Below, piece after piece: positions 1-64,000 of a stretch of DNA of 64,000 bases. Position numbers and translations under genes: made by a program. Source of the DNA: an uncultured Lutibacter sp. (GTDB lineage Bacteria; Bacteroidota; Bacteroidia; Flavobacteriales; Flavobacteriaceae); the NCBI RefSeq assembly GCF_947493565.1, contig NZ_CANLRG010000004.1, positions 248,001 through 312,000 on the forward strand, in the 5' to 3' direction. Numbering within the stretch: position 1 is the first letter of the stretch; each line of letters opens with the position of its first letter. The notes under the pieces are model-generated. The model ran no database searches. It had not been told where the DNA came from and worked only from the letters and a program-made list of their open reading frames with translations.

Positions 1-2609
1 TTTACTTGTTCTTGTGTAATTTTACCTAATCCAAAATATTTTGCTTGATCACTGGCAAAGTAATATCCTGAAACCGATGCCGCTGGCCACATAGCCAAAC
101 TATCTGTTAATTCAACACCAATGGCTTCTTTCACATTTAGCAGTTGCCAAATAGTTGTTTTTTCATTATGATCTGGACAAGCTGGATATCCTGGGGCTGG
201 ACGAATTCCTACATAATTTTCTTTGATTAATTCTTCATTTGACAGTTGTTCATTTTTAGCATATCCCCAATATTTGATTCTTACTTTTTCATGCAAATAT
301 TCTGCAAACGCTTCAGCCAATCTATCTGCTAAAGCTTTAATCATAATAGAATTATAATCGTCATGATTCTTTTCAAATTCTGCAGCCAATTCTGCAGTTC
401 CAAACCCAGTTGAAACACAAAAACTACCAATATAATCTTTGATATTGGTTTCTTTAGGCGCTATAAAATCGGACAACGCTATTGAAGGAATGCCTTCTTT
501 CTTTTTTAATTGCTGACGTAATGTGAATATAGTTGTTTTCACCTTATTTCTATCTTCATCTTTATATACTTCAATATCATCAATACACGAGTTAGCAGGA
601 AAAATTCCAAATACCGCTTTCGCTTTAAGCAATTTTTGATCTATTACTTTTTGAAGTAATTCTTTAGCATCTTTAAATAAGTTAGTAGCTTCTTTACCTA
701 CAACTTTATCAGTTAAAATAGCTGGGTATTTTCCATGCAATTCCCAGCTTCTAAAAAAGGGACTCCAATCAATATATGCTAACAATTTATTTAATTCGAA
801 ATCTTCTATTGTTTTAGTTCCTATAAAACTTGGAACAGCAATATTCGAGGTATTCCAATCTATTTTAAATTTATTTTTTCGAGCTTCATCTAAAGATAAG
901 TATTCTTTTTTACTAGCTCTGCTCAAAAAACCTTCACGAACTTTAACATAATCGGCTTTTATATCTCCAATATATTTTTGATTGATTCTATTATTTAATA
1001 AATCTCCTACCACAGTTACAGCACGAGAAGCATCATTTACATGAACTACAGCATTGGAATATTGCGTATCTATTTTTACAGCAGTATGTGCTTTTGAGGT
1101 AGTCGCTCCTCCAATTAATAATGGAACTTTGAATTTTAGCCGTTCCATTTCTTTTGCTAAAAAAGCCATTTCATCTAAACTTGGGGTAATTAAACCGCTT
1201 AAACCTATTACATCTACATTTTCAGATTTTGCAGTTTCAATAATTTTGTCGGGAGCCACCATAACACCTAAATCAACTATATCATAATTATTACAACCCA
1301 AAACAACACCCACTATATTTTTTCCTATATCATGGACATCTCCTTTTACTGTTGCTAATAAAATTTTTCCATTGGCTTTACTTACTTCTCCTTTTTCAGC
1401 TTCAATATAAGGAAGTAAGTAGGCAACCGCTTTTTTCATTACCCTAGCTGACTTTACAACTTGAGGCAAAAACATTTTTCCAGAGCCAAATAAATCACCA
1501 ACTACATTCATACCAATCATTAAATTTCCTTCAATAACTTCAATTGGTTTTGCAACTTGTTGTCTAGCTTCTTCAATATCTTCAATTATAAATTCATCCA
1601 GCCCTTTTACTAAGGCATGGGTAATTCTGTCTTGTAATGTTTTTTCACGCCAAGACAAATCTACTTTCTGTTCTTTAGCAGTTCCTTTTACAGTTTCTGC
1701 AAAATTTAATAAACGTTCTGTGGCATCTTCTCTTCTATTTAAAATAACATCTTCAACATATTCCAACAAGTCTTTAGGAATTTCATCATAAACTTCTAAC
1801 ATTGTTGGGTTTACTATTCCCATATTCATTCCAGCTTTGATTGCATAATACAAAAACACCGAATGCATTGCCTCGCGAACAACATTATTTCCTCTAAAAG
1901 AAAATGAAACATTACTAACTCCTCCACTTACACTTACATTTGGTAAATTTTTACGTACCCAACGAGTAGCTTCAATAAAATCGATGGCATTTAATTTATG
2001 CTCATCCATTCCTGTTGCAACTGGAAAAATATTTAAATCGAAAATAATATCTTCAGAAGGAAAGTTAACTTTGTTTACCAAGATATCGTATGATCGTTTT
2101 GCTATTTCTATTCTTCTATCATAAGTATCTGCTTGACCAATTTCATCAAAAGCCATAATAATTACAGCCGCACCATAACGTTTTATAAGCTTTGCTTGAT
2201 GTATAAATTGTGCTTCACCTTCTTTTAAACTAATTGAATTTACTACACATTTACCTTGAGCCACTTGCAAACCCGCTTCAATAATTTCCCATTTAGAACT
2301 ATCAATCATGATAGGTACACGTGCAATATCTGGTTCTGCTGCAATTAGGTTCATAAAGCGCACCATAGAATCTTTTCCATCAATCAACCCATCATCCATA
2401 TTGATGTCTATAATTTGCGCTCCTCCTTCAACTTGATGACGTGCAATTGCTAAAGCCTCGTCAAATTTTTCTTCTTTAATTAATCGTAAAAATTTACGAG
2501 AGCCTGCTACATTGGTACGTTCTCCTACATTAATAAAGTTACTATCTGGAGTAATAATCAAAGGCTCTAAACCTGATAATTTTAAGTATTTTTTAGTTTC
2601 ATTCATCAT
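1..2609 (-). CDS. metH: Cobalamin-dependent methionine synthase, pterin/B12/activation part (3' end cut by window)
   Basis: This is the second half of a split MetH: it transfers the methyl group of 5-methyltetrahydrofolate through cobalamin to homocysteine bound by the partner protein. The translation shows a pterin-binding TIM barrel ([12 protein letters not shown] near residue 25, then IDINMDDG), the cap, the B12 ligand motif [12 protein letters not shown] near residue 421, and the SAM-binding activation domain ([12 protein letters not shown] and [19 protein letters not shown]). The homocysteine-binding domain is absent and is the gene just upstream. The start ATG overlaps that gene's stop as ATGA, so the two are probably translationally coupled. 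About 869 codons are visible; judging from other MetH proteins only some tens of C-terminal residues are missing past base 1. Family assignment is certain. Confidence 0.96.
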
Positions 2610-3598
2610 ACAACATACCTTGGTTTATAATTTTCTACTAAATTGGAAATTGCTTTTATATGTGCTGGTGTTGTTCCACAACAACCTCCAATAATATTTA
2701 CCAAACTTTTATCTAAATATTCTTTAATTTGAGCAGCCATTTCCTCTGGTGTTTCATCATATTCTCCAAAAGCATTTGGCAAACCAGCATTTGGATGCGC
2801 TGAAATTCCTATGTTAGATTTTTGAGCCAGAACTTCTAAATGAGGTGTTAATTGCTTTGCCCCTAACGCACAATTAAAACCTATAGAAACTAATGGAATA
2901 TGTTCAACTGAAATTAAAAATGCTTCAGCTGTTTGTCCAGACAAAGTTCTTCCACTTGCATCCGTAATAGTTCCGCTCAACATAATAGGTATTTCCATCT
3001 CTCTTTCTTCTTTTACTTCCTCTATAGCAAACAATGCAGCCTTGGCATTAAGTGTATCAAAAACTGTTTCAACCAATAATACATCGGCACCCCCATCAAT
3101 TAAAGCCTCAACTTGTTGTTTATAAGCTTTTCTTAAATCTTCAAAAGTAACCGCTCTAAACCCTGGATCATTTACATCAGGTGACATACTTGCGGTTCTA
3201 TTTGTTGGTCCAATTGAACCTGCTACAAAACGTGGCTTTAATGGATTTTTTAAAGTAAATTCTTCAGCGATTTCTTTGGCAATTTTAGCTGATTGATAAT
3301 TGAGTTCGTACACATATTCTTCCATTCCATAATCTGCCATGGCAATAGTTGTACTTGAAAAGGTATTGGTCTCTATAATATCAGCTCCTGCTTCTAAATA
3401 TTTTTTATGAATTTCTTTAATAGCTTGTGGCTGCGTTATAGAAAGCATATCATTATTCCCTTTTACTGAAATATGATACTCTTTAAATTGTTCGCCTCTA
3501 TAGTCTTCTTCAGAAAATTTATATTGCTGAATCATGGTTCCCATGGCACCATCAAGTACTAAAATTCTATGCTGTAGTATGTTTTTAAATTCTTCCAT
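2606..3598 (-). CDS. metH: Homocysteine-binding subunit of split methionine synthase
   Basis: 330 aa homocysteine S-methyltransferase domain, equivalent to the N-terminal barrel of ordinary MetH. It opens with [15 protein letters not shown] and carries the zinc-binding cysteines in GFNCALGA and in [11 protein letters not shown] near the C terminus. It binds and activates homocysteine; the methylcobalamin comes from the downstream gene, whose ATG overlaps this stop. The gene is the first of its transcript and lies 68 bases behind a SAM-I riboswitch, so it should be shut down when S-adenosylmethionine is plentiful. The split into two adjacent genes is a pattern I know from other Bacteroidota. 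Confidence 0.95.
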
Positions 3599-3666
3599 CG
3601 TAAATAATTACCATAAATTGTAGATTATTATTAAAAAAGAAGAAGTTACTTTGTGAAGTATTCTTA

Positions 3667-3769
3667 GTTATCTTCCCACAAATGTATGCGGTAGAATGTA
3701 GCACCTTCTTTAACAATAAAGGGTTGCTAAGGCTTCATCAGGTCTATTCCCTCTGCCTTTCTTAATAAC
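3667..3769 (-). ncRNA. SAM-I (S-box) riboswitch ahead of metH1-metH2
   Basis: On the minus strand the leader shows the S-box core in order: AAGAAAGGCAGAGGGA, then GATGAAGCCTTAGCAACC, then AAGGTGCTACATTCTACC, closed by a P1 stem GTTAT (3769-3765) with ATAAC (3671-3667). Binding of S-adenosylmethionine is expected to lower metH expression. Downstream of the aptamer a short stem TACTT/AAGTA is followed by a U-rich stretch with six Us, which might be a weak terminator; otherwise control would be translational. The core is nearly identical to the second copy at 15246-15342. Confidence 0.94.
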
Positions 3770-3797
3770 AATTTCAGTTTATTTATGAACTTTTGTG

Positions 3798-3829
3798 CAA
3801 ATAAACGGCTTATTCCTTTTATTTACAAA
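3798..3829 (-). promoter_or_regulatory. Promoter of the SAM-I/metH transcript
   Basis: Minus strand: TTTG at 3829-3826, a 20-nt spacer, then TTTATTTG at 3805-3798. This fits the Bacteroidota sigma-A pattern except for one base of the -7 element (TT instead of TA). It sits 29 nt upstream of the aptamer, the right place for it. The other SAM-I leader has the same variant -7. Confidence 0.6.
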
Positions 3830-3846
3830 TGATTTTAAAATTTTAT

Positions 3847-4428
3847 CTATTTTGACAACAAATTCTTAGTTAATTCATTTAATTGCAAAACCTTAGTAGA
3901 AAAATCAGCTTTCAAAGTATTTCTATATACATTTAAATTTTTTGCTAAATTATCAATCTCATTAGGAATCACACTCTCTAAAAACTGACGCAATCTTTTG
4001 GCCAATGTTGGCGATTGCCCATTGGTTGAAATTGCAATTTTAACAGCTCCTTTGGTTACAATTCCTCCCATATAAAAATCACAATACGGTGGGTTATCAG
4101 CAACATTGACCAATAAATTTTTAGCCTTACAATGCTGATATGCTTTGGTGTTTACCTTTAAAGAATTTGTACAAATAATCACCAAGTGTTTATCTTTTAA
4201 AAAAGACTTTTTATAAGAACTTTTTATAAGTTCCACATGATGTTTTTTAGATAATTCAATTAATTCAGGCGCAAAAGTTAAAGATACCATAGTTACCTTA
4301 GCATTCGGGCTCGATTTTAACAAAAAAGTTAATTTTTCTAACCCAACATTACCTCCTCCAATAATTAACACTTGAAGTTCAGACACTTTTAAAAAAACTG
4401 GATACAATTCGTTATGTTTTGCACTCAT
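3847..4428 (-). CDS. Precorrin-2 dehydrogenase / sirohydrochlorin ferrochelatase-like (Met8/CysG N-terminal type)
   Basis: 193 aa protein with an NAD-binding Rossmann start (YPVFLKVSELQVLIIGGGNVGLEK) and the family block NVADNPPYCDFYMGGIVTKGAVKIAISTNGQSP, cited here in parts; this is the oxidation and possibly iron-insertion step from precorrin-2 to siroheme. It corresponds to the N-terminal third of E. coli CysG without the methyltransferase, which is the separate gene just upstream (11-nt gap). Siroheme is the cofactor of the sulfite reductase encoded first in this run, so the three genes form a logical unit. Whether it also inserts iron cannot be read from the sequence. Confidence 0.88.
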   Translation of the reverse strand: MSAKHNELYPVFLKVSELQVLIIGGGNVGLEKLTFLLKSSPNAKVTMVSLTFAPELIELSKKHHVELIKSSYKKSFLKDKHLVIICTNSLKVNTKAYQHCKAKNLLVNVADNPPYCDFYMGGIVTKGAVKIAISTNGQSPTLAKRLRQFLESVIPNEIDNLAKNLNVYRNTLKADFSTKVLQLNELTKNLLSK

Positions 4429-4439
4429 TATTATTCCTT

Positions 4440-5210
4440 TTATGCAGGTAAATAAGTAAACTCTTCATAAAATGAGCGTAGCTTTACACTTTCTTTTACC
4501 ACTTCACCAACAATAATAATAGCTGGTGATGATAGTTTTTTTTGCTCAACCACCTCTTGAATTGAATTTATGGTACCTACTCCTATTTTTTCATTACTAG
4601 TTGTTCCATTTTGAATAATTGCAGTTGGAATATCTCCTTTACCATACTTTCTAAATATGGGAACAATCTTAGCAAGTTTACTCATTCCCATTAAAATAAC
4701 TACCGTAGCTGTAGATTGAGCTGCCAAATAGATATCTTTAGATAATTTATTATCTGAAGTGGTTCCAGTAATTACCCAAAAGCTCTCAGAAACACCTCTT
4801 TTGGTTAATGCTATTCCTGCGCTTGCAGGAACTGCCATAGATGAGGAAATACCTGAAATTATTTCTGTTTCTATCCCAAAAGAAGTTAAATAATCTATTT
4901 CTTCACCACCTCTTCCAAAAATAAATGGATCTCCTCCTTTTAATCTTACAACATTGCCGTATTCAAAAGCATTTTCCAACATTAATTTATGAATTTCTTC
5001 TTGTGAAAAACTATGTATTCCTTTACGCTTTCCTACAAAAATTTTTTTAGCTGTTACTGAAACATAGCTCAATAAATCACGATTAACTAAAGCATCATAA
5101 AGCACTACTTTTGCGTTTTTTAATGCATTTACTCCTTTAACAGTAATTAAATCTGGATCACCAGGTCCTGCACCAATTAAAGTTACTTTTGGTTTTTTAT
5201 TGTTTTTCAT
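4440..5210 (-). CDS. cobA: Uroporphyrinogen-III C-methyltransferase
   Basis: SAM-dependent methylation of uroporphyrinogen III to precorrin-2, the first step to siroheme. The family motifs are clear: VTLIGAGPGDPDLITVKG at the N terminus, VRLKGGDPFIFGRGGEE in the middle and ISGISSSMAVPASAGIALTKRG after it. I place the start at the ATG at 5210 (256 aa); a longer frame from a GTG at 5237 adds nine residues not typical of the family. Either start overlaps the end of the sulfite reductase gene (14 bp with this start), so the two are likely co-translated. Confidence 0.93.
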   Translation of the reverse strand: MKNNKKPKVTLIGAGPGDPDLITVKGVNALKNAKVVLYDALVNRDLLSYVSVTAKKIFVGKRKGIHSFSQEEIHKLMLENAFEYGNVVRLKGGDPFIFGRGGEEIDYLTSFGIETEIISGISSSMAVPASAGIALTKRGVSESFWVITGTTSDNKLSKDIYLAAQSTATVVILMGMSKLAKIVPIFRKYGKGDIPTAIIQNGTTSNEKIGVGTINSIQEVVEQKKLSSPAIIIVGEVVKESVKLRSFYEEFTYLPA

Positions 5211-7290
5211 TGGTAAAAGTTTTAGCTCTAAATTCACTTACTTTTTCATAAAATAAAATAGCATCATTTAAATAGTTTTTTGCAAAATGTGTAGTAGGTG
5301 CATTGTTTTTAATTTGGTAAACTAATTGAGAAAATGTTTGCCCCAAATCAATACTTTTACCAAAAACCTCTTCGAATTGAGTTATAATTCCTGCTTGTGT
5401 ATTTGTTTTTTTTCCTTCAGTTATCAACAAAGCTTTAGCTGTATTTACCAAACTTGTGTAAGAATAATATATACTATCGGAAAATTGAAGGAGTTTTAAA
5501 GATTCCTTTGCATTTTCTAATTTTTCTTTGCTTTCAAATAATAAAGTAGCTACTAAATCTATCACTACACCTGCACATTCTCCCACACCTACGGCTTTTA
5601 TATAAGGGTTATCACTCCCCCAATCTACAAAATCACTTTCTTTTAAATTTGAACTATCTGCCAAAGGTTTTAATAAATTATAAAAATAAATTTCACCATT
5701 TCTATCGTAATACTCTAAAAATGACTCTTTTTCAATTTTATTTGATTTATAATCATTTAAAATAAACCTTAAAGCATTAGGTCCTCTTTTACTCGGAATT
5801 TTAATTACTTTATTGGCAACTCTACCTTTCCCATTTCCTAAAACTCCTCCACCTAATAAAACTTGCAATGCTGGTGCTACCAAATTTCCATACTTTATTG
5901 TCATTCCTTGAAATCCAATATGCGCCATAGAATGCTGACCACAAGAGTTCATGCAACCACTAATTTTTATAGCAATTTCTTTGTTTTTAAGATATTGAGG
6001 AAACTCATTTTTCAACACCTTTTCCAATTCTGTTGTAATTCCAGTACTACTTGCAATTCCTAGATTACACGTATCGGTTCCAGGACAAGATGTGATATCA
6101 ACTGTAGAATTGTAACCCACCTCTGTAAAACCTAATTTGGACAGTTCTACATAAAAATAAGGAAGAAGTTCATTTTTAACATGGCGAATTAAAATATTTT
6201 GGCGCAAGGTTAATCGCAACTCATTGGCTGCATATTTTTTAATTAAATCTGCTAATAAACGAGCTTTATTAGTGTAAAAATCACCTAAAGGAATCTTGAT
6301 TCCAATTGCTGAAAACCCCTGTTGTTTTTGAGAAATTACATTGATTGATTTCCATAGTTCAAAGGCTTCTTTATCTTCAATAACTACTTTTGGAGCTTTT
6401 AACTTTGAAATTGTTGGTACGCTCCCATATTTGGAGGCATCAATTTTATAAACCGAATAAGAAAGTGCTTTTTTTTCTTCAATTACCAATTTTAAAAAGG
6501 CTTTTAAACCAATTTCTTTAACTAAAAATTTAAGTCGTGCTCTTGCTCTTTTTACTCGTTCTCCATGCCTATCGAAAACTCTTAAAATTGCTTCTGTTAA
6601 AGGGATTATTTTTTCTTCTGAAATAAATTCAAATAAGGTATCAGCCAAACGTGCTTGTGAGCCTAACCCTCCAGCTAACATTACTTTAAATCCTTTTTTT
6701 CCATCTTTAATTTTAGCAATAAAACCCAAATCGTGCATAAAACTTAACGCAGTATCTTCATCTGTTCCTGAAAATGAAATTTTAAACTTTCTCCCCATTT
6801 CTTGACAAATTGGATTTCTTAAAAAGAATTCAAAAACAGCATGTGCATACGGAGAAACATCAAAAGGCTCATTAATATCAATTCCTGCAGTTTCAGAAGC
6901 AGTTACATTTCTAACGGTATTTCCGCAGGCCTCTCGTAGTGTAATATCATCTTTTTCTAACTGCGACCAAAGTTCAGGCGTTCTGTCTAAACTCACATGA
7001 TGAATTTGAATATCCTGACGTGTAGTGATATGCAATCTACCACGAGAATATTCATCGGAAACCTCACAAATTCTGTGTAATTGTTCGCTCGTTAATTTTC
7101 CATAAGGTAATTTGATACGAATCATTTGTACTCCAAACTGACGTTGCCCATAAACACCTCTTGCCAAACGTAAACTTCTAAAACGTTCTTCGTCAATTTT
7201 TCCTTCGTAATAAAGTTTAATTTTTTTTTCGAGGTCAATAATATCCCTCTCGACGATCGGATTTTCGATCTCGCTTCTAAAACTTTGCAT
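5197..7290 (-). CDS. Sulfite (nitrite/sulfite) reductase with C-terminal HEPN-like domain
   Basis: 697 aa. Residues about 1-560 are a duplicated nitrite/sulfite reductase: ferredoxin-like half domains (RLHITTRQDIQIHH, RLTLRQNILIRHV) and the siroheme-Fe4S4 cysteines near 402, 408, 447 and 451 (SCPGTDTCNLG and GCMNSCGQHS). It reduces sulfite to sulfide with six electrons, probably from ferredoxin since no flavoprotein subunit is present. The last ~120 residues form a separate helical domain (YYSYTSLVNTAKALLITEG then GIITQFEEVFG) resembling HEPN domains but lacking the Arg-His catalytic pair, so probably structural. The next genes make siroheme. Sulfite rather than nitrite is inferred from the cys neighbours. 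Confidence 0.9.
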   Translation of the reverse strand: MQSFRSEIENPIVERDIIDLEKKIKLYYEGKIDEERFRSLRLARGVYGQRQFGVQMIRIKLPYGKLTSEQLHRICEVSDEYSRGRLHITTRQDIQIHHVSLDRTPELWSQLEKDDITLREACGNTVRNVTASETAGIDINEPFDVSPYAHAVFEFFLRNPICQEMGRKFKISFSGTDEDTALSFMHDLGFIAKIKDGKKGFKVMLAGGLGSQARLADTLFEFISEEKIIPLTEAILRVFDRHGERVKRARARLKFLVKEIGLKAFLKLVIEEKKALSYSVYKIDASKYGSVPTISKLKAPKVVIEDKEAFELWKSINVISQKQQGFSAIGIKIPLGDFYTNKARLLADLIKKYAANELRLTLRQNILIRHVKNELLPYFYVELSKLGFTEVGYNSTVDITSCPGTDTCNLGIASSTGITTELEKVLKNEFPQYLKNKEIAIKISGCMNSCGQHSMAHIGFQGMTIKYGNLVAPALQVLLGGGVLGNGKGRVANKVIKIPSKRGPNALRFILNDYKSNKIEKESFLEYYDRNGEIYFYNLLKPLADSSNLKESDFVDWGSDNPYIKAVGVGECAGVVIDLVATLLFESKEKLENAKESLKLLQFSDSIYYSYTSLVNTAKALLITEGKKTNTQAGIITQFEEVFGKSIDLGQTFSQLVYQIKNNAPTTHFAKNYLNDAILFYEKVSEFRAKTFTNEKQ

Positions 7291-7388
7291 AATGTTAGAT
7301 TTTTTTAGTTAGTGGTAGTATGCTCCTAGTTCATAAAAAATTATGAATTTAATTAATTATATATATTATTGATTTTTAGCTACTTATA

Positions 7389-8636
7389 TTATTCGATAAA
7401 TCCAACCCCAACGGTATTGTTTGATTGAGGATCTATTAAAATAAAAGCTCCATTTGTTCTATGTTCTTTAAATGAATCGAAAAATATAGGTTTGTTTAAT
7501 TGAAATGACACTGATGCAATATCATTCATTTCTAAATTTGAAACATTGGTTTCTACACCAGAAAAATCTGTTTCAATTTTATTAAGTATTGCTGTTACTT
7601 TGGCTAATACTTTATTTACTCCATGCTGTAAAACATATTTTGATCCTGACACCAGTTGTTTGGCATCCATCCAAGAGATTGTTGCTGTAAATCGTTTGTC
7701 AATTTTAGGGAGTTCTGTTGCTTTTACAATCATATCTCCTCTACTTACATTTACATCATTTTCTAAAGTTACAGAAATCGAAGATCTTCTTGAGGCACTC
7801 TCGTATTTTTGATCGTTAAAATAAATTTCTTTTACCTTGGTTTTTGTTTCCGAAGGCAAAACTACCACTTCATCTCCCACTTGAATATCTCCTCCATATA
7901 CTTTACCTGCGTAACCTCTAAAATCATGAAATTCTTCTGTTTTAGGTCGTATCACATATTGTACAGGGAAACGCATTTTTCCATTATTGTAAATATCATC
8001 AGTATCTAAATTTTCTAAATGAGAAATTAAAGTTTCTCCTTGATACCAAGACATTACATCCGATTTTTCTACAACATTATCTCCTTTTAAAGCACTTACA
8101 GGGATGAATGTTATGTTTTGATCTTCATAATCACTTTTTTCAACTAATTTTTGAAAATCATCTTTTATTTCATTGTAACGATCTTCAGAAAAATTAACTA
8201 AATCCATTTTATTAATGGCCACAATTACATCTTTTATTCTTAATAAGTTGTTAATGAAAAAATGACGATAGGTTTGTTCTATAACACCGTGTCTAGCATC
8301 AATTAAAATAATGGCTGCCTGTGAAGTTGAAGCTCCAGTAACCATATTTCTAGTATATTCTACATGACCAGGAGTATCTGCTATAATATAACTTCTGGTA
8401 TTTGTTGAAAAATAAATATGAGCTACGTCAATTGTAATTCCTTGTTCTCGTTCTGCAACCAAACCATCTGTAGCTAAAGAAAAATCTAAATAATCATATC
8501 CCTTTTGTTTACTACTACGTTCAATTGCTTCTAATTTATCGTCTGTAAGTGATTTGGTATCGTATAATAACCTTCCAATTAAGGTACTTTTACCATCATC
8601 TACACTTCCTGCTGTTGCTATTTTTAATACTTCCAT
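7389..8636 (-). CDS. cysN: Sulfate adenylyltransferase, GTPase subunit
   Basis: 415 aa EF-Tu-like GTPase that drives adenosine 5'-phosphosulfate synthesis by CysD. G motifs: GSVDDGKSTLIGRLLYD at residue 10, DTPGHVEYTRNM, and NKMDLV; two beta-barrel domains follow. The protein ends after the barrels, so there is no fused APS kinase (as in NodQ-type CysNC). It follows cysD by 19 bp. The 98 bp between this gene and the sulfite reductase gene hold a small inverted repeat (7330-7347) without a U-run; I see no convincing promoter there, so the downstream genes may be read from the same transcript. Confidence 0.95.
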   Translation of the reverse strand: MEVLKIATAGSVDDGKSTLIGRLLYDTKSLTDDKLEAIERSSKQKGYDYLDFSLATDGLVAEREQGITIDVAHIYFSTNTRSYIIADTPGHVEYTRNMVTGASTSQAAIILIDARHGVIEQTYRHFFINNLLRIKDVIVAINKMDLVNFSEDRYNEIKDDFQKLVEKSDYEDQNITFIPVSALKGDNVVEKSDVMSWYQGETLISHLENLDTDDIYNNGKMRFPVQYVIRPKTEEFHDFRGYAGKVYGGDIQVGDEVVVLPSETKTKVKEIYFNDQKYESASRRSSISVTLENDVNVSRGDMIVKATELPKIDKRFTATISWMDAKQLVSGSKYVLQHGVNKVLAKVTAILNKIETDFSGVETNVSNLEMNDIASVSFQLNKPIFFDSFKEHRTNGAFILIDPQSNNTVGVGFIE

Positions 8637-8655
8637 TTTTTACCTTTATTGTTTG

Positions 8656-9555
8656 TTAAAAATACCCTTGTTGTTTACGTTTTTCCATTGCTGCTTCTGA
8701 TCTTTTATCATCAATTCTAGCACCTCGTTCTGAGATACTTGAATCTCGTATTTCTGCCACCACTTCACTAATTGTTGTGGCGTAAGAATCTACAGCAGCA
8801 GTACAACTCATATCGCCAACGGTTCTAAAACGTACCATTCGTTCTTCAACCTCTTCTTCTTCATCTTTATATACATGTTCTGAAGCTGACCAAATTAGCC
8901 CATCCCTAACAAAAATATCTCTTTTATGAGCAAAATAGATTGAAGGAATTTCTAAGTCTTCATTTTCAATATAAGTCCAAACATCTAACTCTGTCCAGTT
9001 TGAAATTGGAAAAACACGTACATTTTGCCCTAAATCTATATTACCATTTAACATATCAAATAGTTCTGGTCGTTGATTTTTTTCATCCCATTGGCCAAAA
9101 TCATCACGTACTGAAAAAATACGTTCTTTTGCCCTTGCTTTTTCTTCGTCTCTTCTTGCACCACCTATACAAGCATCAAATTTAAGTTCTTCTATGGCAT
9201 CTAAAAGCGTAGTTGTTTGCAACATATTTCTACTTGAATACCTTCCGGTTTCTTCTTTTACCTTGCCTTGATCTATAGAGTCTTGAACATGTCTAACGAT
9301 TAACTCAACACCTAATTCTTCTACTAATTTATCACGAAACTCTATAGTTTCTGGAAAATTATGACCTGTATCAATATGCATTAAAGGAAAAGGTATTTTA
9401 GCTGGGTAAAATGCCTTTTGGGCTAACCTTACTAAAGTAATGGAGTCTTTTCCTCCTGAAAATAGTAATACTGGTCTTTCAAATTGTGCTGCAACTTCTC
9501 TAAAAATATAAATTGCTTCGTTTTCAAGTGCATTAATGTGTAATTTCTCTGTCAT
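8656..9555 (-). CDS. cysD: Sulfate adenylyltransferase, catalytic subunit
   Basis: Forms adenosine 5'-phosphosulfate from ATP and sulfate with CysN. The PP-loop LLFSGGKDSITLVRLAQ is near residue 35, followed by MHIDTGHNFPE and GGARRDEEKARAKER, and the C terminus SEAAMEKRKQQGYF is a family hallmark. The longer frame from 9582 begins with GTG and runs into cysH; the ATG at 9555 gives 299 aa and leaves 10 bp after the cysH stop, so I use it. It sits in the compact order DUF2061-cysH-cysD-cysN. Confidence 0.95.
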   Translation of the reverse strand: MTEKLHINALENEAIYIFREVAAQFERPVLLFSGGKDSITLVRLAQKAFYPAKIPFPLMHIDTGHNFPETIEFRDKLVEELGVELIVRHVQDSIDQGKVKEETGRYSSRNMLQTTTLLDAIEELKFDACIGGARRDEEKARAKERIFSVRDDFGQWDEKNQRPELFDMLNGNIDLGQNVRVFPISNWTELDVWTYIENEDLEIPSIYFAHKRDIFVRDGLIWSASEHVYKDEEEEVEERMVRFRTVGDMSCTAAVDSYATTISEVVAEIRDSSISERGARIDDKRSEAAMEKRKQQGYF

Positions 9556-9565
9556 TTTATAATTT

Positions 9566-10183
9566 TTATGAATGCAAACCACATTCTCGGTTTTCTAAAA
9601 CTTTTGTTGGATCGAAATATTTGAATTCATTTGGTAAATTTCGTTCCTTCAAATAGGTATCTAATTCTTCATCTGTCCAATGATAAAAAGGACTTACTTT
9701 TAATAACCCATCTTTACTTTTTGATACAATATCAATACTATCCCTAAAAGCTGTCTGTCCTTTTCTTAAATTGGTAAACCAAACATCTGGTCGATGTTCT
9801 TTCATAGCTCTATTAAAAGGCTCTAACTTAACTTGTTCTGTAAACAATATATGTAATGGATCATTAACTTGAGGAATTCCAATAGTAGCGTCTCTATGAG
9901 CTGCTGTTTGCTTTGGAACGTATAATTTGATGTTTAAACTTAAAGAGTCTATCAATTCATTTGCATGTTTGTAAGTTTGTGGTGTATTGTAACCAGTATC
10001 GCACCAAATTACTTTTAAGTCTTTTTTCACCTGGGTGCACGCATGTAAAATTACCACCTCATACGGTCTAAAGTTTGTGGTTACTAAAGGGTTTTGGGCT
10101 ATACTTAAAGCCCAAGAAATTATTTCTTCAGGTGATTTATGTTGTAATTCTTTATTAATTTTTTTTAAGTCTAAATCTTTCAT
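9566..10183 (-). CDS. cysH: Phosphoadenylyl/adenylyl-sulfate reductase
   Basis: 205 aa CysH-family reductase releasing sulfite from an activated sulfate. Motifs: DTGYNTPQTY (62-71), LRKGQTAFRD (139-148) and the C-terminal nucleophile ECGLHS (200-205). Only Cys49, Cys61 and Cys201 exist, so the CC...CxxC set that binds the Fe4S4 cluster of typical APS reductases is missing. By that rule it should use PAPS, yet no APS kinase is visible in the window. Start: the ATG at 10183 overlaps the stop of the upstream gene as ATGA, preferred over ATGs further upstream that lie inside that gene. Confidence 0.9.
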   Translation of the reverse strand: MKDLDLKKINKELQHKSPEEIISWALSIAQNPLVTTNFRPYEVVILHACTQVKKDLKVIWCDTGYNTPQTYKHANELIDSLSLNIKLYVPKQTAAHRDATIGIPQVNDPLHILFTEQVKLEPFNRAMKEHRPDVWFTNLRKGQTAFRDSIDIVSKSKDGLLKVSPFYHWTDEELDTYLKERNLPNEFKYFDPTKVLENRECGLHS

Positions 10184-10449
10184 TTTTTTCCCCATTTTAT
10201 TAAATTCCATATTCGTTCATGAAAAAAGTATAATATCATTTTTGTAACTACTTCAATCAAACCTATTGATAATGCCAAAGTAATTTTACCTGTTATTAGC
10301 CAAGAAATTAAAATGGTATCTATAGTTCCAACAATTCTCCAACTAATAGCTTTAACCAAACTTCGAGAAGCTTTTTCAGAATTTTTTATTTTATCAAATT
10401 CCTTACTATTTTTGGTTTTACTTGATGTATAAATTTGATCAATTATCAT
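10180..10449 (-). CDS. DUF2061 small membrane protein, first gene of the cys operon
   Basis: 89 aa. After a hydrophilic N-terminal stretch of about 30 residues come two membrane segments (roughly 35-55 and 58-75) with the DUF2061 pattern SLVKAISWRIVGTIDTILISW and EVVTKMILYFFHERIW (quoted partly). Function unknown; its place as first gene of the sulfate-reduction operon and its ATGA overlap with cysH suggest a role linked to sulfur uptake or reduction. The longest frame starts at a TTG at 10479, but that codon is inside the promoter -7 element, so the ATG at 10449 is chosen. Confidence 0.82.
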   Translation of the reverse strand: MIIDQIYTSSKTKNSKEFDKIKNSEKASRSLVKAISWRIVGTIDTILISWLITGKITLALSIGLIEVVTKMILYFFHERIWNLIKWGKK

Positions 10450-10476
10450 TTTTTTGTTTATGCTGTTTTCTTTTGC

Positions 10477-10509
10477 CAAAAGTACATATTTTTTTATTAT
10501 CCTACCAAA
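10477..10509 (-). promoter_or_regulatory. Promoter of DUF2061-cysH-cysD-cysN
   Basis: Minus strand: TTTG at 10509-10506, a 21-nt spacer, TACTTTTG at 10484-10477, an exact match to the Bacteroidota consensus TAnnTTTG. Transcription would begin near 10470, leaving about 20 nt before the ATG at 10449. It separates the cys operon from metZ upstream. Confidence 0.75.
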
Positions 10510-10572
10510 TCGATAGACTTTTAGATTAAAAAATATATTCTATTGAAATATCTTTAACATATTTTATGTTTT

Positions 10573-11742
10573 TTAACTATTTAACGCTTGATTTATATCT
10601 TTAATAATATCATTTACATGTTCTAATCCAACAGAAATCCTTACCAAACCAGGAGTTATTCCTGCCGCTAATTGTTCCTCTTCAGAAAGTTTACTATGAG
10701 TTGTTGAAGCTGGGTGGGTTACAATGGTTCTTGTATCACCCAAATTGGCTGATAAAGAACACATTTTAATGCTATTTAAAAATTGCTTACCTTTTTCTAA
10801 ACCTCCTTTAACCTCAACGGCTACAATATTTCCTCCCAATTTCATTTGTTTTTGTGCAATTTTAAATTGGGGATGTGATTTTAAAAACGGATATTTTACA
10901 GTTGAAATTTTTGAATGATTTTCAAGAAATTCTGCTAATTTCAAAGCATTTTCACAATGTTTTTCTACTCGAACCGCTAAAGTTTCTAAACTTTTAGACA
11001 AAATCCAAGCATTGAAAGGCGAAAGTGCTGGACCTGTATTGCGTGAAAACAAGTATATTTCTTTAATTAAATCAGATTTACCAACTACTATTCCACCTAA
11101 CACACGTCCTTGTCCATCCATTAATTTAGTAGCAGAATGAATCACCAAATCTGCACCAAATTTAATAGGTTGCTGTATATATGGTGTCGCAAAACAATTA
11201 TCAATCACTAATAAAAGATTGTACTTTTTTGCTATTGCTCCTAATAACTCAAGGTCTATTATATCAACTCCAGGATTTGTAGGAGACTCTGCATACAAAA
11301 TTTTAGTTGAAGGTTTTATCAAATTTTCTATTTCAGCTAGATTATGAATATCAAAATAAGAAGTTTCAATATTCCATTTAGGAAAATACTTTGTAAATAA
11401 CGTATGTGTTGATCCAAAAATTGATAGAGCTGATACAATATGATCTCCACTATTTAACAATGCAGCAAAAGTTGAAAAAACAGCGGCCATTCCTGTAGCA
11501 AATGCATACCCATCTTCAGCTCCCTCCATCTGCACTACTTTGTCAACAAACTCTGATGTATTTGGATTGCTAAAACGAGAATAAATATTTCGTTGTTTTT
11601 CTTCACTAAAAGAAGCACGCATATCTTCAGCATCTTCAAAAATAAAACTTGAAGTTACATACAAAGGGGTAGTATGCTCTTGATATTGAGAACGTTCTAA
11701 TTGTTTTCTAATAGCACCTGTTTCAAAATTTTTCTCACTCAT
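10573..11742 (-). CDS. metZ: O-succinyl/O-acetylhomoserine sulfhydrylase (trans-sulfuration family)
   Basis: 389 aa PLP enzyme of the Cys/Met metabolism family. Seen: YSRFSNPNTSEF, the SGDHIV turn, DNCFATPYIQQP, and the PLP lysine in HSATKLMDGQGRVLGG. It most resembles the MetZ branch, which joins sulfide to an activated homoserine to give homocysteine. It follows the MetX fusion by 18 bp and so should share its SAM-I riboswitch. A second, longer sulfhydrylase (metY) lies 3.7 kb upstream with different control. Acyl-group preference cannot be told by eye; the acetyltransferase upstream favours O-acetylhomoserine. Cystathionine gamma-synthase is the main alternative. Confidence 0.85.
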   Translation of the reverse strand: MSEKNFETGAIRKQLERSQYQEHTTPLYVTSSFIFEDAEDMRASFSEEKQRNIYSRFSNPNTSEFVDKVVQMEGAEDGYAFATGMAAVFSTFAALLNSGDHIVSALSIFGSTHTLFTKYFPKWNIETSYFDIHNLAEIENLIKPSTKILYAESPTNPGVDIIDLELLGAIAKKYNLLLVIDNCFATPYIQQPIKFGADLVIHSATKLMDGQGRVLGGIVVGKSDLIKEIYLFSRNTGPALSPFNAWILSKSLETLAVRVEKHCENALKLAEFLENHSKISTVKYPFLKSHPQFKIAQKQMKLGGNIVAVEVKGGLEKGKQFLNSIKMCSLSANLGDTRTIVTHPASTTHSKLSEEEQLAAGITPGLVRISVGLEHVNDIIKDINQALNS

Positions 11743-11760
11743 TTTTTGTCCTTTTCTAAT

Positions 11761-14700
11761 TTAATTCTTTTCTGCTAGTCTTAATATATCTCCAAAAACA
11801 CCTCGTGCGGTTACTGCAGAACCTGCTCCAGCTCCTTGAATAACAATTGGTTTTTCTCCATACGATTCAGTAAATATTTCAAAAATTGCATCTGCTCCTT
11901 TAATTTGACCTAAAGAACTGTTGGCTGGTACAGAAACTAATTTTACTTCTAAATTTCCTTTATCTTCTTGTAAATTACCAGACAAATCTCCAATATATCT
12001 TAACACATGGTTCTTATCTTGCTCTAATTTTACTTTTTCATAATAAGGGTTTAACTCCTTTAATCTTGTTAAAAATTCAGCTGAGGAACCTTCTCTCAAA
12101 TTCTCTGGAATTAAATTTTGGATTTTAATATCTTCAAACTCATTTTTCAAATCTAATTCTCGAGCTAAAATCAATAATTTTCTAGCCACATCATTTCCGC
12201 ATAAATCCTCTCTTGGGTCGGGCTCAGTAAAACCACTATCAATTGCCTTTTGTAAAACATCGCTAAACTGCTTGTTTTCTTCTGAATAGGTATTGAATAA
12301 AAAACTTAAAGAGCCTGAAAACACTCCTCTTATTCTTGTAATATTTTCACCAGAGTCATGTAATAATTTAATAGTATCAATTAATGGTAGACCCGCTCCT
12401 ACATTTGTTTCATATAAATATGATTTTTTATTTTCTTGCAGTTTTTTTCTCAACTCTTTATAAAATGTATAGCTTAATGTATTGGCAATTTTGTTTGATG
12501 AAATTAAATCAAAACCATTTTCAACCAACTTTATATAATGTTCAACAAAAGAACTACTTGCAGTATTATCTATGGCAATTAAGTTTTCTAAATGATTTTT
12601 TTCTGCAAAATCTATGATATTTTGAACCGAACTGTTAACCTCACTTTGCTCTAAATCTAAAGCCCAATTTTGGGTAACCCCATTTTTGTTTAAAATAGCT
12701 TTTGATGAGTTTACAACAGCAAAAATATTTAGATTGATGTTTTTTCTTTTTAAAATATTTTCTCTGCTTTTTATAACTTGATTGATTAAAGTTCCTCCCA
12801 CTAATCCTTTTCCAAAAATAGCGATGTTGATATTTTTGGAAACTCCAAAAATTTCACCGTGAATTACATTTACTGCTTTATGTAAATCGGATTGATTAAC
12901 AACCAAACATACATTTTCACCAGTAACTGTATTGTTAATTAATATTGGAGTGATATGATTTTTTATCAACGCGCTATAAGGTTGATTAAAAGAATGTAAA
13001 CTTTGTCCGATTATTGAAATAACAGACACTTTTTCAGTTACATAAATTTGACTAATATCTTTAGTTAAAAATTCGTTTTTAAATTCTTTCTCTAAAACAG
13101 TTTTAGCTTTATAACCATTTTTGACATCTACTATAAACCCAATACCTCTTTCAGAAGAGCCTTGTGAAATAATACTAACACTAATATTTTCATTTGCTAA
13201 AGCGGTAAATATTCTACCATCAACACCTACTTTTCCTAACAAACCTCTACCTATCAAGTTTACCAAAGCCACATCTTGCTCTACAGATAATGATTTAATA
13301 CCTCCTTTTTCAGTTTCAGAACCAATTAATGTTCCTTCGCTATCCTCATTAAACGTATTTAAAATACGTAATGGAATATTCTTTTCAATTAAAGGAATAA
13401 TAGTTTTGGCATGTAAAATATTGGCTCCAAAATTCGCCATCTCGTTCGCCTCCTGATATGTTAATTTTTCTATTTTTTTAGAATTCTCAACCAAATCTGG
13501 ATTTGCTGTAAAAATACCATCTACATGTGTGTAATTTTGAAATTCTTCAGCATTTAAAAAATTAGCAATTAATGACGCTGTATAATTACTTCCATTTCTA
13601 CCTAAAGTGGTGGTTTCACCATCTAAATTTGAACCAATAAAACCAGTAACAATTTGTGTAACTTCTTTTGATTGATTTTTAAAATACTCAATTACATTTT
13701 CTTCAGAAATGCTTTCAAAAGGTTGCGCCTTTCCAAATTGATTGTTTGTTTTAATAAGTGTTCTGGTATCAACTAAATTTGCTTGTATCCCTTTTTTAGT
13801 TAACAAGTGAGCGATTAGTTTTCCTGATAAAATTTCTCCTTGAGAAAGTACCTGATCTTTAACTTTAGGACTGTAATCTCCTAATAAATTTACCCCTCTA
13901 AAAATTTCATCTAACAATTGAAACTCTTTCGAAAAATCAGCACTTTCATCAATCTCAGTCTGATATTTTTTTAACTCTTCAAATTCTGAAGTATAAGGCA
14001 ATCCGTTTTTAGCTTTTTCTAAAATAGACTCTAAATGATCTGTGGTTTTACCTCTAGCAGAAACTACCACTACAATGTTTTCATTGTTTTTTATTTTATT
14101 TGAAATGATGGCTAATGTGCTTTCTAAGCCTTTTCCATTTGCTAAAGATTTACCTCCAAATTTTATTACTTTCATTGCTTTTCTTTTAGAACTTTTGTTA
14201 AATATTGGTTCTATTATTTTACCTAGTTGTTTGTATTCTATTAAAAATGCATCATGTCCATGTACCGAGTTAATTTCATTATAAGTAACATTAGGATGCG
14301 TAAGTGCTAATTGTTTATGGGTTTCTTTGTTCTCTTCAGCTGTAAAAAACAAATCAGAATCAACACCAATAATATGAATCGTAGCTTTAATACTATCTAA
14401 AACTTGTTCACTTCTGTCTTTAGTTACATCAATTGTTTTTAATAATTGATTCATTAACTTATAGGCTGATAATTGAAATCGTTCCTGTAATTTTTTACCA
14501 TGATGCAACAACCAACTTTCAACATTAAAAATTTTCAACTCTTCATTTTTAGAACGTTGAAACCGTTCTTTAAAAGACTCTGGTGTTCTGTAACATAACA
14601 TTGCATGCATACGAGCGTCGTGAACTGGATTGCTTGAGTTGGTTAAAAATTGCTCTTGAATTTGACAATTTGCAATTAACCAATCGGTTGATTTCCAATC

Positions 14701-15150
14701 GGTGGCTATTACAATTAAATGTTCTGTAATAGCTGGGTTTAAAACTGCCATTTCCCAAGCTATTCCACCTCCTAAAGAACCTCCTATTAAAGCAAAAAGA
14801 CGTTTAACATTTAATTGTTTCAAACCCAATAAAAATATATTAGCTATATCTCTAGCCTCAAAGTCTTTATAATTTTCAATTACAAAACCATCATAACCAT
14901 TTCCAGGTATATTGAATGCTAAAATTGTGTATAAATTAGTATCGATTACCTTGTTGTCTCCCACCAAATTACTCCACCATCCACTTTTACCTGCAACATT
15001 ACTGTTACCAGTAAGCGCATGGTTTACCAAAACTACTGGAGCGGTATGTAGCTTTTTCCCAAATATTTGGTAAGACAGTTTTAATTCAGAATAGCAATCT
15101 CTTTTTTCCGAATTAAAATTTTGTATGGTTATGTGTTTTAAATTACTCAT
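11761..15150 (-). CDS. Fusion: homoserine O-acetyltransferase (MetX) - aspartate kinase - homoserine dehydrogenase
   Basis: 1129 aa, three enzymes in one frame. Residues 1-~320: alpha/beta-hydrolase MetX domain with VNHALTGNSN, nucleophile Ser in LIGGSLGGGIAWEM (near 124) and a HGHDAFLIEY catalytic His. From ~326: aspartate kinase (MKVIKFGGKSLANGKG, later GRNGSNYTASLIA), two ACT-type regulatory repeats, then from ~768 homoserine dehydrogenase (NIAIFGKGLVGG, GFTEPDPREDLCGNDVARK) ending IQGAGAGSAVTARGVFGD. It covers steps one, three and four from aspartate toward O-acetylhomoserine. A Met at the MetX/kinase junction (14174) could be an internal start. It is transcribed with metZ behind a SAM-I riboswitch. 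Start is the ATG at 15150 (a TTG precedes it). Confidence 0.93.
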   Translation of the reverse strand: MSNLKHITIQNFNSEKRDCYSELKLSYQIFGKKLHTAPVVLVNHALTGNSNVAGKSGWWSNLVGDNKVIDTNLYTILAFNIPGNGYDGFVIENYKDFEARDIANIFLLGLKQLNVKRLFALIGGSLGGGIAWEMAVLNPAITEHLIVIATDWKSTDWLIANCQIQEQFLTNSSNPVHDARMHAMLCYRTPESFKERFQRSKNEELKIFNVESWLLHHGKKLQERFQLSAYKLMNQLLKTIDVTKDRSEQVLDSIKATIHIIGVDSDLFFTAEENKETHKQLALTHPNVTYNEINSVHGHDAFLIEYKQLGKIIEPIFNKSSKRKAMKVIKFGGKSLANGKGLESTLAIISNKIKNNENIVVVVSARGKTTDHLESILEKAKNGLPYTSEFEELKKYQTEIDESADFSKEFQLLDEIFRGVNLLGDYSPKVKDQVLSQGEILSGKLIAHLLTKKGIQANLVDTRTLIKTNNQFGKAQPFESISEENVIEYFKNQSKEVTQIVTGFIGSNLDGETTTLGRNGSNYTASLIANFLNAEEFQNYTHVDGIFTANPDLVENSKKIEKLTYQEANEMANFGANILHAKTIIPLIEKNIPLRILNTFNEDSEGTLIGSETEKGGIKSLSVEQDVALVNLIGRGLLGKVGVDGRIFTALANENISVSIISQGSSERGIGFIVDVKNGYKAKTVLEKEFKNEFLTKDISQIYVTEKVSVISIIGQSLHSFNQPYSALIKNHITPILINNTVTGENVCLVVNQSDLHKAVNVIHGEIFGVSKNINIAIFGKGLVGGTLINQVIKSRENILKRKNINLNIFAVVNSSKAILNKNGVTQNWALDLEQSEVNSSVQNIIDFAEKNHLENLIAIDNTASSSFVEHYIKLVENGFDLISSNKIANTLSYTFYKELRKKLQENKKSYLYETNVGAGLPLIDTIKLLHDSGENITRIRGVFSGSLSFLFNTYSEENKQFSDVLQKAIDSGFTEPDPREDLCGNDVARKLLILARELDLKNEFEDIKIQNLIPENLREGSSAEFLTRLKELNPYYEKVKLEQDKNHVLRYIGDLSGNLQEDKGNLEVKLVSVPANSSLGQIKGADAIFEIFTESYGEKPIVIQGAGAGSAVTARGVFGDILRLAEKN

Positions 15151-15165
15151 CAATAATTATTTATT

Positions 15166-15183
15166 TTAGCAAACTTTTGCTAA
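15166..15183 (-). promoter_or_regulatory. Hairpin between SAM-I aptamer and MetX-fusion start
   Basis: Perfect 8-bp inverted repeat TTAGCAAA-AG-TTTGCTAA ending 15 nt before the ATG at 15150. It is not followed by a U-run, so it is not an intrinsic terminator; it may be part of a translational expression platform. Role is inferred from position only. Confidence 0.4.
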
Positions 15184-15245
15184 TTATTTGATTAATTATT
15201 GTTAAGAAAAAATGCAGAAAATTACTAGAAATGTAATTTAGTTGA

Positions 15246-15342
15246 GTTATCTATCCTTAATGGGTAGAATTTAGCACCTTCTTTAAAGTTAAAGGGTTGC
15301 TAAGGCTTCACTGGGTCTATTCCCTCTGCCTTTCTTGATAAC
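15246..15342 (-). ncRNA. SAM-I (S-box) riboswitch ahead of MetX-fusion/metZ
   Basis: Same core as the metH copy: AAGAAAGGCAGAGGGAATAG, then GTGAAGCCTTAGCAACC, then AAGGTGCTAAATTCTACC, closed by GTTATC (15342-15337) with GATAAC (15251-15246). The P4 arm is shorter than in the metH copy. It should repress aspartate-to-homocysteine flux when SAM is high. Promoter TTG-N20-TTAATTTG lies just upstream. Confidence 0.94.
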
Positions 15343-15371
15343 AATAGTCAATAAATTTATGAACTAAAGCG

Positions 15372-15402
15372 CAAATTAACGCATTAAATTTTTCTCAGCC
15401 AA
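15372..15402 (-). promoter_or_regulatory. Promoter of SAM-I/MetX-fusion/metZ transcript
   Basis: Minus strand TTG at 15402-15400, 20-nt spacer, TTAATTTG at 15379-15372, the same one-base variant of TAnnTTTG seen at the metH leader. It overlaps the 5' arm side of a CCAACATT/AATGTTGG inverted repeat (15399-15406 with 15424-15431) that spans the metY stop codon. Confidence 0.55.
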
Positions 15403-15410
15403 CATTTTTT

Positions 15411-16703
15411 TTATTTATTTATCAATGTTGGAATTTTTACAAAAGCATCTTTTAAATCTTGCTTTAAATCATCAATATCTTCAATCCCTACAGAAAGTCT
15501 AATTAAATCTTTTGTTACTCCAGAAGCTAATTGTTGTTCATCTGTAAGTTGTTGATGGGTAGTACTTGCTGGGTGAATAATTAATGATTTTGTATCTCCA
15601 ATATTTGCCAATAATGAAAAAACTTTTACAGAATCTACCACTGTTTTAGCCGACTCAAAACCTCCTTTTACTCCAAATGACAATACTCCACTTTGACCTT
15701 TTGGCAAGTATTTTTTGGCATTTTTGTACGATTCATGAGATTCTAAACCTGGGTAACTTACCCAAGATACTTCTTCTTGCGCTTCTAACCACTTTGCCAA
15801 TTCTAAAGTATTTTCACTATGCTTTTCTAAACGAATTGGCAAGGTTTCTAATCCTTGAATAATTTGAAAAGCATTAAATGGACTTAGTGCACCACCAAAA
15901 TCTCGTAAACCTTCCAATCTAATTTTTGCAATATAAGCTGCTTCTCCAAGAGCTTCGCTGTATATCAATCCATGATACCCTTTTGAAGGCTCCGTAAATT
16001 CAGGAAATTTACCATTGGTCCAATCAAAATTACCTGCATCTACAATTGCTCCTCCTAGTGAATTACCTTGACCTCCAATAAATTTTGTTAACGAATAAAC
16101 TACAATGTTTGCTCCATGCTTAATTGGGTTTAATAAATAGGGTGTTGCAACTGTATTATCAACGATAAAAGGAATGCTATTTTGTTTAGAAATTTTCCCA
16201 ATCGCTTCAAAATCTGACACATCTAATTTAGGGTTTCCAATGGATTCTATAAAAATGGCTCTTGTATTTTCTTTAATTGCTTTTTTGAAATTCTCAGGTT
16301 TTGAAGCATCTACAAAAGAAGTGGTTATTCCTAATCTAGGTAAAGTTACATTTAATAATGTATAGGTTCCTCCGTACAAGGTACTTGACGCTACAATGTG
16401 ATCTCCTGACTTTAATAATGTTAATAAAGCTGTTGAAATTGCTGAAGTTCCTGAAGCAAAAACTGCAGCTCCAATTCCACCATCTAAAGCTGCTAAACGT
16501 TGTTCTAAAATATCATTGGTAGGATTGTTTAAACGCGTATAAATAAAACCAGGCTCAGCTAAAGAAAATAAATTAGCCGCGTGTTCTGTATTATTAAAAA
16601 CATAAGAAGTTGATTGATAAATTGGCACTGCCCTAGTTCCAGCTGTATTTTGTGTATCGTGTCCTGCGTGTAAAGCTTGTGTTGAAAATTTTTGAGTACT
16701 CAT
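15411..16703 (-). CDS. metY: O-acetylhomoserine sulfhydrylase
   Basis: 430 aa PLP enzyme making homocysteine from O-acetylhomoserine and sulfide. N-terminal STQALHAGHD, YTRLNNPTNDILEQR, DNTVATPYLLNP and the PLP lysine in YSLTKFIGGQGNSLGG; the extra ~40 residues around EFTEPSKGYHGL are typical of the long MetY branch and absent from metZ. It is transcribed alone behind a 360-nt leader containing two Met/Cys-rich leader peptides and two terminators, so expression should follow Met and Cys tRNA charging. The downstream neighbour (MetX fusion) has its own promoter. Confidence 0.93.
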   Translation of the reverse strand: MSTQKFSTQALHAGHDTQNTAGTRAVPIYQSTSYVFNNTEHAANLFSLAEPGFIYTRLNNPTNDILEQRLAALDGGIGAAVFASGTSAISTALLTLLKSGDHIVASSTLYGGTYTLLNVTLPRLGITTSFVDASKPENFKKAIKENTRAIFIESIGNPKLDVSDFEAIGKISKQNSIPFIVDNTVATPYLLNPIKHGANIVVYSLTKFIGGQGNSLGGAIVDAGNFDWTNGKFPEFTEPSKGYHGLIYSEALGEAAYIAKIRLEGLRDFGGALSPFNAFQIIQGLETLPIRLEKHSENTLELAKWLEAQEEVSWVSYPGLESHESYKNAKKYLPKGQSGVLSFGVKGGFESAKTVVDSVKVFSLLANIGDTKSLIIHPASTTHQQLTDEQQLASGVTKDLIRLSVGIEDIDDLKQDLKDAFVKIPTLINK

Positions 16704-16733
16704 AATAATATATTTTTTAATGTTTTAGTTTTA

Positions 16734-16779
16734 AATAAAAAAAGTCCCTTTGGTTTTAGGTATTACCAAAGGGACTTTT
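16734..16779 (-). terminator. Intrinsic terminator 2 of the metY leader (attenuator)
   Basis: On the minus strand a 14-bp perfect stem (16779-16766 with 16753-16740, core GTCCCTTTGG/CCAAAGGGAC) with a 12-nt loop, followed by seven Us. It stands 31 nt upstream of the metY ATG and 22 nt downstream of leader peptide 2, so it must be read through for metY expression. The strand of leader 2 carrying GGTATTGCC (16818-16810) can pair with GGTAATACC (16767-16759), which includes two bases of the stem and most of the loop. Confidence 0.85.
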
Positions 16780-16801
16780 ATCTAAGAGATTTTTATTCCA
16801 T

Positions 16802-16900
16802 TTAATTTAGGCAATACCATTTCATTATGCTACGCATTATTTGCATTTGCATTGTCATACAACATCGGTTGCATATATTTTTTTGGAATGTAAATTTCAT
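16802..16900 (-). CDS. Met/Cys-rich leader peptide 2 of metY
   Basis: 32 codons starting ATG at 16900, stop TAA at 16804-16802. Six of 32 residues are Met (1, 15, 17, 19, 22, 26) and four are Cys (10, 13, 14, 30), including NRCCMTMQMQIM in the middle. No homology is claimed; the composition, its place between two terminators and the absence of any other role point to a ribosome-stalling control peptide. The start codon is 13 nt past the U-run of terminator 1, and no separate promoter is visible, so it should be made only from transcripts that passed terminator 1. Confidence 0.75.
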   Translation of the reverse strand: MKFTFQKNICNRCCMTMQMQIMRSIMKWYCLN

Positions 16901-16912
16901 TTTTTGTTTATT

Positions 16913-16945
16913 GATAAAAAAAGCCTCTGAAAATTCAGAGGCTTT
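16913..16945 (-). terminator. Intrinsic terminator 1 of the metY leader (attenuator)
   Basis: Minus strand: 11-bp perfect stem AAAGCCTCTGA/TCAGAGGCTTT (16945-16935 with 16930-16920), 4-nt loop, then a run of Us. It follows leader peptide 1 by 26 nt. An alternative hairpin is possible: CAGAGG (16991-16986, inside the leader ORF) pairs with CCTCTG (16941-16936, the terminator's 5' arm), stacked near a second helix ATTGTTT (16980-16974) with AAACAAT (16954-16948). The two folds exclude each other. Confidence 0.85.
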
Positions 16946-16971
16946 AAATTGTTTGATATTATTTTTAATTT

Positions 16972-17043
16972 TTAAACAATAGTGTCCTCTGCGTAATTTT
17001 TACACATCATAATTGCACACATATTCATCTTGTTTAAAATCAT
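16972..17043 (-). CDS. Met/Cys-rich leader peptide 1 of metY
   Basis: 23 codons from ATG at 17043 to TAA at 16974-16972. Met at residues 1, 6, 8, 12, 13 and Cys at 9 and 14; the densest part reads KMNMCAIMMCK. The Met-Met-Cys codons at 17010-17002 lie about one ribosome footprint before CAGAGG (16991), so stalling there would leave the antiterminator strand free, while reaching the stop codon would cover it. This is the geometry of classical amino-acid attenuators. It begins about 13 nt after the predicted transcription start. Confidence 0.78.
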   Translation of the reverse strand: MILNKMNMCAIMMCKNYAEDTIV

Positions 17044-17062
17044 TTTTTAATTTTTGATGGTA

Positions 17063-17093
17063 CAAAAGTAATGACAATTTTTAATTTTCCAAA
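17063..17093 (-). promoter_or_regulatory. Promoter of the metY leader
   Basis: Minus strand TTTG at 17093-17090, 19-nt spacer, TACTTTTG at 17070-17063: a full match to the Bacteroidota consensus. Start of transcription is expected near 17057, just upstream of leader peptide 1 and downstream of proC. Confidence 0.8.
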
Positions 17094-17121
17094 TAATCTT
17101 TAATTTTTTTAAAATTTCTAT

Positions 17122-17937
17122 TTAATTAGCTTTTCCTAATTCTACAGCTTTTTCAAATGCTCCAGAAATAGCATCTATAATAGATTTTTTTACATTATCT
17201 TTTTCTAAAACATCTAATGCAGCCCTAGTAGTTCCACCTTTTGAAGCAACTTTTTCAATCCACTGATTTGGAGTTTCTTTATGTTTTTTATACAATTTTA
17301 CAGCTCCATCAAAAGTTTTAATAGTCATTTTTTTTGCTTCTTCTTCTGAAAAACCTAAACCCATAGCTTTTTCAACAATGGCTTGCATAAAATAAAATAC
17401 ATAAGCTGGTCCACTCCCTGAAATACTTGTGGAAGCATCAATCATTTCTTCATTTTTAACAAACACAGCGCTACCTGTTGTTTTTAATAGTCTTTCAACT
17501 AAAAATACTTCAGAATTTGATACTGCATCAGAGACTGTAAAACTTGTTAATCCAACTCCAATTTTAGCTGGTAAGTTAGGCATACTCCTAATTACTTTTT
17601 TAACATTTAAACCTTCTTGAATTGTTTTAATTTGCACACCAGCCATAACCGATACAAAAATCTGATCTTTATTGGTATAAGGATACATGCTTTCAAAAAG
17701 GGCATTTATATTATATGGCTTTACTGCTAAAAAAATAATATCTGCATTGGATAAGCAATCTTTTAATGAAGTATTTACTTTAAAAATATTCATAGCTTCT
17801 ACTTCTTTAGCTCTATCGTTTGAAATATCGTACACATTTATACGACTCCCTTTCAGAAGATTTGAAGTGCTCATTCCTTCTGCGAATGTAATTCCCATGT
17901 TTCCAGCACCTATAACTAATATATTTATTGATTTCAT
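17122..17937 (-). CDS. proC: Pyrroline-5-carboxylate reductase
   Basis: 271 aa NADP-dependent enzyme for the last step of proline synthesis. Rossmann start ILVIGAGNMGITFAEGM, AVKPYNI, IRSMPNLPAKIGVG, and the C-terminal family signature SISGSGPAYVFYFMQAIVEKAM with GGTTRAALDVL. Length is normal. A -7 element TAATTTTG lies at 17968-17961 in front of it. It appears monocistronic and is not obviously linked to sulfur metabolism. Confidence 0.95.
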   Translation of the reverse strand: MKSINILVIGAGNMGITFAEGMSTSNLLKGSRINVYDISNDRAKEVEAMNIFKVNTSLKDCLSNADIIFLAVKPYNINALFESMYPYTNKDQIFVSVMAGVQIKTIQEGLNVKKVIRSMPNLPAKIGVGLTSFTVSDAVSNSEVFLVERLLKTTGSAVFVKNEEMIDASTSISGSGPAYVFYFMQAIVEKAMGLGFSEEEAKKMTIKTFDGAVKLYKKHKETPNQWIEKVASKGGTTRAALDVLEKDNVKKSIIDAISGAFEKAVELGKAN

Positions 17938-18075
17938 AATTTTTAATCTTAATATCAGTTCAAAATTACGAATTTAACAATATATAAGCTAATTATTTTA
18001 ATTAAATAAATTTTTTAATTTTGGTTAAATTTTATTATTTACACAAAAAATCATTCATTATTTACAATCTTTTTG

Positions 18076-18083
18076 TATATTTG
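18076..18083 (+). promoter_or_regulatory. -7 element of the metK promoter
   Basis: TATATTTG matches TAnnTTTG and would start transcription near 18090, just before the SAM-II aptamer at 18097. I see no clear -33 TTTG at the expected distance. Confidence 0.6.
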
Positions 18084-18096
18084 CAGTCTAAAATTT

Positions 18097-18146
18097 AAGA
18101 GGAAGGATTTGAACTGATTGCAACCTCGTAAAAAAATGCTAAAGCA
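18097..18146 (+). ncRNA. SAM-II-type riboswitch ahead of metK
   Basis: The leader contains the SAM-II landmarks: P1 GAGG (18099-18102) with CCTC (18124-18127), the loop GATTTGAACTGATTGCAA between them, and the 3' tail CGTAAAAAAATGCTAAAG whose GCTAAAG (18138-18144) forms the pseudoknot in known members. It should lower metK when SAM is high. The downstream 60 nt contain competing complements to two of its parts (see the alternative structure). Identification is by motif recall, not a covariance search. Confidence 0.82.
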
Positions 18147-18181
18147 GTAATTATTTACTTCCTTTAGCGACCAAAGCAATC
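18116..18181 (+). promoter_or_regulatory. Alternative hairpin competing with the SAM-II fold
   Basis: GCTAAAG (18138-18144, aptamer tail) is complementary to CTTTAGC (18162-18168), and GATTGC (18116-18121, aptamer loop) to GCAATC (18176-18181). The two helices are nested, so they can form together as one extended hairpin, and both use bases needed for the aptamer. This is a plausible ligand-free state. It ends 36 nt before the metK ATG and has no U-run, which argues against simple termination. Confidence 0.6.
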
Positions 18182-18217
18182 CACAAATTCTTGTTATAAT
18201 TAAAATAAATTAAAATT

Positions 18218-19474
18218 ATGTCATATTTATTTACATCAGAATCTGTTTCAGAAGGACATCCTGATAAAGTTGCAGATCAAATATCAGATGCTTTAATTGA
18301 TAATTTTTTAGCATTTGATGAAAATTCTAAAGTAGCTTGTGAAACATTAGTAACTACAGGGCAAGTAGTTTTAGCTGGAGAGGTAAAATCTAAAACCTAT
18401 TTAGATGTTCAAAAAATTGCAAGAGATGTGATTAATAAAATTGGATATACCAAAAGCGAATATATGTTTGATGGCAATTCTTGTGGTGTTTTTTCTGCCA
18501 TTCATGAACAATCACAAGACATCAATCAAGGAGTTGACAGAGCCTCTAAAGAAGAACAAGGTGCTGGTGATCAAGGAATGATGTTTGGTTATGCCACTAA
18601 AGAAACTGAAAATTACATGCCTTTAGCCTTAGATTTAAGTCATAAAATTTTACAGGAATTAGCCTTATTAAGAAGAGAAAACAAAGACATTACTTACTTA
18701 CGCCCTGATTCTAAAAGTCAAGTAACTATTGAATACACAGATGACAATGTACCTTTTAGAATTAAAGATATAGTTGTTTCTACACAACATGATGATTTTG
18801 GTCCTACTGATGAAGCCATGTTAGCAAAAATAAAGGAAGATGTTATTCACATTTTAATTCCTCGAGTAATTGAAAAATTACCAAACGATATTAAAGCACT
18901 ATTTAATAATAATATTGTATATCATGTCAATCCTACAGGAAAATTTGTTATTGGAGGTCCACATGGAGATACAGGCTTAACTGGGCGAAAAATTATTGTT
19001 GACACCTACGGAGGAAAAGGAGCTCATGGTGGAGGTGCTTTTTCTGGAAAAGATCCAAGTAAAGTAGATAGAAGTGCTGCATATGCAACTCGCCATATCG
19101 CAAAAAATATTGTAGCAGCTGGTGTAGCTGATGAAATTTTAATTCAAGTTTCTTATGCCATTGGTGTTGTTGAACCTATGGGTATTTATGTAAATACTTA
19201 TGGCTCTGCAAATATTGATAAATCAGATGGAGAAATTGCTGAAATAATAACACAGCTATTTGATATGAGACCTGCTGCTATTGAAGATCGATTAAAATTA
19301 CGCCAACCTATGTATTTAGAAACAGCTGCTTATGGTCATATGGGAAGAGAAAACACTACCATTTCTAAAACTTTTGAAAATGTTGATGGATCTAAAAAAA
19401 CAATTGATGTAGAGTTATTCACTTGGGAAAAACTAGATTATATAGATCGTATAAAGAAAGCTTTCGGGTTATAA
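18218..19474 (+). CDS. metK: S-adenosylmethionine synthetase
   Basis: 418 aa; makes SAM from methionine and ATP. Family motifs [19 protein letters not shown] (15-33 region), [33 protein letters not shown] and [19 protein letters not shown] (quoted in short pieces) are all intact. The product is the ligand of the riboswitches around it, closing the regulatory loop of the whole locus. Its leader holds a SAM-II-type aptamer. A strong hairpin terminator follows. Confidence 0.97.
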
Positions 19475-19492
19475 TTTTTTAATAACCATGAT

Positions 19493-19528
19493 AAAAAAGA
19501 CTGTATAAACGTTTATGCAGTCTTTTTT
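19493..19528 (+). terminator. Terminator after metK
   Basis: Stem AAAAAAGACTG with CAGTCTTTTTT enclosing a further ATAAAC/GTTTAT helix, followed by Us; symmetric enough to act on both strands. Confidence 0.8.
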
Positions 19529-19655
19529 ATTTTATTTAATTACTATTTTAAGCTTCATTAATTTAATAATCAACTAATTTGTAAATTTATTTTTAAGAAA
19601 TTAATAAATCTTTAACTTTCCACAAATTAGAAGCTCTTAAAGTAAAATTGTTTGC

Positions 19656-19663
19656 TATTTTTG
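19656..19663 (+). promoter_or_regulatory. -7 element upstream of the CBM48-like gene
   Basis: TATTTTTG fits TAnnTTTG and is 23 nt before the ATG at 19687. No convincing -33 element. Confidence 0.5.
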
Positions 19664-19686
19664 CCTCCTAATAAACATAAAAAATT

Positions 19687-19983
19687 ATGGCTATAAAAAA
19701 ACAATACTTAAAAAGTAAACCTATTTGTAAAGTTACATTTACAGTTCCTGCTGAAGATGCTAAAGAAGTTGCTGTTGTTGGAGATTTTAACAATTGGAAT
19801 GCTAAAAATTCTAATTTAAAAAAATTAAAAAATGGCACTTTTAAGGGTGTTTTAGATTTAGAAAAAGATAACACTTATGAATTTAGATACCTTGTTGATG
19901 GAAACTACATTAACGACGAACAGGCCGATAGTTATAAGTGGAATGATTTTGCAAATACAGAAAACGGTGTATTAAACTTATAA
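19687..19983 (+). CDS. Isoamylase early-set / AMPK-type glycogen-binding domain protein
   Basis: 98 aa, a single beta-sandwich domain: VTFTVPAEDAKEVAVVGDFNNWN followed by LKKLKNGTFKGVLDLEKDNTYEFRYLVDG (read in parts). GDFNNWN and the YEFRYLVDG strand are typical of carbohydrate-binding module 48 domains that bind glycogen or starch. No catalytic domain or signal peptide, so it is cytosolic and probably binds glycan or acts as an adaptor. It stands alone between two terminators. Confidence 0.85.
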   Translation: MAIKKQYLKSKPICKVTFTVPAEDAKEVAVVGDFNNWNAKNSNLKKLKNGTFKGVLDLEKDNTYEFRYLVDGNYINDEQADSYKWNDFANTENGVLNL

Positions 19984-20003
19984 TTTTACACATTTTTTTA
20001 TAA

Positions 20004-20039
20004 AAAAAGCACTTTTACATCTAGGTAAAAGTGCTTTTT
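20004..20039. terminator. Bidirectional terminator between convergent genes
   Basis: AAAAAGCACTTTTAC (20004-20018) pairs perfectly with GTAAAAGTGCTTTTT (20025-20039) around a 6-nt loop; A and T flanks serve both the CBM48-like gene and the hemerythrin gene. Confidence 0.88.
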
Positions 20040-20060
20040 GAGTTTTATAAAATTAGTTGT

Positions 20061-20513
20061 TTACTTCCAAAACACATCGTTAAGGTTGTCTATAAATTTT
20101 TCATTTGTATGAAATTTTTTAATGGTCGCTAATTGTTCTTTTGTAGCTACATTTTGAATTTCATTAAATAAAACTCGCTCTTCAAATCTGATATGTTCTT
20201 TTAGCTTTACATGTAATTGTTGAAGTACTTTATCAATTTCAAAATTCTTTTCAAAGAGAGTTAACAACGTTTTATGTTCCTCCATAGCTCTAATTACTAG
20301 TGGATGCTCACTTCCTAAAACTGGAAACATGTATTTTTCTTCTAACAGAAAATGAGTTACAATATGATTTTTATAAAACCAATCAACATATGCTTTTATT
20401 CTTTCCAAAGCTATTTCTTTTGACAGTCCCACTTTAATTTTCCAACAAAGTAATAATGCCTGATGATGATCTTTTGAAAATTCTTGCAAAGAACTATGCC
20501 TCTTAATTGCCAT
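20061..20513 (-). CDS. Hemerythrin-like domain protein
   Basis: 150 aa four-helix bundle. Iron ligand candidates are H16/H17 (DHHQALL), H54 and E58 (THFLLEEK), H80 (EEHKTLL), H107 and E111 (EHIRFEE), matching the hemerythrin HHE spacing. It probably carries a di-iron site for oxygen, NO or redox sensing, or iron handling in the cytoplasm. It follows a cupin gene by 12 bp and should share its transcript. No further domain shows which of these roles applies. Confidence 0.88.
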   Translation of the reverse strand: MAIKRHSSLQEFSKDHHQALLLCWKIKVGLSKEIALERIKAYVDWFYKNHIVTHFLLEEKYMFPVLGSEHPLVIRAMEEHKTLLTLFEKNFEIDKVLQQLHVKLKEHIRFEERVLFNEIQNVATKEQLATIKKFHTNEKFIDNLNDVFWK

Positions 20514-20525
20514 CTGAAAGTTCCT

Positions 20526-20858
20526 TTATTTTTGTTTTAGCATGGTTAACACCATTTTAAACTTTTCAACAGCTTTTAATGCATGTGGAACATTTGCTGG
20601 CATAATAATAGCTTCATTTGCTTCTAATACATTTGAAATGCCATTAATAACAATATCCGCTTTGCCATCTACAATATAAACTAAAGCATCAAACGGAGTG
20701 GTATGCTCACTTAACCCTTCTCCTTTATCAAATGCAAAAAGTGAAATATTCCCTGTCTCTTTTTTTAGAATATGTTTACTCACAACTGCTTTTTCGTTAT
20801 AATGAATACTTTTATTAAAAGAAAATTTAACCCCTTTTTCAAACTCGTTACTTGCCAT
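20526..20858 (-). CDS. Cupin-domain protein
   Basis: 110 aa single-domain cupin: GEGLSEHTTPFDALVYIVDGKADI (one His of the first cupin motif), then AIIMPANVPHALKAVEKFKMVL with the second motif His. Metal-binding is likely but the substrate is unknown. It is the first gene of a two-gene unit with the hemerythrin-like gene, suggesting a shared oxygen- or iron-related job. Confidence 0.85.
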   Translation of the reverse strand: MASNEFEKGVKFSFNKSIHYNEKAVVSKHILKKETGNISLFAFDKGEGLSEHTTPFDALVYIVDGKADIVINGISNVLEANEAIIMPANVPHALKAVEKFKMVLTMLKQK

Positions 20859-20924
20859 ATTTTAATTTTTATTTTGGTTAAATTTAAGTATTAATATTAA
20901 AACTTTTATTGGCTTTCAATAAAA

Positions 20925-20958
20925 AAATCCTAACTAACCTACCTAATTAGAATTTTTA
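20925..20958 (-). terminator. Terminator after the outer-membrane beta-barrel gene
   Basis: Minus strand stem AAATTCTAATTA/TTAGTTAGGATTT with one mismatch and one G-U pair, followed by seven Us, about 37-70 nt past the stop of the receptor gene. Confidence 0.6.
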
Positions 20959-20994
20959 TTTGAAAATTAACTTTATAATTAGTTAAAAACTAAA

Positions 20995-23682
20995 CTATAA
21001 ATTATACTTCACAGAAAACATCCAAAGTCTTGGCTGAATAAAATACAATGATGTTGAATTACTATCTGAAATCTCATGATAACTATCAGTATTCATTGAG
21101 GTGTTATTAGTTAAATTATTTGCTGAAATTTTAAATTCCCACTTACTATCTTTTTGCTGATAGTATAAATTAGCATTTAAAAATGAGTAGTTATTTTTAG
21201 TTTCGCTACTTAAATTTTCAAAAGTATTTTTATATTTATAATAACTGTAATCTGCTGTTAAAATAAAGTTCTTCAAAAATCCAACTTCCATATTAGCAAA
21301 AGGTCTATCTGTTACACTGTTCGATTTTGAATAATTTGAAAATGATTTTTGATATCCTAATTCAAAATTTGGAGCGGTTTTAAATTTAGTAGCTATACTA
21401 CCTTGATAGCTATGTGATAAAGATTTTGATTTTATTAAATCGTTATTTACTATATTATTGTATGTTGAATTTGAAATGTTAGCCGAAAAATTAGTTTTCA
21501 ATTTGCTATATGTTTTTCCATATCTAAAAAAAGCTGACAATGTTTCATCTGCCAAATTTGAATTTACCGGATAAGAAACCCTATCAATACCCACCAACTC
21601 AGTATTATTTTTTATGCCATTCTCTTTTTTGGTATAATTAACAGAAGCATTTATGTTAGTAAATGAAAACATACTAAAACTAAAATAACTTAATGAGTAT
21701 TTATGATACAAGGCACTTTCAAGCTCTTTATTACCTCTTGTTAAAGAGTTGTAATTACTAAGAAAATAACCTTCAGAAATATTATCTATATCTGAAAATT
21801 GAGTTGACATAGAATAGTTAAACCTTAAGCTTTCAGATGACTTAAATTGCAAATTTGCATAAACATCAGGTAAAAGTTTTGTTGTATTGCTTTTATTTAC
21901 AACCCCTAATTGAGTATCTTTTGTAGTATACTGATGTAAACTTACACCTGGATTGAAAGTAAAAATCCCTGAAACCATTTTATAATGTAACCCTAAAAAA
22001 ATATCTGAAAAATTATAATCAACGTCATTGTTTAAAAGTGAGTCTTCAAAATCTAACTTGCTTCCATTTTCTAAATTTTGAGATATCTTAGAATTCAAAT
22101 TTTGCTTGCTAAACGTAGTTCCAAAAGAAATATTTACATTACTTTTTGGCGTTAGTAAATAATAATAGTCAAACTTAGCGTCAAATTTATTTGTGGTTAA
22201 TTTTTTATTTTGAACAAGATCAAAAATATAATTTCCATCTTGTTCACCTTCAGTTGGAATTATCAAAAAAGGTTGTGTAGTTGCCATTGAATTATACAAA
22301 GGTTTATCCTTTTGAAATAAATGCTGCATTTCAGCTGCAAAAATATTTTTATCATCAATTGTGTAGTATATATTAAAATTTTGATTTATTGAAAATGGTT
22401 TTTCTTCTTTGTAAGTATCTGCATTTCTGCTTGTGGAAGTAACATCTTGTAACTCTGTTTGTTCTGAAATTTTTCCAAATACATCATAATCTACATGAAC
22501 ATTGGTGTTAGGCTTATAAGTAGTGCTAAATTTCAACATCCCTAATTTGCTTTCTTGCATTGCTTGGTTTGAAGATTCTTCAGTTAAGTTTAACTTATTA
22601 TAAACTGTATTAGACTGAGTTAACATAGCTGTTTCTGAATTATTAACAATAGCAAAACCGTTAAAATCTAGTGTTTTTTTAGGTGATAAACCAAAATTTA
22701 AAGCACCAAATTTTGAAGTTATTTCCTGTGCTCTATTATTTTGTGTGGTCATAAAACCCAAACCACCAGATGAAATATTAAAACTTGTCCCACTGTCTCT
22801 CATAGCGCCACGCAAGCCTCCTGTAAACCTAAAATAATCTCTCATTGTAAATGGTGCCTCACCAATATTATTAAAGTCAGCTAGTAGGTTAACACTTTTA
22901 TTTGGACTATAATAAAATAATTTAGGCTTGGCAATATATTTTTCTTCATTTCCAATACCCGCATTTACTTCTCCAAACCAAAACTTATCCTTTCCTTTTT
23001 TTAATTTTATGTTTAAAGCAATATTATCTTCATTATTTGTTACACCACGCATACCAGCAACTTCATTATAGTTTTTTAAAACTTGTACTTTATCAATAGC
23101 ATTGGCTGGAATATTTTGAGTTGCCAACTTAGAATCTCCATCAAAAAAAGGCTTTCCTTCTACTAAAACTTTTTGAACTTTTTTCCCTTCAACCTCTACT
23201 TCTCCATTTTCATCAACCTCTACACCTGGTAGTTTTTTAAGCACATCTTCCAATTTTTTTTCTTTCCCTGTTGTAAATGAATCTGAATTATAAACTATGG
23301 TATCTCCAATAATTTTAACTGGCATTTCATAGGTGATATCTACTTGATTTAAAGACTCATTTGTTTCAGATAAAATTATATTTTTAATTAAATTTTTATT
23401 GGAATTATTGGTAATCACCTCTACACTTTTGGTTTCAAACCCCAAATAACTTATCCTTAAGGTATAAGCTTCATTTTCCTCTAAACTCAGTTTATAGTTC
23501 CCTTTTGTATCGGTTATTGAGTAGGATTGTAAAAATTGAGTACCTTTTTTAAACGCGATAACGTTGGCCATTTCTAAAGGATTTCCTAAACTATCTTTTA
23601 CAGCTCCTTCAAGTTTAATATTTTGAGAAAAAATTAAAAAAGGAATTAATGTGAAAAGAACTAAAAATAGTATTTTCTTCAT
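20995..23682 (-). CDS. TonB-receptor-like outer-membrane beta-barrel protein with carboxypeptidase-regulatory domain
   Basis: 895 aa. Signal peptide MKKILFLVLFTLIPFLIFSQ, then a CarboxypepD_reg-like beta-sandwich (LEGAVKDSLGNPLEMANVIAF, to ~105), a plug-like domain (PGVEVDENGEVEVEGKKVQKVLVEG, cited in part) and a long barrel ending in LWMFSVKYNL. It probably imports or senses a ligand at the outer membrane; substrate unknown. The longest frame begins with TTG at 23706; the ATG at 23682 directly starts the signal peptide and is preferred. It follows the GLPGLI gene by 27 bp, an arrangement I know from other flavobacteria. Confidence 0.88.
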   Translation of the reverse strand: MKKILFLVLFTLIPFLIFSQNIKLEGAVKDSLGNPLEMANVIAFKKGTQFLQSYSITDTKGNYKLSLEENEAYTLRISYLGFETKSVEVITNNSNKNLIKNIILSETNESLNQVDITYEMPVKIIGDTIVYNSDSFTTGKEKKLEDVLKKLPGVEVDENGEVEVEGKKVQKVLVEGKPFFDGDSKLATQNIPANAIDKVQVLKNYNEVAGMRGVTNNEDNIALNIKLKKGKDKFWFGEVNAGIGNEEKYIAKPKLFYYSPNKSVNLLADFNNIGEAPFTMRDYFRFTGGLRGAMRDSGTSFNISSGGLGFMTTQNNRAQEITSKFGALNFGLSPKKTLDFNGFAIVNNSETAMLTQSNTVYNKLNLTEESSNQAMQESKLGMLKFSTTYKPNTNVHVDYDVFGKISEQTELQDVTSTSRNADTYKEEKPFSINQNFNIYYTIDDKNIFAAEMQHLFQKDKPLYNSMATTQPFLIIPTEGEQDGNYIFDLVQNKKLTTNKFDAKFDYYYLLTPKSNVNISFGTTFSKQNLNSKISQNLENGSKLDFEDSLLNNDVDYNFSDIFLGLHYKMVSGIFTFNPGVSLHQYTTKDTQLGVVNKSNTTKLLPDVYANLQFKSSESLRFNYSMSTQFSDIDNISEGYFLSNYNSLTRGNKELESALYHKYSLSYFSFSMFSFTNINASVNYTKKENGIKNNTELVGIDRVSYPVNSNLADETLSAFFRYGKTYSKLKTNFSANISNSTYNNIVNNDLIKSKSLSHSYQGSIATKFKTAPNFELGYQKSFSNYSKSNSVTDRPFANMEVGFLKNFILTADYSYYKYKNTFENLSSETKNNYSFLNANLYYQQKDSKWEFKISANNLTNNTSMNTDSYHEISDSNSTSLYFIQPRLWMFSVKYNL

Positions 23683-23709
23683 GGTAAATATTATTTTAAG
23701 CCTCAATTA

Positions 23710-24570
23710 TTAACCTCTAATTCTAAAATGAGTATTCCCACTTTTTTGCCGTTCATTTCTAAATCTTTCTTGCATTTCCTTCATTTTTTGAGCAATGATT
23801 TCATCATATTCTTTTTGAGAGACTTCTTTTCCTTTTGTTGGTTCTGAAATTTCAATTTTTTCTTTTGGATTGATTACTATTTTTGTGCATAAAATATTAG
23901 TATTACCATAATTTATTTCTAATATCAACCCTGGCAAACCCCAAAAATCTCCAGGGCCATGGCTTACAGGTATATCCATTGCATACCAAGCAGTTACAAT
24001 AGCTTGCTCCATTTTAGGAGCTTCTTCATTTTCTTCTTTATCTTGATCAGAAGCATTTCTTCTTCCAAATCTAATTTCTCTTCTTGCAGGAATTTCAATA
24101 ACCGTTGTTGCTTTAAAACATAGGTTTTGCCCAATCATTTTGGTTTCTTGCTCCAACTTCCAATCGTAAGTCTTTAATTGATCTTTAATTAAAAAGTTTT
24201 TACCACTAAATTCATTTTCTTTAGCAGAAGTTTTTGTTTGTGAATTTTTATAATAATCTCCTGATGCGCCACCACCTAACATCATAAAACGCATACCTCC
24301 TCTAGCTCCAGAAGCTTGATCTAGTTTTTGTTCTTCTTTGTAAATAGATGCTGATTTATCGAATGTTAACACAAATGTTTTTTCTAATTGATTTTTCATT
24401 CGCTCTTTAATCATTTTTATCCTATCAGCTGGAATTCCAGACCCTTCCAAATCAATATTAATAGACGATTTTGTTTGATAAGTTGCCTTGCCTTGAAACT
24501 CTTGAGCTTTTAAATTAACTGCAACTAATAATAATATAAACGAACTGTATTTAAAAAAGGTGTTTTTCAT
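23710..24570 (-). CDS. GLPGLI-family protein
   Basis: 286 aa exported protein (hydrophobic N terminus YSSFILLLVAVNLKAQ). The namesake motif is seen in GPGDFWGLPGLILEINYG, preceded by ITAWYAMDIPVSHGP-like sequence typical of the family (here VTAWYAMDIPVSHGPG). The middle is Arg-, Glu- and Lys-rich. Molecular function of the family is not established; it is usually next to an outer-membrane receptor, as here. A -7 element TATATTTG lies at 24610-24603, and three TTAA repeats sit just upstream, at about -35 to -64 of the predicted start. Confidence 0.88.
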   Translation of the reverse strand: MKNTFFKYSSFILLLVAVNLKAQEFQGKATYQTKSSINIDLEGSGIPADRIKMIKERMKNQLEKTFVLTFDKSASIYKEEQKLDQASGARGGMRFMMLGGGASGDYYKNSQTKTSAKENEFSGKNFLIKDQLKTYDWKLEQETKMIGQNLCFKATTVIEIPARREIRFGRRNASDQDKEENEEAPKMEQAIVTAWYAMDIPVSHGPGDFWGLPGLILEINYGNTNILCTKIVINPKEKIEISEPTKGKEVSQKEYDEIIAQKMKEMQERFRNERQKSGNTHFRIRG

Positions 24571-24602
24571 TTTTAATGATGTTTAAATATTTAATTCAGA
24601 CA

Positions 24603-24610
24603 CAAATATA
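24603..24610 (-). promoter_or_regulatory. -7 element of the GLPGLI/receptor operon
   Basis: Minus strand TATATTTG, start expected near 24596, about 26 nt before the GLPGLI ATG. The -33 position carries no TTTG, consistent with a promoter that needs an activator at the adjacent repeats. Confidence 0.6.
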
Positions 24611-24630
24611 TCTTGTAACAATTTAAATAA

Positions 24631-24660
24631 CAGTTAACTAATGTTAACTACTGTTAATCA
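24631..24660. promoter_or_regulatory. Three tandem 10-bp TTAA repeats, probable response-regulator operator
   Basis: The 30 bases read as three consecutive decamers: CAGTTAACTA, ATGTTAACTA, CTGTTAATCA. Direct repeats with one-helix-turn spacing are how OmpR/PhoB-family regulators bind. The site lies between the divergent GLPGLI/receptor operon and the kinase/regulator operon, immediately upstream of both promoters. The link to the regulator encoded here is inference. Confidence 0.65.
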
Positions 24661-24685
24661 ATTCGGATAATACAATTTATGTATT

Positions 24686-24693
24686 TACCTTTG
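24686..24693 (+). promoter_or_regulatory. -7 element of the kinase/regulator operon
   Basis: TACCTTTG fits TAnnTTTG. It ends 4 nt before the kinase ATG at 24698, so transcription would start at or within the start codon, giving a leaderless message if this promoter is used. Confidence 0.5.
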
Positions 24694-24697
24694 AGGT

Positions 24698-26170
24698 ATG
24701 GACAAAAAAAATTACAAATGGGTTGTGTATTTTATTGGTATTACCATACTTACCACCATTGCAGTTCAAGTTTATTGGAATTATCGCGAATATCAAATAA
24801 ACAAACAAAACCTAATAAGCAAAGTGCAGCTGAGTTTAGATAATTCGGTTGAAACTTATTTTGCCAATTTAACTAAGTCAGGTATTATTACTTTTACTTC
24901 TTCAGACTCTATCAATTCTAAAGAAAAAATTGATACTATTATTGTGAGTACACACTCTAGATATGGATTTAGAAGAAAAATTGACAGCACACTACAAAAC
25001 ATAGCAAAACAAGAAAGTAAAAAGCCTCTTTTATTAAAGAGCCCAAGAAATAATCCTTATCCTTTTTTTACGGCAAATGATGCTTTCCCTAAAAATATAG
25101 ATAGTTTAATATCAAAAGTATTTATTTCAATATCGCGCGACACACTTGATTTGGAAAAATTAGATACATATATAGTTGAAGAGTTTAACAGAAATAACAT
25201 CAATGTTCGTTATGCTCTAAAATATAACTATGCACAAAGAATAAGTAGAGATAGTTCAAAAAATAAAATTATCACCTATAAATTAGATAATTTCCCAAAA
25301 AAATATTTAAAAACAATCTCTAAATCTACCTACTTACCACATAGAAGCTCCCTTGAATTATTTTTCACTAATGAAACAGCCATTCTTTTAAAAAGTTCAT
25401 TTATAAGTATTTTTCTTTCACTTTTACTCTCTATTTGCATCATTTCAAGCTTAATTTATTTATTAAAAACTATTTACAAACAAAAACAGCTAGCAGAAAT
25501 TAAAAATGACCTAATCAGCAATATTACGCATGAGTTTAAAACTCCTATAGCAACAATTGCCACCGCTTTAGAAGCTATGAAAAGTTTTAACGCTTTAGAT
25601 GACAAAATTAAGTCTGAAAAATACATTGCTATGGCCACTAACCAAGTAAATAAGTTAGATTTAATGGTTGAAAAAATATTAGAAAACGCCACTTTAAATC
25701 AAGAAGAACTAAGTTTAAAAAAAGAGGCTATACATATTAATCAACTCATTGAAACTACTATTGAAAAATACCAATTAATTACCCCTGAAAAAACCTTTAA
25801 TTTTAAACCTTCTAACAAAAATCCTATCGTGAAATTAGATAAATTTCATTTTGAAAATGCTTTAGGAAATATTATAGATAATGCTATAAAATATGGTGGA
25901 AATAGAATAACAATAGAAGTTTTTTCTGAATTAAATAATACCCAAATATTAATTAAAGATAATGGTAATGGCATTCATAAAAATCAAAAAGATAAAGTTT
26001 TTGAACAATTTTATAGAATTCCTACAGGTGATACACACAATGTAAAAGGTTTTGGAATTGGCTTATATTACACCAAAAAAATAATTGAAAAACACAAAGG
26101 AAGTATTAACATTATTTATGATAAAAGCAATACAACTTTGTTTAAAATTGAACTCCCAAATAATGGATAA
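24698..26170 (+). CDS. Membrane sensor histidine kinase
   Basis: 490 aa. Membrane helices at about 9-28 and 234-257 enclose a ~200-residue periplasmic sensor region with no domain I recognise. The HisKA box SNITHEFKTPIATI puts the phospho-acceptor at His278; ATPase motifs follow: NALGNIIDNAIKYG (N), DNGNGIHKNQKDKVFEQFYR (G1/F, quoted to 20) and GFGIGLYYTKKIIEKH (G2). No HAMP domain is visible. The response-regulator start overlaps its stop by 8 bp. The divergent outer-membrane operon is the likely target of the pair. Confidence 0.93.
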   Translation: MDKKNYKWVVYFIGITILTTIAVQVYWNYREYQINKQNLISKVQLSLDNSVETYFANLTKSGIITFTSSDSINSKEKIDTIIVSTHSRYGFRRKIDSTLQNIAKQESKKPLLLKSPRNNPYPFFTANDAFPKNIDSLISKVFISISRDTLDLEKLDTYIVEEFNRNNINVRYALKYNYAQRISRDSSKNKIITYKLDNFPKKYLKTISKSTYLPHRSSLELFFTNETAILLKSSFISIFLSLLLSICIISSLIYLLKTIYKQKQLAEIKNDLISNITHEFKTPIATIATALEAMKSFNALDDKIKSEKYIAMATNQVNKLDLMVEKILENATLNQEELSLKKEAIHINQLIETTIEKYQLITPEKTFNFKPSNKNPIVKLDKFHFENALGNIIDNAIKYGGNRITIEVFSELNNTQILIKDNGNGIHKNQKDKVFEQFYRIPTGDTHNVKGFGIGLYYTKKIIEKHKGSINIIYDKSNTTLFKIELPNNG

Positions 26171-26840
26171 AATTAAAATATTATTAGCTGAAGATGAGCC
26201 TTCTTTGGGTCAAATTATCAAAGAAAGTTTAGAAACTAGAAATTTTGAAGTGCTGCTTTGTGTAAATGGAGAAGAAGCTCTAGAAATTTATAAAAACAAA
26301 CACCCACTACTATTAGTTTTAGATGTAATGATGCCTAAAAAAGATGGTTTTTCACTTGCCAAAGAAATTAGAAAAGAAAACCCAGATATCCCAATTATAT
26401 TTTTAACAGCTAAATCTCAAACAGAAGATGTTGTTAAAGGATTTAATTTGGGAGGAAATGATTATTTAAAAAAACCATTTAGTATGGAAGAGCTAATTGT
26501 TAGAATGAATTCACTTTTAAATAGAACTAAAAAAAACGATAATAGCACTCCTATTTCAATTGGAAAATTTACATTCAATTTAAAAAAGCAAACTCTAGAA
26601 ATTGAAGGTACAACCGAAAACCTAACTCACAGAGAAGCCAACTTATTATACTATTTAATTAAAAACAAAAACCAGGTATTAGAACGTTCCTTTATTCTAA
26701 AAAAATTATGGGGTGATGATGATTTTTTTAATGCTAGGAGTATGGATGTTTTTATTACTAAACTTAGAAAAAAACTCAAACTTGATCCAAGTATACAAAT
26801 TATAAATGTAAGAGGTTTTGGGTATAAGCTGATTTATTAA
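26163..26840 (+). CDS. OmpR/PhoB-family response regulator
   Basis: 225 aa. Receiver: D11/E12, phospho-acceptor D54 in LVLDVMMPKKDG, T82 and K104 (DYLKKPF). The C-terminal winged helix shows LTHREANLLYYLIKNKNQVLERS and SMDVFITKLRKKLKLDP, IINVRGFGYKLIY, typical of OmpR. A longer frame opens at 26085 inside the kinase gene; the ATG at 26163 starts right at the receiver and is used. It probably binds the tandem TTAA repeats at 24631-24660. A further TTAACTTTAAC stretch lies downstream at about 26879. Confidence 0.93.
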   Translation: MDKIKILLAEDEPSLGQIIKESLETRNFEVLLCVNGEEALEIYKNKHPLLLVLDVMMPKKDGFSLAKEIRKENPDIPIIFLTAKSQTEDVVKGFNLGGNDYLKKPFSMEELIVRMNSLLNRTKKNDNSTPISIGKFTFNLKKQTLEIEGTTENLTHREANLLYYLIKNKNQVLERSFILKKLWGDDDFFNARSMDVFITKLRKKLKLDPSIQIINVRGFGYKLIY

Positions 26841-26916
26841 TGCGTTAAAATTGTATTACAAATTCATAAAAAATTTAGTTAACTTTAACGCTTAAAATTT
26901 CACTTAAAAATTAATT

Positions 26917-27531
26917 ATGCACGTAGCAATTGCAGGAAATATTGGCGCAGGTAAAACTACGCTAACCAAACTTTTAGCCAAACATTATAAGTGGGAACCC
27001 CATTTTGAATCAGTTGAAGAAAACCCTTATTTAGACGATTTTTATGGTGAAATGGAACGTTGGTCGTTCAACTTACAAGTTTACTTTTTAAATAGTAGGT
27101 TTAGACAAATCCTTGAAATTCGTGAAAGTGGTAAAAATATTATTCAAGACAGAACTATTTATGAAGATGCACGAATTTTTGCACCAAATTTACATGCAAT
27201 GGGGTTAATGCCAAATAGAGATTATACCAATTATGAATCTCTTTTTGAACTTATGGAACGCTTGGTTTCTCCTCCTGATTTACTTATTTATTTAAGAGCT
27301 TCTATTCCAACACTAGTTGGACAAATTCATAAAAGAGGACGCGACTACGAAAACTCTATAAGCATTGATTATTTAAGTAGGTTAAATGAACGTTATGAAG
27401 CTTGGATTTCAAAATATAATAAAGGGAACTTATTAATTATAGAAGTTGATAAATTAGATTTTGTAGACAACCCTGAAGATTTAGGTTCGATAATTGACAA
27501 AATAGACGCACAAATAAATGGACTGTTTTAA
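26917..27531 (+). CDS. Deoxynucleoside kinase
   Basis: 204 aa dNK-family kinase phosphorylating deoxynucleosides (dG/dA or dC type) for nucleotide salvage. P-loop AGNIGAGKTTLTK at residue 6, ESVEENPYLDDFY, IQDRTIYEDARIF with the DR(S/T) motif, and the lid KRGRDYE. Nucleobase preference cannot be read by eye. A paralogue is fused to FolK at 42307-43434. A bidirectional terminator follows. Confidence 0.92.
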   Translation: MHVAIAGNIGAGKTTLTKLLAKHYKWEPHFESVEENPYLDDFYGEMERWSFNLQVYFLNSRFRQILEIRESGKNIIQDRTIYEDARIFAPNLHAMGLMPNRDYTNYESLFELMERLVSPPDLLIYLRASIPTLVGQIHKRGRDYENSISIDYLSRLNERYEAWISKYNKGNLLIIEVDKLDFVDNPEDLGSIIDKIDAQINGLF

Positions 27532-27543
27532 GTAAAAAGTTTC

Positions 27544-27577
27544 ATAAAAAAAGCTCACAATTTGTGAGCTTTTTTTA
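27544..27577. terminator. Bidirectional terminator
   Basis: AAAAAAAGCTCACAA pairs with TTGTGAGCTTTTTTT around a very short loop; it serves the deoxynucleoside kinase and, on the other strand, the convergent hppA. Confidence 0.88.
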
Positions 27578-27597
27578 TGAATATTAACTTTAATGTG

Positions 27598-30000
27598 TTA
27601 AGATTTCTTTTCTATTATTTCTTCAACTTTAACTACTTTCGTAGATTTTTTAATATCTTTAATTTTGTCAAGTTGAGCTTTTACCTCTGCTTCTGTTCCT
27701 TTAAAAACTTCTTCATTCATAGTTGTTTCTCCATTTTCAGTAATTGTTGTTACAACAGTTGCTGTAACTAAACCTTCTTCATTTGTGGACATTTTAACCT
27801 CTACTCCTTTAGAAATTTCTTTAGAAACAATTTCTGTAGCAGCTTTTTCCTGAGTATATTCAGCCATTTCCACTTTATCTAAGGCAATACTTGGTGCAAT
27901 TACCAAGGCAACAACTGACATTAATTTTAATAATATATTTAAAGATGGACCAGATGTATCTTTAAAAGGGTCTCCAACAGTATCACCAACAACTGCTGCT
28001 TTATGAGCTTCCGTTCCTTTTCTACCTTGTTCTTCAATCATTTTCTTTGCATTATCCCAAGCTCCACCAGCATTAGATTGAAAAATTGCCATTAAAACAC
28101 CACAAGTAGTAACCCCAGCAAGCAAACCTCCTAGCATTTCTGCTCCTCCAATAAACCCAATAGCTACAGGAACTATTAATGCTAACAATCCTGGTAAGAC
28201 CATTTCTTTAATAGAAGCTGTTGTAGAAATTTCAACACATTTATCATATTCTGCATAACCATCGGCTGCATCAAACACTTTTCTATCTTCTTCAGAAGCT
28301 TTAGACATATCTGAATTATATTTACGCATAACTTCTAATGCTCCTTTTAATTGAGGAATATCTCTAAACTGACGACGAACTTCTTCAATCATAGCCATTG
28401 CAGCTCTACCAACAGCATTCATAGACAAAGCCGAAAATACAAATGGCAACATTCCACCAATCAATAAACCAGCCATAATATCTGGCTGTGAAACATCAAT
28501 AGTACTCACATTTGCAGTTTTCATAAATGCAGCAAATAATGCCAAAGCTGTTAATGCCGCAGAAGCAATTGCAAATCCTTTTCCAATTGCTGCAGTTGTA
28601 TTTCCAACTGCATCTAATTTATCTGTACGTTCACGTACTTCACTCGGTAGTTCAGCCATTTCAGCAATTCCTCCAGCATTATCAGAAATTGGTCCATAAG
28701 CATCTACGGCTAATTGAATTCCTGTATTTGCAAGCATACCTACAGCAGCAATTGCAATACCATATAAACCTGCAAAATAGTGTGAAACTATAATTGCTGC
28801 TGCTATTAATAAGATTGGAATAGCTGTAGACATCATTCCAACTCCTAAACCTGCAATAATATTTGTAGCTGAACCTGTTTCAGACTGTTTTACAATTGAT
28901 GTAACTGGTTTAGTTCCTGTTCCTGTATAATATTCGGTAATTTTTCCAACACAAAAACCAGCTACTAAACCAGCTAATGTTGCATAAAAAACGCCCATTG
29001 CTCCAAAAGGTAGTCCCTCTACTGTTTCAGGCAGCATTGCATTAATGATAAAATAAGAAGCAACAATCATTAAAAATCCTGATCCAAATTCTCCTAAATT
29101 TAAAGCTTTATGAGGACTTCCTCCATCTTTTACTCTTACAAATAAAGTTCCTACTATTGACATTATAATACCTACAGCTGCAAGAGTTAAAGGTAAATAC
29201 ACTGCTCCAAGACCATTAAAATTTGGCGTAATAATTAATGCTCCTAAAACCATTGTTCCAATAATTGAGCCTACATAAGATTCAAATAAATCGGCTCCCA
29301 TACCAGCAACATCACCAACATTATCACCAACATTATCTGCTATGGTTGCAGGGTTTAATGGGTGATCTTCAGGAATACCTGCTTCTACTTTACCAACTAA
29401 ATCAGCTCCTACATCTGCAGCTTTTGTGTAAATCCCTCCACCCACACGTGCAAATAAAGCAATTGAAGAAGCTCCTAGTGAAAACCCTGATAATACATTT
29501 AATACCATTGGAATATTATCCGTTCCAGGCCACATACCTTGATAGATAATAAACAATCCACTTAAACCAAGAACTCCAAGTCCAACAACGCCTAATCCCA
29601 TAACTGCACCTCCAGCAAATGCTACTTCTAAAGCTTTACCTAAAGAGGTTCTGGCAGCATTTGTAGTTCTAACATTTGCTTTGGTTGCTACTTTCATTCC
29701 AATAAAACCTGCTAAAGCTGAGCAAATTGCTCCTACAATAAATGATACTGCTACCATTCCGTTTGAGCCAGCTTCATTAGTTCCTTTAAAATATAACAAG
29801 ATTGCTACAGCTAAAACAAAAATTGCTAAAATTTTATATTCAGCTTTTAAGAATGACATTGCCCCATCAGAGATATTTTTAGCAATTCTTGCCATTTTCT
29901 CATTACCTACATCTTGTTTAGAAATCCAAGTATTTTTAGCAAAAACAAACGCTAGAGCTAGAACACCAAACACAGGTAAATACGTTACGATTAATTCCAT
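27598..30000 (-). CDS. hppA: Membrane-bound ion-pumping pyrophosphatase
   Basis: 800 aa polytopic enzyme that couples PPi hydrolysis to Na+ and/or H+ export. Active-site blocks are present: [57 protein letters not shown] and [19 protein letters not shown] (each part-quoted). [10 protein letters not shown] near residue 467 has Ala where K+-independent enzymes have Lys, so a K+-dependent, perhaps Na+-pumping, type is predicted. Unusual: a ~95-residue charged tail (from ~705: [11 protein letters not shown] to EEIIEKKS) after the last helix. Start is the ATG at 30000; the longer frame lacks family support. Confidence 0.95.
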
Positions 30001-30063
30001 TTTTTTATTGTTAGTTATAATTAATTTTTTTGATGGTGCTAAAAATAGTAAAATAAGACTGAT

Positions 30064-30098
30064 AAAAAAAACCACCTTTAAGATTTAAAGATGGTTTA
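30064..30098 (-). terminator. Terminator after ppa
   Basis: Minus strand: AAACCATCTTTAA with TTAAAGGTGGTTT (one G-U pair) followed by a run of eight Us; separates soluble ppa from hppA. Confidence 0.8.
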
Positions 30099-30124
30099 GT
30101 ATTATTTAAGTTTTTTAACACTAT

Positions 30125-30652
30125 TTATATTGTAAATGTACGCTTCTTTTTATGTTCACTTAAATCGTAACGTTCTGTACAATTATTTACAATTTCATAA
30201 GCTTCATTTACATCACCCCAGCCTCCAACGTCTACTTTTTTTTCTTCTAAATCTTTATATACTTGAAAAAAGTGTTCAATTTCTTTTACTTGGTGCGGAT
30301 TCATATCCGAGATATCGTGTAATTGATTCCAAATAGGGTCTGAAATTGGTACACAAATAATTTTTTCATCTGGTCCTTTTTCATCTGTCATATGGAAAAC
30401 ACCTATTGGTTTTACTTCCATAACACACATTGGGAATGTAGGTTCACTTCCTAAAACTAGCACATCTAAAGGATCTTTATCTAAGGCTAATGTTTCTGGA
30501 ATAAACCCATAATCGCCAGGATACATCATTGAAGAAAATAGCATTCTATCGAATCTAATTTTATTCAATACAAAATCGTATTCATATTTATTTCTACTTC
30601 CTTTTGGTATTTCAATTAATACATCAAATGTTTTTCTTTTTTTAGAACTCAT
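30125..30652 (-). CDS. ppa: Soluble inorganic pyrophosphatase (family I)
   Basis: 175 aa cytosolic enzyme hydrolysing PPi. EIPKGSRNKYEYD, the YPGDYGFIPETL block and the metal-binding signature DKDPLDVLVLG are intact, with KEIEHFFQVYKDLE near the C terminus. It lies directly upstream of the membrane pyrophosphatase gene on the same strand, with a terminator between them, so the two PPi-using enzymes are separate transcripts or partly read through. Confidence 0.96.
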   Translation of the reverse strand: MSSKKRKTFDVLIEIPKGSRNKYEYDFVLNKIRFDRMLFSSMMYPGDYGFIPETLALDKDPLDVLVLGSEPTFPMCVMEVKPIGVFHMTDEKGPDEKIICVPISDPIWNQLHDISDMNPHQVKEIEHFFQVYKDLEEKKVDVGGWGDVNEAYEIVNNCTERYDLSEHKKKRTFTI

Positions 30653-30667
30653 TTTCTTTTAGTTAAT

Positions 30668-30689
30668 AATTTGTACAAAAGTACAAATT
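30668..30689 (-). promoter_or_regulatory. ppa promoter -7 element inside a perfect palindrome
   Basis: AATTTGTAC (30668-30676), AAAA, GTACAAATT (30681-30689) is a perfect 9-bp inverted repeat. On the minus strand it contains TACTTTTG, a full TAnnTTTG match, with the start expected about 13-15 nt before the ppa ATG region. It could be an operator over the promoter or a transcript hairpin. Confidence 0.6.
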
Positions 30690-30723
30690 TCAGTTTGTTA
30701 CTTATCGTTTATTGCTTTGAATT

Positions 30724-33219
30724 TTAGAAGTGGAATCCAAAAGCTCCTTTTATTGCAAATTTATTAGCGTTTGGTGTATCCAAATAGTTTCCTCTCCAAC
30801 TAAAATCTATTCTAAATACTTTAAAAATATTTCCAATTCCAACACTATATTCATAATACCCTTTTGTAGGAGCCACATAATTAATATTTGAAGCATTTAG
30901 CGCTTTGTTTTTATCAGAAACTTCGCCCCAAACTCCTTTTACTCCAACTATTTCACGTAAATTTAATTTTCTTAATAATGGAATTCTAGATAAAAAACGT
31001 CCATTAAAACTATGCTCAATATGAAGTGAAGCATATGTATCCGTTACAAATTCGTAATAATCTAATAACGCATACGTGTTTTCAATAGTAAAATACGATT
31101 GGTTTCCTGGTACTACGTTTAATAAACCTAGTGGAACTTCTCCAAAAGTTTTTCCAACTTCAAAAGTTGTAAACATTCTTCCAAAACCACCTATTAAAAT
31201 AGGCTGTCTATAATAAAATTGCAATTTATGATAATCAAAATCACTGTTTAAAACCCCTTTAATTCCTCTCGAATAATTTAAAAATAGTGTTGAATAGGTG
31301 TCTGTAACCTCATTTCTCTCAACCCCATAACCTATAGTTTTTCTATTAGGCGTATATTTAATTGAAAAGTCAATTTCGGATTGAACAATGTTTGATTCTT
31401 TTATATTATTTTCTTGATCTATCCAATAGTCTAAATTGAAGGTTGTTGGAGATGCGGATTCTAATGTTCTGTAAGATGCTCCGAGCCTAAAATTTAAATT
31501 ATTTTTAGGTTCCATCGAAAAAAACACATTTGATAAATTTATATTGGTAAGTTTGCTATTATCACCACTTGCAAAAAACGAAGAAGAGGCAAAACTTCTG
31601 CCTAAAACATCGTTAGTTGTTGTTAAACTAACTCCTATTTGTTCCACATCGCGCCTGTTTCCTAAACCTATAACAAATCTACTTTTTGGGTTAACCATCC
31701 ATTTTCCAGATAAGCCATATTTAAACTTATGATCATCAAAACCATAAGCGGTATATCCTTGAATACGCCAAGGTTCATTTCCTCCTAAAAAGGTTCTCCC
31801 TCCAACTCTTAATCTAATTCCTTCCACATCATTTTTACCAAATGTTGAATAAATTGAGCCGTAATCAAATTTGTTAAATTCTATATAGCCCGAACCTAAA
31901 ATAGAAACTAAATTATACAAGCGTTTAAATTTAGGAACTGTAGCCAATGTATCAAGCATTTTATAAATTCCTAATTCATTTTCATTTAATTTTTCATGAC
32001 GACCTTCACTCCAAAACTCATCAGTTTTGTTATAAATTTTTTCATCGTAAATATTTATTTCTTCATTGTAAAATTTATCTTCTTTTTCTTCATTAAAAAC
32101 ATAATCTTTATACATGGTAGTTCTTCTACCATAAACTCCTTTAGATTTCTCTTTTTTATTTAAACTAAAATCGGACATCATATAATCCCGTTTCAATAGG
32201 AAAACAGAATCATTTACCACATCAAATTCTTGTTCAATATAAATGTCTTTCACCCAGTTAATATTAGCACTACGCGTTGCTTGCATATTAATTTCTTTTA
32301 CTGCAAACGTAGAATCGTTTACCCAAAAGTCTCCTTTAAAAGTTAGTTCGCTTTTTCTTCGTGGGTAATAGATAATGTTGTAACACCATTTATTATCTAT
32401 AAAAGCACTATCTGTTAACACATAATTATAGGTAGAAACTCCTGCTAATTTTGAAATAGGACTTACAAAGCTTTTATCAAATATTTTAATGAAATTATTA
32501 TATATATTGTAATCTACATATAAGTCTTTAATAAACGCAATTACATTTTGATTAGAATTAAATCCTGAATTTTTATTAGCAATTAAGTCTTCTCTTAATT
32601 TTTTTCCTCCTTTGTTTTTTCCATAAGATTTATAAACAGACTCGTTTATAAACATAGGCAAATAGGCTTTTCCTGTAATATTAGAAGTGTCAACACTTTC
32701 AAAAACAAACTCCATCCCTTTGAAAAGTTTGCTTTTCATTAAAGTGCTATCCACATTATTCATATCAAACTCCAACTTCTCATACTTTTCATATTGATAT
32801 TGATCGAATAAGTAAATACCATTTTCACGCTTTTTTTCCCATATTTTTTTTAATATAGCAATTGCAGGATTGTCCTTTTTTTTAACCTTTCCACTATAAA
32901 TAAATACTTCATTTAATTGAGCAGCTTCTTCTTTTAAAACAATGGTAAGGTTGAAATCCCTACTTTTAATAGCCATTTTTTTTGTTTCATACCCTAAAAA
33001 AGAAACTTCAATTTCTGTATAAGTTTTGTCCGATTCTAAATAAAACTTTCCATTTTCATCTGACACTGTTCCTGTATTTGAACCTACAAAAATTATATTA
33101 GCAAAAGGGATGGGTTCGTTAGTTTCATCTTTAACAACACCTCCAATTTTAACTTGTGCAAAAGTGAAGGATACTAGTAATAAAAAAAGGAAACTCAGTA
33201 CTTTATTTTTTTCTTTCAT
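30724..33219 (-). CDS. DUF5686 outer-membrane protein with carboxypeptidase-regulatory domain
   Basis: 831 aa. Signal peptide MKEKNKVLSFLFLLLVSFTFAQ is cleaved before a CarboxypepD_reg-like domain (KIGGVVKDETNEPIPFANI, to ~100). The rest is a DUF5686-type region with many aromatic beta strands, ending in AIKGAFGFHF with the terminal Phe expected of an outer-membrane barrel. Ligand unknown. I place the start at the ATG at 33219; upstream residues in the longer frame precede the signal peptide and overlap the terminator of pdhB. Confidence 0.87.
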   Translation of the reverse strand: MKEKNKVLSFLFLLLVSFTFAQVKIGGVVKDETNEPIPFANIIFVGSNTGTVSDENGKFYLESDKTYTEIEVSFLGYETKKMAIKSRDFNLTIVLKEEAAQLNEVFIYSGKVKKKDNPAIAILKKIWEKKRENGIYLFDQYQYEKYEKLEFDMNNVDSTLMKSKLFKGMEFVFESVDTSNITGKAYLPMFINESVYKSYGKNKGGKKLREDLIANKNSGFNSNQNVIAFIKDLYVDYNIYNNFIKIFDKSFVSPISKLAGVSTYNYVLTDSAFIDNKWCYNIIYYPRRKSELTFKGDFWVNDSTFAVKEINMQATRSANINWVKDIYIEQEFDVVNDSVFLLKRDYMMSDFSLNKKEKSKGVYGRRTTMYKDYVFNEEKEDKFYNEEINIYDEKIYNKTDEFWSEGRHEKLNENELGIYKMLDTLATVPKFKRLYNLVSILGSGYIEFNKFDYGSIYSTFGKNDVEGIRLRVGGRTFLGGNEPWRIQGYTAYGFDDHKFKYGLSGKWMVNPKSRFVIGLGNRRDVEQIGVSLTTTNDVLGRSFASSSFFASGDNSKLTNINLSNVFFSMEPKNNLNFRLGASYRTLESASPTTFNLDYWIDQENNIKESNIVQSEIDFSIKYTPNRKTIGYGVERNEVTDTYSTLFLNYSRGIKGVLNSDFDYHKLQFYYRQPILIGGFGRMFTTFEVGKTFGEVPLGLLNVVPGNQSYFTIENTYALLDYYEFVTDTYASLHIEHSFNGRFLSRIPLLRKLNLREIVGVKGVWGEVSDKNKALNASNINYVAPTKGYYEYSVGIGNIFKVFRIDFSWRGNYLDTPNANKFAIKGAFGFHF

Positions 33220-33226
33220 AATAAAA

Positions 33227-33256
33227 AAATCCTTTCCAGTTGAACTGAAAAGGAAA
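33227..33256 (-). terminator. Terminator after pdhB
   Basis: Minus strand: TCCTTTTCAGTT with AACTGGAAAGGA (one G-U), loop of about two bases, followed by seven Us; lies between pdhB and the DUF5686 gene. Confidence 0.8.
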
Positions 33257-33278
33257 TTATAACGCAAATTTTATACCA

Positions 33279-34259
33279 TTATTTTACGTACATTACATCT
33301 TTTACCGCTTTAACAACATCGTTAAAGTTTGGTAACCATTCTTCCAATAATACTGGGGAATATGGTGCAGGTGTATCTGCTGTTGTTATTCTTCTAATTG
33401 GAGCATCTAAATGATCAAATACATTTTCCTGAACTTGGAATGTGATTTCAGATGAAACACTAGCAAAAGGCCAAGCTTCTTCTAAAATTACCAATCTGTT
33501 TGTTTTTTTAACTGAGTTAAAAATAGCTTCAAAATCCATTGGTCTTATCGTACGTAAATCAATTATTTCACAAGAAATTCCATCTTTTTCTAAAAGATCT
33601 GCCGCCTTATAAGCTTCTTTAATAATTTTACCAAATGAAACAATTGTTACATCAGTTCCTTCTCTTTTCACATCTGCTACTCCAATTGGCAAAACATATT
33701 CTCCTTCTGGAACCTCTCCTTTATCACCATACATTTGTTCAGATTCCATAAAAATAACTGGATCGTCATCTCTAATAGCTGCTTTTAATAAACCTTTTGC
33801 ATCGTATGGGTTTGAAGGAACTATTACTTTCAATCCTGGAGTATTTGCAAACCAATTTTCAAAAGACTGTGAATGTGTTGCACCTAATTGTCCTGCTGAA
33901 CCAGTTGGACCTCTAAATACTATTGGACAATTTAATTGACCTCCTGACATTTGTCTGATTTTAGCTGCATTATTTATAATTTGATCTATCCCTACTAATG
34001 AAAAGTTAAATGTCATAAATTCAACAATTGGACGGTTTCCATTCATCGCTGAACCAACTGATATTCCAGCAAAGCCTAACTCTGCAATAGGCGAATCTAT
34101 TACTCGTTTTGCTCCAAACTCATCTAACATTCCTTTTGAAGCTTTGTAAGCACCATTATATTCTGCCACTTCTTCACCTATTAAAAAAATAGATTCATCT
34201 CTACGCATTTCTTCACTCATTGCTTCACATATAGCTTCTCTAAATTGTATTGTCTTCAT
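33279..34259 (-). CDS. pdhB: Pyruvate dehydrogenase E1 component, beta subunit
   Basis: 326 aa transketolase-like beta subunit of the E1 heterotetramer; with the alpha subunit (not in this window) it decarboxylates pyruvate with thiamine diphosphate. IFLIGEEVAEYNGAYKASKG, FRGPTGSAGQLGATHSQSFE and SPVLLEEWLPNFNDV (part-quoted) are typical; the branched-chain E1 beta is the main alternative. A longer frame begins with TTG at 34283, inside the -7 element TACTTTTG, so the ATG at 34259 is used. It is divergent from etfB. Confidence 0.93.
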   Translation of the reverse strand: MKTIQFREAICEAMSEEMRRDESIFLIGEEVAEYNGAYKASKGMLDEFGAKRVIDSPIAELGFAGISVGSAMNGNRPIVEFMTFNFSLVGIDQIINNAAKIRQMSGGQLNCPIVFRGPTGSAGQLGATHSQSFENWFANTPGLKVIVPSNPYDAKGLLKAAIRDDDPVIFMESEQMYGDKGEVPEGEYVLPIGVADVKREGTDVTIVSFGKIIKEAYKAADLLEKDGISCEIIDLRTIRPMDFEAIFNSVKKTNRLVILEEAWPFASVSSEITFQVQENVFDHLDAPIRRITTADTPAPYSPVLLEEWLPNFNDVVKAVKDVMYVK

Positions 34260-34280
34260 GGTATTCTTTTTTTGGATTTG

Positions 34281-34312
34281 CAAAAGTAAGCAATTCTATT
34301 TTTACTTTCAAA
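34281..34312 (-). promoter_or_regulatory. Promoter of pdhB
   Basis: Minus strand TTTG at 34312-34309, 20-nt spacer, TACTTTTG at 34288-34281: full consensus match. Start expected near 34274. Confidence 0.78.
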
Positions 34313-34332
34313 AAAATAGTTATGAATAAAAT

Positions 34333-34354
34333 AATATTATGCACGCATAATATT
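34333..34354. promoter_or_regulatory. Perfect 22-bp palindrome between pdhB and etfB, probable operator
   Basis: AATATTATGC (34333-34342), AC, GCATAATATT (34345-34354). It lies about 20 bp upstream of the pdhB -33 and upstream of etfB, in the only shared control region. Its dyad suits a dimeric repressor or activator; no matching regulator gene is nearby. Confidence 0.6.
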
Positions 34355-34435
34355 TTAAAAAAAATTACTACATTCGTAGATAATTATTAAAAAGGCGTGT
34401 ATTTTTATGCACTATATTCAAAATCTATAATAAAA

Positions 34436-35182
34436 ATGAAAATATTAGTTTGTATTAGTCACGTACCAGATACTACTTCAAAAATCAATTTTACTGAAAA
34501 TGATACTAAATTTGATAGTAATGGCGTGCAATATGTTATAAACCCATATGATGAATTTGCGTTAACAAGAGCTATGTGGTTTAAAGAAAAACAAGGAGCT
34601 ACTATTACAGTTGTTAATGTTGGTACTGTAAATACTGAACCTACGCTACGTAAAGCATTAGCAATTGGAGCTGATGATGCAATTAGAGTTAATACTGAAG
34701 CTACTGATGGATTTGCTGTTGCTAAAGAATTAGCTGAAGTAGTAAAAAAAGGTGGTTTTGATTTAATTTTAGCTGGAAAAGAATCTATCGATTATAATGG
34801 TGGAATGGTTCCAGGTATGTTAGCAGCTCTTTTAGATTATAATTTTGTAAATGCTTGTATTGGACTTGAAATTGAAGGCGATTCAGCTACCATTTCTCGT
34901 GAAATTGATGGAGGTAAAGAAACTTTAAGCTCTAAATTACCACTTGTTATTGCAGGTCAAAAAGGTTTGGTAGAAGAAAAAGATCTCCGTATTCCTAATA
35001 TGAGAGGAATTATGATGGCTCGTAAAAAACCATTAACCATTGTAGAGGCTACCTCAAATGAAATTTCAACTAAATCTACTTCATTTGAAAAACCAGTAGC
35101 CAAGTCAGCTTGTAAAATAGTTGATGCGGATAATGTTGATGAATTGATCAATTTATTGCATAACGAAGCTAAAGTAATTTAA
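34436..35182 (+). CDS. etfB: Electron-transfer flavoprotein, beta subunit
   Basis: 248 aa EtfB. MKILVCISHVPDTTSKINF start, INPYDEFALTRAM, LAGKESIDYNGGMVPGMLAALL and the family signature around EEKDLRIPNMRGIMMARKKP (part-quoted). With EtfA it binds FAD and AMP and passes electrons from acyl-CoA dehydrogenases to the quinone pool. A longer frame from 34397 adds residues upstream of the usual N terminus; ATG at 34436 is used. etfA follows after 79 bp. Confidence 0.95.
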   Translation: MKILVCISHVPDTTSKINFTENDTKFDSNGVQYVINPYDEFALTRAMWFKEKQGATITVVNVGTVNTEPTLRKALAIGADDAIRVNTEATDGFAVAKELAEVVKKGGFDLILAGKESIDYNGGMVPGMLAALLDYNFVNACIGLEIEGDSATISREIDGGKETLSSKLPLVIAGQKGLVEEKDLRIPNMRGIMMARKKPLTIVEATSNEISTKSTSFEKPVAKSACKIVDADNVDELINLLHNEAKVI

Positions 35183-35261
35183 AAGTATAATAATCACTGT
35201 AGATTTGTTGTATCAATCATCTAAAGATTAAACAACTCTACGATTAAACAAAAAATAAAAT

Positions 35262-36224
35262 ATGTCAGTTTTAGTTTTTGCCGAAACATCGGAAGGAAAA
35301 TATAAAAAATCTTCGTTTGAAGTTACTTCATACGGAAAAAAAGTAGCTGAACAATTAGGAACTCATTTGGTTGTAGTAACTATTAACTCAAAAGAACCTA
35401 ATCAGCTAGGCACTTATGGTGCTGAAAAAGTTTTAAACATCACAAATCAAAGCTTAGAAACATTTCAGTCCAAAACATATGCAAATATTATAAAACAAGC
35501 TGCCGAAAAAGAAAATGCTCAAGTAATTATTTTAGAATCCAGTTCAAATGGGTTGTATATGGCTCCTATGGTTGCTGTAAATTTAAATGCAGGATATGCA
35601 AGTAATGTTGTTTCATTGCCAAGTTCAACTTCACCTTTTATTGTAAAAAGAAAAGCATTCTCTAGTAAAGCATTTAATAATAGCGAAATAACAACAGCAG
35701 CTAAAGTATTAGCTTTAGCAAAAAATTCTTTCGGCGTTTTTGAAAATCAAGTAACTGCTACAATTGAAGAATTTTCACCTTCTATTTCAGAAAGTGGCTT
35801 ACATTCTGAAACTATTGAAAAAACTTCTGGAAAAGTAACAATTGCTGATGCCGATATAGTGGTATCAGGTGGAAGAGGGTTAAAAGGCCCTGAAAATTGG
35901 GGAATGATTGAAGATTTAGCAAGTGTATTAGGCGCTGCAACTGCCTGTTCTAAACCAGTATCAGATTTAGGATGGAGACCCCATAGCGAGCATGTGGGTC
36001 AAACAGGTAAACCTGTAGCTTCAAATTTGTACATCGCTATAGGAATTTCAGGTGCAATTCAACATTTAGCAGGAATCAATTCATCTAAAGTTAAAGTAGT
36101 GATTAACACGGATTCTGAAGCACCATTTTTTAAAGCTGCCGATTATGGTATTGTTGGTGATGCTTTTGAAGTGGTTCCTAAATTAATTGAAAAGTTAAAA
36201 GAATTTAAGGCAAATAACGCATAA
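35262..36224 (+). CDS. etfA: Electron-transfer flavoprotein, alpha subunit
   Basis: 320 aa EtfA, the FAD-binding partner of EtfB. The C-terminal FAD domain shows SGGRGLKGPENWGMIEDLA, ACSKPVSDLGWRPHSEHVGQTG, LYIAIGISGAIQHLAG and VINTDSEAPFFKAADYGIVGD (all in part). Length is normal. The two etf genes form an operon closed by a terminator at 36247-36302. Confidence 0.95.
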   Translation: MSVLVFAETSEGKYKKSSFEVTSYGKKVAEQLGTHLVVVTINSKEPNQLGTYGAEKVLNITNQSLETFQSKTYANIIKQAAEKENAQVIILESSSNGLYMAPMVAVNLNAGYASNVVSLPSSTSPFIVKRKAFSSKAFNNSEITTAAKVLALAKNSFGVFENQVTATIEEFSPSISESGLHSETIEKTSGKVTIADADIVVSGGRGLKGPENWGMIEDLASVLGAATACSKPVSDLGWRPHSEHVGQTGKPVASNLYIAIGISGAIQHLAGINSSKVKVVINTDSEAPFFKAADYGIVGDAFEVVPKLIEKLKEFKANNA

Positions 36225-36246
36225 TTTTACTAAATTGTGCCTCTTT

Positions 36247-36302
36247 AAAAGGCGCTCTAATTTTTGGTGTAAAAAGTCCTTTGATTAGAGAGCCCTTTTT
36301 GC
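36247..36302 (+). terminator. Terminator after etfA
   Basis: AAAAGGCGCTCTAAT pairs with ATTAGAGAGCCCTTTTT with one mismatch and one bulge-like step around a ~20-nt loop, followed by Us; it ends just before the next gene's ATG. Confidence 0.7.
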
Positions 36303-36314
36303 TAATTTTAACTT

Positions 36315-36932
36315 ATGAGTTTAGTTCGACTTAATATTAAAGGTATATCGTATAGTCAAACTCAAAGCGGTGCGTACGCTTTGGTTCTTAGCGAGGTAGA
36401 TGGAAGTAGAACCTTACCAATTGTTATTGGAGCTTTTGAAGCACAATCAATAGCAATTGCATTAGAAAAGGAAATTAAACCTCCTCGTCCACTTACTCAT
36501 GACCTTTTTAAAACTTTTGCAGATAGGTTTCATGTTATTATCAAACAAGTTATTATTCACAAATTAGTTGATGGTGTTTTTTATTCTAGTTTAATTTGTG
36601 AACGCGATAAAATTGAAGAAATTATAGATACCCGAACTTCAGATGCCATAGCATTAGCCATACGTTTTAACGCGCCAATATTCACTTATGAAAACATCTT
36701 AGACAAAGCTGGAATTTATCTAAAAATTAAAGATGAATTAACCGCTCAAACAGATGATGCATCCATTGAAAGTTTAATAGAAGAGCCCGAGTCAAAAAAA
36801 GAAGAGAAATCTTCATTTTCTAAAGATACTTTAAAACAGTTAAATGATAAATTAGCTAAAGCCGTCCAAAATGAAGATTATGAATTGGCTGCAAAAATTC
36901 GAGATGAAATTCAAAAACGCTCTACCAAATAA
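36315..36932 (+). CDS. Bifunctional nuclease family protein (DUF151) with UVR motif
   Basis: 205 aa. Residues 1-~130 are the DUF151/BFN domain: GAYALVLSEVDGSRTLPIVIGAFEAQ and DTRTSDAIALAIRFNAPIFT. A charged linker follows, then a C-terminal UVR-type helix pair (LNDKLAKAVQNEDYELAAKIRDEI, part) as in UvrB and UvrC. Related proteins were reported to have DNase/RNase activity, but the biological role is unsettled. The nucleoside transporter gene follows after 12 bp. Confidence 0.87.
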   Translation: MSLVRLNIKGISYSQTQSGAYALVLSEVDGSRTLPIVIGAFEAQSIAIALEKEIKPPRPLTHDLFKTFADRFHVIIKQVIIHKLVDGVFYSSLICERDKIEEIIDTRTSDAIALAIRFNAPIFTYENILDKAGIYLKIKDELTAQTDDASIESLIEEPESKKEEKSSFSKDTLKQLNDKLAKAVQNEDYELAAKIRDEIQKRSTK

Positions 36933-36944
36933 CTTTACAACTTT

Positions 36945-38339
36945 ATGTATAAAAAAATAAGTTTATCTGCCCTATTATTTTTTAGTTTCATTTCAATAAA
37001 TGCACAGGAGTCAATTAACAACTCAATTATAGATAACCAAGGCTTTACTTTTACAACACTTTGGAGAGGAGTTTTAGGAATGATTTCACTTTTAGCAATT
37101 GCATATTTATTTAGTAGTAATCGAAAAGCAATCAATTGGAAAACTGTTGGAGCTGGCTTATCTGCCCAGCTTTTAATTGGTTTTGGGGTCTTAAAAGTTA
37201 CGTTTGTTCAAAAAGCATTCGAGTTTGTAGGTGGCATTTTTACAAGTATTTTAGATTATACCGCTGCAGGAAGTCAATTTTTATTTGGAGGTTTAATGAA
37301 TGTAGAGTCTTATGGTTTTATTTTTGTATTTCAAATACTGCCAACTATCATATTTTTTTCAGCATTAACTTCTTTACTATTCTACTTGGGAGTTATTCAA
37401 ATAATTGTAAAAGGTATGGCTTTACTTTTAACCAAGTTATTAAAAATATCTGGAGCTGAAAGTTTATCGGTTGCTGGAAACATATTTTTAGGTCAAACAG
37501 AAGCTCCGTTAATGATTAAAGCCTATTTAGAACGCATGAATCGTTCTGAAATATTATTGGTTATGGTTGGTGGAATGGCAACTGTTGCTGGTGGTGTTTT
37601 AGCTGCATACATAGGTTTTCTAGGTGGTAATGACCCTGTTTTAAGGTTGCAATTTGCGAAACATTTATTAGCCGCCTCAGTTATGGCAGCGCCAGGCGCT
37701 ATTGTAATTTCAAAAATGTTATACCCACAAACAGAAAAAATTAATACCGATGTAACTGTCTCCCAAGAAAAAATAGGATCTAATATTTTAGATGCTATTG
37801 CAAATGGAACCACAGAAGGCTTAAAATTAGCCGCCAATGTTGCCGCAATGCTTTTAGTTTTTGTTGCAATTATTGCAATGTTAAACGGCATTTTAGGGAA
37901 AATTGGAGATTTAACGAATTTGAATGATTGGATAGCTGCCAATACTCCTTATCAACAATTTACATTAGAGTCTATATTAGGTACCATTTTTGCCCCTTTA
38001 ATGTGGTTAATTGGGGTTGCTAAAGAAGATATTATGTTAATGGGACAATTATTAGGTGTTAAATTAGCTGCTAGTGAATTTGTAGGCTACATTCAATTGG
38101 CTGAATTAAAAAATGTTGCAAATGCTACTCATTTTACTTACAACAAATCGGTAATAATGGCTACTTATATGTTATGTGGTTTTGCTAACTTTGCCTCCAT
38201 AGGCATTCAAATTGGAGGGATAGGTTCATTAGCCCCTGGACAAAGAAAAACACTTTCAGAATTTGGCATGAAAGCCCTTATAGGTGGTTCTTTAGCTTCG
38301 CTTCTTTCCGCAACAATTGCAGGAATGATTATCGGATAA
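36945..38339 (+). CDS. Concentrative nucleoside transporter (CNT/NupC family)
   Basis: 464 aa inner-membrane symporter importing nucleosides with H+ or Na+. After an N-terminal signal-like helix (ALLFFSFISINAQ) come the CNT blocks VTFVQKAFEFVGGIFTSILDYT, GNIFLGQTEAPLMIKAYLERMNRSE and MATYMLCGFANFASIGIQIGG (each part-quoted); GQTEAPL and the NFASIG region are substrate and ion site motifs. It is followed by thyA and is near folA and two deoxynucleoside kinases, fitting nucleoside salvage. Confidence 0.93.
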   Translation: MYKKISLSALLFFSFISINAQESINNSIIDNQGFTFTTLWRGVLGMISLLAIAYLFSSNRKAINWKTVGAGLSAQLLIGFGVLKVTFVQKAFEFVGGIFTSILDYTAAGSQFLFGGLMNVESYGFIFVFQILPTIIFFSALTSLLFYLGVIQIIVKGMALLLTKLLKISGAESLSVAGNIFLGQTEAPLMIKAYLERMNRSEILLVMVGGMATVAGGVLAAYIGFLGGNDPVLRLQFAKHLLAASVMAAPGAIVISKMLYPQTEKINTDVTVSQEKIGSNILDAIANGTTEGLKLAANVAAMLLVFVAIIAMLNGILGKIGDLTNLNDWIAANTPYQQFTLESILGTIFAPLMWLIGVAKEDIMLMGQLLGVKLAASEFVGYIQLAELKNVANATHFTYNKSVIMATYMLCGFANFASIGIQIGGIGSLAPGQRKTLSEFGMKALIGGSLASLLSATIAGMIIG

Positions 38340-38417
38340 TAAGCCTTATATTTTTTTACAATTTAATTGTTTTACTAATTAAAATTCAAGTAATTTACCA
38401 TCGTTAAATAACATATT

Positions 38418-39242
38418 ATGAAACAATATTTAGATTTAATAAAACACGTTAGAACTAACGGAACTTTAAAAGAAGATAGAACAGGAACAGGAACCAAAAG
38501 TATTTTTGGATACCAAATGCGATTTGATTTAAGTGAAGGGTTTCCTATGTTAACGACCAAAAAATTACATTTAAAATCAATTATTTATGAATTGCTATGG
38601 TTTTTAAAAGGTGAAACTAATATTGAATACTTAAAAGAAAATGGTGTAAAAATTTGGGATGCGTGGGCAAATGAACAAGGAGATTTAGGTCCTGTTTATG
38701 GGCATCAATGGAGGAATTGGAATAGTGAAGGAATTGATCAAATAAAAGAAGTAATTGAAACAATTAAAACAAACCCTGATAGTAGAAGACTATTAGTATC
38801 TGCTTGGAATCCGAGTGTTTTACCAGATACTTCAATATCATTTTCTGAAAATGTAGCCAAGGGTAAAGCAGCTTTACCCCCTTGTCATGCTTTTTTTCAA
38901 TTTTATGTTGCAGATGGAAAGCTTTCCTGTCAGCTATACCAAAGAAGTGCAGATATTTTTTTAGGAGTACCTTTTAATATTGCTTCCTATGCCCTTTTAA
39001 CTATGATGATGGCTCAAGTTTGTAATCTAAAATCTGGAGAATTTATTCATACTTTTGGAGATGCACATATATACAATAACCACAGTACACAAATAGATTT
39101 ACAACTTTCTAGAGAACCAAGAGAGCTTCCAATTATGAAAATCAATCCAGCTATCAAGAATATATTCGATTTTAAATTTGAAGATTTCACATTAATTAAT
39201 TACAACCCTCATCCACATATTAAAGGAAGTGTTTCAGTATAA
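38418..39242 (+). CDS. thyA: Thymidylate synthase
   Basis: 274 aa; methylates dUMP to dTMP using methylenetetrahydrofolate. [25 protein letters not shown], the catalytic Cys near 156 in [33 protein letters not shown] and HIYNNHSTQ are all intact. It yields dihydrofolate, recycled by folA about 700 bp downstream. Confidence 0.97.
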
Positions 39243-39333
39243 AATCATTCTATAAGATTTGTAAAAATTAATATTTATTTAATACCTTTTTCTCAAAACA
39301 TTTAATACTTTTATGGGGTAAAAGAAAAATAAA

Positions 39334-39546
39334 ATGAACACACTACAACTAAAAAATAAAATTATACAACGCATTTCAGAAATTGAAGATGAAGATTTAT
39401 TAAAATCTATCGAAATTCTTTTTAGTGCTTCTGATGAAAACATTGCTAAATTTTTAGCTTTTGCTAATGAACAAATTCACAATGGGGAAAATGAAGAAAC
39501 TGAAGATTTTACTGGTTATATTAAAGAATGGGTAAAAAGTATGTAA
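39334..39546 (+). CDS. Small protein resembling the N-terminal part of Bacteroidota antitoxins
   Basis: 70 aa: TLQLKNKIIQRISEIEDEDLLKSIEILF, then a helical acidic part ending DFTGYIKEWVKSM. The helix pattern QLKNKIIQRISEIEDEDLLK is one I associate with small putative antitoxins of RelE-type pairs in this phylum, but no toxin-like gene follows: the next ORF is a 2TM protein. It may be an orphan or an unrelated small protein. Coding seems real because of the ATG, acceptable spacing and flavobacterial composition. Confidence 0.6.
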   Translation: MNTLQLKNKIIQRISEIEDEDLLKSIEILFSASDENIAKFLAFANEQIHNGENEETEDFTGYIKEWVKSM

Positions 39547-39563
39547 CCTAATCATCATTCACT

Positions 39564-39968
39564 ATGAACAATGAACAACACGAGCTTTATGAAAATGCAA
39601 GAAATCGTATCAAACAAAAAAAACGATTGTATTTTCATTTTGTAGTGTTTTTAATTGGATCTGTATTTTTAATTATTACTAATAAAGTTTTAAATATTGG
39701 TGAACAATACGATTGGTTTGTTTGGGCAATACTCTTATGGTTTTTCTTATGGATTTTACATTTTGTAAACGTTTTTTTTACACATCCTTTTATGGGAAAA
39801 GAATGGGAAAGAAAGCAAACAGAAAAACTAGTTCATAAACAAGAATTAAGAATTGCTAAACTTGAAAAAGAATTAATAAAAGAAGCCGACTTAAAGTTAG
39901 AAAGTGAACAATACGCCTCTACATTAAAAAAAAAGGAAAACTCTCAAAAAAACTCAAACCAAGAATGA
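39564..39968 (+). CDS. 2TM-domain protein
   Basis: 134 aa. Short basic N terminus (ARNRIKQKKRLYFH), two hydrophobic helices (about 24-42 and 51-72), the HPFMGKEWERKQTEKL block characteristic of 2TM proteins, and a charged coiled-coil tail. Role unknown. Its stop overlaps the folA start as ATGA, so it is translationally coupled to folA. Confidence 0.82.
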   Translation: MNNEQHELYENARNRIKQKKRLYFHFVVFLIGSVFLIITNKVLNIGEQYDWFVWAILLWFFLWILHFVNVFFTHPFMGKEWERKQTEKLVHKQELRIAKLEKELIKEADLKLESEQYASTLKKKENSQKNSNQE

Positions 39969-40447
39969 TTACCATAATTGCTGCTATTGCTGAAGATAAT
40001 GCCTTAGGAAAAGACAACCAACTTATTTGGCATTTACCTGCTGATTTAAAAAGATTTAAACAAGTAACCTCTATGCATCATGTTATTATGGGTAGAAAAA
40101 CTTTTGAGTCATTAGGCAAACCTCTTCCTAACAGAACAAATATAATTATCACTAGAAATCCTAATTATACTATTAAAGGTTGCGTGGTGGTAAATTCATT
40201 AAAACAAGCTATTGAAGCTGCAAAAGAAGATGAAAATCCATTTATTTTAGGAGGTGCAGAAATTTACAAACAAGCCATTGAATTTGCTGATAAATTAGAC
40301 CTAACTTTTATACATCATAAATTTGATGCAGATGCATTTTTTCCAGAAATAGATACCACTATTTGGAAAGAGACCTCAAGAGAATTTCATAAAGCTGATA
40401 AAAAAAACAAATACGATTACAGCTTTGTGAGTTATAAAAGAATTTAA
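39965..40447 (+). CDS. folA: Dihydrofolate reductase
   Basis: 160 aa; reduces dihydrofolate to tetrahydrofolate with NADPH. ITIIAAIAEDNALGKDNQLIWHLPADLKRFK (part), MGRKTFESLGKPLPNRTNIIITR and FILGGAEIYKQA are intact family motifs. It works with thyA upstream. The stop codon abuts the stop of the convergent sppA with no base between. Confidence 0.97.
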   Translation: MITIIAAIAEDNALGKDNQLIWHLPADLKRFKQVTSMHHVIMGRKTFESLGKPLPNRTNIIITRNPNYTIKGCVVVNSLKQAIEAAKEDENPFILGGAEIYKQAIEFADKLDLTFIHHKFDADAFFPEIDTTIWKETSREFHKADKKNKYDYSFVSYKRI

Positions 40448-42202
40448 TTATTGAATATCAAAGACAAAAGGCATTCTAGCTTGAATTCCTTTCATTTCAG
40501 AAAAATGTTTTAATGTTTGATAAAGTTTATAATTCTCTAAACCAATTTCTTTAATTAATAATTTTTCTTTGGATTGCATAAAAGGAAACCCATTTAATTT
40601 ATCTTCTAAATCAAACTTATAATTAGGAAAATTTCGTACTTTATAATCCGTTACTTCAGCCAGTTCAGCAGCATAAGCTACAGCATCATCTAAGGTTCCA
40701 AGTTCATCAATCAAGCCATTTTCTAATGCTTCTACACCAGACCAAACACGCCCTTGAGCAATGCTATCAACCACTTTAATACTCATATTTCTTCCAGTAG
40801 CAACTCGTTGTAAAAATGTAGTATAAACTTGTTCTACACCTTCTTTAGTAACTGCTCTAAATTCATCTGTCATTGGTTCAAATAAACTATAATCAGCTCC
40901 TGTATTCGTTTTTACTTGCTCTGCATTAATACCAATTTTATCAGATAATTTACTAATGTTTGGTAACATTCCAAAAACACCTATAGAACCCGTTATGGTT
41001 GTAGGTTGTGCAAATATTTTATCTGCATTACAGGCAATATAATATCCTCCTGATGCTGCTACATCACCCATAGAAACTACTAAAGGTATTTCTTGTTTAG
41101 TTAGCTCTATCTCTCTCCAAATTAGGTCTGATGCTAAAGCGCTTCCTCCCGGGGAATTTACTCTTAAAACTATTGCTTTAACTCCTTTTGTTTTTCGTGC
41201 TTTTCTTAAAGAATTAATCATTAATTCCTGACCAATAATGTCTTCATTCCCTTCTCCATACATAATCGTTCCTTGCGCATAAATAACTGCTATTTTATTT
41301 GGAGCTGTAGATATCAAACGTCCTTTGCCTGTTGAAATATAATCAGCAATTGAAATGGTGTTTAATTTATCATCAACTGAAAGACCTGAAGCTAGCTTTA
41401 ATTTACTAGTATATTCATCATAATATAGTACTTCATCAACTAGGTTATTTTCAATAGCTAATTCTGGAGTTCTTCCTAATAAGTTATCAGCTATTGTATT
41501 TAATTTTTCAATAGTTATATTTCTACTATTTGAAATATCAATAAGCATCTCATTCCAAATAGATTTTAAAAATGAAGTTATTTGATTTCTATTATCATCA
41601 CTCATTTTATTGTATAAATACGGTTCTACAGCACTTTTGTATTTTCCATGACGAACAACCTCCATTTTAACGCCAGTTTTATCTTCAAAATCTTTAAAAA
41701 ATAAAACTTCAGTAGAAAGTCCTTTAAAATCTAGAGCTCCTATTGGATTTATAAAAATTGAATCGGCAACCGAACTTAAATAATAGGTTTTTTGATCGTA
41801 AATATCAGCATACGCATTTACAAATTTTCCACTTTCTTTAAAGTCTACTAATTTTTTTCTAATAGCTTGTACTTGAGACATCCCTGCATTTACACCCAAA
41901 CTACGAATACTTATTCCTTTAATTTTAGCATCATCCTTTGCATTTTCAATAGCATTTAAAATTTTTTCTAAACTTAATTTTTCATCGCTTAGCCCAAGTA
42001 TTTCCTCAAAAGGATCATCACTTTTTGGAGCATAATCTTTAACTAAAGTTTCTAAACCAATTTCTAAAACTGAATTTTGTTTAACGGTAACTTTCTCTGA
42101 TTCACCTACCGCTGAAATTATTAATATAAATAGAATAAACAATATTCCAAGTGCAATAAAAGTTCCAAAAATTGAAGCCAGTAAGTTTCTCAAAAATTTC
42201 AT
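40448..42202 (-). CDS. sppA: Signal peptide peptidase SppA (67 kDa type)
   Basis: 584 aa inner-membrane serine protease digesting cleaved signal peptides. N-terminal anchor (GTFIALGILFILFILIISAVG); general-base Lys in HGKYKSAVEP near 187; nucleophile Ser near 382 in GDVAASGGYYIACNADKI, followed by ITGSIGVFG. Both tandem S49 domains are present. A -7 element TACCTTTG at 42266-42259 precedes it. Confidence 0.94.
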   Translation of the reverse strand: MKFLRNLLASIFGTFIALGILFILFILIISAVGESEKVTVKQNSVLEIGLETLVKDYAPKSDDPFEEILGLSDEKLSLEKILNAIENAKDDAKIKGISIRSLGVNAGMSQVQAIRKKLVDFKESGKFVNAYADIYDQKTYYLSSVADSIFINPIGALDFKGLSTEVLFFKDFEDKTGVKMEVVRHGKYKSAVEPYLYNKMSDDNRNQITSFLKSIWNEMLIDISNSRNITIEKLNTIADNLLGRTPELAIENNLVDEVLYYDEYTSKLKLASGLSVDDKLNTISIADYISTGKGRLISTAPNKIAVIYAQGTIMYGEGNEDIIGQELMINSLRKARKTKGVKAIVLRVNSPGGSALASDLIWREIELTKQEIPLVVSMGDVAASGGYYIACNADKIFAQPTTITGSIGVFGMLPNISKLSDKIGINAEQVKTNTGADYSLFEPMTDEFRAVTKEGVEQVYTTFLQRVATGRNMSIKVVDSIAQGRVWSGVEALENGLIDELGTLDDAVAYAAELAEVTDYKVRNFPNYKFDLEDKLNGFPFMQSKEKLLIKEIGLENYKLYQTLKHFSEMKGIQARMPFVFDIQ

Positions 42203-42258
42203 AGGACTACTAATTTAAATATGCTAAAAAAATTTATAAATGTTCATAAATTGAACCA

Positions 42259-42266
42259 CAAAGGTA
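42259..42266 (-). promoter_or_regulatory. -7 element of the sppA promoter
   Basis: Minus strand TACCTTTG fits TAnnTTTG about 55 nt before the sppA ATG; no clear -33 TTTG. It lies in the 104-bp divergent region with the FolK fusion gene. Confidence 0.5.
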
Positions 42267-42306
42267 TGTTTTTATATCATACTTTTCTTTTCTTTGTAGC
42301 TACTTT

Positions 42307-43434
42307 ATGCAAATTTTAAGAAACACATATTTATCTCTTGGGAGCAATCAAGGCAATAAACTTGATACCCTACAAAAAGCCATAAATTTGATTGCAGAAA
42401 AGATTGGTAATATTGTAAAAATTTCCGCAATCTACAAAACGGCATCTTGGGGTTTTAAAAGTGATGATTTTTTTAATTGTTGTATTCAAGTTACTACAGG
42501 TTTAAATCCTGAAAATTTGTTGTATAAATTACAACAAATAGAATTACTTTTAGGTCGAAATAGAACTTCTAAAAACGGTTACCAAGCACGAACTATAGAT
42601 ATTGATATATTACTTTTTGAAAATGAAATTATTTTTTCAAAAAACTTAATGGTGCCGCATAAAGAAATGCTTAACCGAAATTTTGTAATGTTTCCGCTAG
42701 TTGAAATAGCGCCAAATTTTATACATCCAATAGAAAAACAACGACTTTCAGTTTGTTTAAAAAATTGTGCAGATTTAAGTGAAATTGAAAAAACCGATTT
42801 AAAAATTAATAGACCCATTGCCATCTCTGAAAAATATAACTACATTGCTATTGAAGGAAATATTGGAGCTGGTAAAACTACTTTAGCCAAAATGATTTCT
42901 GAAGATTTTAATGCAAAAATTGTTTTGGAACGATTTGCAGACAATCCATTTTTACCAAAATTTTATGAAGATAATGAAAGATTTGCTTTCCCTTTAGAAA
43001 TGAGTTTTTTAGCAGATCGATATCAGCAACTTTCAGATGATTTAGCTCAATTTGATTTATTTAAAAACTTTATAGTTTCAGATTATTACATATTTAAGTC
43101 GCTAATTTTTGCTCAAGTCACTTTACCAAAAGACGAGTACTTTTTGTACAGAAAGATGTTTGACATTATGTATAAAGAAATTTCTAAACCCGACTTATAC
43201 ATATACTTACATCAAAGTACGCCTCAATTAATTGAAAATATTAAAAAAAGAGGTAGAACTTATGAACAAAATATAGCTCCAGAATATTTAGATAAAATTC
43301 ATAAAGGATATGTGAATTTTATTAAAACTGAAGAAAGTTTAAACACTTTAATTATAGATGTATCTACCATGGATTTTTTAGAAAACTCTGAAGATTATTT
43401 TTCTATTATTCAACAAATTAAAAATGCTAGTTAA
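42307..43434 (+). CDS. folK: Fusion: FolK (hydroxymethyldihydropteridine pyrophosphokinase) - deoxynucleoside kinase
   Basis: 375 aa. Residues 1-~155: FolK with LSLGSNQGNKLDTLQKAI, GFKSDDFFNC, LLGRNRTSKNGYQARTIDIDIL and VPHKEMLNRNFVMFPLVEIAP (part); it pyrophosphorylates the pterin for folate synthesis. From ~180: a deoxynucleoside kinase with P-loop EGNIGAGKTTLAKM, ERFADNPFLPKFY and lid KRGRTYE. The second half is related to the stand-alone kinase at 26917. Neighbouring thyA, folA and a nucleoside transporter fit both activities. The stop abuts that of gldC. Confidence 0.93.
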   Translation: MQILRNTYLSLGSNQGNKLDTLQKAINLIAEKIGNIVKISAIYKTASWGFKSDDFFNCCIQVTTGLNPENLLYKLQQIELLLGRNRTSKNGYQARTIDIDILLFENEIIFSKNLMVPHKEMLNRNFVMFPLVEIAPNFIHPIEKQRLSVCLKNCADLSEIEKTDLKINRPIAISEKYNYIAIEGNIGAGKTTLAKMISEDFNAKIVLERFADNPFLPKFYEDNERFAFPLEMSFLADRYQQLSDDLAQFDLFKNFIVSDYYIFKSLIFAQVTLPKDEYFLYRKMFDIMYKEISKPDLYIYLHQSTPQLIENIKKRGRTYEQNIAPEYLDKIHKGYVNFIKTEESLNTLIIDVSTMDFLENSEDYFSIIQQIKNAS

Positions 43435-43770
43435 TTATTTTTTTAACTCTAATTTTTCTGCAAAATAATCACAAAAATCACGCATAGTTGCACTCATTTT
43501 CTCATCATTGGTGGCTCTTTCAAATGTATCAGCCATAGAAACCAATGTTTGATGAAAAAATTGTTTCATATCATCAATAGGCATATCTTTAGTCCACAAA
43601 TCCATTCGAAGTGTATCTTTATGAATTGAATCCCAAACTGAAATCATTAAAGCTTTTGCTTCTTCATTTTCAATTCCCCCATCATTTGCTGTCCAATGCA
43701 GTTGTTCAGGAACTTTATTTTCATCTAGACCAACTGTAAATTCTATTTTTGATTTATGAGCTATTGCCAT
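43435..43770 (-). CDS. gldC: Gliding motility protein GldC
   Basis: 111 aa soluble protein recognised as GldC by KSKIEFTVGLDENKVPEQLHW, DGGIENEEAKALMISVWD, TKDMPIDDMKQFFHQTL and DFCDYFAEKLELKK (parts). In gliding flavobacteria it supports the type IX secretion/gliding machinery, probably with GldB. Its ATG overlaps the gldB stop (TAATG). Confidence 0.9.
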   Translation of the reverse strand: MAIAHKSKIEFTVGLDENKVPEQLHWTANDGGIENEEAKALMISVWDSIHKDTLRMDLWTKDMPIDDMKQFFHQTLVSMADTFERATNDEKMSATMRDFCDYFAEKLELKK

Positions 43771-44729
43771 TATTTTTTTGGTTTATATTTTGAATGTTTA
43801 AAAATTATTTCTGCAGGTGTTTCCAAAAGCTGCTGCAAAGTTACATGATTATTTTTCATATACGCCCTAACAATTTGCCACCCTAACCAAACCCCCACTC
43901 TTCCTGGAGATTCTTTATCAACATCAATATAAAATTTTGAAAAAGGGGCATTTAAAATAAAACGAGTTGTTAAATCAGTATCTGTACTATATAATAATTT
44001 CTTTTCAACAAAATACTTCCAAATTTCAGTTTCATTATTGGTTACCCAAATTATATTTTCTTTACTATAGCCTATTTTTTCAGCATCACTTACAAAGGGT
44101 AAATAAGTATCTAACATATACATTTTTTTCCCTTCATCAATTATTAAATCAATAAATTGCCTACTATTTCCTTTGATAAAAAATTTGGAACTTATAGCCT
44201 CAGCAATATCGACCTTTAAATGAGACCTGTCATAATTTTGCGACAAATACTTTGGAAAATCATGATAAACTTCGTTATTTCTTCCTAAATACATGTCTAA
44301 TGAAATAAACAATAAACTATCAACATACATTACTTTACTTTGATAATCTAAATTTGTGATAAGCGTTAAAATTTTAGGTTCTTTAAAATTAGGATGATAA
44401 TATTTAATATGCTTAAACAAGTCTTCAAGCTGCTTTTTTTCTTCTTCAAAATCATTAAAAAGTTCTTGAGATTTTTGGTACAATTCTCTTTCTTCGATAT
44501 CATTTATTTTTTGAATCCAAACACTATCTGCATTCTGCTCTGGAAATAAATAAGGATATTTTTCTTTTAACTCAGGTAATGTTTCTAAGTTAGAATTATA
44601 AAATTTTTGCTCAAAACGATCTATTTTTACAGTAACATCAATTTTGGAAACATCAATTTTTTCTTTAGACTCTTTGGAACATGAGATGGCTACCAATAAA
44701 ACTCCCAACAGTATTAAAGTTTTGTACAT
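43770..44729 (-). CDS. gldB: Gliding motility lipoprotein GldB
   Basis: 319 aa. Lipoprotein signal LILLGVLLVAISCS with the lipobox Cys at about 17, then a helical domain with VKIDRFEQKFYN, SQELFNDFEEEKKQLEDLF, DMYLGRNNEVYHDFPKYLSQ and GVWLGWQIVRAYM (parts) as in GldB. Required for gliding in related organisms. Operon gldB-gldC, with nadE divergent upstream, the order I know from other flavobacteria. Confidence 0.92.
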   Translation of the reverse strand: MYKTLILLGVLLVAISCSKESKEKIDVSKIDVTVKIDRFEQKFYNSNLETLPELKEKYPYLFPEQNADSVWIQKINDIEERELYQKSQELFNDFEEEKKQLEDLFKHIKYYHPNFKEPKILTLITNLDYQSKVMYVDSLLFISLDMYLGRNNEVYHDFPKYLSQNYDRSHLKVDIAEAISSKFFIKGNSRQFIDLIIDEGKKMYMLDTYLPFVSDAEKIGYSKENIIWVTNNETEIWKYFVEKKLLYSTDTDLTTRFILNAPFSKFYIDVDKESPGRVGVWLGWQIVRAYMKNNHVTLQQLLETPAEIIFKHSKYKPKK

Positions 44730-44788
44730 TAATTTCTATATTTACAATTCTATTTTTAAAACGATAAAAGTACTAAATTAGTTTAATT

Positions 44789-45577
44789 ATGAATGCAGAA
44801 AAAGTTGTTGAACATATCGTTTCCTGGCTAAAAGAATATGCAACAAAAGCAAAAGTTAATGGTTTTGTAATAGGAATTTCAGGAGGAATAGATTCAGCAG
44901 TAACTTCAACCTTATGTGCTAAAACTGGTTTTCCAACTCTTTGTGTAGAAATGCCAATTCATCAAGGAGAAAACCAAGTATTAAGAGGTAAAGAACATAT
45001 TAAACAATTAAAAAATAGGTTTAAAAATGTAACTTCAATTGAAGTAAATTTAACCTCTACATTTGAAGATTTTAAAAATGTAGTTCCTTCAATTAAAGAA
45101 ACAGCTACAGTTAATTTATCTTTAGCAAACACTAGAGCTCGTTTAAGAATGACAACTTTGTATTATTTTGCAGGCTTAAATGGCTATTTGGTAGCTGGAA
45201 CAGGTAATAAAGTAGAAGATTTTGGCGTTGGTTTTTTTACAAAATATGGTGATGGGGGTGTAGATTTAAGTCCAATAGCAGATTTAATGAAGTCTGAAGT
45301 ATATCAAATAGCTTCAATACTAAAAGTTCCTAAATCTATTCAAAAAGCAAAGCCAACTGATGGGTTATTTGGAGATAGCAGAACCGATGAAGATCAAATT
45401 GGAGCCACTTACGATGAATTAGAATGGGCTATGCAACAAGCAGAAAAAGGTAAAAAAATTAGTGATTTTAATGACAGAGAAAAAGAAGTTTTTACTATTT
45501 TCTCTAAAAGAAATATTGCAAATAAACATAAAATAAAGCCAATTCCTATTTGTGAAATTCCAAAAGCCTATAAGTAA
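44789..45577 (+). CDS. nadE: NAD synthetase (ammonia-dependent)
   Basis: 262 aa; amidates nicotinic acid adenine dinucleotide to NAD. PP-loop ISGGIDSAVTSTLCAKTG at residue 30, NTRARLRMTTLYYFAG, GTGNKVEDFGVGFFTKYGDGG and KPTDGLFGDSRTDEDQIGA (parts). No glutaminase domain, so ammonia is the nitrogen source. It is divergent from gldB. Confidence 0.95.
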   Translation: MNAEKVVEHIVSWLKEYATKAKVNGFVIGISGGIDSAVTSTLCAKTGFPTLCVEMPIHQGENQVLRGKEHIKQLKNRFKNVTSIEVNLTSTFEDFKNVVPSIKETATVNLSLANTRARLRMTTLYYFAGLNGYLVAGTGNKVEDFGVGFFTKYGDGGVDLSPIADLMKSEVYQIASILKVPKSIQKAKPTDGLFGDSRTDEDQIGATYDELEWAMQQAEKGKKISDFNDREKEVFTIFSKRNIANKHKIKPIPICEIPKAYK

Positions 45578-45868
45578 CTAAGGTTTTATTTATTGACTGA
45601 TAATAAAGTATCAGTTAAAGCTAATAAGTATATCATATAAAATTAATGATTACATTATATTTACTTTTTAAAAGAAATATAGAGAAACTTTTTATATTCT
45701 TACTTTAATCCTTTTCAATTAAGCACTAAAATATAAGTGTTATTGAATATATTGCATGAAATTGAATTATAGAAATTCATCATCCAATAACTAATCATTA
45801 GAATGAAACTTACTTTCAAAAAATTTAGTTGAGGTGAAAATTATATATGTTTTTAATGAAAATTAGAT
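45578..45868. other. Intergenic region, 291 bp, AT-rich
   Basis: I find no ORF of note, no TAnnTTTG with proper spacing and no known RNA. A weak 7-bp inverted repeat ACTGATA/TATCAGT (45596-45602 with 45609-45615) lies just past nadE without a U-run. The promoter of the downstream fusion gene should be here but I cannot place it. Confidence 0.6.
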
Positions 45869-48800
45869 ATGAATTATAAAGCCATAGAAATAACTACTGT
45901 AGAGGCCGAAAAATTACTACTTTCTCAATACAATATTGTTGGAAAAGCCAATAAACTCCCTGGTGAAATAGATGTTAATTTTAAGATTAAAACTGAAAAT
46001 GAAAATTATGTTCTAAAAATTTCTCCTCCAAATAAAAACAGTACTTATTTAGATTTTCAACAAAAACTATTACAATATCTTGAAAAACAAAACTCAAATT
46101 TAACTGTTCCTAAAGTACTACTCGATAAAAATAATTCTTCAATTTCAGAAATCACAGATAAAGCTGGTAATAAAAGAAAAGTTAGATTGTTAACATGGAT
46201 ATCGGGAAGAGTTTGGAGCAATGTAAATCCTCAATTAAATGATTTACGTTATAGCTTAGGAGAACAATGTGGACTAATTACATTAGCTTTAAATAATTTT
46301 ACACATCCTGAAATTCATAGAAAATTTGATTGGGATATTGCACAATCGCTTTGGACAAAACAACATATTAATTTATTTAATGAAGAAGAAAAAGAACTAA
46401 TTATTTATTTTCAACAGCAATTTGAAGCTGGTTTTAATTCTTATAAAAAACTAAGAAAATCAGTAGTTCATAATGATGCAAATGATAACAACATCATTGT
46501 TTCTTCTGAATTAATTCACCCTAAAGTAATTGCTATTATTGACTATGGAGATAGTATTCATACTCAAATTATAAATGATGTAGCTGTTGCATGTAGTTAT
46601 GCAATGATGAATCATAACGATCCTCTAGAAGCTGCTTTACCAATTGTAAAAGGTTATCATTCCAAATTTAATTTAAATCAAAATGAATTAAACCATTTAT
46701 ATTGCGCTATTGCTATGCGTTTGGTGATTTCCGTAACCAAATCTGCAATTAATAAAATTAAGCAACCAAACAATAAGTATCTGCAAATTAGTGAAAAACC
46801 TGCTTGGATTTTATTAAAAAAATGGCGTAAAATAAGTTTAGAATTTGCGTATTTTAGTTTTAGAAAAGCTTGTGGATTTAAAGCTCATCCTAATGAACAT
46901 AAATTTAAAAAATGGACAACCAAAACTAATTTCAACTTAACACAATTATTCCCTACTATTCATAAAAATGAAGTTAAATTATTAGACCTTAGCGTTTCAA
47001 GCAAATGGATTGGACATCATGAAGAATTTAACGATTTAGATTTATTTGAATTTAAAATTAACAAATTACAGTCTAAAAATCCTTCAAAAATTATAGCTGG
47101 GGGTTATTTAGAACCAAGGCCCTTATATACTTCAACTGCTTTTGACAAAATTGGAAATTATGGAAAAGAAAGCAGGACTATTCACTTAGGAATTGATTTT
47201 TGGTTGCCAAAAAACACTCCTGTACATGCTTTATTTGACAGTGAAGTTGTTGTTTCTTTCAATAATACTGGAAATAAATTATATGGAGGACTCCTAATTT
47301 TAAAACACACTTTTGATGAACTTGAATTTTTTACATTATATGGGCATTTAAGTGTTGAAAGTATTACCAACAACAACGTTGGAAAACATATTAAAAAAGG
47401 GGATTGTATTGGTTATTTAGGCAATCCAATAGAAAATGGCAATTGGGTTCCTCACCTTCACTTTCAGGTTATGTTATCTTTATTAGATTATAAAAATGAC
47501 TTTCCGGGGGTAGCATTTTACAATGAAATTGAGGTTTGGAAAAGCATCTGCCCAAACCCAAATCAGCTTTTTAAAATTTCTGAACTTCAACAAAAAAAAG
47601 ATATTTCAAATAAAGAGCTAATTTCTTATAGAAAAAAGCATTTAGGCAAAAGCCTAAGTCTTCAATACAAGCAACCTGTTAAAATGGTTAGAGGTTTTGG
47701 ACCATATTTAATGGATCCATTTGGAAAAAAATATTTAGACACTGTTAATAATGTTGCCCATGTAGGACATGAAAATTATAAGGTTGTAAAAGCTGGCACA
47801 GATCAAATGGCTTTACTTAATACCAATTCAAGATATCTTCATGAAAATATTAATGAATTAGCCAAAGAATTAATTGAAACACTTCCTAAAGAATTAAATG
47901 TTTTACATTTTGTTAATTCAGGAAGTGAAGCCAATGAACTAGCAATTAGAATGGTAAAAGCAGCTACAGGAGAACGCGATATTATTGCTTCAGAAGTTGG
48001 CTATCATGGAAACTCAAACATGTGTATTGATATTAGCTCTTACAAGTTTGATGGTAGCGGTGGAAATGGTGCTCCAGAAAACACTCATATTTTCCCACTT
48101 CCTGATGCTTTTAGAGGAAAATATAGAGGTGAAAATGCAGGTGCCAACTATGCTGAAGAAGTTAAAATATTAGTTAATCAAGTCCAACAAAAAGGAAGAA
48201 ACATAGGTGGATTTATAGTAGAGCCAATTATAAGTTGTGGAGGACAAATTGAATTACCGAGTGGTTTTTTAAAAAAATCTTACGAAATTATTAGAAACGC
48301 AGGAGGCATTTGCATTTCAGATGAAGTTCAAACAGGATGTGGTAGAATGGGAAAAACTTTTTGGGGATTTCAATTACATAATGTTGTTCCAGATATTGTT
48401 ACTATAGGAAAACCTTTGGGCAATGGACATCCTATTGCAGCAGTGGCTTGTACTCAAAAGGTTGCAGATAAATTTGCTAATGGTATGGAATACTTCAACA
48501 CCTTTGGAGGCAACCCAGTTTCTTGTGCAATTGGCACTGAAGTATTAAAAATAGTAAAAAAAGAAAAATTTCAAGAAAACGCACTTATAATTGGTGAATT
48601 TTTAAAAAGTGAATTAAAAAAATTAGCTCATAAATTTCCAATCATTGGAGAAGTCCGTGGACAAGGGTTATTCTTAGGAATTGAATTAGTTGATAGCAAA
48701 TTAACTCCTTTAAAAGAACAAACCAATTATTTAGCTAATAGAATGAAAGATCATCATATTTTAATGAGTGTAGATGGACCTGACCATAATGTTTTAAAAA

Positions 48801-48910
48801 TTAAGCCTCCGTTAATTTTTTCTAAAACTAATGCTAAAGAATTGATTTATTTTTTAAAAAAAATACTTTCAGAAGACTTTATGAATTCTTATAAAAAAGA
48901 TAAAAGCTAA
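45869..48910 (+). CDS. Fusion: APH-type kinase - M23 peptidase domain - class III aminotransferase (phospho-lyase type)
   Basis: 1013 aa. Residues 1-~340: aminoglycoside-phosphotransferase/hydroxylysine-kinase fold with VVHNDANDNNIIV (~200) and IIDYGDS. ~400-560: M23 metallopeptidase-like domain with HLGIDFWLPKNTPVHA (~438) and PHLHFQVM (~528), both metal motifs kept. ~590-1013: PLP class III enzyme with NSGSEANELAIRM, EVGYHGNS, DEVQTGCGRMG and the PLP lysine in TIGKPLGNGHP (~848). Kinase plus this aminotransferase branch suggests phosphorylation and elimination of an amino alcohol such as ethanolamine or hydroxylysine. No signal peptide, so why a peptidase fold is included is unclear. Confidence 0.87.
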   Translation: MNYKAIEITTVEAEKLLLSQYNIVGKANKLPGEIDVNFKIKTENENYVLKISPPNKNSTYLDFQQKLLQYLEKQNSNLTVPKVLLDKNNSSISEITDKAGNKRKVRLLTWISGRVWSNVNPQLNDLRYSLGEQCGLITLALNNFTHPEIHRKFDWDIAQSLWTKQHINLFNEEEKELIIYFQQQFEAGFNSYKKLRKSVVHNDANDNNIIVSSELIHPKVIAIIDYGDSIHTQIINDVAVACSYAMMNHNDPLEAALPIVKGYHSKFNLNQNELNHLYCAIAMRLVISVTKSAINKIKQPNNKYLQISEKPAWILLKKWRKISLEFAYFSFRKACGFKAHPNEHKFKKWTTKTNFNLTQLFPTIHKNEVKLLDLSVSSKWIGHHEEFNDLDLFEFKINKLQSKNPSKIIAGGYLEPRPLYTSTAFDKIGNYGKESRTIHLGIDFWLPKNTPVHALFDSEVVVSFNNTGNKLYGGLLILKHTFDELEFFTLYGHLSVESITNNNVGKHIKKGDCIGYLGNPIENGNWVPHLHFQVMLSLLDYKNDFPGVAFYNEIEVWKSICPNPNQLFKISELQQKKDISNKELISYRKKHLGKSLSLQYKQPVKMVRGFGPYLMDPFGKKYLDTVNNVAHVGHENYKVVKAGTDQMALLNTNSRYLHENINELAKELIETLPKELNVLHFVNSGSEANELAIRMVKAATGERDIIASEVGYHGNSNMCIDISSYKFDGSGGNGAPENTHIFPLPDAFRGKYRGENAGANYAEEVKILVNQVQQKGRNIGGFIVEPIISCGGQIELPSGFLKKSYEIIRNAGGICISDEVQTGCGRMGKTFWGFQLHNVVPDIVTIGKPLGNGHPIAAVACTQKVADKFANGMEYFNTFGGNPVSCAIGTEVLKIVKKEKFQENALIIGEFLKSELKKLAHKFPIIGEVRGQGLFLGIELVDSKLTPLKEQTNYLANRMKDHHILMSVDGPDHNVLKIKPPLIFSKTNAKELIYFLKKILSEDFMNSYKKDKS

Positions 48911-48925
48911 GTTAAATCTTACAGC

Positions 48926-48956
48926 ATAAAAAAGGAGCTTAATTAAGTTCCTTTTT
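48926..48956. terminator. Bidirectional terminator
   Basis: AAAAAGGAGCTTAA pairs with TTAAGTTCCTTTTT with one mismatch; A and T flanks serve the fusion gene and the convergent universal stress protein gene. Confidence 0.8.
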
Positions 48957-48976
48957 ATGTTTTTTAAAATAGTTTT

Positions 48977-49807
48977 TTACAACTTAAAAGTAACCACTGG
49001 CAACTTTGCATGATTGGCTAAATCTTCACCTATACTTCCATTAAATAAATGAGCTAAACCTCTCCTACCATGGGTATTTAATAAAATAACATCAGCATCT
49101 ATTACTTTTGAAAAGTTCAAAATACCTGCTTCAATAGAAATATCATTATAAATATTAAGCGTATAATCTCCTAAATCAAATTCATTAATAAATGCTCTTA
49201 TAGCATCACTAGATTCTTTAGTTGTTTCAAAATTATGAATCGTATTAATCTTTAATAAATGTAAACGCGCATTAAATAAGCTTGCAAAATTTAATATTTT
49301 TTGAAAAGCAACTCTATTTGCATATTTAAAATTGGATGCAAATACAATATTCTCAATTTTAAAATTTGAAATTTCTTTTTTTACCACAAGTACAGGAACT
49401 TCAGAATTTCTAACCACTTTTTCAGTGTTAGAGCCAACAAGCATTTCTTCCAATCCTGATGTTCCTTGAGATCCCATCACAATTAAATCGGCCTCTTTCT
49501 TTTTACTTTCATCAATAATCCCATCAAAAGCTTTATGAAATTGAACAGAATCTTCCACTTCTAAACCTTCAAAAAAAGGAAGCTTCATAAAGTCTTGAAA
49601 TTTTTCATGCGCTCTTTTCAAAAATAATAATGCGGTTGGTGTATTGTTAGATGAACCATAACTTGCCGGATCAATAACTCCTGTAGGCAGTTCTAACATA
49701 TGTAGTAAATAAATCTTTGAGTTTGTTAATTTAGCAATATCTGCAGCCACTTTAGCTGCATACTCTGCTTGCACAGAAAAATCAATAGGGACAAGTATAT
49801 TTCTCAT
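48977..49807 (-). CDS. Tandem universal stress protein (UspA family)
   Basis: 276 aa with two Usp domains. First: ILVPIDFSVQAEYAAKVAADIA and the nucleotide loop VMGSQGTSGLEEMLVGSNTEKV (part), ATP-binding type GxxG(9)GS/T. Second: degenerate first strand (ENIVFASNFKYANR) and LLNTHGRRGLAHLFNGSIGEDL. Such proteins help survival in stress or starvation; the partner process is not apparent. Divergent from rimP. Confidence 0.9.
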   Translation of the reverse strand: MRNILVPIDFSVQAEYAAKVAADIAKLTNSKIYLLHMLELPTGVIDPASYGSSNNTPTALLFLKRAHEKFQDFMKLPFFEGLEVEDSVQFHKAFDGIIDESKKKEADLIVMGSQGTSGLEEMLVGSNTEKVVRNSEVPVLVVKKEISNFKIENIVFASNFKYANRVAFQKILNFASLFNARLHLLKINTIHNFETTKESSDAIRAFINEFDLGDYTLNIYNDISIEAGILNFSKVIDADVILLNTHGRRGLAHLFNGSIGEDLANHAKLPVVTFKL

Positions 49808-49901
49808 AAATTTTTGTTGAATCGAATGTTATGGTTAGTGTAAAGTTAATAATTTTAAATTAAAAAGAAGAATGATTTTTTATCATTTCAAAAATTGTTA
49901 C

Positions 49902-49909
49902 TATATTTG
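49902..49909 (+). promoter_or_regulatory. -7 element of rimP-nusA-infB
   Basis: TATATTTG, full match to TAnnTTTG; start expected near 49916, giving a leader of about 55 nt that contains the hairpin at 49936-49963. Confidence 0.65.
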
Positions 49910-49935
49910 CAGCGAATTATTACAGAATAGAGGAA

Positions 49936-49963
49936 GGAGGGGACGTAAAGTCCCCTCTTTTTA
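49936..49963 (+). terminator. Terminator-like hairpin in the rimP-nusA-infB leader
   Basis: GAGGGGAC (49937-49944) pairs with GTCCCCTC (49950-49957) around GTAAA, followed by five Ts: an intrinsic terminator by every visual criterion, placed after the promoter and 8 nt before the rimP ATG. It most likely acts as an attenuator; it could also hide the G-rich region near the start. Leader attenuators before rimP have been proposed in other bacteria. Confidence 0.75.
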
Positions 49964-49970
49964 TACAAAG

Positions 49971-50435
49971 ATGGATAGAGAAAAAATTACAAATCTGGTA
50001 AATGAAGCAATTAAAGAAAATCCAGAACTTTTTTTAATAGAATTAAAATTCTTACCAGATAATAAAATTTATGTTGAAGTAGACGGTGACCATGGAATAC
50101 CGCTACAAGAATGTATAAGAATTAGTAGAGGAGTTGAGCATAATTTAGACAGAGAAGAAGAAGATTTTTCTTTAGAAGTTACGTCACCAGATGTTTCACA
50201 TCCTCTAAAAGTCAACAGGCAGTACATTAAAAATATAAATCGTATTTTACAGGTAAAACTAAAAAATACAACCACTATTGAAGGCACTTTAACAGAAGTT
50301 CTAAATGATGATATAACTTTAGAATGGAAAGCTAGAGAACCTAAACCAATAGGAAAAGGCAAAATTACTGTTGCCAAAAAAGCAACAATACCATTTGCAG
50401 ACATTATAGAGGCAAAAGTGAAAATAATATTTTAA
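49971..50435 (+). CDS. rimP: Ribosome maturation factor RimP
   Basis: 154 aa factor for 30S subunit maturation. ENPELFLIELKFLPDNKIYVEVDGDHGI, CIRISRGVEHNLDREEEDFSLEVTSPDVSHPL (parts) are family blocks. The longer frame from 49872 would run through promoter and hairpin, so the ATG at 49971 is correct. First gene of the conserved rimP-nusA-infB operon; 13 bp to nusA. Confidence 0.94.
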   Translation: MDREKITNLVNEAIKENPELFLIELKFLPDNKIYVEVDGDHGIPLQECIRISRGVEHNLDREEEDFSLEVTSPDVSHPLKVNRQYIKNINRILQVKLKNTTTIEGTLTEVLNDDITLEWKAREPKPIGKGKITVAKKATIPFADIIEAKVKIIF

Positions 50436-50448
50436 TTAATAAGGATGC

Positions 50449-51708
50449 ATGGAAAATTTAGCATTAATTGAGTCGTTTTCAGAATTTAAAGGTGATAAAA
50501 ATATAGATAGAGTTACTTTAATGTCAATTCTTGAAGAAGTATTTAGAGCTGCTTTAAAAAGAAAGTTTGGATCAGATGATAACTTCGATATTATTATTAA
50601 TCCAGACAAAGGCGATTTAGAAATTTGGCGTAACAGAGTTGTTGTTGCCGATGGAATGTCCGAAGATGATAATGAAGAAATTGAACTTTCAGAAGCAAGA
50701 AAAATTGAACCAGATTTTGAAATTGGTGAAGATGTTTCTGAAGAAGTTAAATTAATTGATTTAGGTAGAAGAGCAATTTTAGCATTGCGTCAAAACTTAA
50801 TATCGAAAATTCATGAACATGACAGCACCAATACTTTTAAACAATTTAAAGATTTAGAAGGAGATATTTATAGTGCCGAGGTACATCACATTCGTCATAA
50901 TGCAATTATTTTATTAGATGATGAAGGAAATGAAATTGTATTACCTAAAAGCGAACAAATTCGTTCAGATTATTTTAGAAAAGGAGAATCTGTACGAGGT
51001 ATTATAAAATCTGTTGAATTGCGTGGAAACAAACCTGTAATTATCTTATCAAGAACTTCCCCTCAATTTTTAGAAAAGTTATTTGAACAAGAAATTCCAG
51101 AGGTATTTGACGGCTTAATTACTATAGAAGGAGTTGCAAGAATCCCTGGTGAAAAAGCTAAAGTAGCTGTAGATTCATACGATGATAGAATAGATCCTGT
51201 TGGAGCTTGTGTAGGTATGAAAGGCTCTCGTATCCACGGAATTGTACGTGAACTAGGTAATGAAAATATAGATGTTATCAATTTCACCAAAAACACACAA
51301 CTTTACATTGCACGTGCTTTAAGTCCTGCCAAAGTCGTTTCTATGAAAATTCATGAAGAAGAAGGTAGAGAAGATGGCAAAAAAGGAAGAGTTGATGTAT
51401 TTTTACAACCTGAAGAAGTTTCAAAAGCCATTGGTAAAAATGGTGTTAACATCCGTTTGGCTTCACAATTAACTGGCTATGAACTTGATGTGCAAAGAGA
51501 AGGAGTTGAAACTGAAGATGATGTAGAATTAACTGAATTCTCTGATGAAATAGAAACTTGGGTAATCCAAGAATTCAAAAAAATTGGTTTAGATACTGCT
51601 AGAAGCGTACTTGAAAAAGATGTATCTGAGCTTTTAAGTAGAACTGATTTAGAAGAAGAAACAATTTTAGAAGTTCAAAAAATATTAAGATCAGAATTTG
51701 AAGACTAA
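50449..51708 (+). CDS. nusA: Transcription termination/antitermination factor NusA
   Basis: 419 aa. N-terminal RNA-polymerase-binding domain ([17 protein letters not shown]), S1 domain ([23 protein letters not shown], part), two KH domains ([22 protein letters not shown] and [21 protein letters not shown], parts) and a short C-terminal acidic region. It modulates pausing and hairpin termination, so it could feed back on the hairpin in its own operon leader. Confidence 0.96.
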
Positions 51709-51746
51709 TCAAATTTCTAAAAACAAATAGGCTAAAAATAAATTAT

Positions 51747-54584
51747 ATGGCTGACAACAAAACATTGAGACTAAACAAAGTATTACGAGAATTAAACATT
51801 TCGTTAGATAGAGCTGTTGAGCACTTAGCAAATCACGGATTTGAGATTGAAGCTAGACCAACAACAAAAATATCTGGTGAAGAATATGAAATACTATTGG
51901 ATGGTTTTCAAACTGATAGAAGTAAAAAAGCGGCATCTAAAGAAGTAAGCGAAGAAAAGCGCAAAGAAAAAGAAGCGCTCAGAATTGCTCTTGAAGAAAA
52001 GTTAGAAAAACAGCGTCTTGAAGAAGAAGCTAAAAAAGTTGTTGTCAAAGCTAAAGCTGAAAAACTAGAAGTTAAAACTGTTGGTAAAATTGAAATTGAA
52101 CCAAAAAAAGAAGAAGTTGAAACTCCTAAAGCTGCTGAAGAAAAAATAGAACCAACTCCTAAGGTTGAGGTTAAAGAGGTTAAAAAAGAAGAGCCTAAAG
52201 AAATAAAAAAGGTAGAAGAAAAACCAATTGAAGAGAAAAAACAACCAGAAAAGGTAAAAGAAGTTGAAGCAGCTATAGAAAAACCAAAAAAGAATGAACC
52301 TGTTATTTCTCAAAAAAAGGAAAAACCATTAGTTAAAAAAGAAGAAAAACATAAAAAAACTGAGGAGCAAGAACCTGAAACAACAACTCCTCAAACTATA
52401 GAAACACAATACAAAAAATTATCAGGTCCTAAAATTACAGGTAAAACAATTGATTTAAAACAATTTGAAAGACCTAAAAAGAAAAAAGCTGAGCCTACAG
52501 CGGCAAAAAAAGAATCAACTGCTGATGCTAATAAAAAGAAACGTAGAAGAATAAAAAAATCTCCTACATCTCCTAACGATAGAAAATCTGGAACTTCTAA
52601 CAATAGAGGGACTCAACAACAAAGAGGAGCTCAACAAAGAGGAACTAGAAAACCTATTATTAAAGAAGAACCTTCAGAAGCTGAAGTACAAAAACAAGTA
52701 CGTGAAACCTTAGAAAAATTACAGGGTAAATCTAAAAAAGGTAAAGGAGCAAAATATAGAAGAGATAAAAGAGATCTACATCGTCAACAAACTGAAATTG
52801 ATCAGGAAATACAAGCAGCAGAAAGCAAAATACTTAAAGTTACAGAATTTGTAACTGTAAGTGAAATTGCAACTATGATGGATATTCCTGTAACCAACAT
52901 TATTTCAACCTGTATGACGTTAGGAATGATGGTTACTATGAATCAGCGTTTAGATGCTGAAACATTAACAATTGTTGCTGAAGAGTTTGGTTATACCGTA
53001 GATTTTGTTGGAGCTGAAGTTGAAGAAGCAATTGAGGAACATATAGATACAGAAGATGAATTAGAACCAAGAGCTCCAATTATTACAGTAATGGGACACG
53101 TGGATCACGGTAAAACATCTTTATTAGATTATATTCGTGAAGAAAATGTAATTGCAGGTGAATCTGGTGGAATTACCCAGCATATTGGTGCTTATGGAGT
53201 TCAATTAAAAAACGGTCAAAAAATTGCGTTTTTAGATACACCTGGTCACGAAGCCTTTACAGCTATGCGTGCTCGTGGAGCGCAAGTAACCGATTTAGTG
53301 ATTATTGTTATTGCCGCTGATGATGATGTTATGCCGCAAACTAAAGAAGCAATCAGTCATGCCCAAGCAGCTGGTGTTCCTATCGTTTTTGCAATTAACA
53401 AAATTGATAAGCCAAACTCTAACCCTGATAAAATTAAAGAACAACTTTCAGCAATGAATTTACTTGTTGAAGATTGGGGTGGAAAAATACAATCACAAAA
53501 TATTTCAGCTAAAACAGGTGAAGGTGTTGATGATTTACTTGAGAAAGTGTTGTTAGAAGCTGAAATGTTAGATTTAAAAGCTAACCCAAATAAAAATGCA
53601 GTTGGAACCGTAGTTGAAGCCTTATTAGATAAAGGTCGTGGATATGTTTCTACCATTTTAGTTCAAGAAGGAACATTAAAAATTGGAGATTATATCTTGG
53701 CTGGGAAACATAGTGGTAAAGTAAAAGCTATGTTTGATGAACGTGCAAACAACATGAAAGAAGCAGGTCCTTCAACTCCAGTATCTATATTAGGATTGGA
53801 TGGCGCGCCGCAAGCAGGAGATAAGTTTAATGTATTTGAAGATGAAAAAGAAGCAAAACAAATTGCTGCTAAACGTTCTCAATTACAACGTGAACAATCG
53901 GTAAGAACTCAACGTCATATTACTTTAGATGAAATAGGACGAAGAATTGCACTTGGTGACTTTAAAGAATTAAATATTATTTTAAAAGGTGATGTGGATG
54001 GTTCTGTAGAAGCATTAACAGATTCTTTCCAAAAACTATCTACCAACGAAATTCAAGTCAACATTATCCATAAAGGTGTTGGTGCCATTACAGAATCTGA
54101 TGTATTATTAGCTTCTGCCTCTGATGCAATTATTGTTGGATTTAATGTTAGACCATCAGGAAACGCAAGAGTTTTAGCTGAAAATGAAGAAATTGATGTT
54201 AGAACTTATTCAATTATCTATGATGCTATTAACGATTTACGTGATGCAATGGAAGGTATGTTATCGGCAGAAATTAAAGAAGAAGTTACTGGAAATGTTG
54301 AAATTAGAGAAGTTTATAAAATTTCGAAAGTAGGTAATATTGCTGGTTGTATGGTTACTAGTGGAAAAATTTATAGAAATTCTAAAATTAGAGTTATCAG
54401 AGATAGTGTAGTTATCCATTCTGGTGAATTAACCTCTTTAAAACGATTTAAAGATGATGTAAAAGAAGTTGCTAAAGGATACGATTGTGGACTTCAAATT
54501 AAAAACTTTAACAATATAGAAATTGGTGATGTTATTGAAGCTTACCAAGAAGTTGAAGTTAAAAAGAAACTTAAAAGAAATTAA
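51747..54584 (+). CDS. infB: Translation initiation factor IF-2
   Basis: 945 aa. IF2_N helix ([21 protein letters not shown]), a long Lys/Glu-rich low-complexity linker (~65-330), then the GTPase from ~445 ([37 protein letters not shown]) and the C-terminal fMet-tRNA-binding barrels. It places initiator tRNA on the 30S subunit. The last gene of the operon, ended by a terminator that reaches into rlmN. Confidence 0.97.
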
Positions 54585-54600
54585 TTATTTCTTTATAACA

Positions 54601-54634
54601 TAAAAAAGCTAGATAAAATTATCTAGCTTTTTTT
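54601..54634. terminator. Terminator after infB, overlapping the 3' end of rlmN
   Basis: AAAAAAGCTAGATAA pairs with TTATCTAGCTTTTTT around a tiny loop. On the minus strand the last codons of rlmN (Lys-Lys-Ser-stop) form one arm, so one hairpin serves both convergent genes. Confidence 0.85.
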
Positions 54635-55663
54635 ATTTGCTAATTGTCCACAAGCTGCATCAATATCTTTTCCCCTACTTCGCCTAACATTTACAATAAT
54701 ATCATTCATTTCTAAAATGCTAATATAATCGGTTATTGCTTGAGGGTTTGCCTGTTGAAAATCTCCATCATCTATAGGATTGTATTCTATTAAATTTACT
54801 TTACAAGGCACATATTTACAAAACTTTACTAAAGCGTTAATTGCTTCTTTAGTATCGTTAATTCCATTCCAAACCACATATTCATAAGTTACTCTACTTC
54901 CAGTTTTAGCATACCAATATGCTAACGATTCTTTTAAATCATTTAAAGGAAAAGCTTTACTAAAAGGCATAATTTTAGAACGTACCTCATCAATTGCTGA
55001 ATGCAATGAAACAGCCAAATTGAATTTCACTTCATCATCCGCTAATTTTTTTATCATTTTAGGAATTCCTGAAGTTGAAACTGTAATGCGTTTTGGTGAC
55101 ATACCCAATCCTTCTTCTGAAGTTATCTTTTCAATAGCCTTTAGTACATTATTATAGTTCATTAAAGGTTCTCCCATTCCCATAAAAACAATGTTAGAGA
55201 GTTTATGGTTGTGGTACAATAAACTTTCTTGATTTATTGCAGAAACTTGATCAAAAATTTCATCTGCGTTTAAGTTTCTCATTTTCTTTAAACGAGCGGT
55301 TGCGCAAAAATTGCAATCTAAACTGCATCCAACCTGACTAGAAACACAAGCTGTGGTTCTATTTTCTGTAGGAATTAATACAGATTCTACTATTAAACCA
55401 TCATGCAATCTCACCGCATTTTTAACAGTTCCATCAGAACTTCGCTGCATTTGATCTACTTTTATATGGTTGATTACAAAATTATTTTCTAACATTTGAC
55501 GTGTTTCTTTTGAAATATTTGTCATATCTTCAAAAGAATGTGCACTTTTACTCCACAACCATTCATAAACCTGATTCCCTCTAAAAGCTTTATCACCATG
55601 TTCAACAAAAAAATCTCTTAATTGTTCTTTGGTTAAAGCTCGTATGTCTTTTTTTTCAATCAT
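54623..55663 (-). CDS. rlmN: 23S rRNA/tRNA adenine-C2 methyltransferase RlmN
   Basis: 346 aa radical-SAM enzyme methylating A2503 of 23S rRNA and A37 of some tRNAs. N-terminal helical domain (LTKEQLRDFFVEHGDKAFRGNQVYEWLW, part), SSQVGCSLDCNFCATARLKKMRN with the cluster cysteines (~112-119), GMGEPLMNYNNV, SLHSAIDEVRSKIMP, and the methyl-carrying Cys near 339 in DAACGQLANKK. Start at the ATG at 55663. Confidence 0.96.
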   Translation of the reverse strand: MIEKKDIRALTKEQLRDFFVEHGDKAFRGNQVYEWLWSKSAHSFEDMTNISKETRQMLENNFVINHIKVDQMQRSSDGTVKNAVRLHDGLIVESVLIPTENRTTACVSSQVGCSLDCNFCATARLKKMRNLNADEIFDQVSAINQESLLYHNHKLSNIVFMGMGEPLMNYNNVLKAIEKITSEEGLGMSPKRITVSTSGIPKMIKKLADDEVKFNLAVSLHSAIDEVRSKIMPFSKAFPLNDLKESLAYWYAKTGSRVTYEYVVWNGINDTKEAINALVKFCKYVPCKVNLIEYNPIDDGDFQQANPQAITDYISILEMNDIIVNVRRSRGKDIDAACGQLANKKS

Positions 55664-55683
55664 TAATACTTCAAGTTTATAAA

Positions 55684-55712
55684 AAAGAAACCCGCTCTCG
55701 CGGGAATTTATA
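55684..55712 (-). terminator. Terminator after queA
   Basis: Minus strand CCCGC-GAGA-GCGGG (55704-55691) flanked by AAATT/TTT, followed by TTTCTTTTTT; lies between queA and rlmN. Confidence 0.82.
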
Positions 55713-55721
55713 TTTTAAATG

Positions 55722-56771
55722 TTAGATGATTAACATCGCATCTCCGTATGAGTAAAATTTGTACTTTTCTTTAACAGCTTCTTTATAAGCTTCCATTAAA
55801 AAATCGTACCCTGCAAAAGCTGCAACCATCATCATAAGTGTTGATTTAGGGGTGTGAAAATTAGTAATCATACAGTTTGCAATACTAAAATCATAAGGAG
55901 GAAAAATAAATTTATTAGTCCAACCATTAAACGCATTTAAATGTTTATCTGAAGAAACTGAACTTTCTAATGCTCTCATTACAGTAGTTCCAACAGCACA
56001 AACTCTTTTTTTATTATCAATTGCATTATTTACAATTTCTGCAGTATTTTCTGGAACCAATGATTGCTCTGAATCCATTTTATGTTTAGATAAATCCTCT
56101 ACCTCAACAGGACTAAAAGTTCCTAAACCTACATGTAACGTTACTTCTGCAAAATCAACTCCTTTAATTTCTAAACGTTTCATTAAGTGTTTTGAAAAAT
56201 GCAATCCAGCTGTTGGAGCAGCAACCGCTCCTTCATGTTTTGCATAAATGGTTTGGTAACGCTCTTCATCACTAGGTTCTACAGCTCTTTTAATGTATTT
56301 TGGAAGCGGAGTTTCACCTAGTTCATCTAATTTTTTTCTAAATTCTTCATAAGAACCATCATATAAAAAACGTAATGTTCTTCCTCTTGATGTTGTATTA
56401 TCAATAACTTCTGCTACTAAACTTTCGTCATCACCAAAAAATAATTTGTTTCCAATTCTAATTTTTCGAGCTGGATCAACAAGTACATCCCAAAGTCTGC
56501 TTTCTGCATTTAACTCTCTTAATAAAAAAACTTCGATGCGTGCACCAGTTTTTTCTTTTTCACCATACATACGAGCTGGAAAAACTTTAGTATTGTTTAA
56601 CACCATTAAATCACCTTCATCAAAATATTCTATCAGGTCTTTAAACATTTTATGTTCAATAGTTTGTGTTTTTCTATTTAAAACCATTAAACGAGCTTCA
56701 TCTCTATGTTCTGCTGGGTATTCTGCTAATAAATCTTCAGGTAAATCGAATTTAAAATGTGATAATTTCAT
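55722..56771 (-). CDS. queA: S-adenosylmethionine:tRNA ribosyltransferase-isomerase
   Basis: 349 aa; transfers the ribosyl of SAM to preQ1-modified tRNA in queuosine synthesis. [23 protein letters not shown] (part), [31 protein letters not shown] and [23 protein letters not shown] (parts), [20 protein letters not shown] full promoter is seen upstream (TTG-N21-TATATTTG). Confidence 0.96.
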
Positions 56772-56866
56772 GTGTCTTTATTGTTGTTTATATTTAATAC
56801 AAAGAAATGTTGTTTAAAATTGTACTTTTTAGCAACTTTTCTTAGGTATTTTTTCTTGAATGAGCG

Positions 56867-56898
56867 CAAATATACAACATCGACATAGGCGTTGTCAA
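56867..56898 (-). promoter_or_regulatory. Promoter of queA
   Basis: Minus strand TTG at 56898-56896, 21-nt spacer, TATATTTG at 56874-56867. The predicted leader is about 85 nt; it has no element I recognise. Confidence 0.65.
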
Positions 56899-56931
56899 GT
56901 GAATTGCAATAAAACTTTGTTTTTGAGAATT

Positions 56932-58146
56932 TTAAAGTGTTATTTTTTTAAAATCATCCCAAAAAGTTGGATACGATTTTGAAACAACATTTGGATCTTC
57001 AATTGAAATTGGAACCCTTAAAGCTAACGGAGCAAAAGCCATCGCCATTCTATGGTCATCGTAAGTTTTTATCGAGATATCTCTCTTTATTTTTAGTGAC
57101 TTTTTTAAATGAAGTGTTTGGTTGGTTATTTCAACATGTCCTCCTAACTTTTCAAGTTCATTTTTTAACGCCACCAACCTATCAGTTTCTTTTATTTTAA
57201 GGGTATGTAAACCTGTTAAAAAACATTCAATACCTAAACCAAAACAAGTAACTGAAATAGTTTGAGCTATATCTGGAGCATTTTTTAAATCAAGATTTTT
57301 AAAATAATCTTTATTAATTTCTCCATTATTTTTTAGAATTAATGAAGTGTTTTTAAAAGTGGTTTCCACGCCTAAATTTTTATAAATATCAGTTAATATT
57401 GCATCGCCTTGAAGACTTTCTTTTTTAAATGATGATATTTCAATTTCTGAATTTGGACTTAAAGCACACAAACTATAATAATACGAAGCTGAGCTCCAAT
57501 CAGATTCAACCGTAATTGTTTGACCATCAATTTCTGTTTTTGGTTCTACAACTATTTGATCATCTATCCAAGTATATTTAACTCCTATTTCAGACAACAA
57601 CTGCAAGGTCATTTTTATATAAGGAACCGAAGTAATGTTTCCTTTAAACTTTAATCGCAATCCATTTTTTAAGGTTGGGGCAATTAATAATAACGATGAA
57701 ATATACTGACTACTTACATTTCCGTCAATTTCAATAAAATTATTTGTTAGTTTATTTCCTAAAATTTTTAATGGAGGAAACCCTTCTTTTTCTATAAATT
57801 TAATGTTAGCTCCTAAAGTAGTTAACGCATCAACTAAAATTTCAATAGGTCTATTTTTCATTCTATGCGAACCCGTTAAAACAATTTCAGAGTTTTCTTT
57901 AACTGAAAAATACGAAGTTAAAAAACGCATAGCTGTTCCCGCATGTCCAATGTTAATTTCTTTTGAGTTACTCGTTAGTGCTTGTAACATTAGTTTTGAA
58001 TCATCAGAATTTGATAGGTTTTCAATTCTTAAATTAGGATAAAATTGTTGTAAAACTAATAATCTATTAGATTCACTTTTTGAGCCTGTAATTTTAATAC
58101 TACCTTTTACAACTCTATTTATTTTATCAATTTTTAACAATTCCAT
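56932..58146 (-). CDS. aroA: 3-phosphoshikimate 1-carboxyvinyltransferase (EPSP synthase)
   Basis: 404 aa; sixth step of the shikimate pathway. KGSIKITGSKSESNRLLVLQ, HAGTAMRFLTSYFS, DGNVSSQYISSLLLIAP, CFGLGIECFLTGLHTLKIKETDRL (parts) and TYDDHRMAMAFAPLAL are conserved. The protein is slightly shorter than the usual 420-440. It ends about 160 bp before queA and appears monocistronic. Confidence 0.95.
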   Translation of the reverse strand: MELLKIDKINRVVKGSIKITGSKSESNRLLVLQQFYPNLRIENLSNSDDSKLMLQALTSNSKEINIGHAGTAMRFLTSYFSVKENSEIVLTGSHRMKNRPIEILVDALTTLGANIKFIEKEGFPPLKILGNKLTNNFIEIDGNVSSQYISSLLLIAPTLKNGLRLKFKGNITSVPYIKMTLQLLSEIGVKYTWIDDQIVVEPKTEIDGQTITVESDWSSASYYYSLCALSPNSEIEISSFKKESLQGDAILTDIYKNLGVETTFKNTSLILKNNGEINKDYFKNLDLKNAPDIAQTISVTCFGLGIECFLTGLHTLKIKETDRLVALKNELEKLGGHVEITNQTLHLKKSLKIKRDISIKTYDDHRMAMAFAPLALRVPISIEDPNVVSKSYPTFWDDFKKITL

Positions 58147-58228
58147 CTATTTTCTATTAATCGCTTTTAATAAAATATTTTTTATAGATTTATATTTCGT
58201 TAATTATCAAACAATTTAACCAAACATT

Positions 58229-61200
58229 ATGAAAAAATATTTACTATTTATAAGCTGTTTCTTTTTAATTTCAGCCCACAAAGTTACTGCTCAAAAACTA
58301 GTACGCAAATTTAATGAAGAATTTTACAAATCTATTGAATGGCGTAATATTGGTCCTTTTAGAGGCGGTAGAAGTGCAGCGGTTACTGGAGTAGCTAATA
58401 AAGCTAATCTCTATTATTTTGGAGCTACTGGAGGTGGCGTTTGGAAAACAACTGATGCAGGAAATACTTGGAGTAATATTTCTGATGGCTTTTTTGGAGG
58501 ATCTGTTGGTTCAATTGCTGTGAGTGAATCTGATAATAACGTAATTTATGTAGGTAATGGAGAAGTTACTGTACGCGGCAATGTTTCTTCTGGTGATGGT
58601 ATGTGGAAATCTGTAAATGCGGGAAAAACTTGGGAACATATTGGATTAAAAAATTCTAGACACATCCCTCGAGTTAAAATTCATCCTAAAAATCCAGATA
58701 TTGTTTTTGCAGCAGTTTTAGGTGATTTATATAAGCCTACCCAAGAAAGAGGTGTTTACAAATCGATTGATGGAGGTAAAAACTGGAAAAAAGTATTATT
58801 TTCAAATGAAAATGCTGGAGCTGTAGATTTAATTTTTGACCCTAATAATCCTCGAATTTTATATGCTTCAACTTGGAATGTTAGGAGAACTCCTTATAGT
58901 TTATCAAGCGGTGGAGAAGGCTCAGCAATTTGGAAAAGTACCGATGAAGGTGAAAGTTGGAGTAATATTTCTGAAAATGAAGGACTACCCAAAGGAATTT
59001 GGGGGATAAGTGGTTTGGCCGTATCTCCTATAAACTCAGATATTATTTGGGCTTTAATTGAAAATAAAGATGGTGGAATTTACAAATCTTTTGATGCTGG
59101 AAAAACTTGGAAACTTATCAATAGTGAGCGTAAATTACGCCAGCGAGCTTGGTACTACACACGTATTTATGCAGACACACAGGACCAGAATACAGTATAT
59201 GTATTAAATGTTCAATACCATCAATCTAAAGATGGCGGAAAAACTTTTAAAACTTTTAATGCTCCACACGTAGATCATCACGATTTATGGATTTCTCCAG
59301 AGAATAATCAACGTATGATTATTGCTGATGATGGAGGTGCTCAAGTAAGTTTTGATGCTGGTGAAAACTGGAGTACCTACCACAATCAACCTACATCTCA
59401 ATTTTACCGTGTAGTTACAGACAATCATTTTCCGTATAGAATTTATGGTGCGCAACAAGATAATTCAACCGTAAGAATTTTACATAGAACTGACGGTGGA
59501 ACCATTGGAGAAAGTGATTGGGAAAGTACTGCTGGAGGCGAAAGTGCTCATATTGCAGTTGATCCTTTAAATAATGACATTGTTTATGGAGGAAGTTATG
59601 GGGGACTTTTAACTAGAGTTAATCACAAAACAAATGAAACTAGAGTTATTAATGTTTGGCCTGATGATCCAATGGGACATGGGGCTGAAGACATGAAATA
59701 TCGTTTCCAATGGAACTATCCTATTTTCTTTTCTCCACACAATTCAAAAAAGATGTATACAACTTCAAACCATGTACATATAACGTATAATGAAGGACAA
59801 AGTTTTGAAGTTATTAGCCCTGATTTAACTAGAAATGACCCTAAAACACTAGGAGTTTCTGGAGGACCAATTACAAAAGACAATACAGGCGTTGAATATT
59901 ACGGAACTATTTTTGCAGCAGTAGAATCTCCTTTTGAAAAAGACTTAATTTGGACAGGTTCTGATGATGGTTTAGTTCATATCACTAAAAATGGTGGTAA
60001 AAATTGGATTAATGTTACACCTAAAAAAATGCCTGAATGGATGATGATTAATTGTATTGAAGTAGATCCTTTTACAGCAGGAGGTGCTTATATTGTAGGT
60101 ACACGCTATAAATTAGGCGACTACAAACCTTATATCTATAAAACAGAAGACTATGGAAAAACTTGGAAATTAATTACCAACGGTATTTCATCTGAGCATT
60201 TTACAAGAGTTTTAAGAAGCGACCCAAACCGAAAAGGGTTGTTATATGCAGGGACTGAAAACGGAATGTATATAAGCTTTGATGATGGAGAAAATTGGAG
60301 CCCGTTTCAATTAAACTTACCAATTGTACCTATAACCGATTTAACCATAAAAAACAACAATTTAATTGCCGCAACTCAAGGAAGATCATTTTGGATCATA
60401 GATGATTTAACTCCTCTTCACCAATTAAATGAAAACCTCATTTCTCAAGAATTATTTTTATACAAACCAATGGATAGTTATAGGATGAGTGGAAGTTCTA
60501 GAAAATCTAATACAGCTGGGCAAAATCATCCTGGAGGGGTACTTGTTAATTATTATGTAAAAAACCTTCAAAAAGAAGATACTTTAAGTTTGTCATTCTA
60601 TGAAGAATCTGGAAAGCATATTAAAACATATTCAACAAAACCAGATAAAAACCAAAATGAAGAAGAATTAAAAGCTAAAAGTGGTGCAAATAGTTTTAAT
60701 TGGAATCTAAAATACCCTGATGCTGAAAAAGTAAAAGGAATGATTTTATGGTGGGCATCATTAAGTGGTCCTAAAGCTTTACCTGGTACTTATGTGGTAA
60801 AATTAAGCAATAATGGGAATACGGTTTCTGAACAAACCTTTAATTTATTGAAAGATCCTAGAAGTTCAGCTTCAGATGAAGATCTAATTGTACAATTTAA
60901 CTTTATTATTGAAATTCAAGAAAAATTAACTGAAATTCATAAAACATTAAAAAATATTTCAAAAGTTAAAACACAAATAAAACAGTTAAAAAGCTCAATT
61001 TCTGACAAAGAAAACCATAAAGAAATAGTTGAATTGGCTAATAAAATTGTAGAAGATTTAACCAAACATGAAAATGAATTATATCAAACAAAAAGCAAAA
61101 GCAGTCAAGATCCGTTAAACTTTCCTATAAAGTTAAACAACAAGTTAGCTCATTTAAATTCGTTGAGTTCTATTGGTAATTTTAGACCTACAGACCAGTC

Positions 61201-61339
61201 TATTGAATTTAAAAATGAAGTGACTAAATTAATTGATAGCGAACTTTCTAAAATTTATGAAATATTTAATAATGATATTAAAAAATTAAACAAAAAAGTG
61301 AAAGAAAGCACTATAAATCTTATCAATTTGGATGAATAA
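58229..61339 (+). CDS. Secreted Asp-box (BNR/sortilin-like) repeat protein
   Basis: 1036 aa. Signal peptide MKKYLLFISCFFLISAHKVTA. WRNIGPFRGGRSAAVTGV opens a beta-propeller with about ten Asp-box motifs: KTTDAGNTW, KSVNAGKTW, KSIDGGKNW, KSTDEGESW, KSFDAGKTW, QSKDGGKTF, VSFDAGENW, ITKNGGKNW, KTEDYGKTW, ISFDDGENW. Residues ~880-1036 are a helical, Lys/Glu-rich tail. Often labelled glycosyl hydrolase or sialidase, but I see no catalytic sialidase residues, so an enzymatic role is not supported. No type IX sorting domain is evident at the C terminus. Confidence 0.87.
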   Translation: MKKYLLFISCFFLISAHKVTAQKLVRKFNEEFYKSIEWRNIGPFRGGRSAAVTGVANKANLYYFGATGGGVWKTTDAGNTWSNISDGFFGGSVGSIAVSESDNNVIYVGNGEVTVRGNVSSGDGMWKSVNAGKTWEHIGLKNSRHIPRVKIHPKNPDIVFAAVLGDLYKPTQERGVYKSIDGGKNWKKVLFSNENAGAVDLIFDPNNPRILYASTWNVRRTPYSLSSGGEGSAIWKSTDEGESWSNISENEGLPKGIWGISGLAVSPINSDIIWALIENKDGGIYKSFDAGKTWKLINSERKLRQRAWYYTRIYADTQDQNTVYVLNVQYHQSKDGGKTFKTFNAPHVDHHDLWISPENNQRMIIADDGGAQVSFDAGENWSTYHNQPTSQFYRVVTDNHFPYRIYGAQQDNSTVRILHRTDGGTIGESDWESTAGGESAHIAVDPLNNDIVYGGSYGGLLTRVNHKTNETRVINVWPDDPMGHGAEDMKYRFQWNYPIFFSPHNSKKMYTTSNHVHITYNEGQSFEVISPDLTRNDPKTLGVSGGPITKDNTGVEYYGTIFAAVESPFEKDLIWTGSDDGLVHITKNGGKNWINVTPKKMPEWMMINCIEVDPFTAGGAYIVGTRYKLGDYKPYIYKTEDYGKTWKLITNGISSEHFTRVLRSDPNRKGLLYAGTENGMYISFDDGENWSPFQLNLPIVPITDLTIKNNNLIAATQGRSFWIIDDLTPLHQLNENLISQELFLYKPMDSYRMSGSSRKSNTAGQNHPGGVLVNYYVKNLQKEDTLSLSFYEESGKHIKTYSTKPDKNQNEEELKAKSGANSFNWNLKYPDAEKVKGMILWWASLSGPKALPGTYVVKLSNNGNTVSEQTFNLLKDPRSSASDEDLIVQFNFIIEIQEKLTEIHKTLKNISKVKTQIKQLKSSISDKENHKEIVELANKIVEDLTKHENELYQTKSKSSQDPLNFPIKLNNKLAHLNSLSSIGNFRPTDQSIEFKNEVTKLIDSELSKIYEIFNNDIKKLNKKVKESTINLINLDE

Positions 61340-61353
61340 TAATTGTTTTTTAC

Positions 61354-61396
61354 CAAAAATAAGCAGTTAAATAATAATTTAGTTGCTTATTTTTTT
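61354..61396. terminator. Bidirectional terminator overlapping the end of the small membrane gene
   Basis: AAAAATAAGCA with TGCTTATTTTT, extended by TTAAAT/ATTTA beyond one mismatch. The minus-strand gene's last codons and stop (61387-61389) lie in one arm. Confidence 0.75.
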
Positions 61397-61626
61397 ATAA
61401 ACTTATAATAACCAGCCATAAAAAGTCCATAAATTGTTGACATTACAGCAATTCGTTTAAAATAATATAGCCCCGTTTCTATTGAAAAATACTGTTGAGC
61501 CATCGCAGTAAAACTGCCATTTTTTATCATGGTAAATACCATTTCAATAATAGCAACAAAAATGAAAAAGATAATTGTAAAACGTATCGCCAATTTAACA
61601 AATGACTTATTTTTATATTGATTCAT
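61387..61626 (-). CDS. Small membrane protein, unknown
   Basis: 79 aa. Short basic N terminus (NQYKNKSFVKLAIR), hydrophobic helix IRFTIIFFIFVAIIEMVF, a central amphipathic part, and a second hydrophobic stretch RIAVMSTIYGLFMAGYYKFIKK. No family recognised. Its start lies 1 bp after the stop of the MazG-like gene, so they are probably co-transcribed. Confidence 0.72.
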   Translation of the reverse strand: MNQYKNKSFVKLAIRFTIIFFIFVAIIEMVFTMIKNGSFTAMAQQYFSIETGLYYFKRIAVMSTIYGLFMAGYYKFIKK

Positions 61627-61627
61627 T

Positions 61628-61954
61628 TTATTTTAGTTTTTGATTATTGTGATGACGGTCGTGATCTCTTTCAGTTTTAATATTCATTTTTTTATCAAAA
61701 GCAGCTTGTAAATCAATCCCTGTTTGATTTGCCAAACACAACACCACAAAAACAACATCGGCTAATTCTTCTCCTAAATCTTTATTTTTATCACTTTCTT
61801 TTTCACTTTGTTCACCATACCTACGCGCAATAATACGAGCCACTTCACCTACTTCTTCAGTTAATTGAGCCATATTTGTTAATTCATTAAAATAACGAAC
61901 ACCGTGTTTTTTAATCCAATTATCTACTATAAGTTGTGCGTTTTTTATTTCCAT
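61628..61954 (-). CDS. MazG-like nucleotide pyrophosphohydrolase
   Basis: 108 aa single MazG-like domain: NMAQLTEEVGEVARIIARRYGEQSEKES and DLGEELADVVFVVLCLANQTGIDL (parts), carrying the EExxE...ExxD metal-binding pattern. It probably hydrolyses non-canonical or excess dNTPs to monophosphates. The longer frame to 61981 begins upstream of the domain; ATG at 61954 fits the family. A 1-bp gap separates it from the small membrane gene. Confidence 0.88.
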   Translation of the reverse strand: MEIKNAQLIVDNWIKKHGVRYFNELTNMAQLTEEVGEVARIIARRYGEQSEKESDKNKDLGEELADVVFVVLCLANQTGIDLQAAFDKKMNIKTERDHDRHHNNQKLK

Positions 61955-62012
61955 TTTTAATATTATGTATATCAAGTTCAAAGGTAATGAACTTCCTGTA
62001 TATATTACACTT

Positions 62013-62663
62013 TTATAAATAAGTTAAAAATTGATCTCTTTCTATTTCTTCAGCTCCCAAGCTTGCCAAATGAGAGTTATAAACCTGACAATCAATTAAT
62101 TTATAGTTTTTGCTTTTTAATTTTTGAGTTAAGTAAATAAAAGCCAATTTTGAGGTATTACTTACTTTACTAAACATACTTTCTCCACAAAAAATAGTTC
62201 CCAAATCGATGCCATATAACCCTCCTACCAACTCTCTTTTAGATTTATCTTCTTCATTTTGTTTCCAAACTTCTACAGATTTTGCTATCCCTTTTTGATG
62301 TAGTTTTATATACGCTTCTTGCATTTCATTGGTAATCCAAGTACCCGGTTGATTCTTTCTGGCAATAATTTTACAATTGGTAATTACTTCTTTAAAATTT
62401 TGATTGAACGTAATTTGAAATTTATTTTTTCTAATCAGTTGTTTCATACTTTTTGAAACTTTTAGCTTTTCTGGATACAAAACCATTCTTGGATTTGGAC
62501 TGTACCAAACAATTGGCTCTCCATCACTAAACCAAGGGAAAATTCCACTTTTATACGCTAATAGTAATCTTTCAGAAGATAAATCGCCTCCAATTGCTAA
62601 CATGCCATCTTCATTTGCTAAATGTACTGGTGGAAACACTAAATCTTTAGATAGTAAAAACAT
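62013..62663 (-). CDS. aat: Leucyl/phenylalanyl-tRNA-protein transferase
   Basis: 216 aa; adds Leu or Phe to N-terminal Arg/Lys of proteins for N-end-rule degradation. NEDGMLAIGGDLSSERLLLAYKSGIFPWFSD, WYSPNPRMVLYPE, GTWITNEMQEAYIKLH and GGLYGIDLGTIFCGESMFS (parts) define it. The longest frame starts with GTG at 62678, at the edge of the -7 element, so the ATG at 62663 is used; the mRNA leader would be only about 8 nt. Confidence 0.95.
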   Translation of the reverse strand: MFLLSKDLVFPPVHLANEDGMLAIGGDLSSERLLLAYKSGIFPWFSDGEPIVWYSPNPRMVLYPEKLKVSKSMKQLIRKNKFQITFNQNFKEVITNCKIIARKNQPGTWITNEMQEAYIKLHQKGIAKSVEVWKQNEEDKSKRELVGGLYGIDLGTIFCGESMFSKVSNTSKLAFIYLTQKLKSKNYKLIDCQVYNSHLASLGAEEIERDQFLTYL

Positions 62664-62677
62664 GTCATTAATTTTCA

Positions 62678-62685
62678 CAAATATA
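62678..62685 (-). promoter_or_regulatory. -7 element of the aat promoter
   Basis: Minus strand TATATTTG, full TAnnTTTG match; expected start near 62671. Confidence 0.6.
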
Positions 62686-62695
62686 ATGAAACAAA

Positions 62696-62727
62696 AAAGA
62701 GAAAAACATCAGCTTTTCTCTTTAAAA
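62696..62727 (-). terminator. Terminator after the DUF3127 gene
   Basis: Minus strand AAAGAGAAA with TTTCTCTTT around a ~12-nt loop, followed by Us; 20 nt past the DUF3127 stop and just upstream of the aat promoter. Confidence 0.75.
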
Positions 62728-62746
62728 TATCATTGAAATTTACCTT

Positions 62747-63121
62747 TTAGAACGGTAAATCATCTGGTTCACTATCATCAATATTTGAAGTAGTTTCAAA
62801 GTTATCAACAGGCGCCATTGGTGGAATTTCTGAAGTACCTTCAGCCTGTGCTACTTCAATTCTCCATCCTTGTATAGAGTTAAAGTAAACTGCTTCACCT
62901 TGAGGATTTATCCACTCTCTACCTCTTAAGTTTATTGAAACTTTCACATCTTGTCCAACAGCATAATTATTCAATAAATCACATTTATCTTGTACAAATT
63001 CAATCAATAACATTTGAGGATATTGCTCATTTGTTGTTACCACCATTTCTCTTTTTCTAAAACCACTAGCCCCATAAGTTTTAGTTTCATCAATTTTTTT
63101 AATTTTTCCAGTTATTTCCAT
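62747..63121 (-). CDS. DUF3127 OB-fold-like protein with SSB-type acidic tail
   Basis: 124 aa. N-terminal ~95 residues are DUF3127 (EITGKIKKIDETKTYGASGFRKREMVV, NYAVGQDVKVSINLRGREWI, FNSIQGWRIEV; parts), resembling an OB fold. A flexible region follows, and the C terminus is DDSEPDDLPF, close to the DDDIPF tip by which SSB recruits repair and replication proteins. This suggests a role at single-stranded DNA, by inference. The GTG at 63127 could start a longer frame; ATG at 63121 is used. Confidence 0.83.
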   Translation of the reverse strand: MEITGKIKKIDETKTYGASGFRKREMVVTTNEQYPQMLLIEFVQDKCDLLNNYAVGQDVKVSINLRGREWINPQGEAVYFNSIQGWRIEVAQAEGTSEIPPMAPVDNFETTSNIDDSEPDDLPF

Positions 63122-63130
63122 ATTCACTAA

Positions 63131-63991
63131 TTATTTGATTAAAAGCACCTTCCAAGCACTTTGCACATCGTTTTTTTCTAAATATTCTTTGGCAAATGTA
63201 TGTTTTTTTGAAGTATTTATCCCAACAAATTGACGATGTTCTTTTGCAAACTTATTAACATCTTCCGCTGAAGGTAATGCAGAAATATTCCCTAACTTCC
63301 CTAAATCATTTCCTGAAAGTATGGTACTTGTTCTTATTTCTTTTGGAATAGTATCAACCCCAATACCTAATGATGAAAGTGGTTTAGGAATTTCAAAAAA
63401 TCCATTTTTTGCTCGAGAATAAAAACTACCTCCTGCCCTAGCCACTAAATCTAACTTATGTTGATTAATATTCCCTTGAGCATCTATTAAATCTTCTTGT
63501 ATATGTAATTTTACCACTTCACATATTACTAAATTTCCTGCGCCTCCTTCTTTCCCTAACTCTATAACTTCAGTTACTTTACATTCCATTTGAATGGGTG
63601 ACTCAGCAACCCTAAAAGGTTTCACTTTTTCAGATGCTAACATGGTAAAACCTGCCTTTTCAAATTCATTTACACCTTTTGGATATTCTGTACTTGCCAA
63701 CGACATTTGTTGAACCATTTTATAGTTAACTACGTTAATAACAACTTCTTTAGTGACTTTAACATTTTCAAAGGTATGTTTTGTGGTATTATCTCTAACC
63801 CTTCTAGCAGGCGAAAAAATTAAAATTGGCGGATTAGCACTAAACACGTTAAAAAAACTAAATGGTGACAAATTTGGAAATCCATTAATATCAACGGTAC
63901 TTGCAAAAGCAATGGGTCTAGGTGCAACCGCACTTAATAAATATCCGTGTAATTTAGGTATTGTAATTTCTTGTGGATTTATACTTAACAT
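63131..63991 (-). CDS. Flavin reductase-like FMN-binding protein
   Basis: 286 aa. N-terminal split-barrel domain: LLSAVAPRPIAFASTVDINGFPNLSPFSFFN, PPILIFSPARRVRDNTTKHTFENV (parts) and VVNYKMVQQM are typical of the flavin reductase-like/ DIM6-NTAB family. It probably binds FMN and uses NAD(P)H; the substrate is not evident. The C-terminal ~80 residues are outside the core domain. It precedes the DUF3127 gene by 9 bp and may be co-transcribed with it. Confidence 0.87.
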   Translation of the reverse strand: MLSINPQEITIPKLHGYLLSAVAPRPIAFASTVDINGFPNLSPFSFFNVFSANPPILIFSPARRVRDNTTKHTFENVKVTKEVVINVVNYKMVQQMSLASTEYPKGVNEFEKAGFTMLASEKVKPFRVAESPIQMECKVTEVIELGKEGGAGNLVICEVVKLHIQEDLIDAQGNINQHKLDLVARAGGSFYSRAKNGFFEIPKPLSSLGIGVDTIPKEIRTSTILSGNDLGKLGNISALPSAEDVNKFAKEHRQFVGINTSKKHTFAKEYLEKNDVQSAWKVLLIK

Positions 63992-64000
63992 TGAATGAGT

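Follow-up and report, generated by a model that had tools for sequence, protein, structure and literature searches.

The metY gene of this uncultured Lutibacter, which encodes O-acetylhomoserine aminocarboxypropyltransferase, is probably controlled by two trp-type ribosome-mediated transcription attenuators in series, a reading to which we assign a probability of about four in five. In the window, which is the whole 64,000-nucleotide stretch of DNA that was analysed, the minus strand between the end of proC (17122) and metY carries in order a promoter motif, leader 1, terminator 1, leader 2 and terminator 2 (Table 1). The first-pass annotation had proposed this arrangement, and each of its elements was recovered in place. 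Sequence and comparison with related loci bring out the coding constraint on the two leader ORFs, the two arms that compete with the terminators, the spacing of these parts and their conservation, and tandem leader-peptide attenuation behind one promoter appears well supported by them.

The element at the upstream end, which we take to be a promoter from its agreement with the Bacteroidota promoter consensus, contains the only full TAnnTTTG found in a scan of the proC-metY interval of the window. Two 5-of-6 promoter matches also occur in this interval, one inside leader 1 and the other inside terminator 2. The predicted folds of terminator 1 and terminator 2 have free energies of -16.2 kcal/mol (z -5.5) and -21.5 kcal/mol (z -6.3), respectively. 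Coverage of the element by an already published family was tested with an Rfam scan of positions 16734-17093, in which no family, SAM-I, SAM-II and T-box included, reached its gathering score. The best match below gathering is Phe_leader on leader 1 (33.5 bits against a cutoff of 55, E 0.00076), an attenuator family in its own right.

Three kinds of RNA sensor lie in the neighbourhood of metY in the window, namely the Met leaders, SAM-I and SAM-II (Table 1). At positions 11761-15153 of the minus strand, MetX is fused in frame with a bifunctional aspartokinase/homoserine dehydrogenase in a protein of 1130 aa.

Table 1. Features of the metY upstream region and of the neighbouring riboswitches, in window positions.
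Feature	Position	Strand	Description
Promoter motif	17093-17063	-	TTTG at 17093-17090, 19-nt spacer after TTG, TACTTTTG (TAnnTTTG) at 17070-17063
Leader ORF 1	17043-16972	-	MILNKMNMCAIMMCKNYAEDTIV
Antiterminator 1, 5' arm	16991-16986	-	CAGAGG, within leader ORF 1; partner 16941-16936
Terminator 1	16945-16920	-	11-bp stem, T tract to about 16914
Leader ORF 2	16900-16802	-	MKFTFQKNICNRCCMTMQMQIMRSIMKWYCLN
Antiterminator 2, 5' arm	16818-16810	-	GGTATTGCC, within leader ORF 2; partner 16767-16759
Terminator 2	16779-16740	-	Hairpin, then T tract
metY (downstream gene)	16703-15411	-	NCBIfam TIGR01326, 652.8 bits, cutoff 495.1
SAM-I riboswitch	15244-15344	-	Upstream of metX-aspartokinase/homoserine dehydrogenase
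SAM-I riboswitch	3665-3771	-	Upstream of MetH-like homocysteine methyltransferase domain (named by ORF reading)
SAM-II riboswitch	18093-18152	+	Upstream of metK

Conservation within Lutibacter

A search of 60 genomes, with the genome of the window counted among them, found metY in 34 (E <= 1e-100). From the same genus, 28 loci were fetched (fetched metY or leader loci are numbered with L and the genomes compared with G), of which L017 ends at a contig edge, leaving 27 with complete upstream DNA. Both leaders and both terminators are kept in all 27 of these loci, and a TAnnTTTG stands 27-29 nt upstream of the leader 1 ATG in every one. Two further Lutibacter loci, in G004 and G021, also have both leaders and both terminators, with terminator 2 of G004 read by eye. 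The spacing is extended at some loci: about 225-250 extra nt lie between terminator 2 and metY in L024, L030 and L031, where the insertion in L024 is repeat-like, and about 77 extra nt lie between terminator 1 and leader 2 in L032 and L033.

Model R1, which comprises leader 1 and terminator 1, and model R3, which comprises leader 2 and terminator 2, each match 29 of the 38 genus genomes. R1 misses G027, where the contig ends; G004 escapes R3 in the whole-genome search, although its fetched stretch gives a score of 39.9 bits with this model. Neither element was found in eight genus genomes; seven of these also gave no metY match (G007, G011, G015, G017, G025, G033 and G034), and the eighth, G499, lies outside the metY search set. 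In the genome of the window, the leader 1 model has one strong match (E 3.5e-16), and the next seven matches (L119-L125) fall on gene ends or intergenic stretches with ordinary terminators behind them, with no Met-rich leader among them.

Leader reading frames, antiterminator arms and the Met signal

Both leader ORFs look translated because gaps within them come in multiples of three and because their ATG triplets are in frame. In the 27-row Lutibacter alignments, all 26 gap runs inside leader ORF 1 and all 29 inside leader ORF 2 are multiples of three, although these represent few separate events, with 26 and 25 of the runs, respectively, being one shared gap each. Gaps 3' of the ORFs also have lengths of 1, 2, 4 and 5 nt, and no premature stop occurs in the 27 rows of either leader. 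Wider counts were taken from 22 representatives per leader, drawn from several genera, with Flavobacterium and the Lutibacter group each contributing more than one. Among these, ATG triplets are distributed over the three frames as 91:3:3 in leader 1 and 140:1:11 in leader 2. The corresponding distributions for TGY are 43:50:23 and 91:71:4, so that Cys is not clearly enriched in the ORF frame, a signal that is weak in part because TGY triplets overlap ATG.

The 3' end of each ORF carries a predicted antiterminator arm that is fitted to its own terminator over foreign ones. With terminators shuffled among the 22 representatives, the duplex between an arm and its own terminator averages -12.9 kcal/mol against -10.4 kcal/mol permuted for leader 1 (0/20000, n=22), and -13.7 kcal/mol against -10.9 kcal/mol permuted for leader 2 (0/20000, n=22), in a permutation that ignores phylogeny. 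L089 for leader 1 and L056 for leader 2 were left out of these tests because the scripted search found no terminator in range, and leader 2 of L156, with a duplex of -2.6 kcal/mol, clearly departs from the rule.

The antiterminator 1 fold (16992-16935) has a predicted free energy of -12.8 kcal/mol (z -4.0). Arm 1 is paired in 92% of cells in the Lutibacter alignment, with no covariation there, and is weakened in L014, L018 and L021. Between genera, the leader 1 arm and terminator pair GCAGAGG/CCTCTGC changes to GCAGCG/CGCTGC and to GCAAGGGC/GCCCTTGC, and L227, read by eye, has GCGAAGGC/GCCTTTGC. Arm 2 has as its partner GGTAATACC at the top of terminator 2, and the antiterminator 2 fold is predicted at -14.1 kcal/mol (z -3.2), with AAATGG also pairing with part of the terminator 5' arm to form an inner helix. 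This arm is paired in 100% of Lutibacter cells, where one G-C pair is changed to A-U on both sides, and each terminator stem has one compensatory pair in the Lutibacter alignments. In the window, antiterminator 2 occupies mainly the loop and the top of terminator 2, and mutual exclusion at leader 2 would therefore rest partly on the weaker inner helix. A pseudoknot between arm 2 and the terminator 2 loop was set aside because the nested antiterminator fold also uses part of the 5' arm. As the full terminator outdoes its antiterminator in free energy at both leaders, antitermination would have to be kinetic.

The position of the arms relative to the codons was set against the generally known reach of a ribosome. 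A Met codon lies 14-19 nt upstream of the arm in all 22 leader 1 representatives, whereas the reading frame of the arm differs between genera, with GCA GAG in L076 and CCG CAG AGG in L080 and L107. The leader 1 arm of L073 is located 3' of the stop codon, and in L211, which has a longer predicted duplex, the Met at this distance does not come from the Met pair. When Met and Cys codons are both considered, all 22 leader 1 representatives have one at 13-19 nt before the arm, as do 20 of the 22 for leader 2 (the exceptions being L101 and L107), with the leader 2 distances carrying little weight because many Met and Cys codons occur there.

These observations bear on an alternative in which the RNA is a riboswitch or is bound by a protein, so that its structure matters and the ORFs are untranslated. 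Conserved hairpins would be expected from such an RNA, and a SAM riboswitch does occupy the same place before most of the other metY genes surveyed in the family. However, reading frame and Met codons are conserved in addition to the hairpins, the frame of the arm changes between genera while its distance from the Met codon stays constant, and the Rfam scan of the region placed no family at gathering score. We consider an untranslated regulatory RNA highly improbable.

For the translated leaders that we favour, conservation suggests that Met is the constant and main signal, and that Cys varies and is sometimes missing. Leader 1 is composed of 18.5% Met and 8.7% Cys and leader 2 of 21.8% Met and 14.2% Cys across the 22 representatives of each. 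All 22 leader 1 representatives have a Met-Met pair, as do 20 of the 22 for leader 2, and Cys is absent from three of the 22 in leader 1 and from one of the 22 in leader 2. Within Lutibacter, leader 1 has Met-Cys in 27 of 27 rows and Met-Met-Cys in 26 (L011 has Leu), and leader 2 has three invariant Met codons and one that is nearly invariant, its sole well-kept Cys lying inside the antiterminator arm. In the Lutibacter genome G004, which is outside the alignments, there is no Cys in either leader. A sensor of Cys only is ruled out by the constant Met pair, by leaders that have no Cys and by the Cys-free G004. The Cys codons probably add a second input, the weight of which would vary across species.

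The first-pass annotation had suggested that a different order of Cys and Met codons may let the two leaders respond to different tRNAs. In one form of serial attenuation, leader 1 would read chiefly tRNA-Cys and leader 2 chiefly tRNA-Met, making the pair a two-signal gate. The Met-Cys found in every Lutibacter row of leader 1, a window Cys codon 13 nt before the arm, and a Lutibacter leader 2 that keeps its Met columns and has no Cys upstream of the arm would all fit such a division. However, what is constant in leader 1 across genera is the Met pair, with three of the 22 representatives having no Cys, and in Flavobacterium and Kordia both Met and Cys are abundant in leader 2. The Cys-free leaders of G004 and the TGY counts, which show no clear frame enrichment, also argue against a split between Cys and Met, and we regard this division as unlikely. 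The weight of Cys does differ between the leaders and between genera, and Met codons are present in both units; because Cys is variable or missing and not clearly enriched in frame, any reading of different tRNAs would be a difference of degree.

Leaders and riboswitches at metY across the family and beyond

In a survey of named genomes, the metY loci nearest to the query, the best 80 of 591, were sorted by hand. Upstream of these 80 genes there is a SAM-I riboswitch in 39 cases, a SAM-II riboswitch in one (L100), Met/Cys leaders in 39 and neither in one (L046), and at none of the 80 do a riboswitch and leaders occur together at one metY. The 39 leader loci comprise 21 that are tandem, 17 with leader 2 only and one with leader 1 only, and two gates are thus not essential everywhere among these best 80 of 591. 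The tandem loci include L081, from Flavobacterium psychrophilum, in which leader 2 is kept and leader 1 seems decayed, with the Met pair lost and the frame still open at terminator 1. The script missed the second terminator in L039 and L050, and L056 has 943 nt of upstream DNA only. In L066, a Flavobacterium locus with others like it, the stretch from terminator 2 to metY contains a small ORF of some 60 codons.

The same loci bear on the number of promoters. A promoter motif is found within 80 nt upstream of leader 1 in 15 of the 21 named tandem loci from the best 80 of 591. If a second promoter served leader 2, the two attenuators would be independent and act in parallel rather than in series, and such a promoter may exist in L078 and L090, two Flavobacterium loci with long gaps of 134 and 169 nt, where TACATTTA with an upstream TTTG lies between terminator 1 and leader 2. 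A similar motif was seen by eye before leader 2 of L066, which has leader 2 only. In contrast, the gap between the terminator 1 stem and leader 2 in the window is 19 nt and contains no 5-of-6 promoter match, TAnnTTTG is absent from this gap in all 27 Lutibacter loci, and neither TAnnTTTG nor TAnnTTTA occurs in it in 19 of the 21 named tandem loci (the last 18 nt of L096 being unscanned). Parallel control is, in our view, quite improbable. The earlier statement that no second promoter is visible holds for the window and for the 27 complete Lutibacter loci, and gives way in two of the 21 named tandem loci, the long-gap Flavobacterium pair.

A survey of the family covered 136 metY loci, with one genome per genus and without the two Lutibacter, G065 (contig end) and the partial G093 and G116. 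SAM-I lies upstream of metY in 108 of the 136. A detector of short Met/Cys-rich ORFs with a terminator behind them, applied to known strands with equal thresholds for both groups, identified leaders at 0 of the 108 SAM-I loci and at 12 of the 28 others (Fisher p 6e-10, uncorrected for kinship). In these data, leaders and the SAM-I riboswitch exclude each other at metY. Nine of the 12 detected loci are tandem (L133, L147, L190, L197, L207, L211, L213, L227 and L275, with leader 2 of L133 and L275 read by eye), and the other three have only leader 1 (L243, L276 and L281). Among the remaining 16 of the 28, L261 has SAM-II on the gene strand. The SAM-I match of L145 is downstream of metY, and this locus was therefore counted among the 28. 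It has a leader 1-like ORF, MKFYMQMCSNIMCRIIL, with two Met-Cys pairs, an imperfect hairpin and T tract, and an R1 score of 25.6 bits; this leader is perhaps decaying.

The first-pass annotation had proposed a search of Bacteroidota for tandem Met/Cys-rich ORF-terminator units, and these were found in about ten genera of the family and in two other families. The loci from the other families are L036, from the same order and read by eye, and L159, from another order, both with tandem Met-rich leaders before metY. Their metY genes are 72% and 68% similar to the query, respectively, which is unusually high, and horizontal transfer is therefore possible. The class-level set has 30 loci including L001, 24 of them from other families, among which the reading of leaders covers L159. 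A SAM-I-like match lies upstream in 16 of the 23 other-family loci L160-L182. On a quick metY tree, in which 24 of 81 inner branches are open, the riboswitch/leader state changes at least seven times, and the well-supported branches alone force two SAM-I label changes.

Elements were also sought without gene information, with a pattern built from known cases that consists of ATGATG, the arm and the terminator 5' arm. Among 328 whole family genomes, this pattern found 14 distinct elements, each in a different genome, and 0 in the reversed control; it is silent on frequency because it missed many known cases. Eight of the 14 were known beforehand (the window, G081, G087, G143, G151, G169, G210 and G182), and the leaders of G671 are the same as those of L044. 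Twelve elements are upstream of metY; of the other two, L307 breaks off once both leaders have been passed, and L296 precedes a SAM-I riboswitch and metX. In L296 (G182:C1, near 1459511), a leader 1-type Met unit is followed by the riboswitch (Rfam 73.4 bits) and then by metX, so that a leader attenuator would stand in series with a SAM riboswitch, a predicted natural composite of charged-tRNA and SAM sensing. Separately, an additional match of the leader 1 model within the genus, L293 (G029:C80:6072-6200), has a single leader 1-type unit, MNSIMCNMTIMMWKISAE, and a terminator before a TonB-dependent-receptor-like gene, a name read from sequence; the G029 assembly has 5% contamination and this contig is possibly a contaminant.

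The pattern loci help to judge whether terminator 1 merely ends proC, with ORF 1 accidental and metY under leader 2 alone from an unrecognised promoter. proC ends about 180 nt upstream of terminator 1, and 17 of the best 80 of 591 named loci do with leader 2 alone, as this explanation would have it. However, in eight of the 14 pattern loci (L297, L298, L301 and L303-L307) the upstream-side neighbour is metK on the opposite strand, so that terminator 1 has no upstream gene in the same direction to end, and leader 1 and terminator 1 are nevertheless present. The coding constraint on leader ORF 1 also argues against an accidental ORF, and a promoter motif precedes leader 1 both in the window, where it lies downstream of proC, and, at 27-29 nt, in all 27 Lutibacter loci. 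We give this explanation almost no weight.

Proposed mechanism and comparison with known systems

In the serial attenuation that we propose, RNA polymerase would start at the promoter and transcribe leader 1. When charged tRNA-Met (and tRNA-Cys) is ample, the ribosome would pass Met-Met-Cys and cover CAGAGG near the stop codon, terminator 1 would form and transcription would end. When charging is low, the ribosome would stall at Met-Met(-Cys), 13-19 nt before the arm, and the arm could then pair with the 5' half of terminator 1 and allow read-through. A second decision would follow at leader 2, with its several Met codons and the arm GGTATTGCC, and terminator 2, so that full transcription of metY would occur only after both terminators had been passed. 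We infer the stalling at uncharged tRNA, the coupling of transcription to translation, the order of events and the logic of the gate. Because two serial terminators should multiply leakage, the two gates would be expected to give tighter repression or a steeper response, the latter as the first-pass annotation had anticipated.

A broader reading, for which we see the odds as even, is that two unrelated sensors, a SAM riboswitch responding to the end product and a serial Met-tRNA attenuator pair responding to charging, replace each other at metY of Flavobacteriaceae, an exchange that the metY tree suggests took place several times. The pair would be a multiplicative gate that needs two independent stalls, and in at least one genus a leader unit before SAM-I would subject metX to a gate for both charged tRNA and SAM. 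Across one family, the same gene would have exchanged a metabolite riboswitch and presumed tRNA-charge sensing, and the natural single-leader, double-leader and leader-plus-riboswitch forms provide material for comparison. As ribosome-mediated attenuation needs transcription-translation coupling, the metY leaders may also offer a handle on how tight this coupling is in Bacteroidota, a phylum that makes little use of Shine-Dalgarno sites.

Ribosome-mediated attenuators of amino-acid operons are classically of the trp, his, thr, leu and phe type. Like the metY units, the trp-type attenuators have a short ORF with codons for the amino acid of the pathway, an intrinsic terminator and an arm at the 3' end of the ORF just past the stalled ribosome. 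The Lutibacter case differs in its predicted Met signal, accompanied by Cys, in its occurrence in Bacteroidota and in having two complete units in series. The SAM-I (S-box) and SAM-II riboswitches hold the same place before metY in most of the surveyed genera and serve the same pathway, but with a metabolite aptamer rather than translated ORFs. ORFs with Cys runs upstream of mycobacterial cys operons were reportedly described by Canestrari in 2020.

Several published systems share single features with the metY leaders. The uORFC-8-2 motif at cysS of Rhodobacterales has Cys codons in a short ORF (PMC8632094), and Cys-run ORFs occur upstream of cys operons in mycobacteria, with no conserved terminator hairpin according to the passage concerned (PMC1262725). 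Both resemble the metY leaders in placing Cys codons in a short ORF near Cys genes, but as presented there they are single units and belong to other phyla (PMC8632094, PMC1262725). Within the same family, strong clues for leader-peptide attenuation were described before amino-acid operons of Flavobacterium psychrophilum, for example pheA and hisG, in a section whose text names neither metY nor a tandem arrangement (PMC9723704). The Xanthomonas SAM-I riboswitch also binds uncharged initiator tRNA and so brings SAM and Met-tRNA information together on a met transcript, but it does this by direct tRNA binding and translational control, and the passage describing it mentions no leader peptide (PMC7270179). 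The rimP-leader has a second terminator in tandem in several Gammaproteobacteria, with a possible antiterminator, and is similar to the metY region in having two tandem terminators before one gene, but its entry describes no leader peptide (PMC2965389).

The closest parallel is the mgtCBR leader of Salmonella, in which tandem attenuators in one leader respond additively to ATP and proline (PMC3641672). In the open-licence literature searched, no Met leader-peptide attenuator was recognised, nor any tandem leader-peptide attenuator besides mgtCBR, and the suggestion that a tandem Met/Cys leader is undescribed thus stands for the Met units but not for tandem attenuation as such (PMC3641672). Both systems have one promoter and two short ORFs in a single leader, with alternative structures for each ORF, whereas the metY leaders are both Met-rich, each has its own terminator hairpin and T tract, they precede a biosynthetic gene and they occur in about ten genera (PMC3641672). 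Leader-peptide attenuation, which is classical, and the tandem principle are therefore already known, and, set against the published passages cited here, what is new is the predicted series of Met units at metY (PMC3641672). The authors of the mgtCBR work call their own tandem case a singular example (PMC3641672); if our reading is true, the metY leaders would be a serial attenuator that recurs within one amino-acid pathway.
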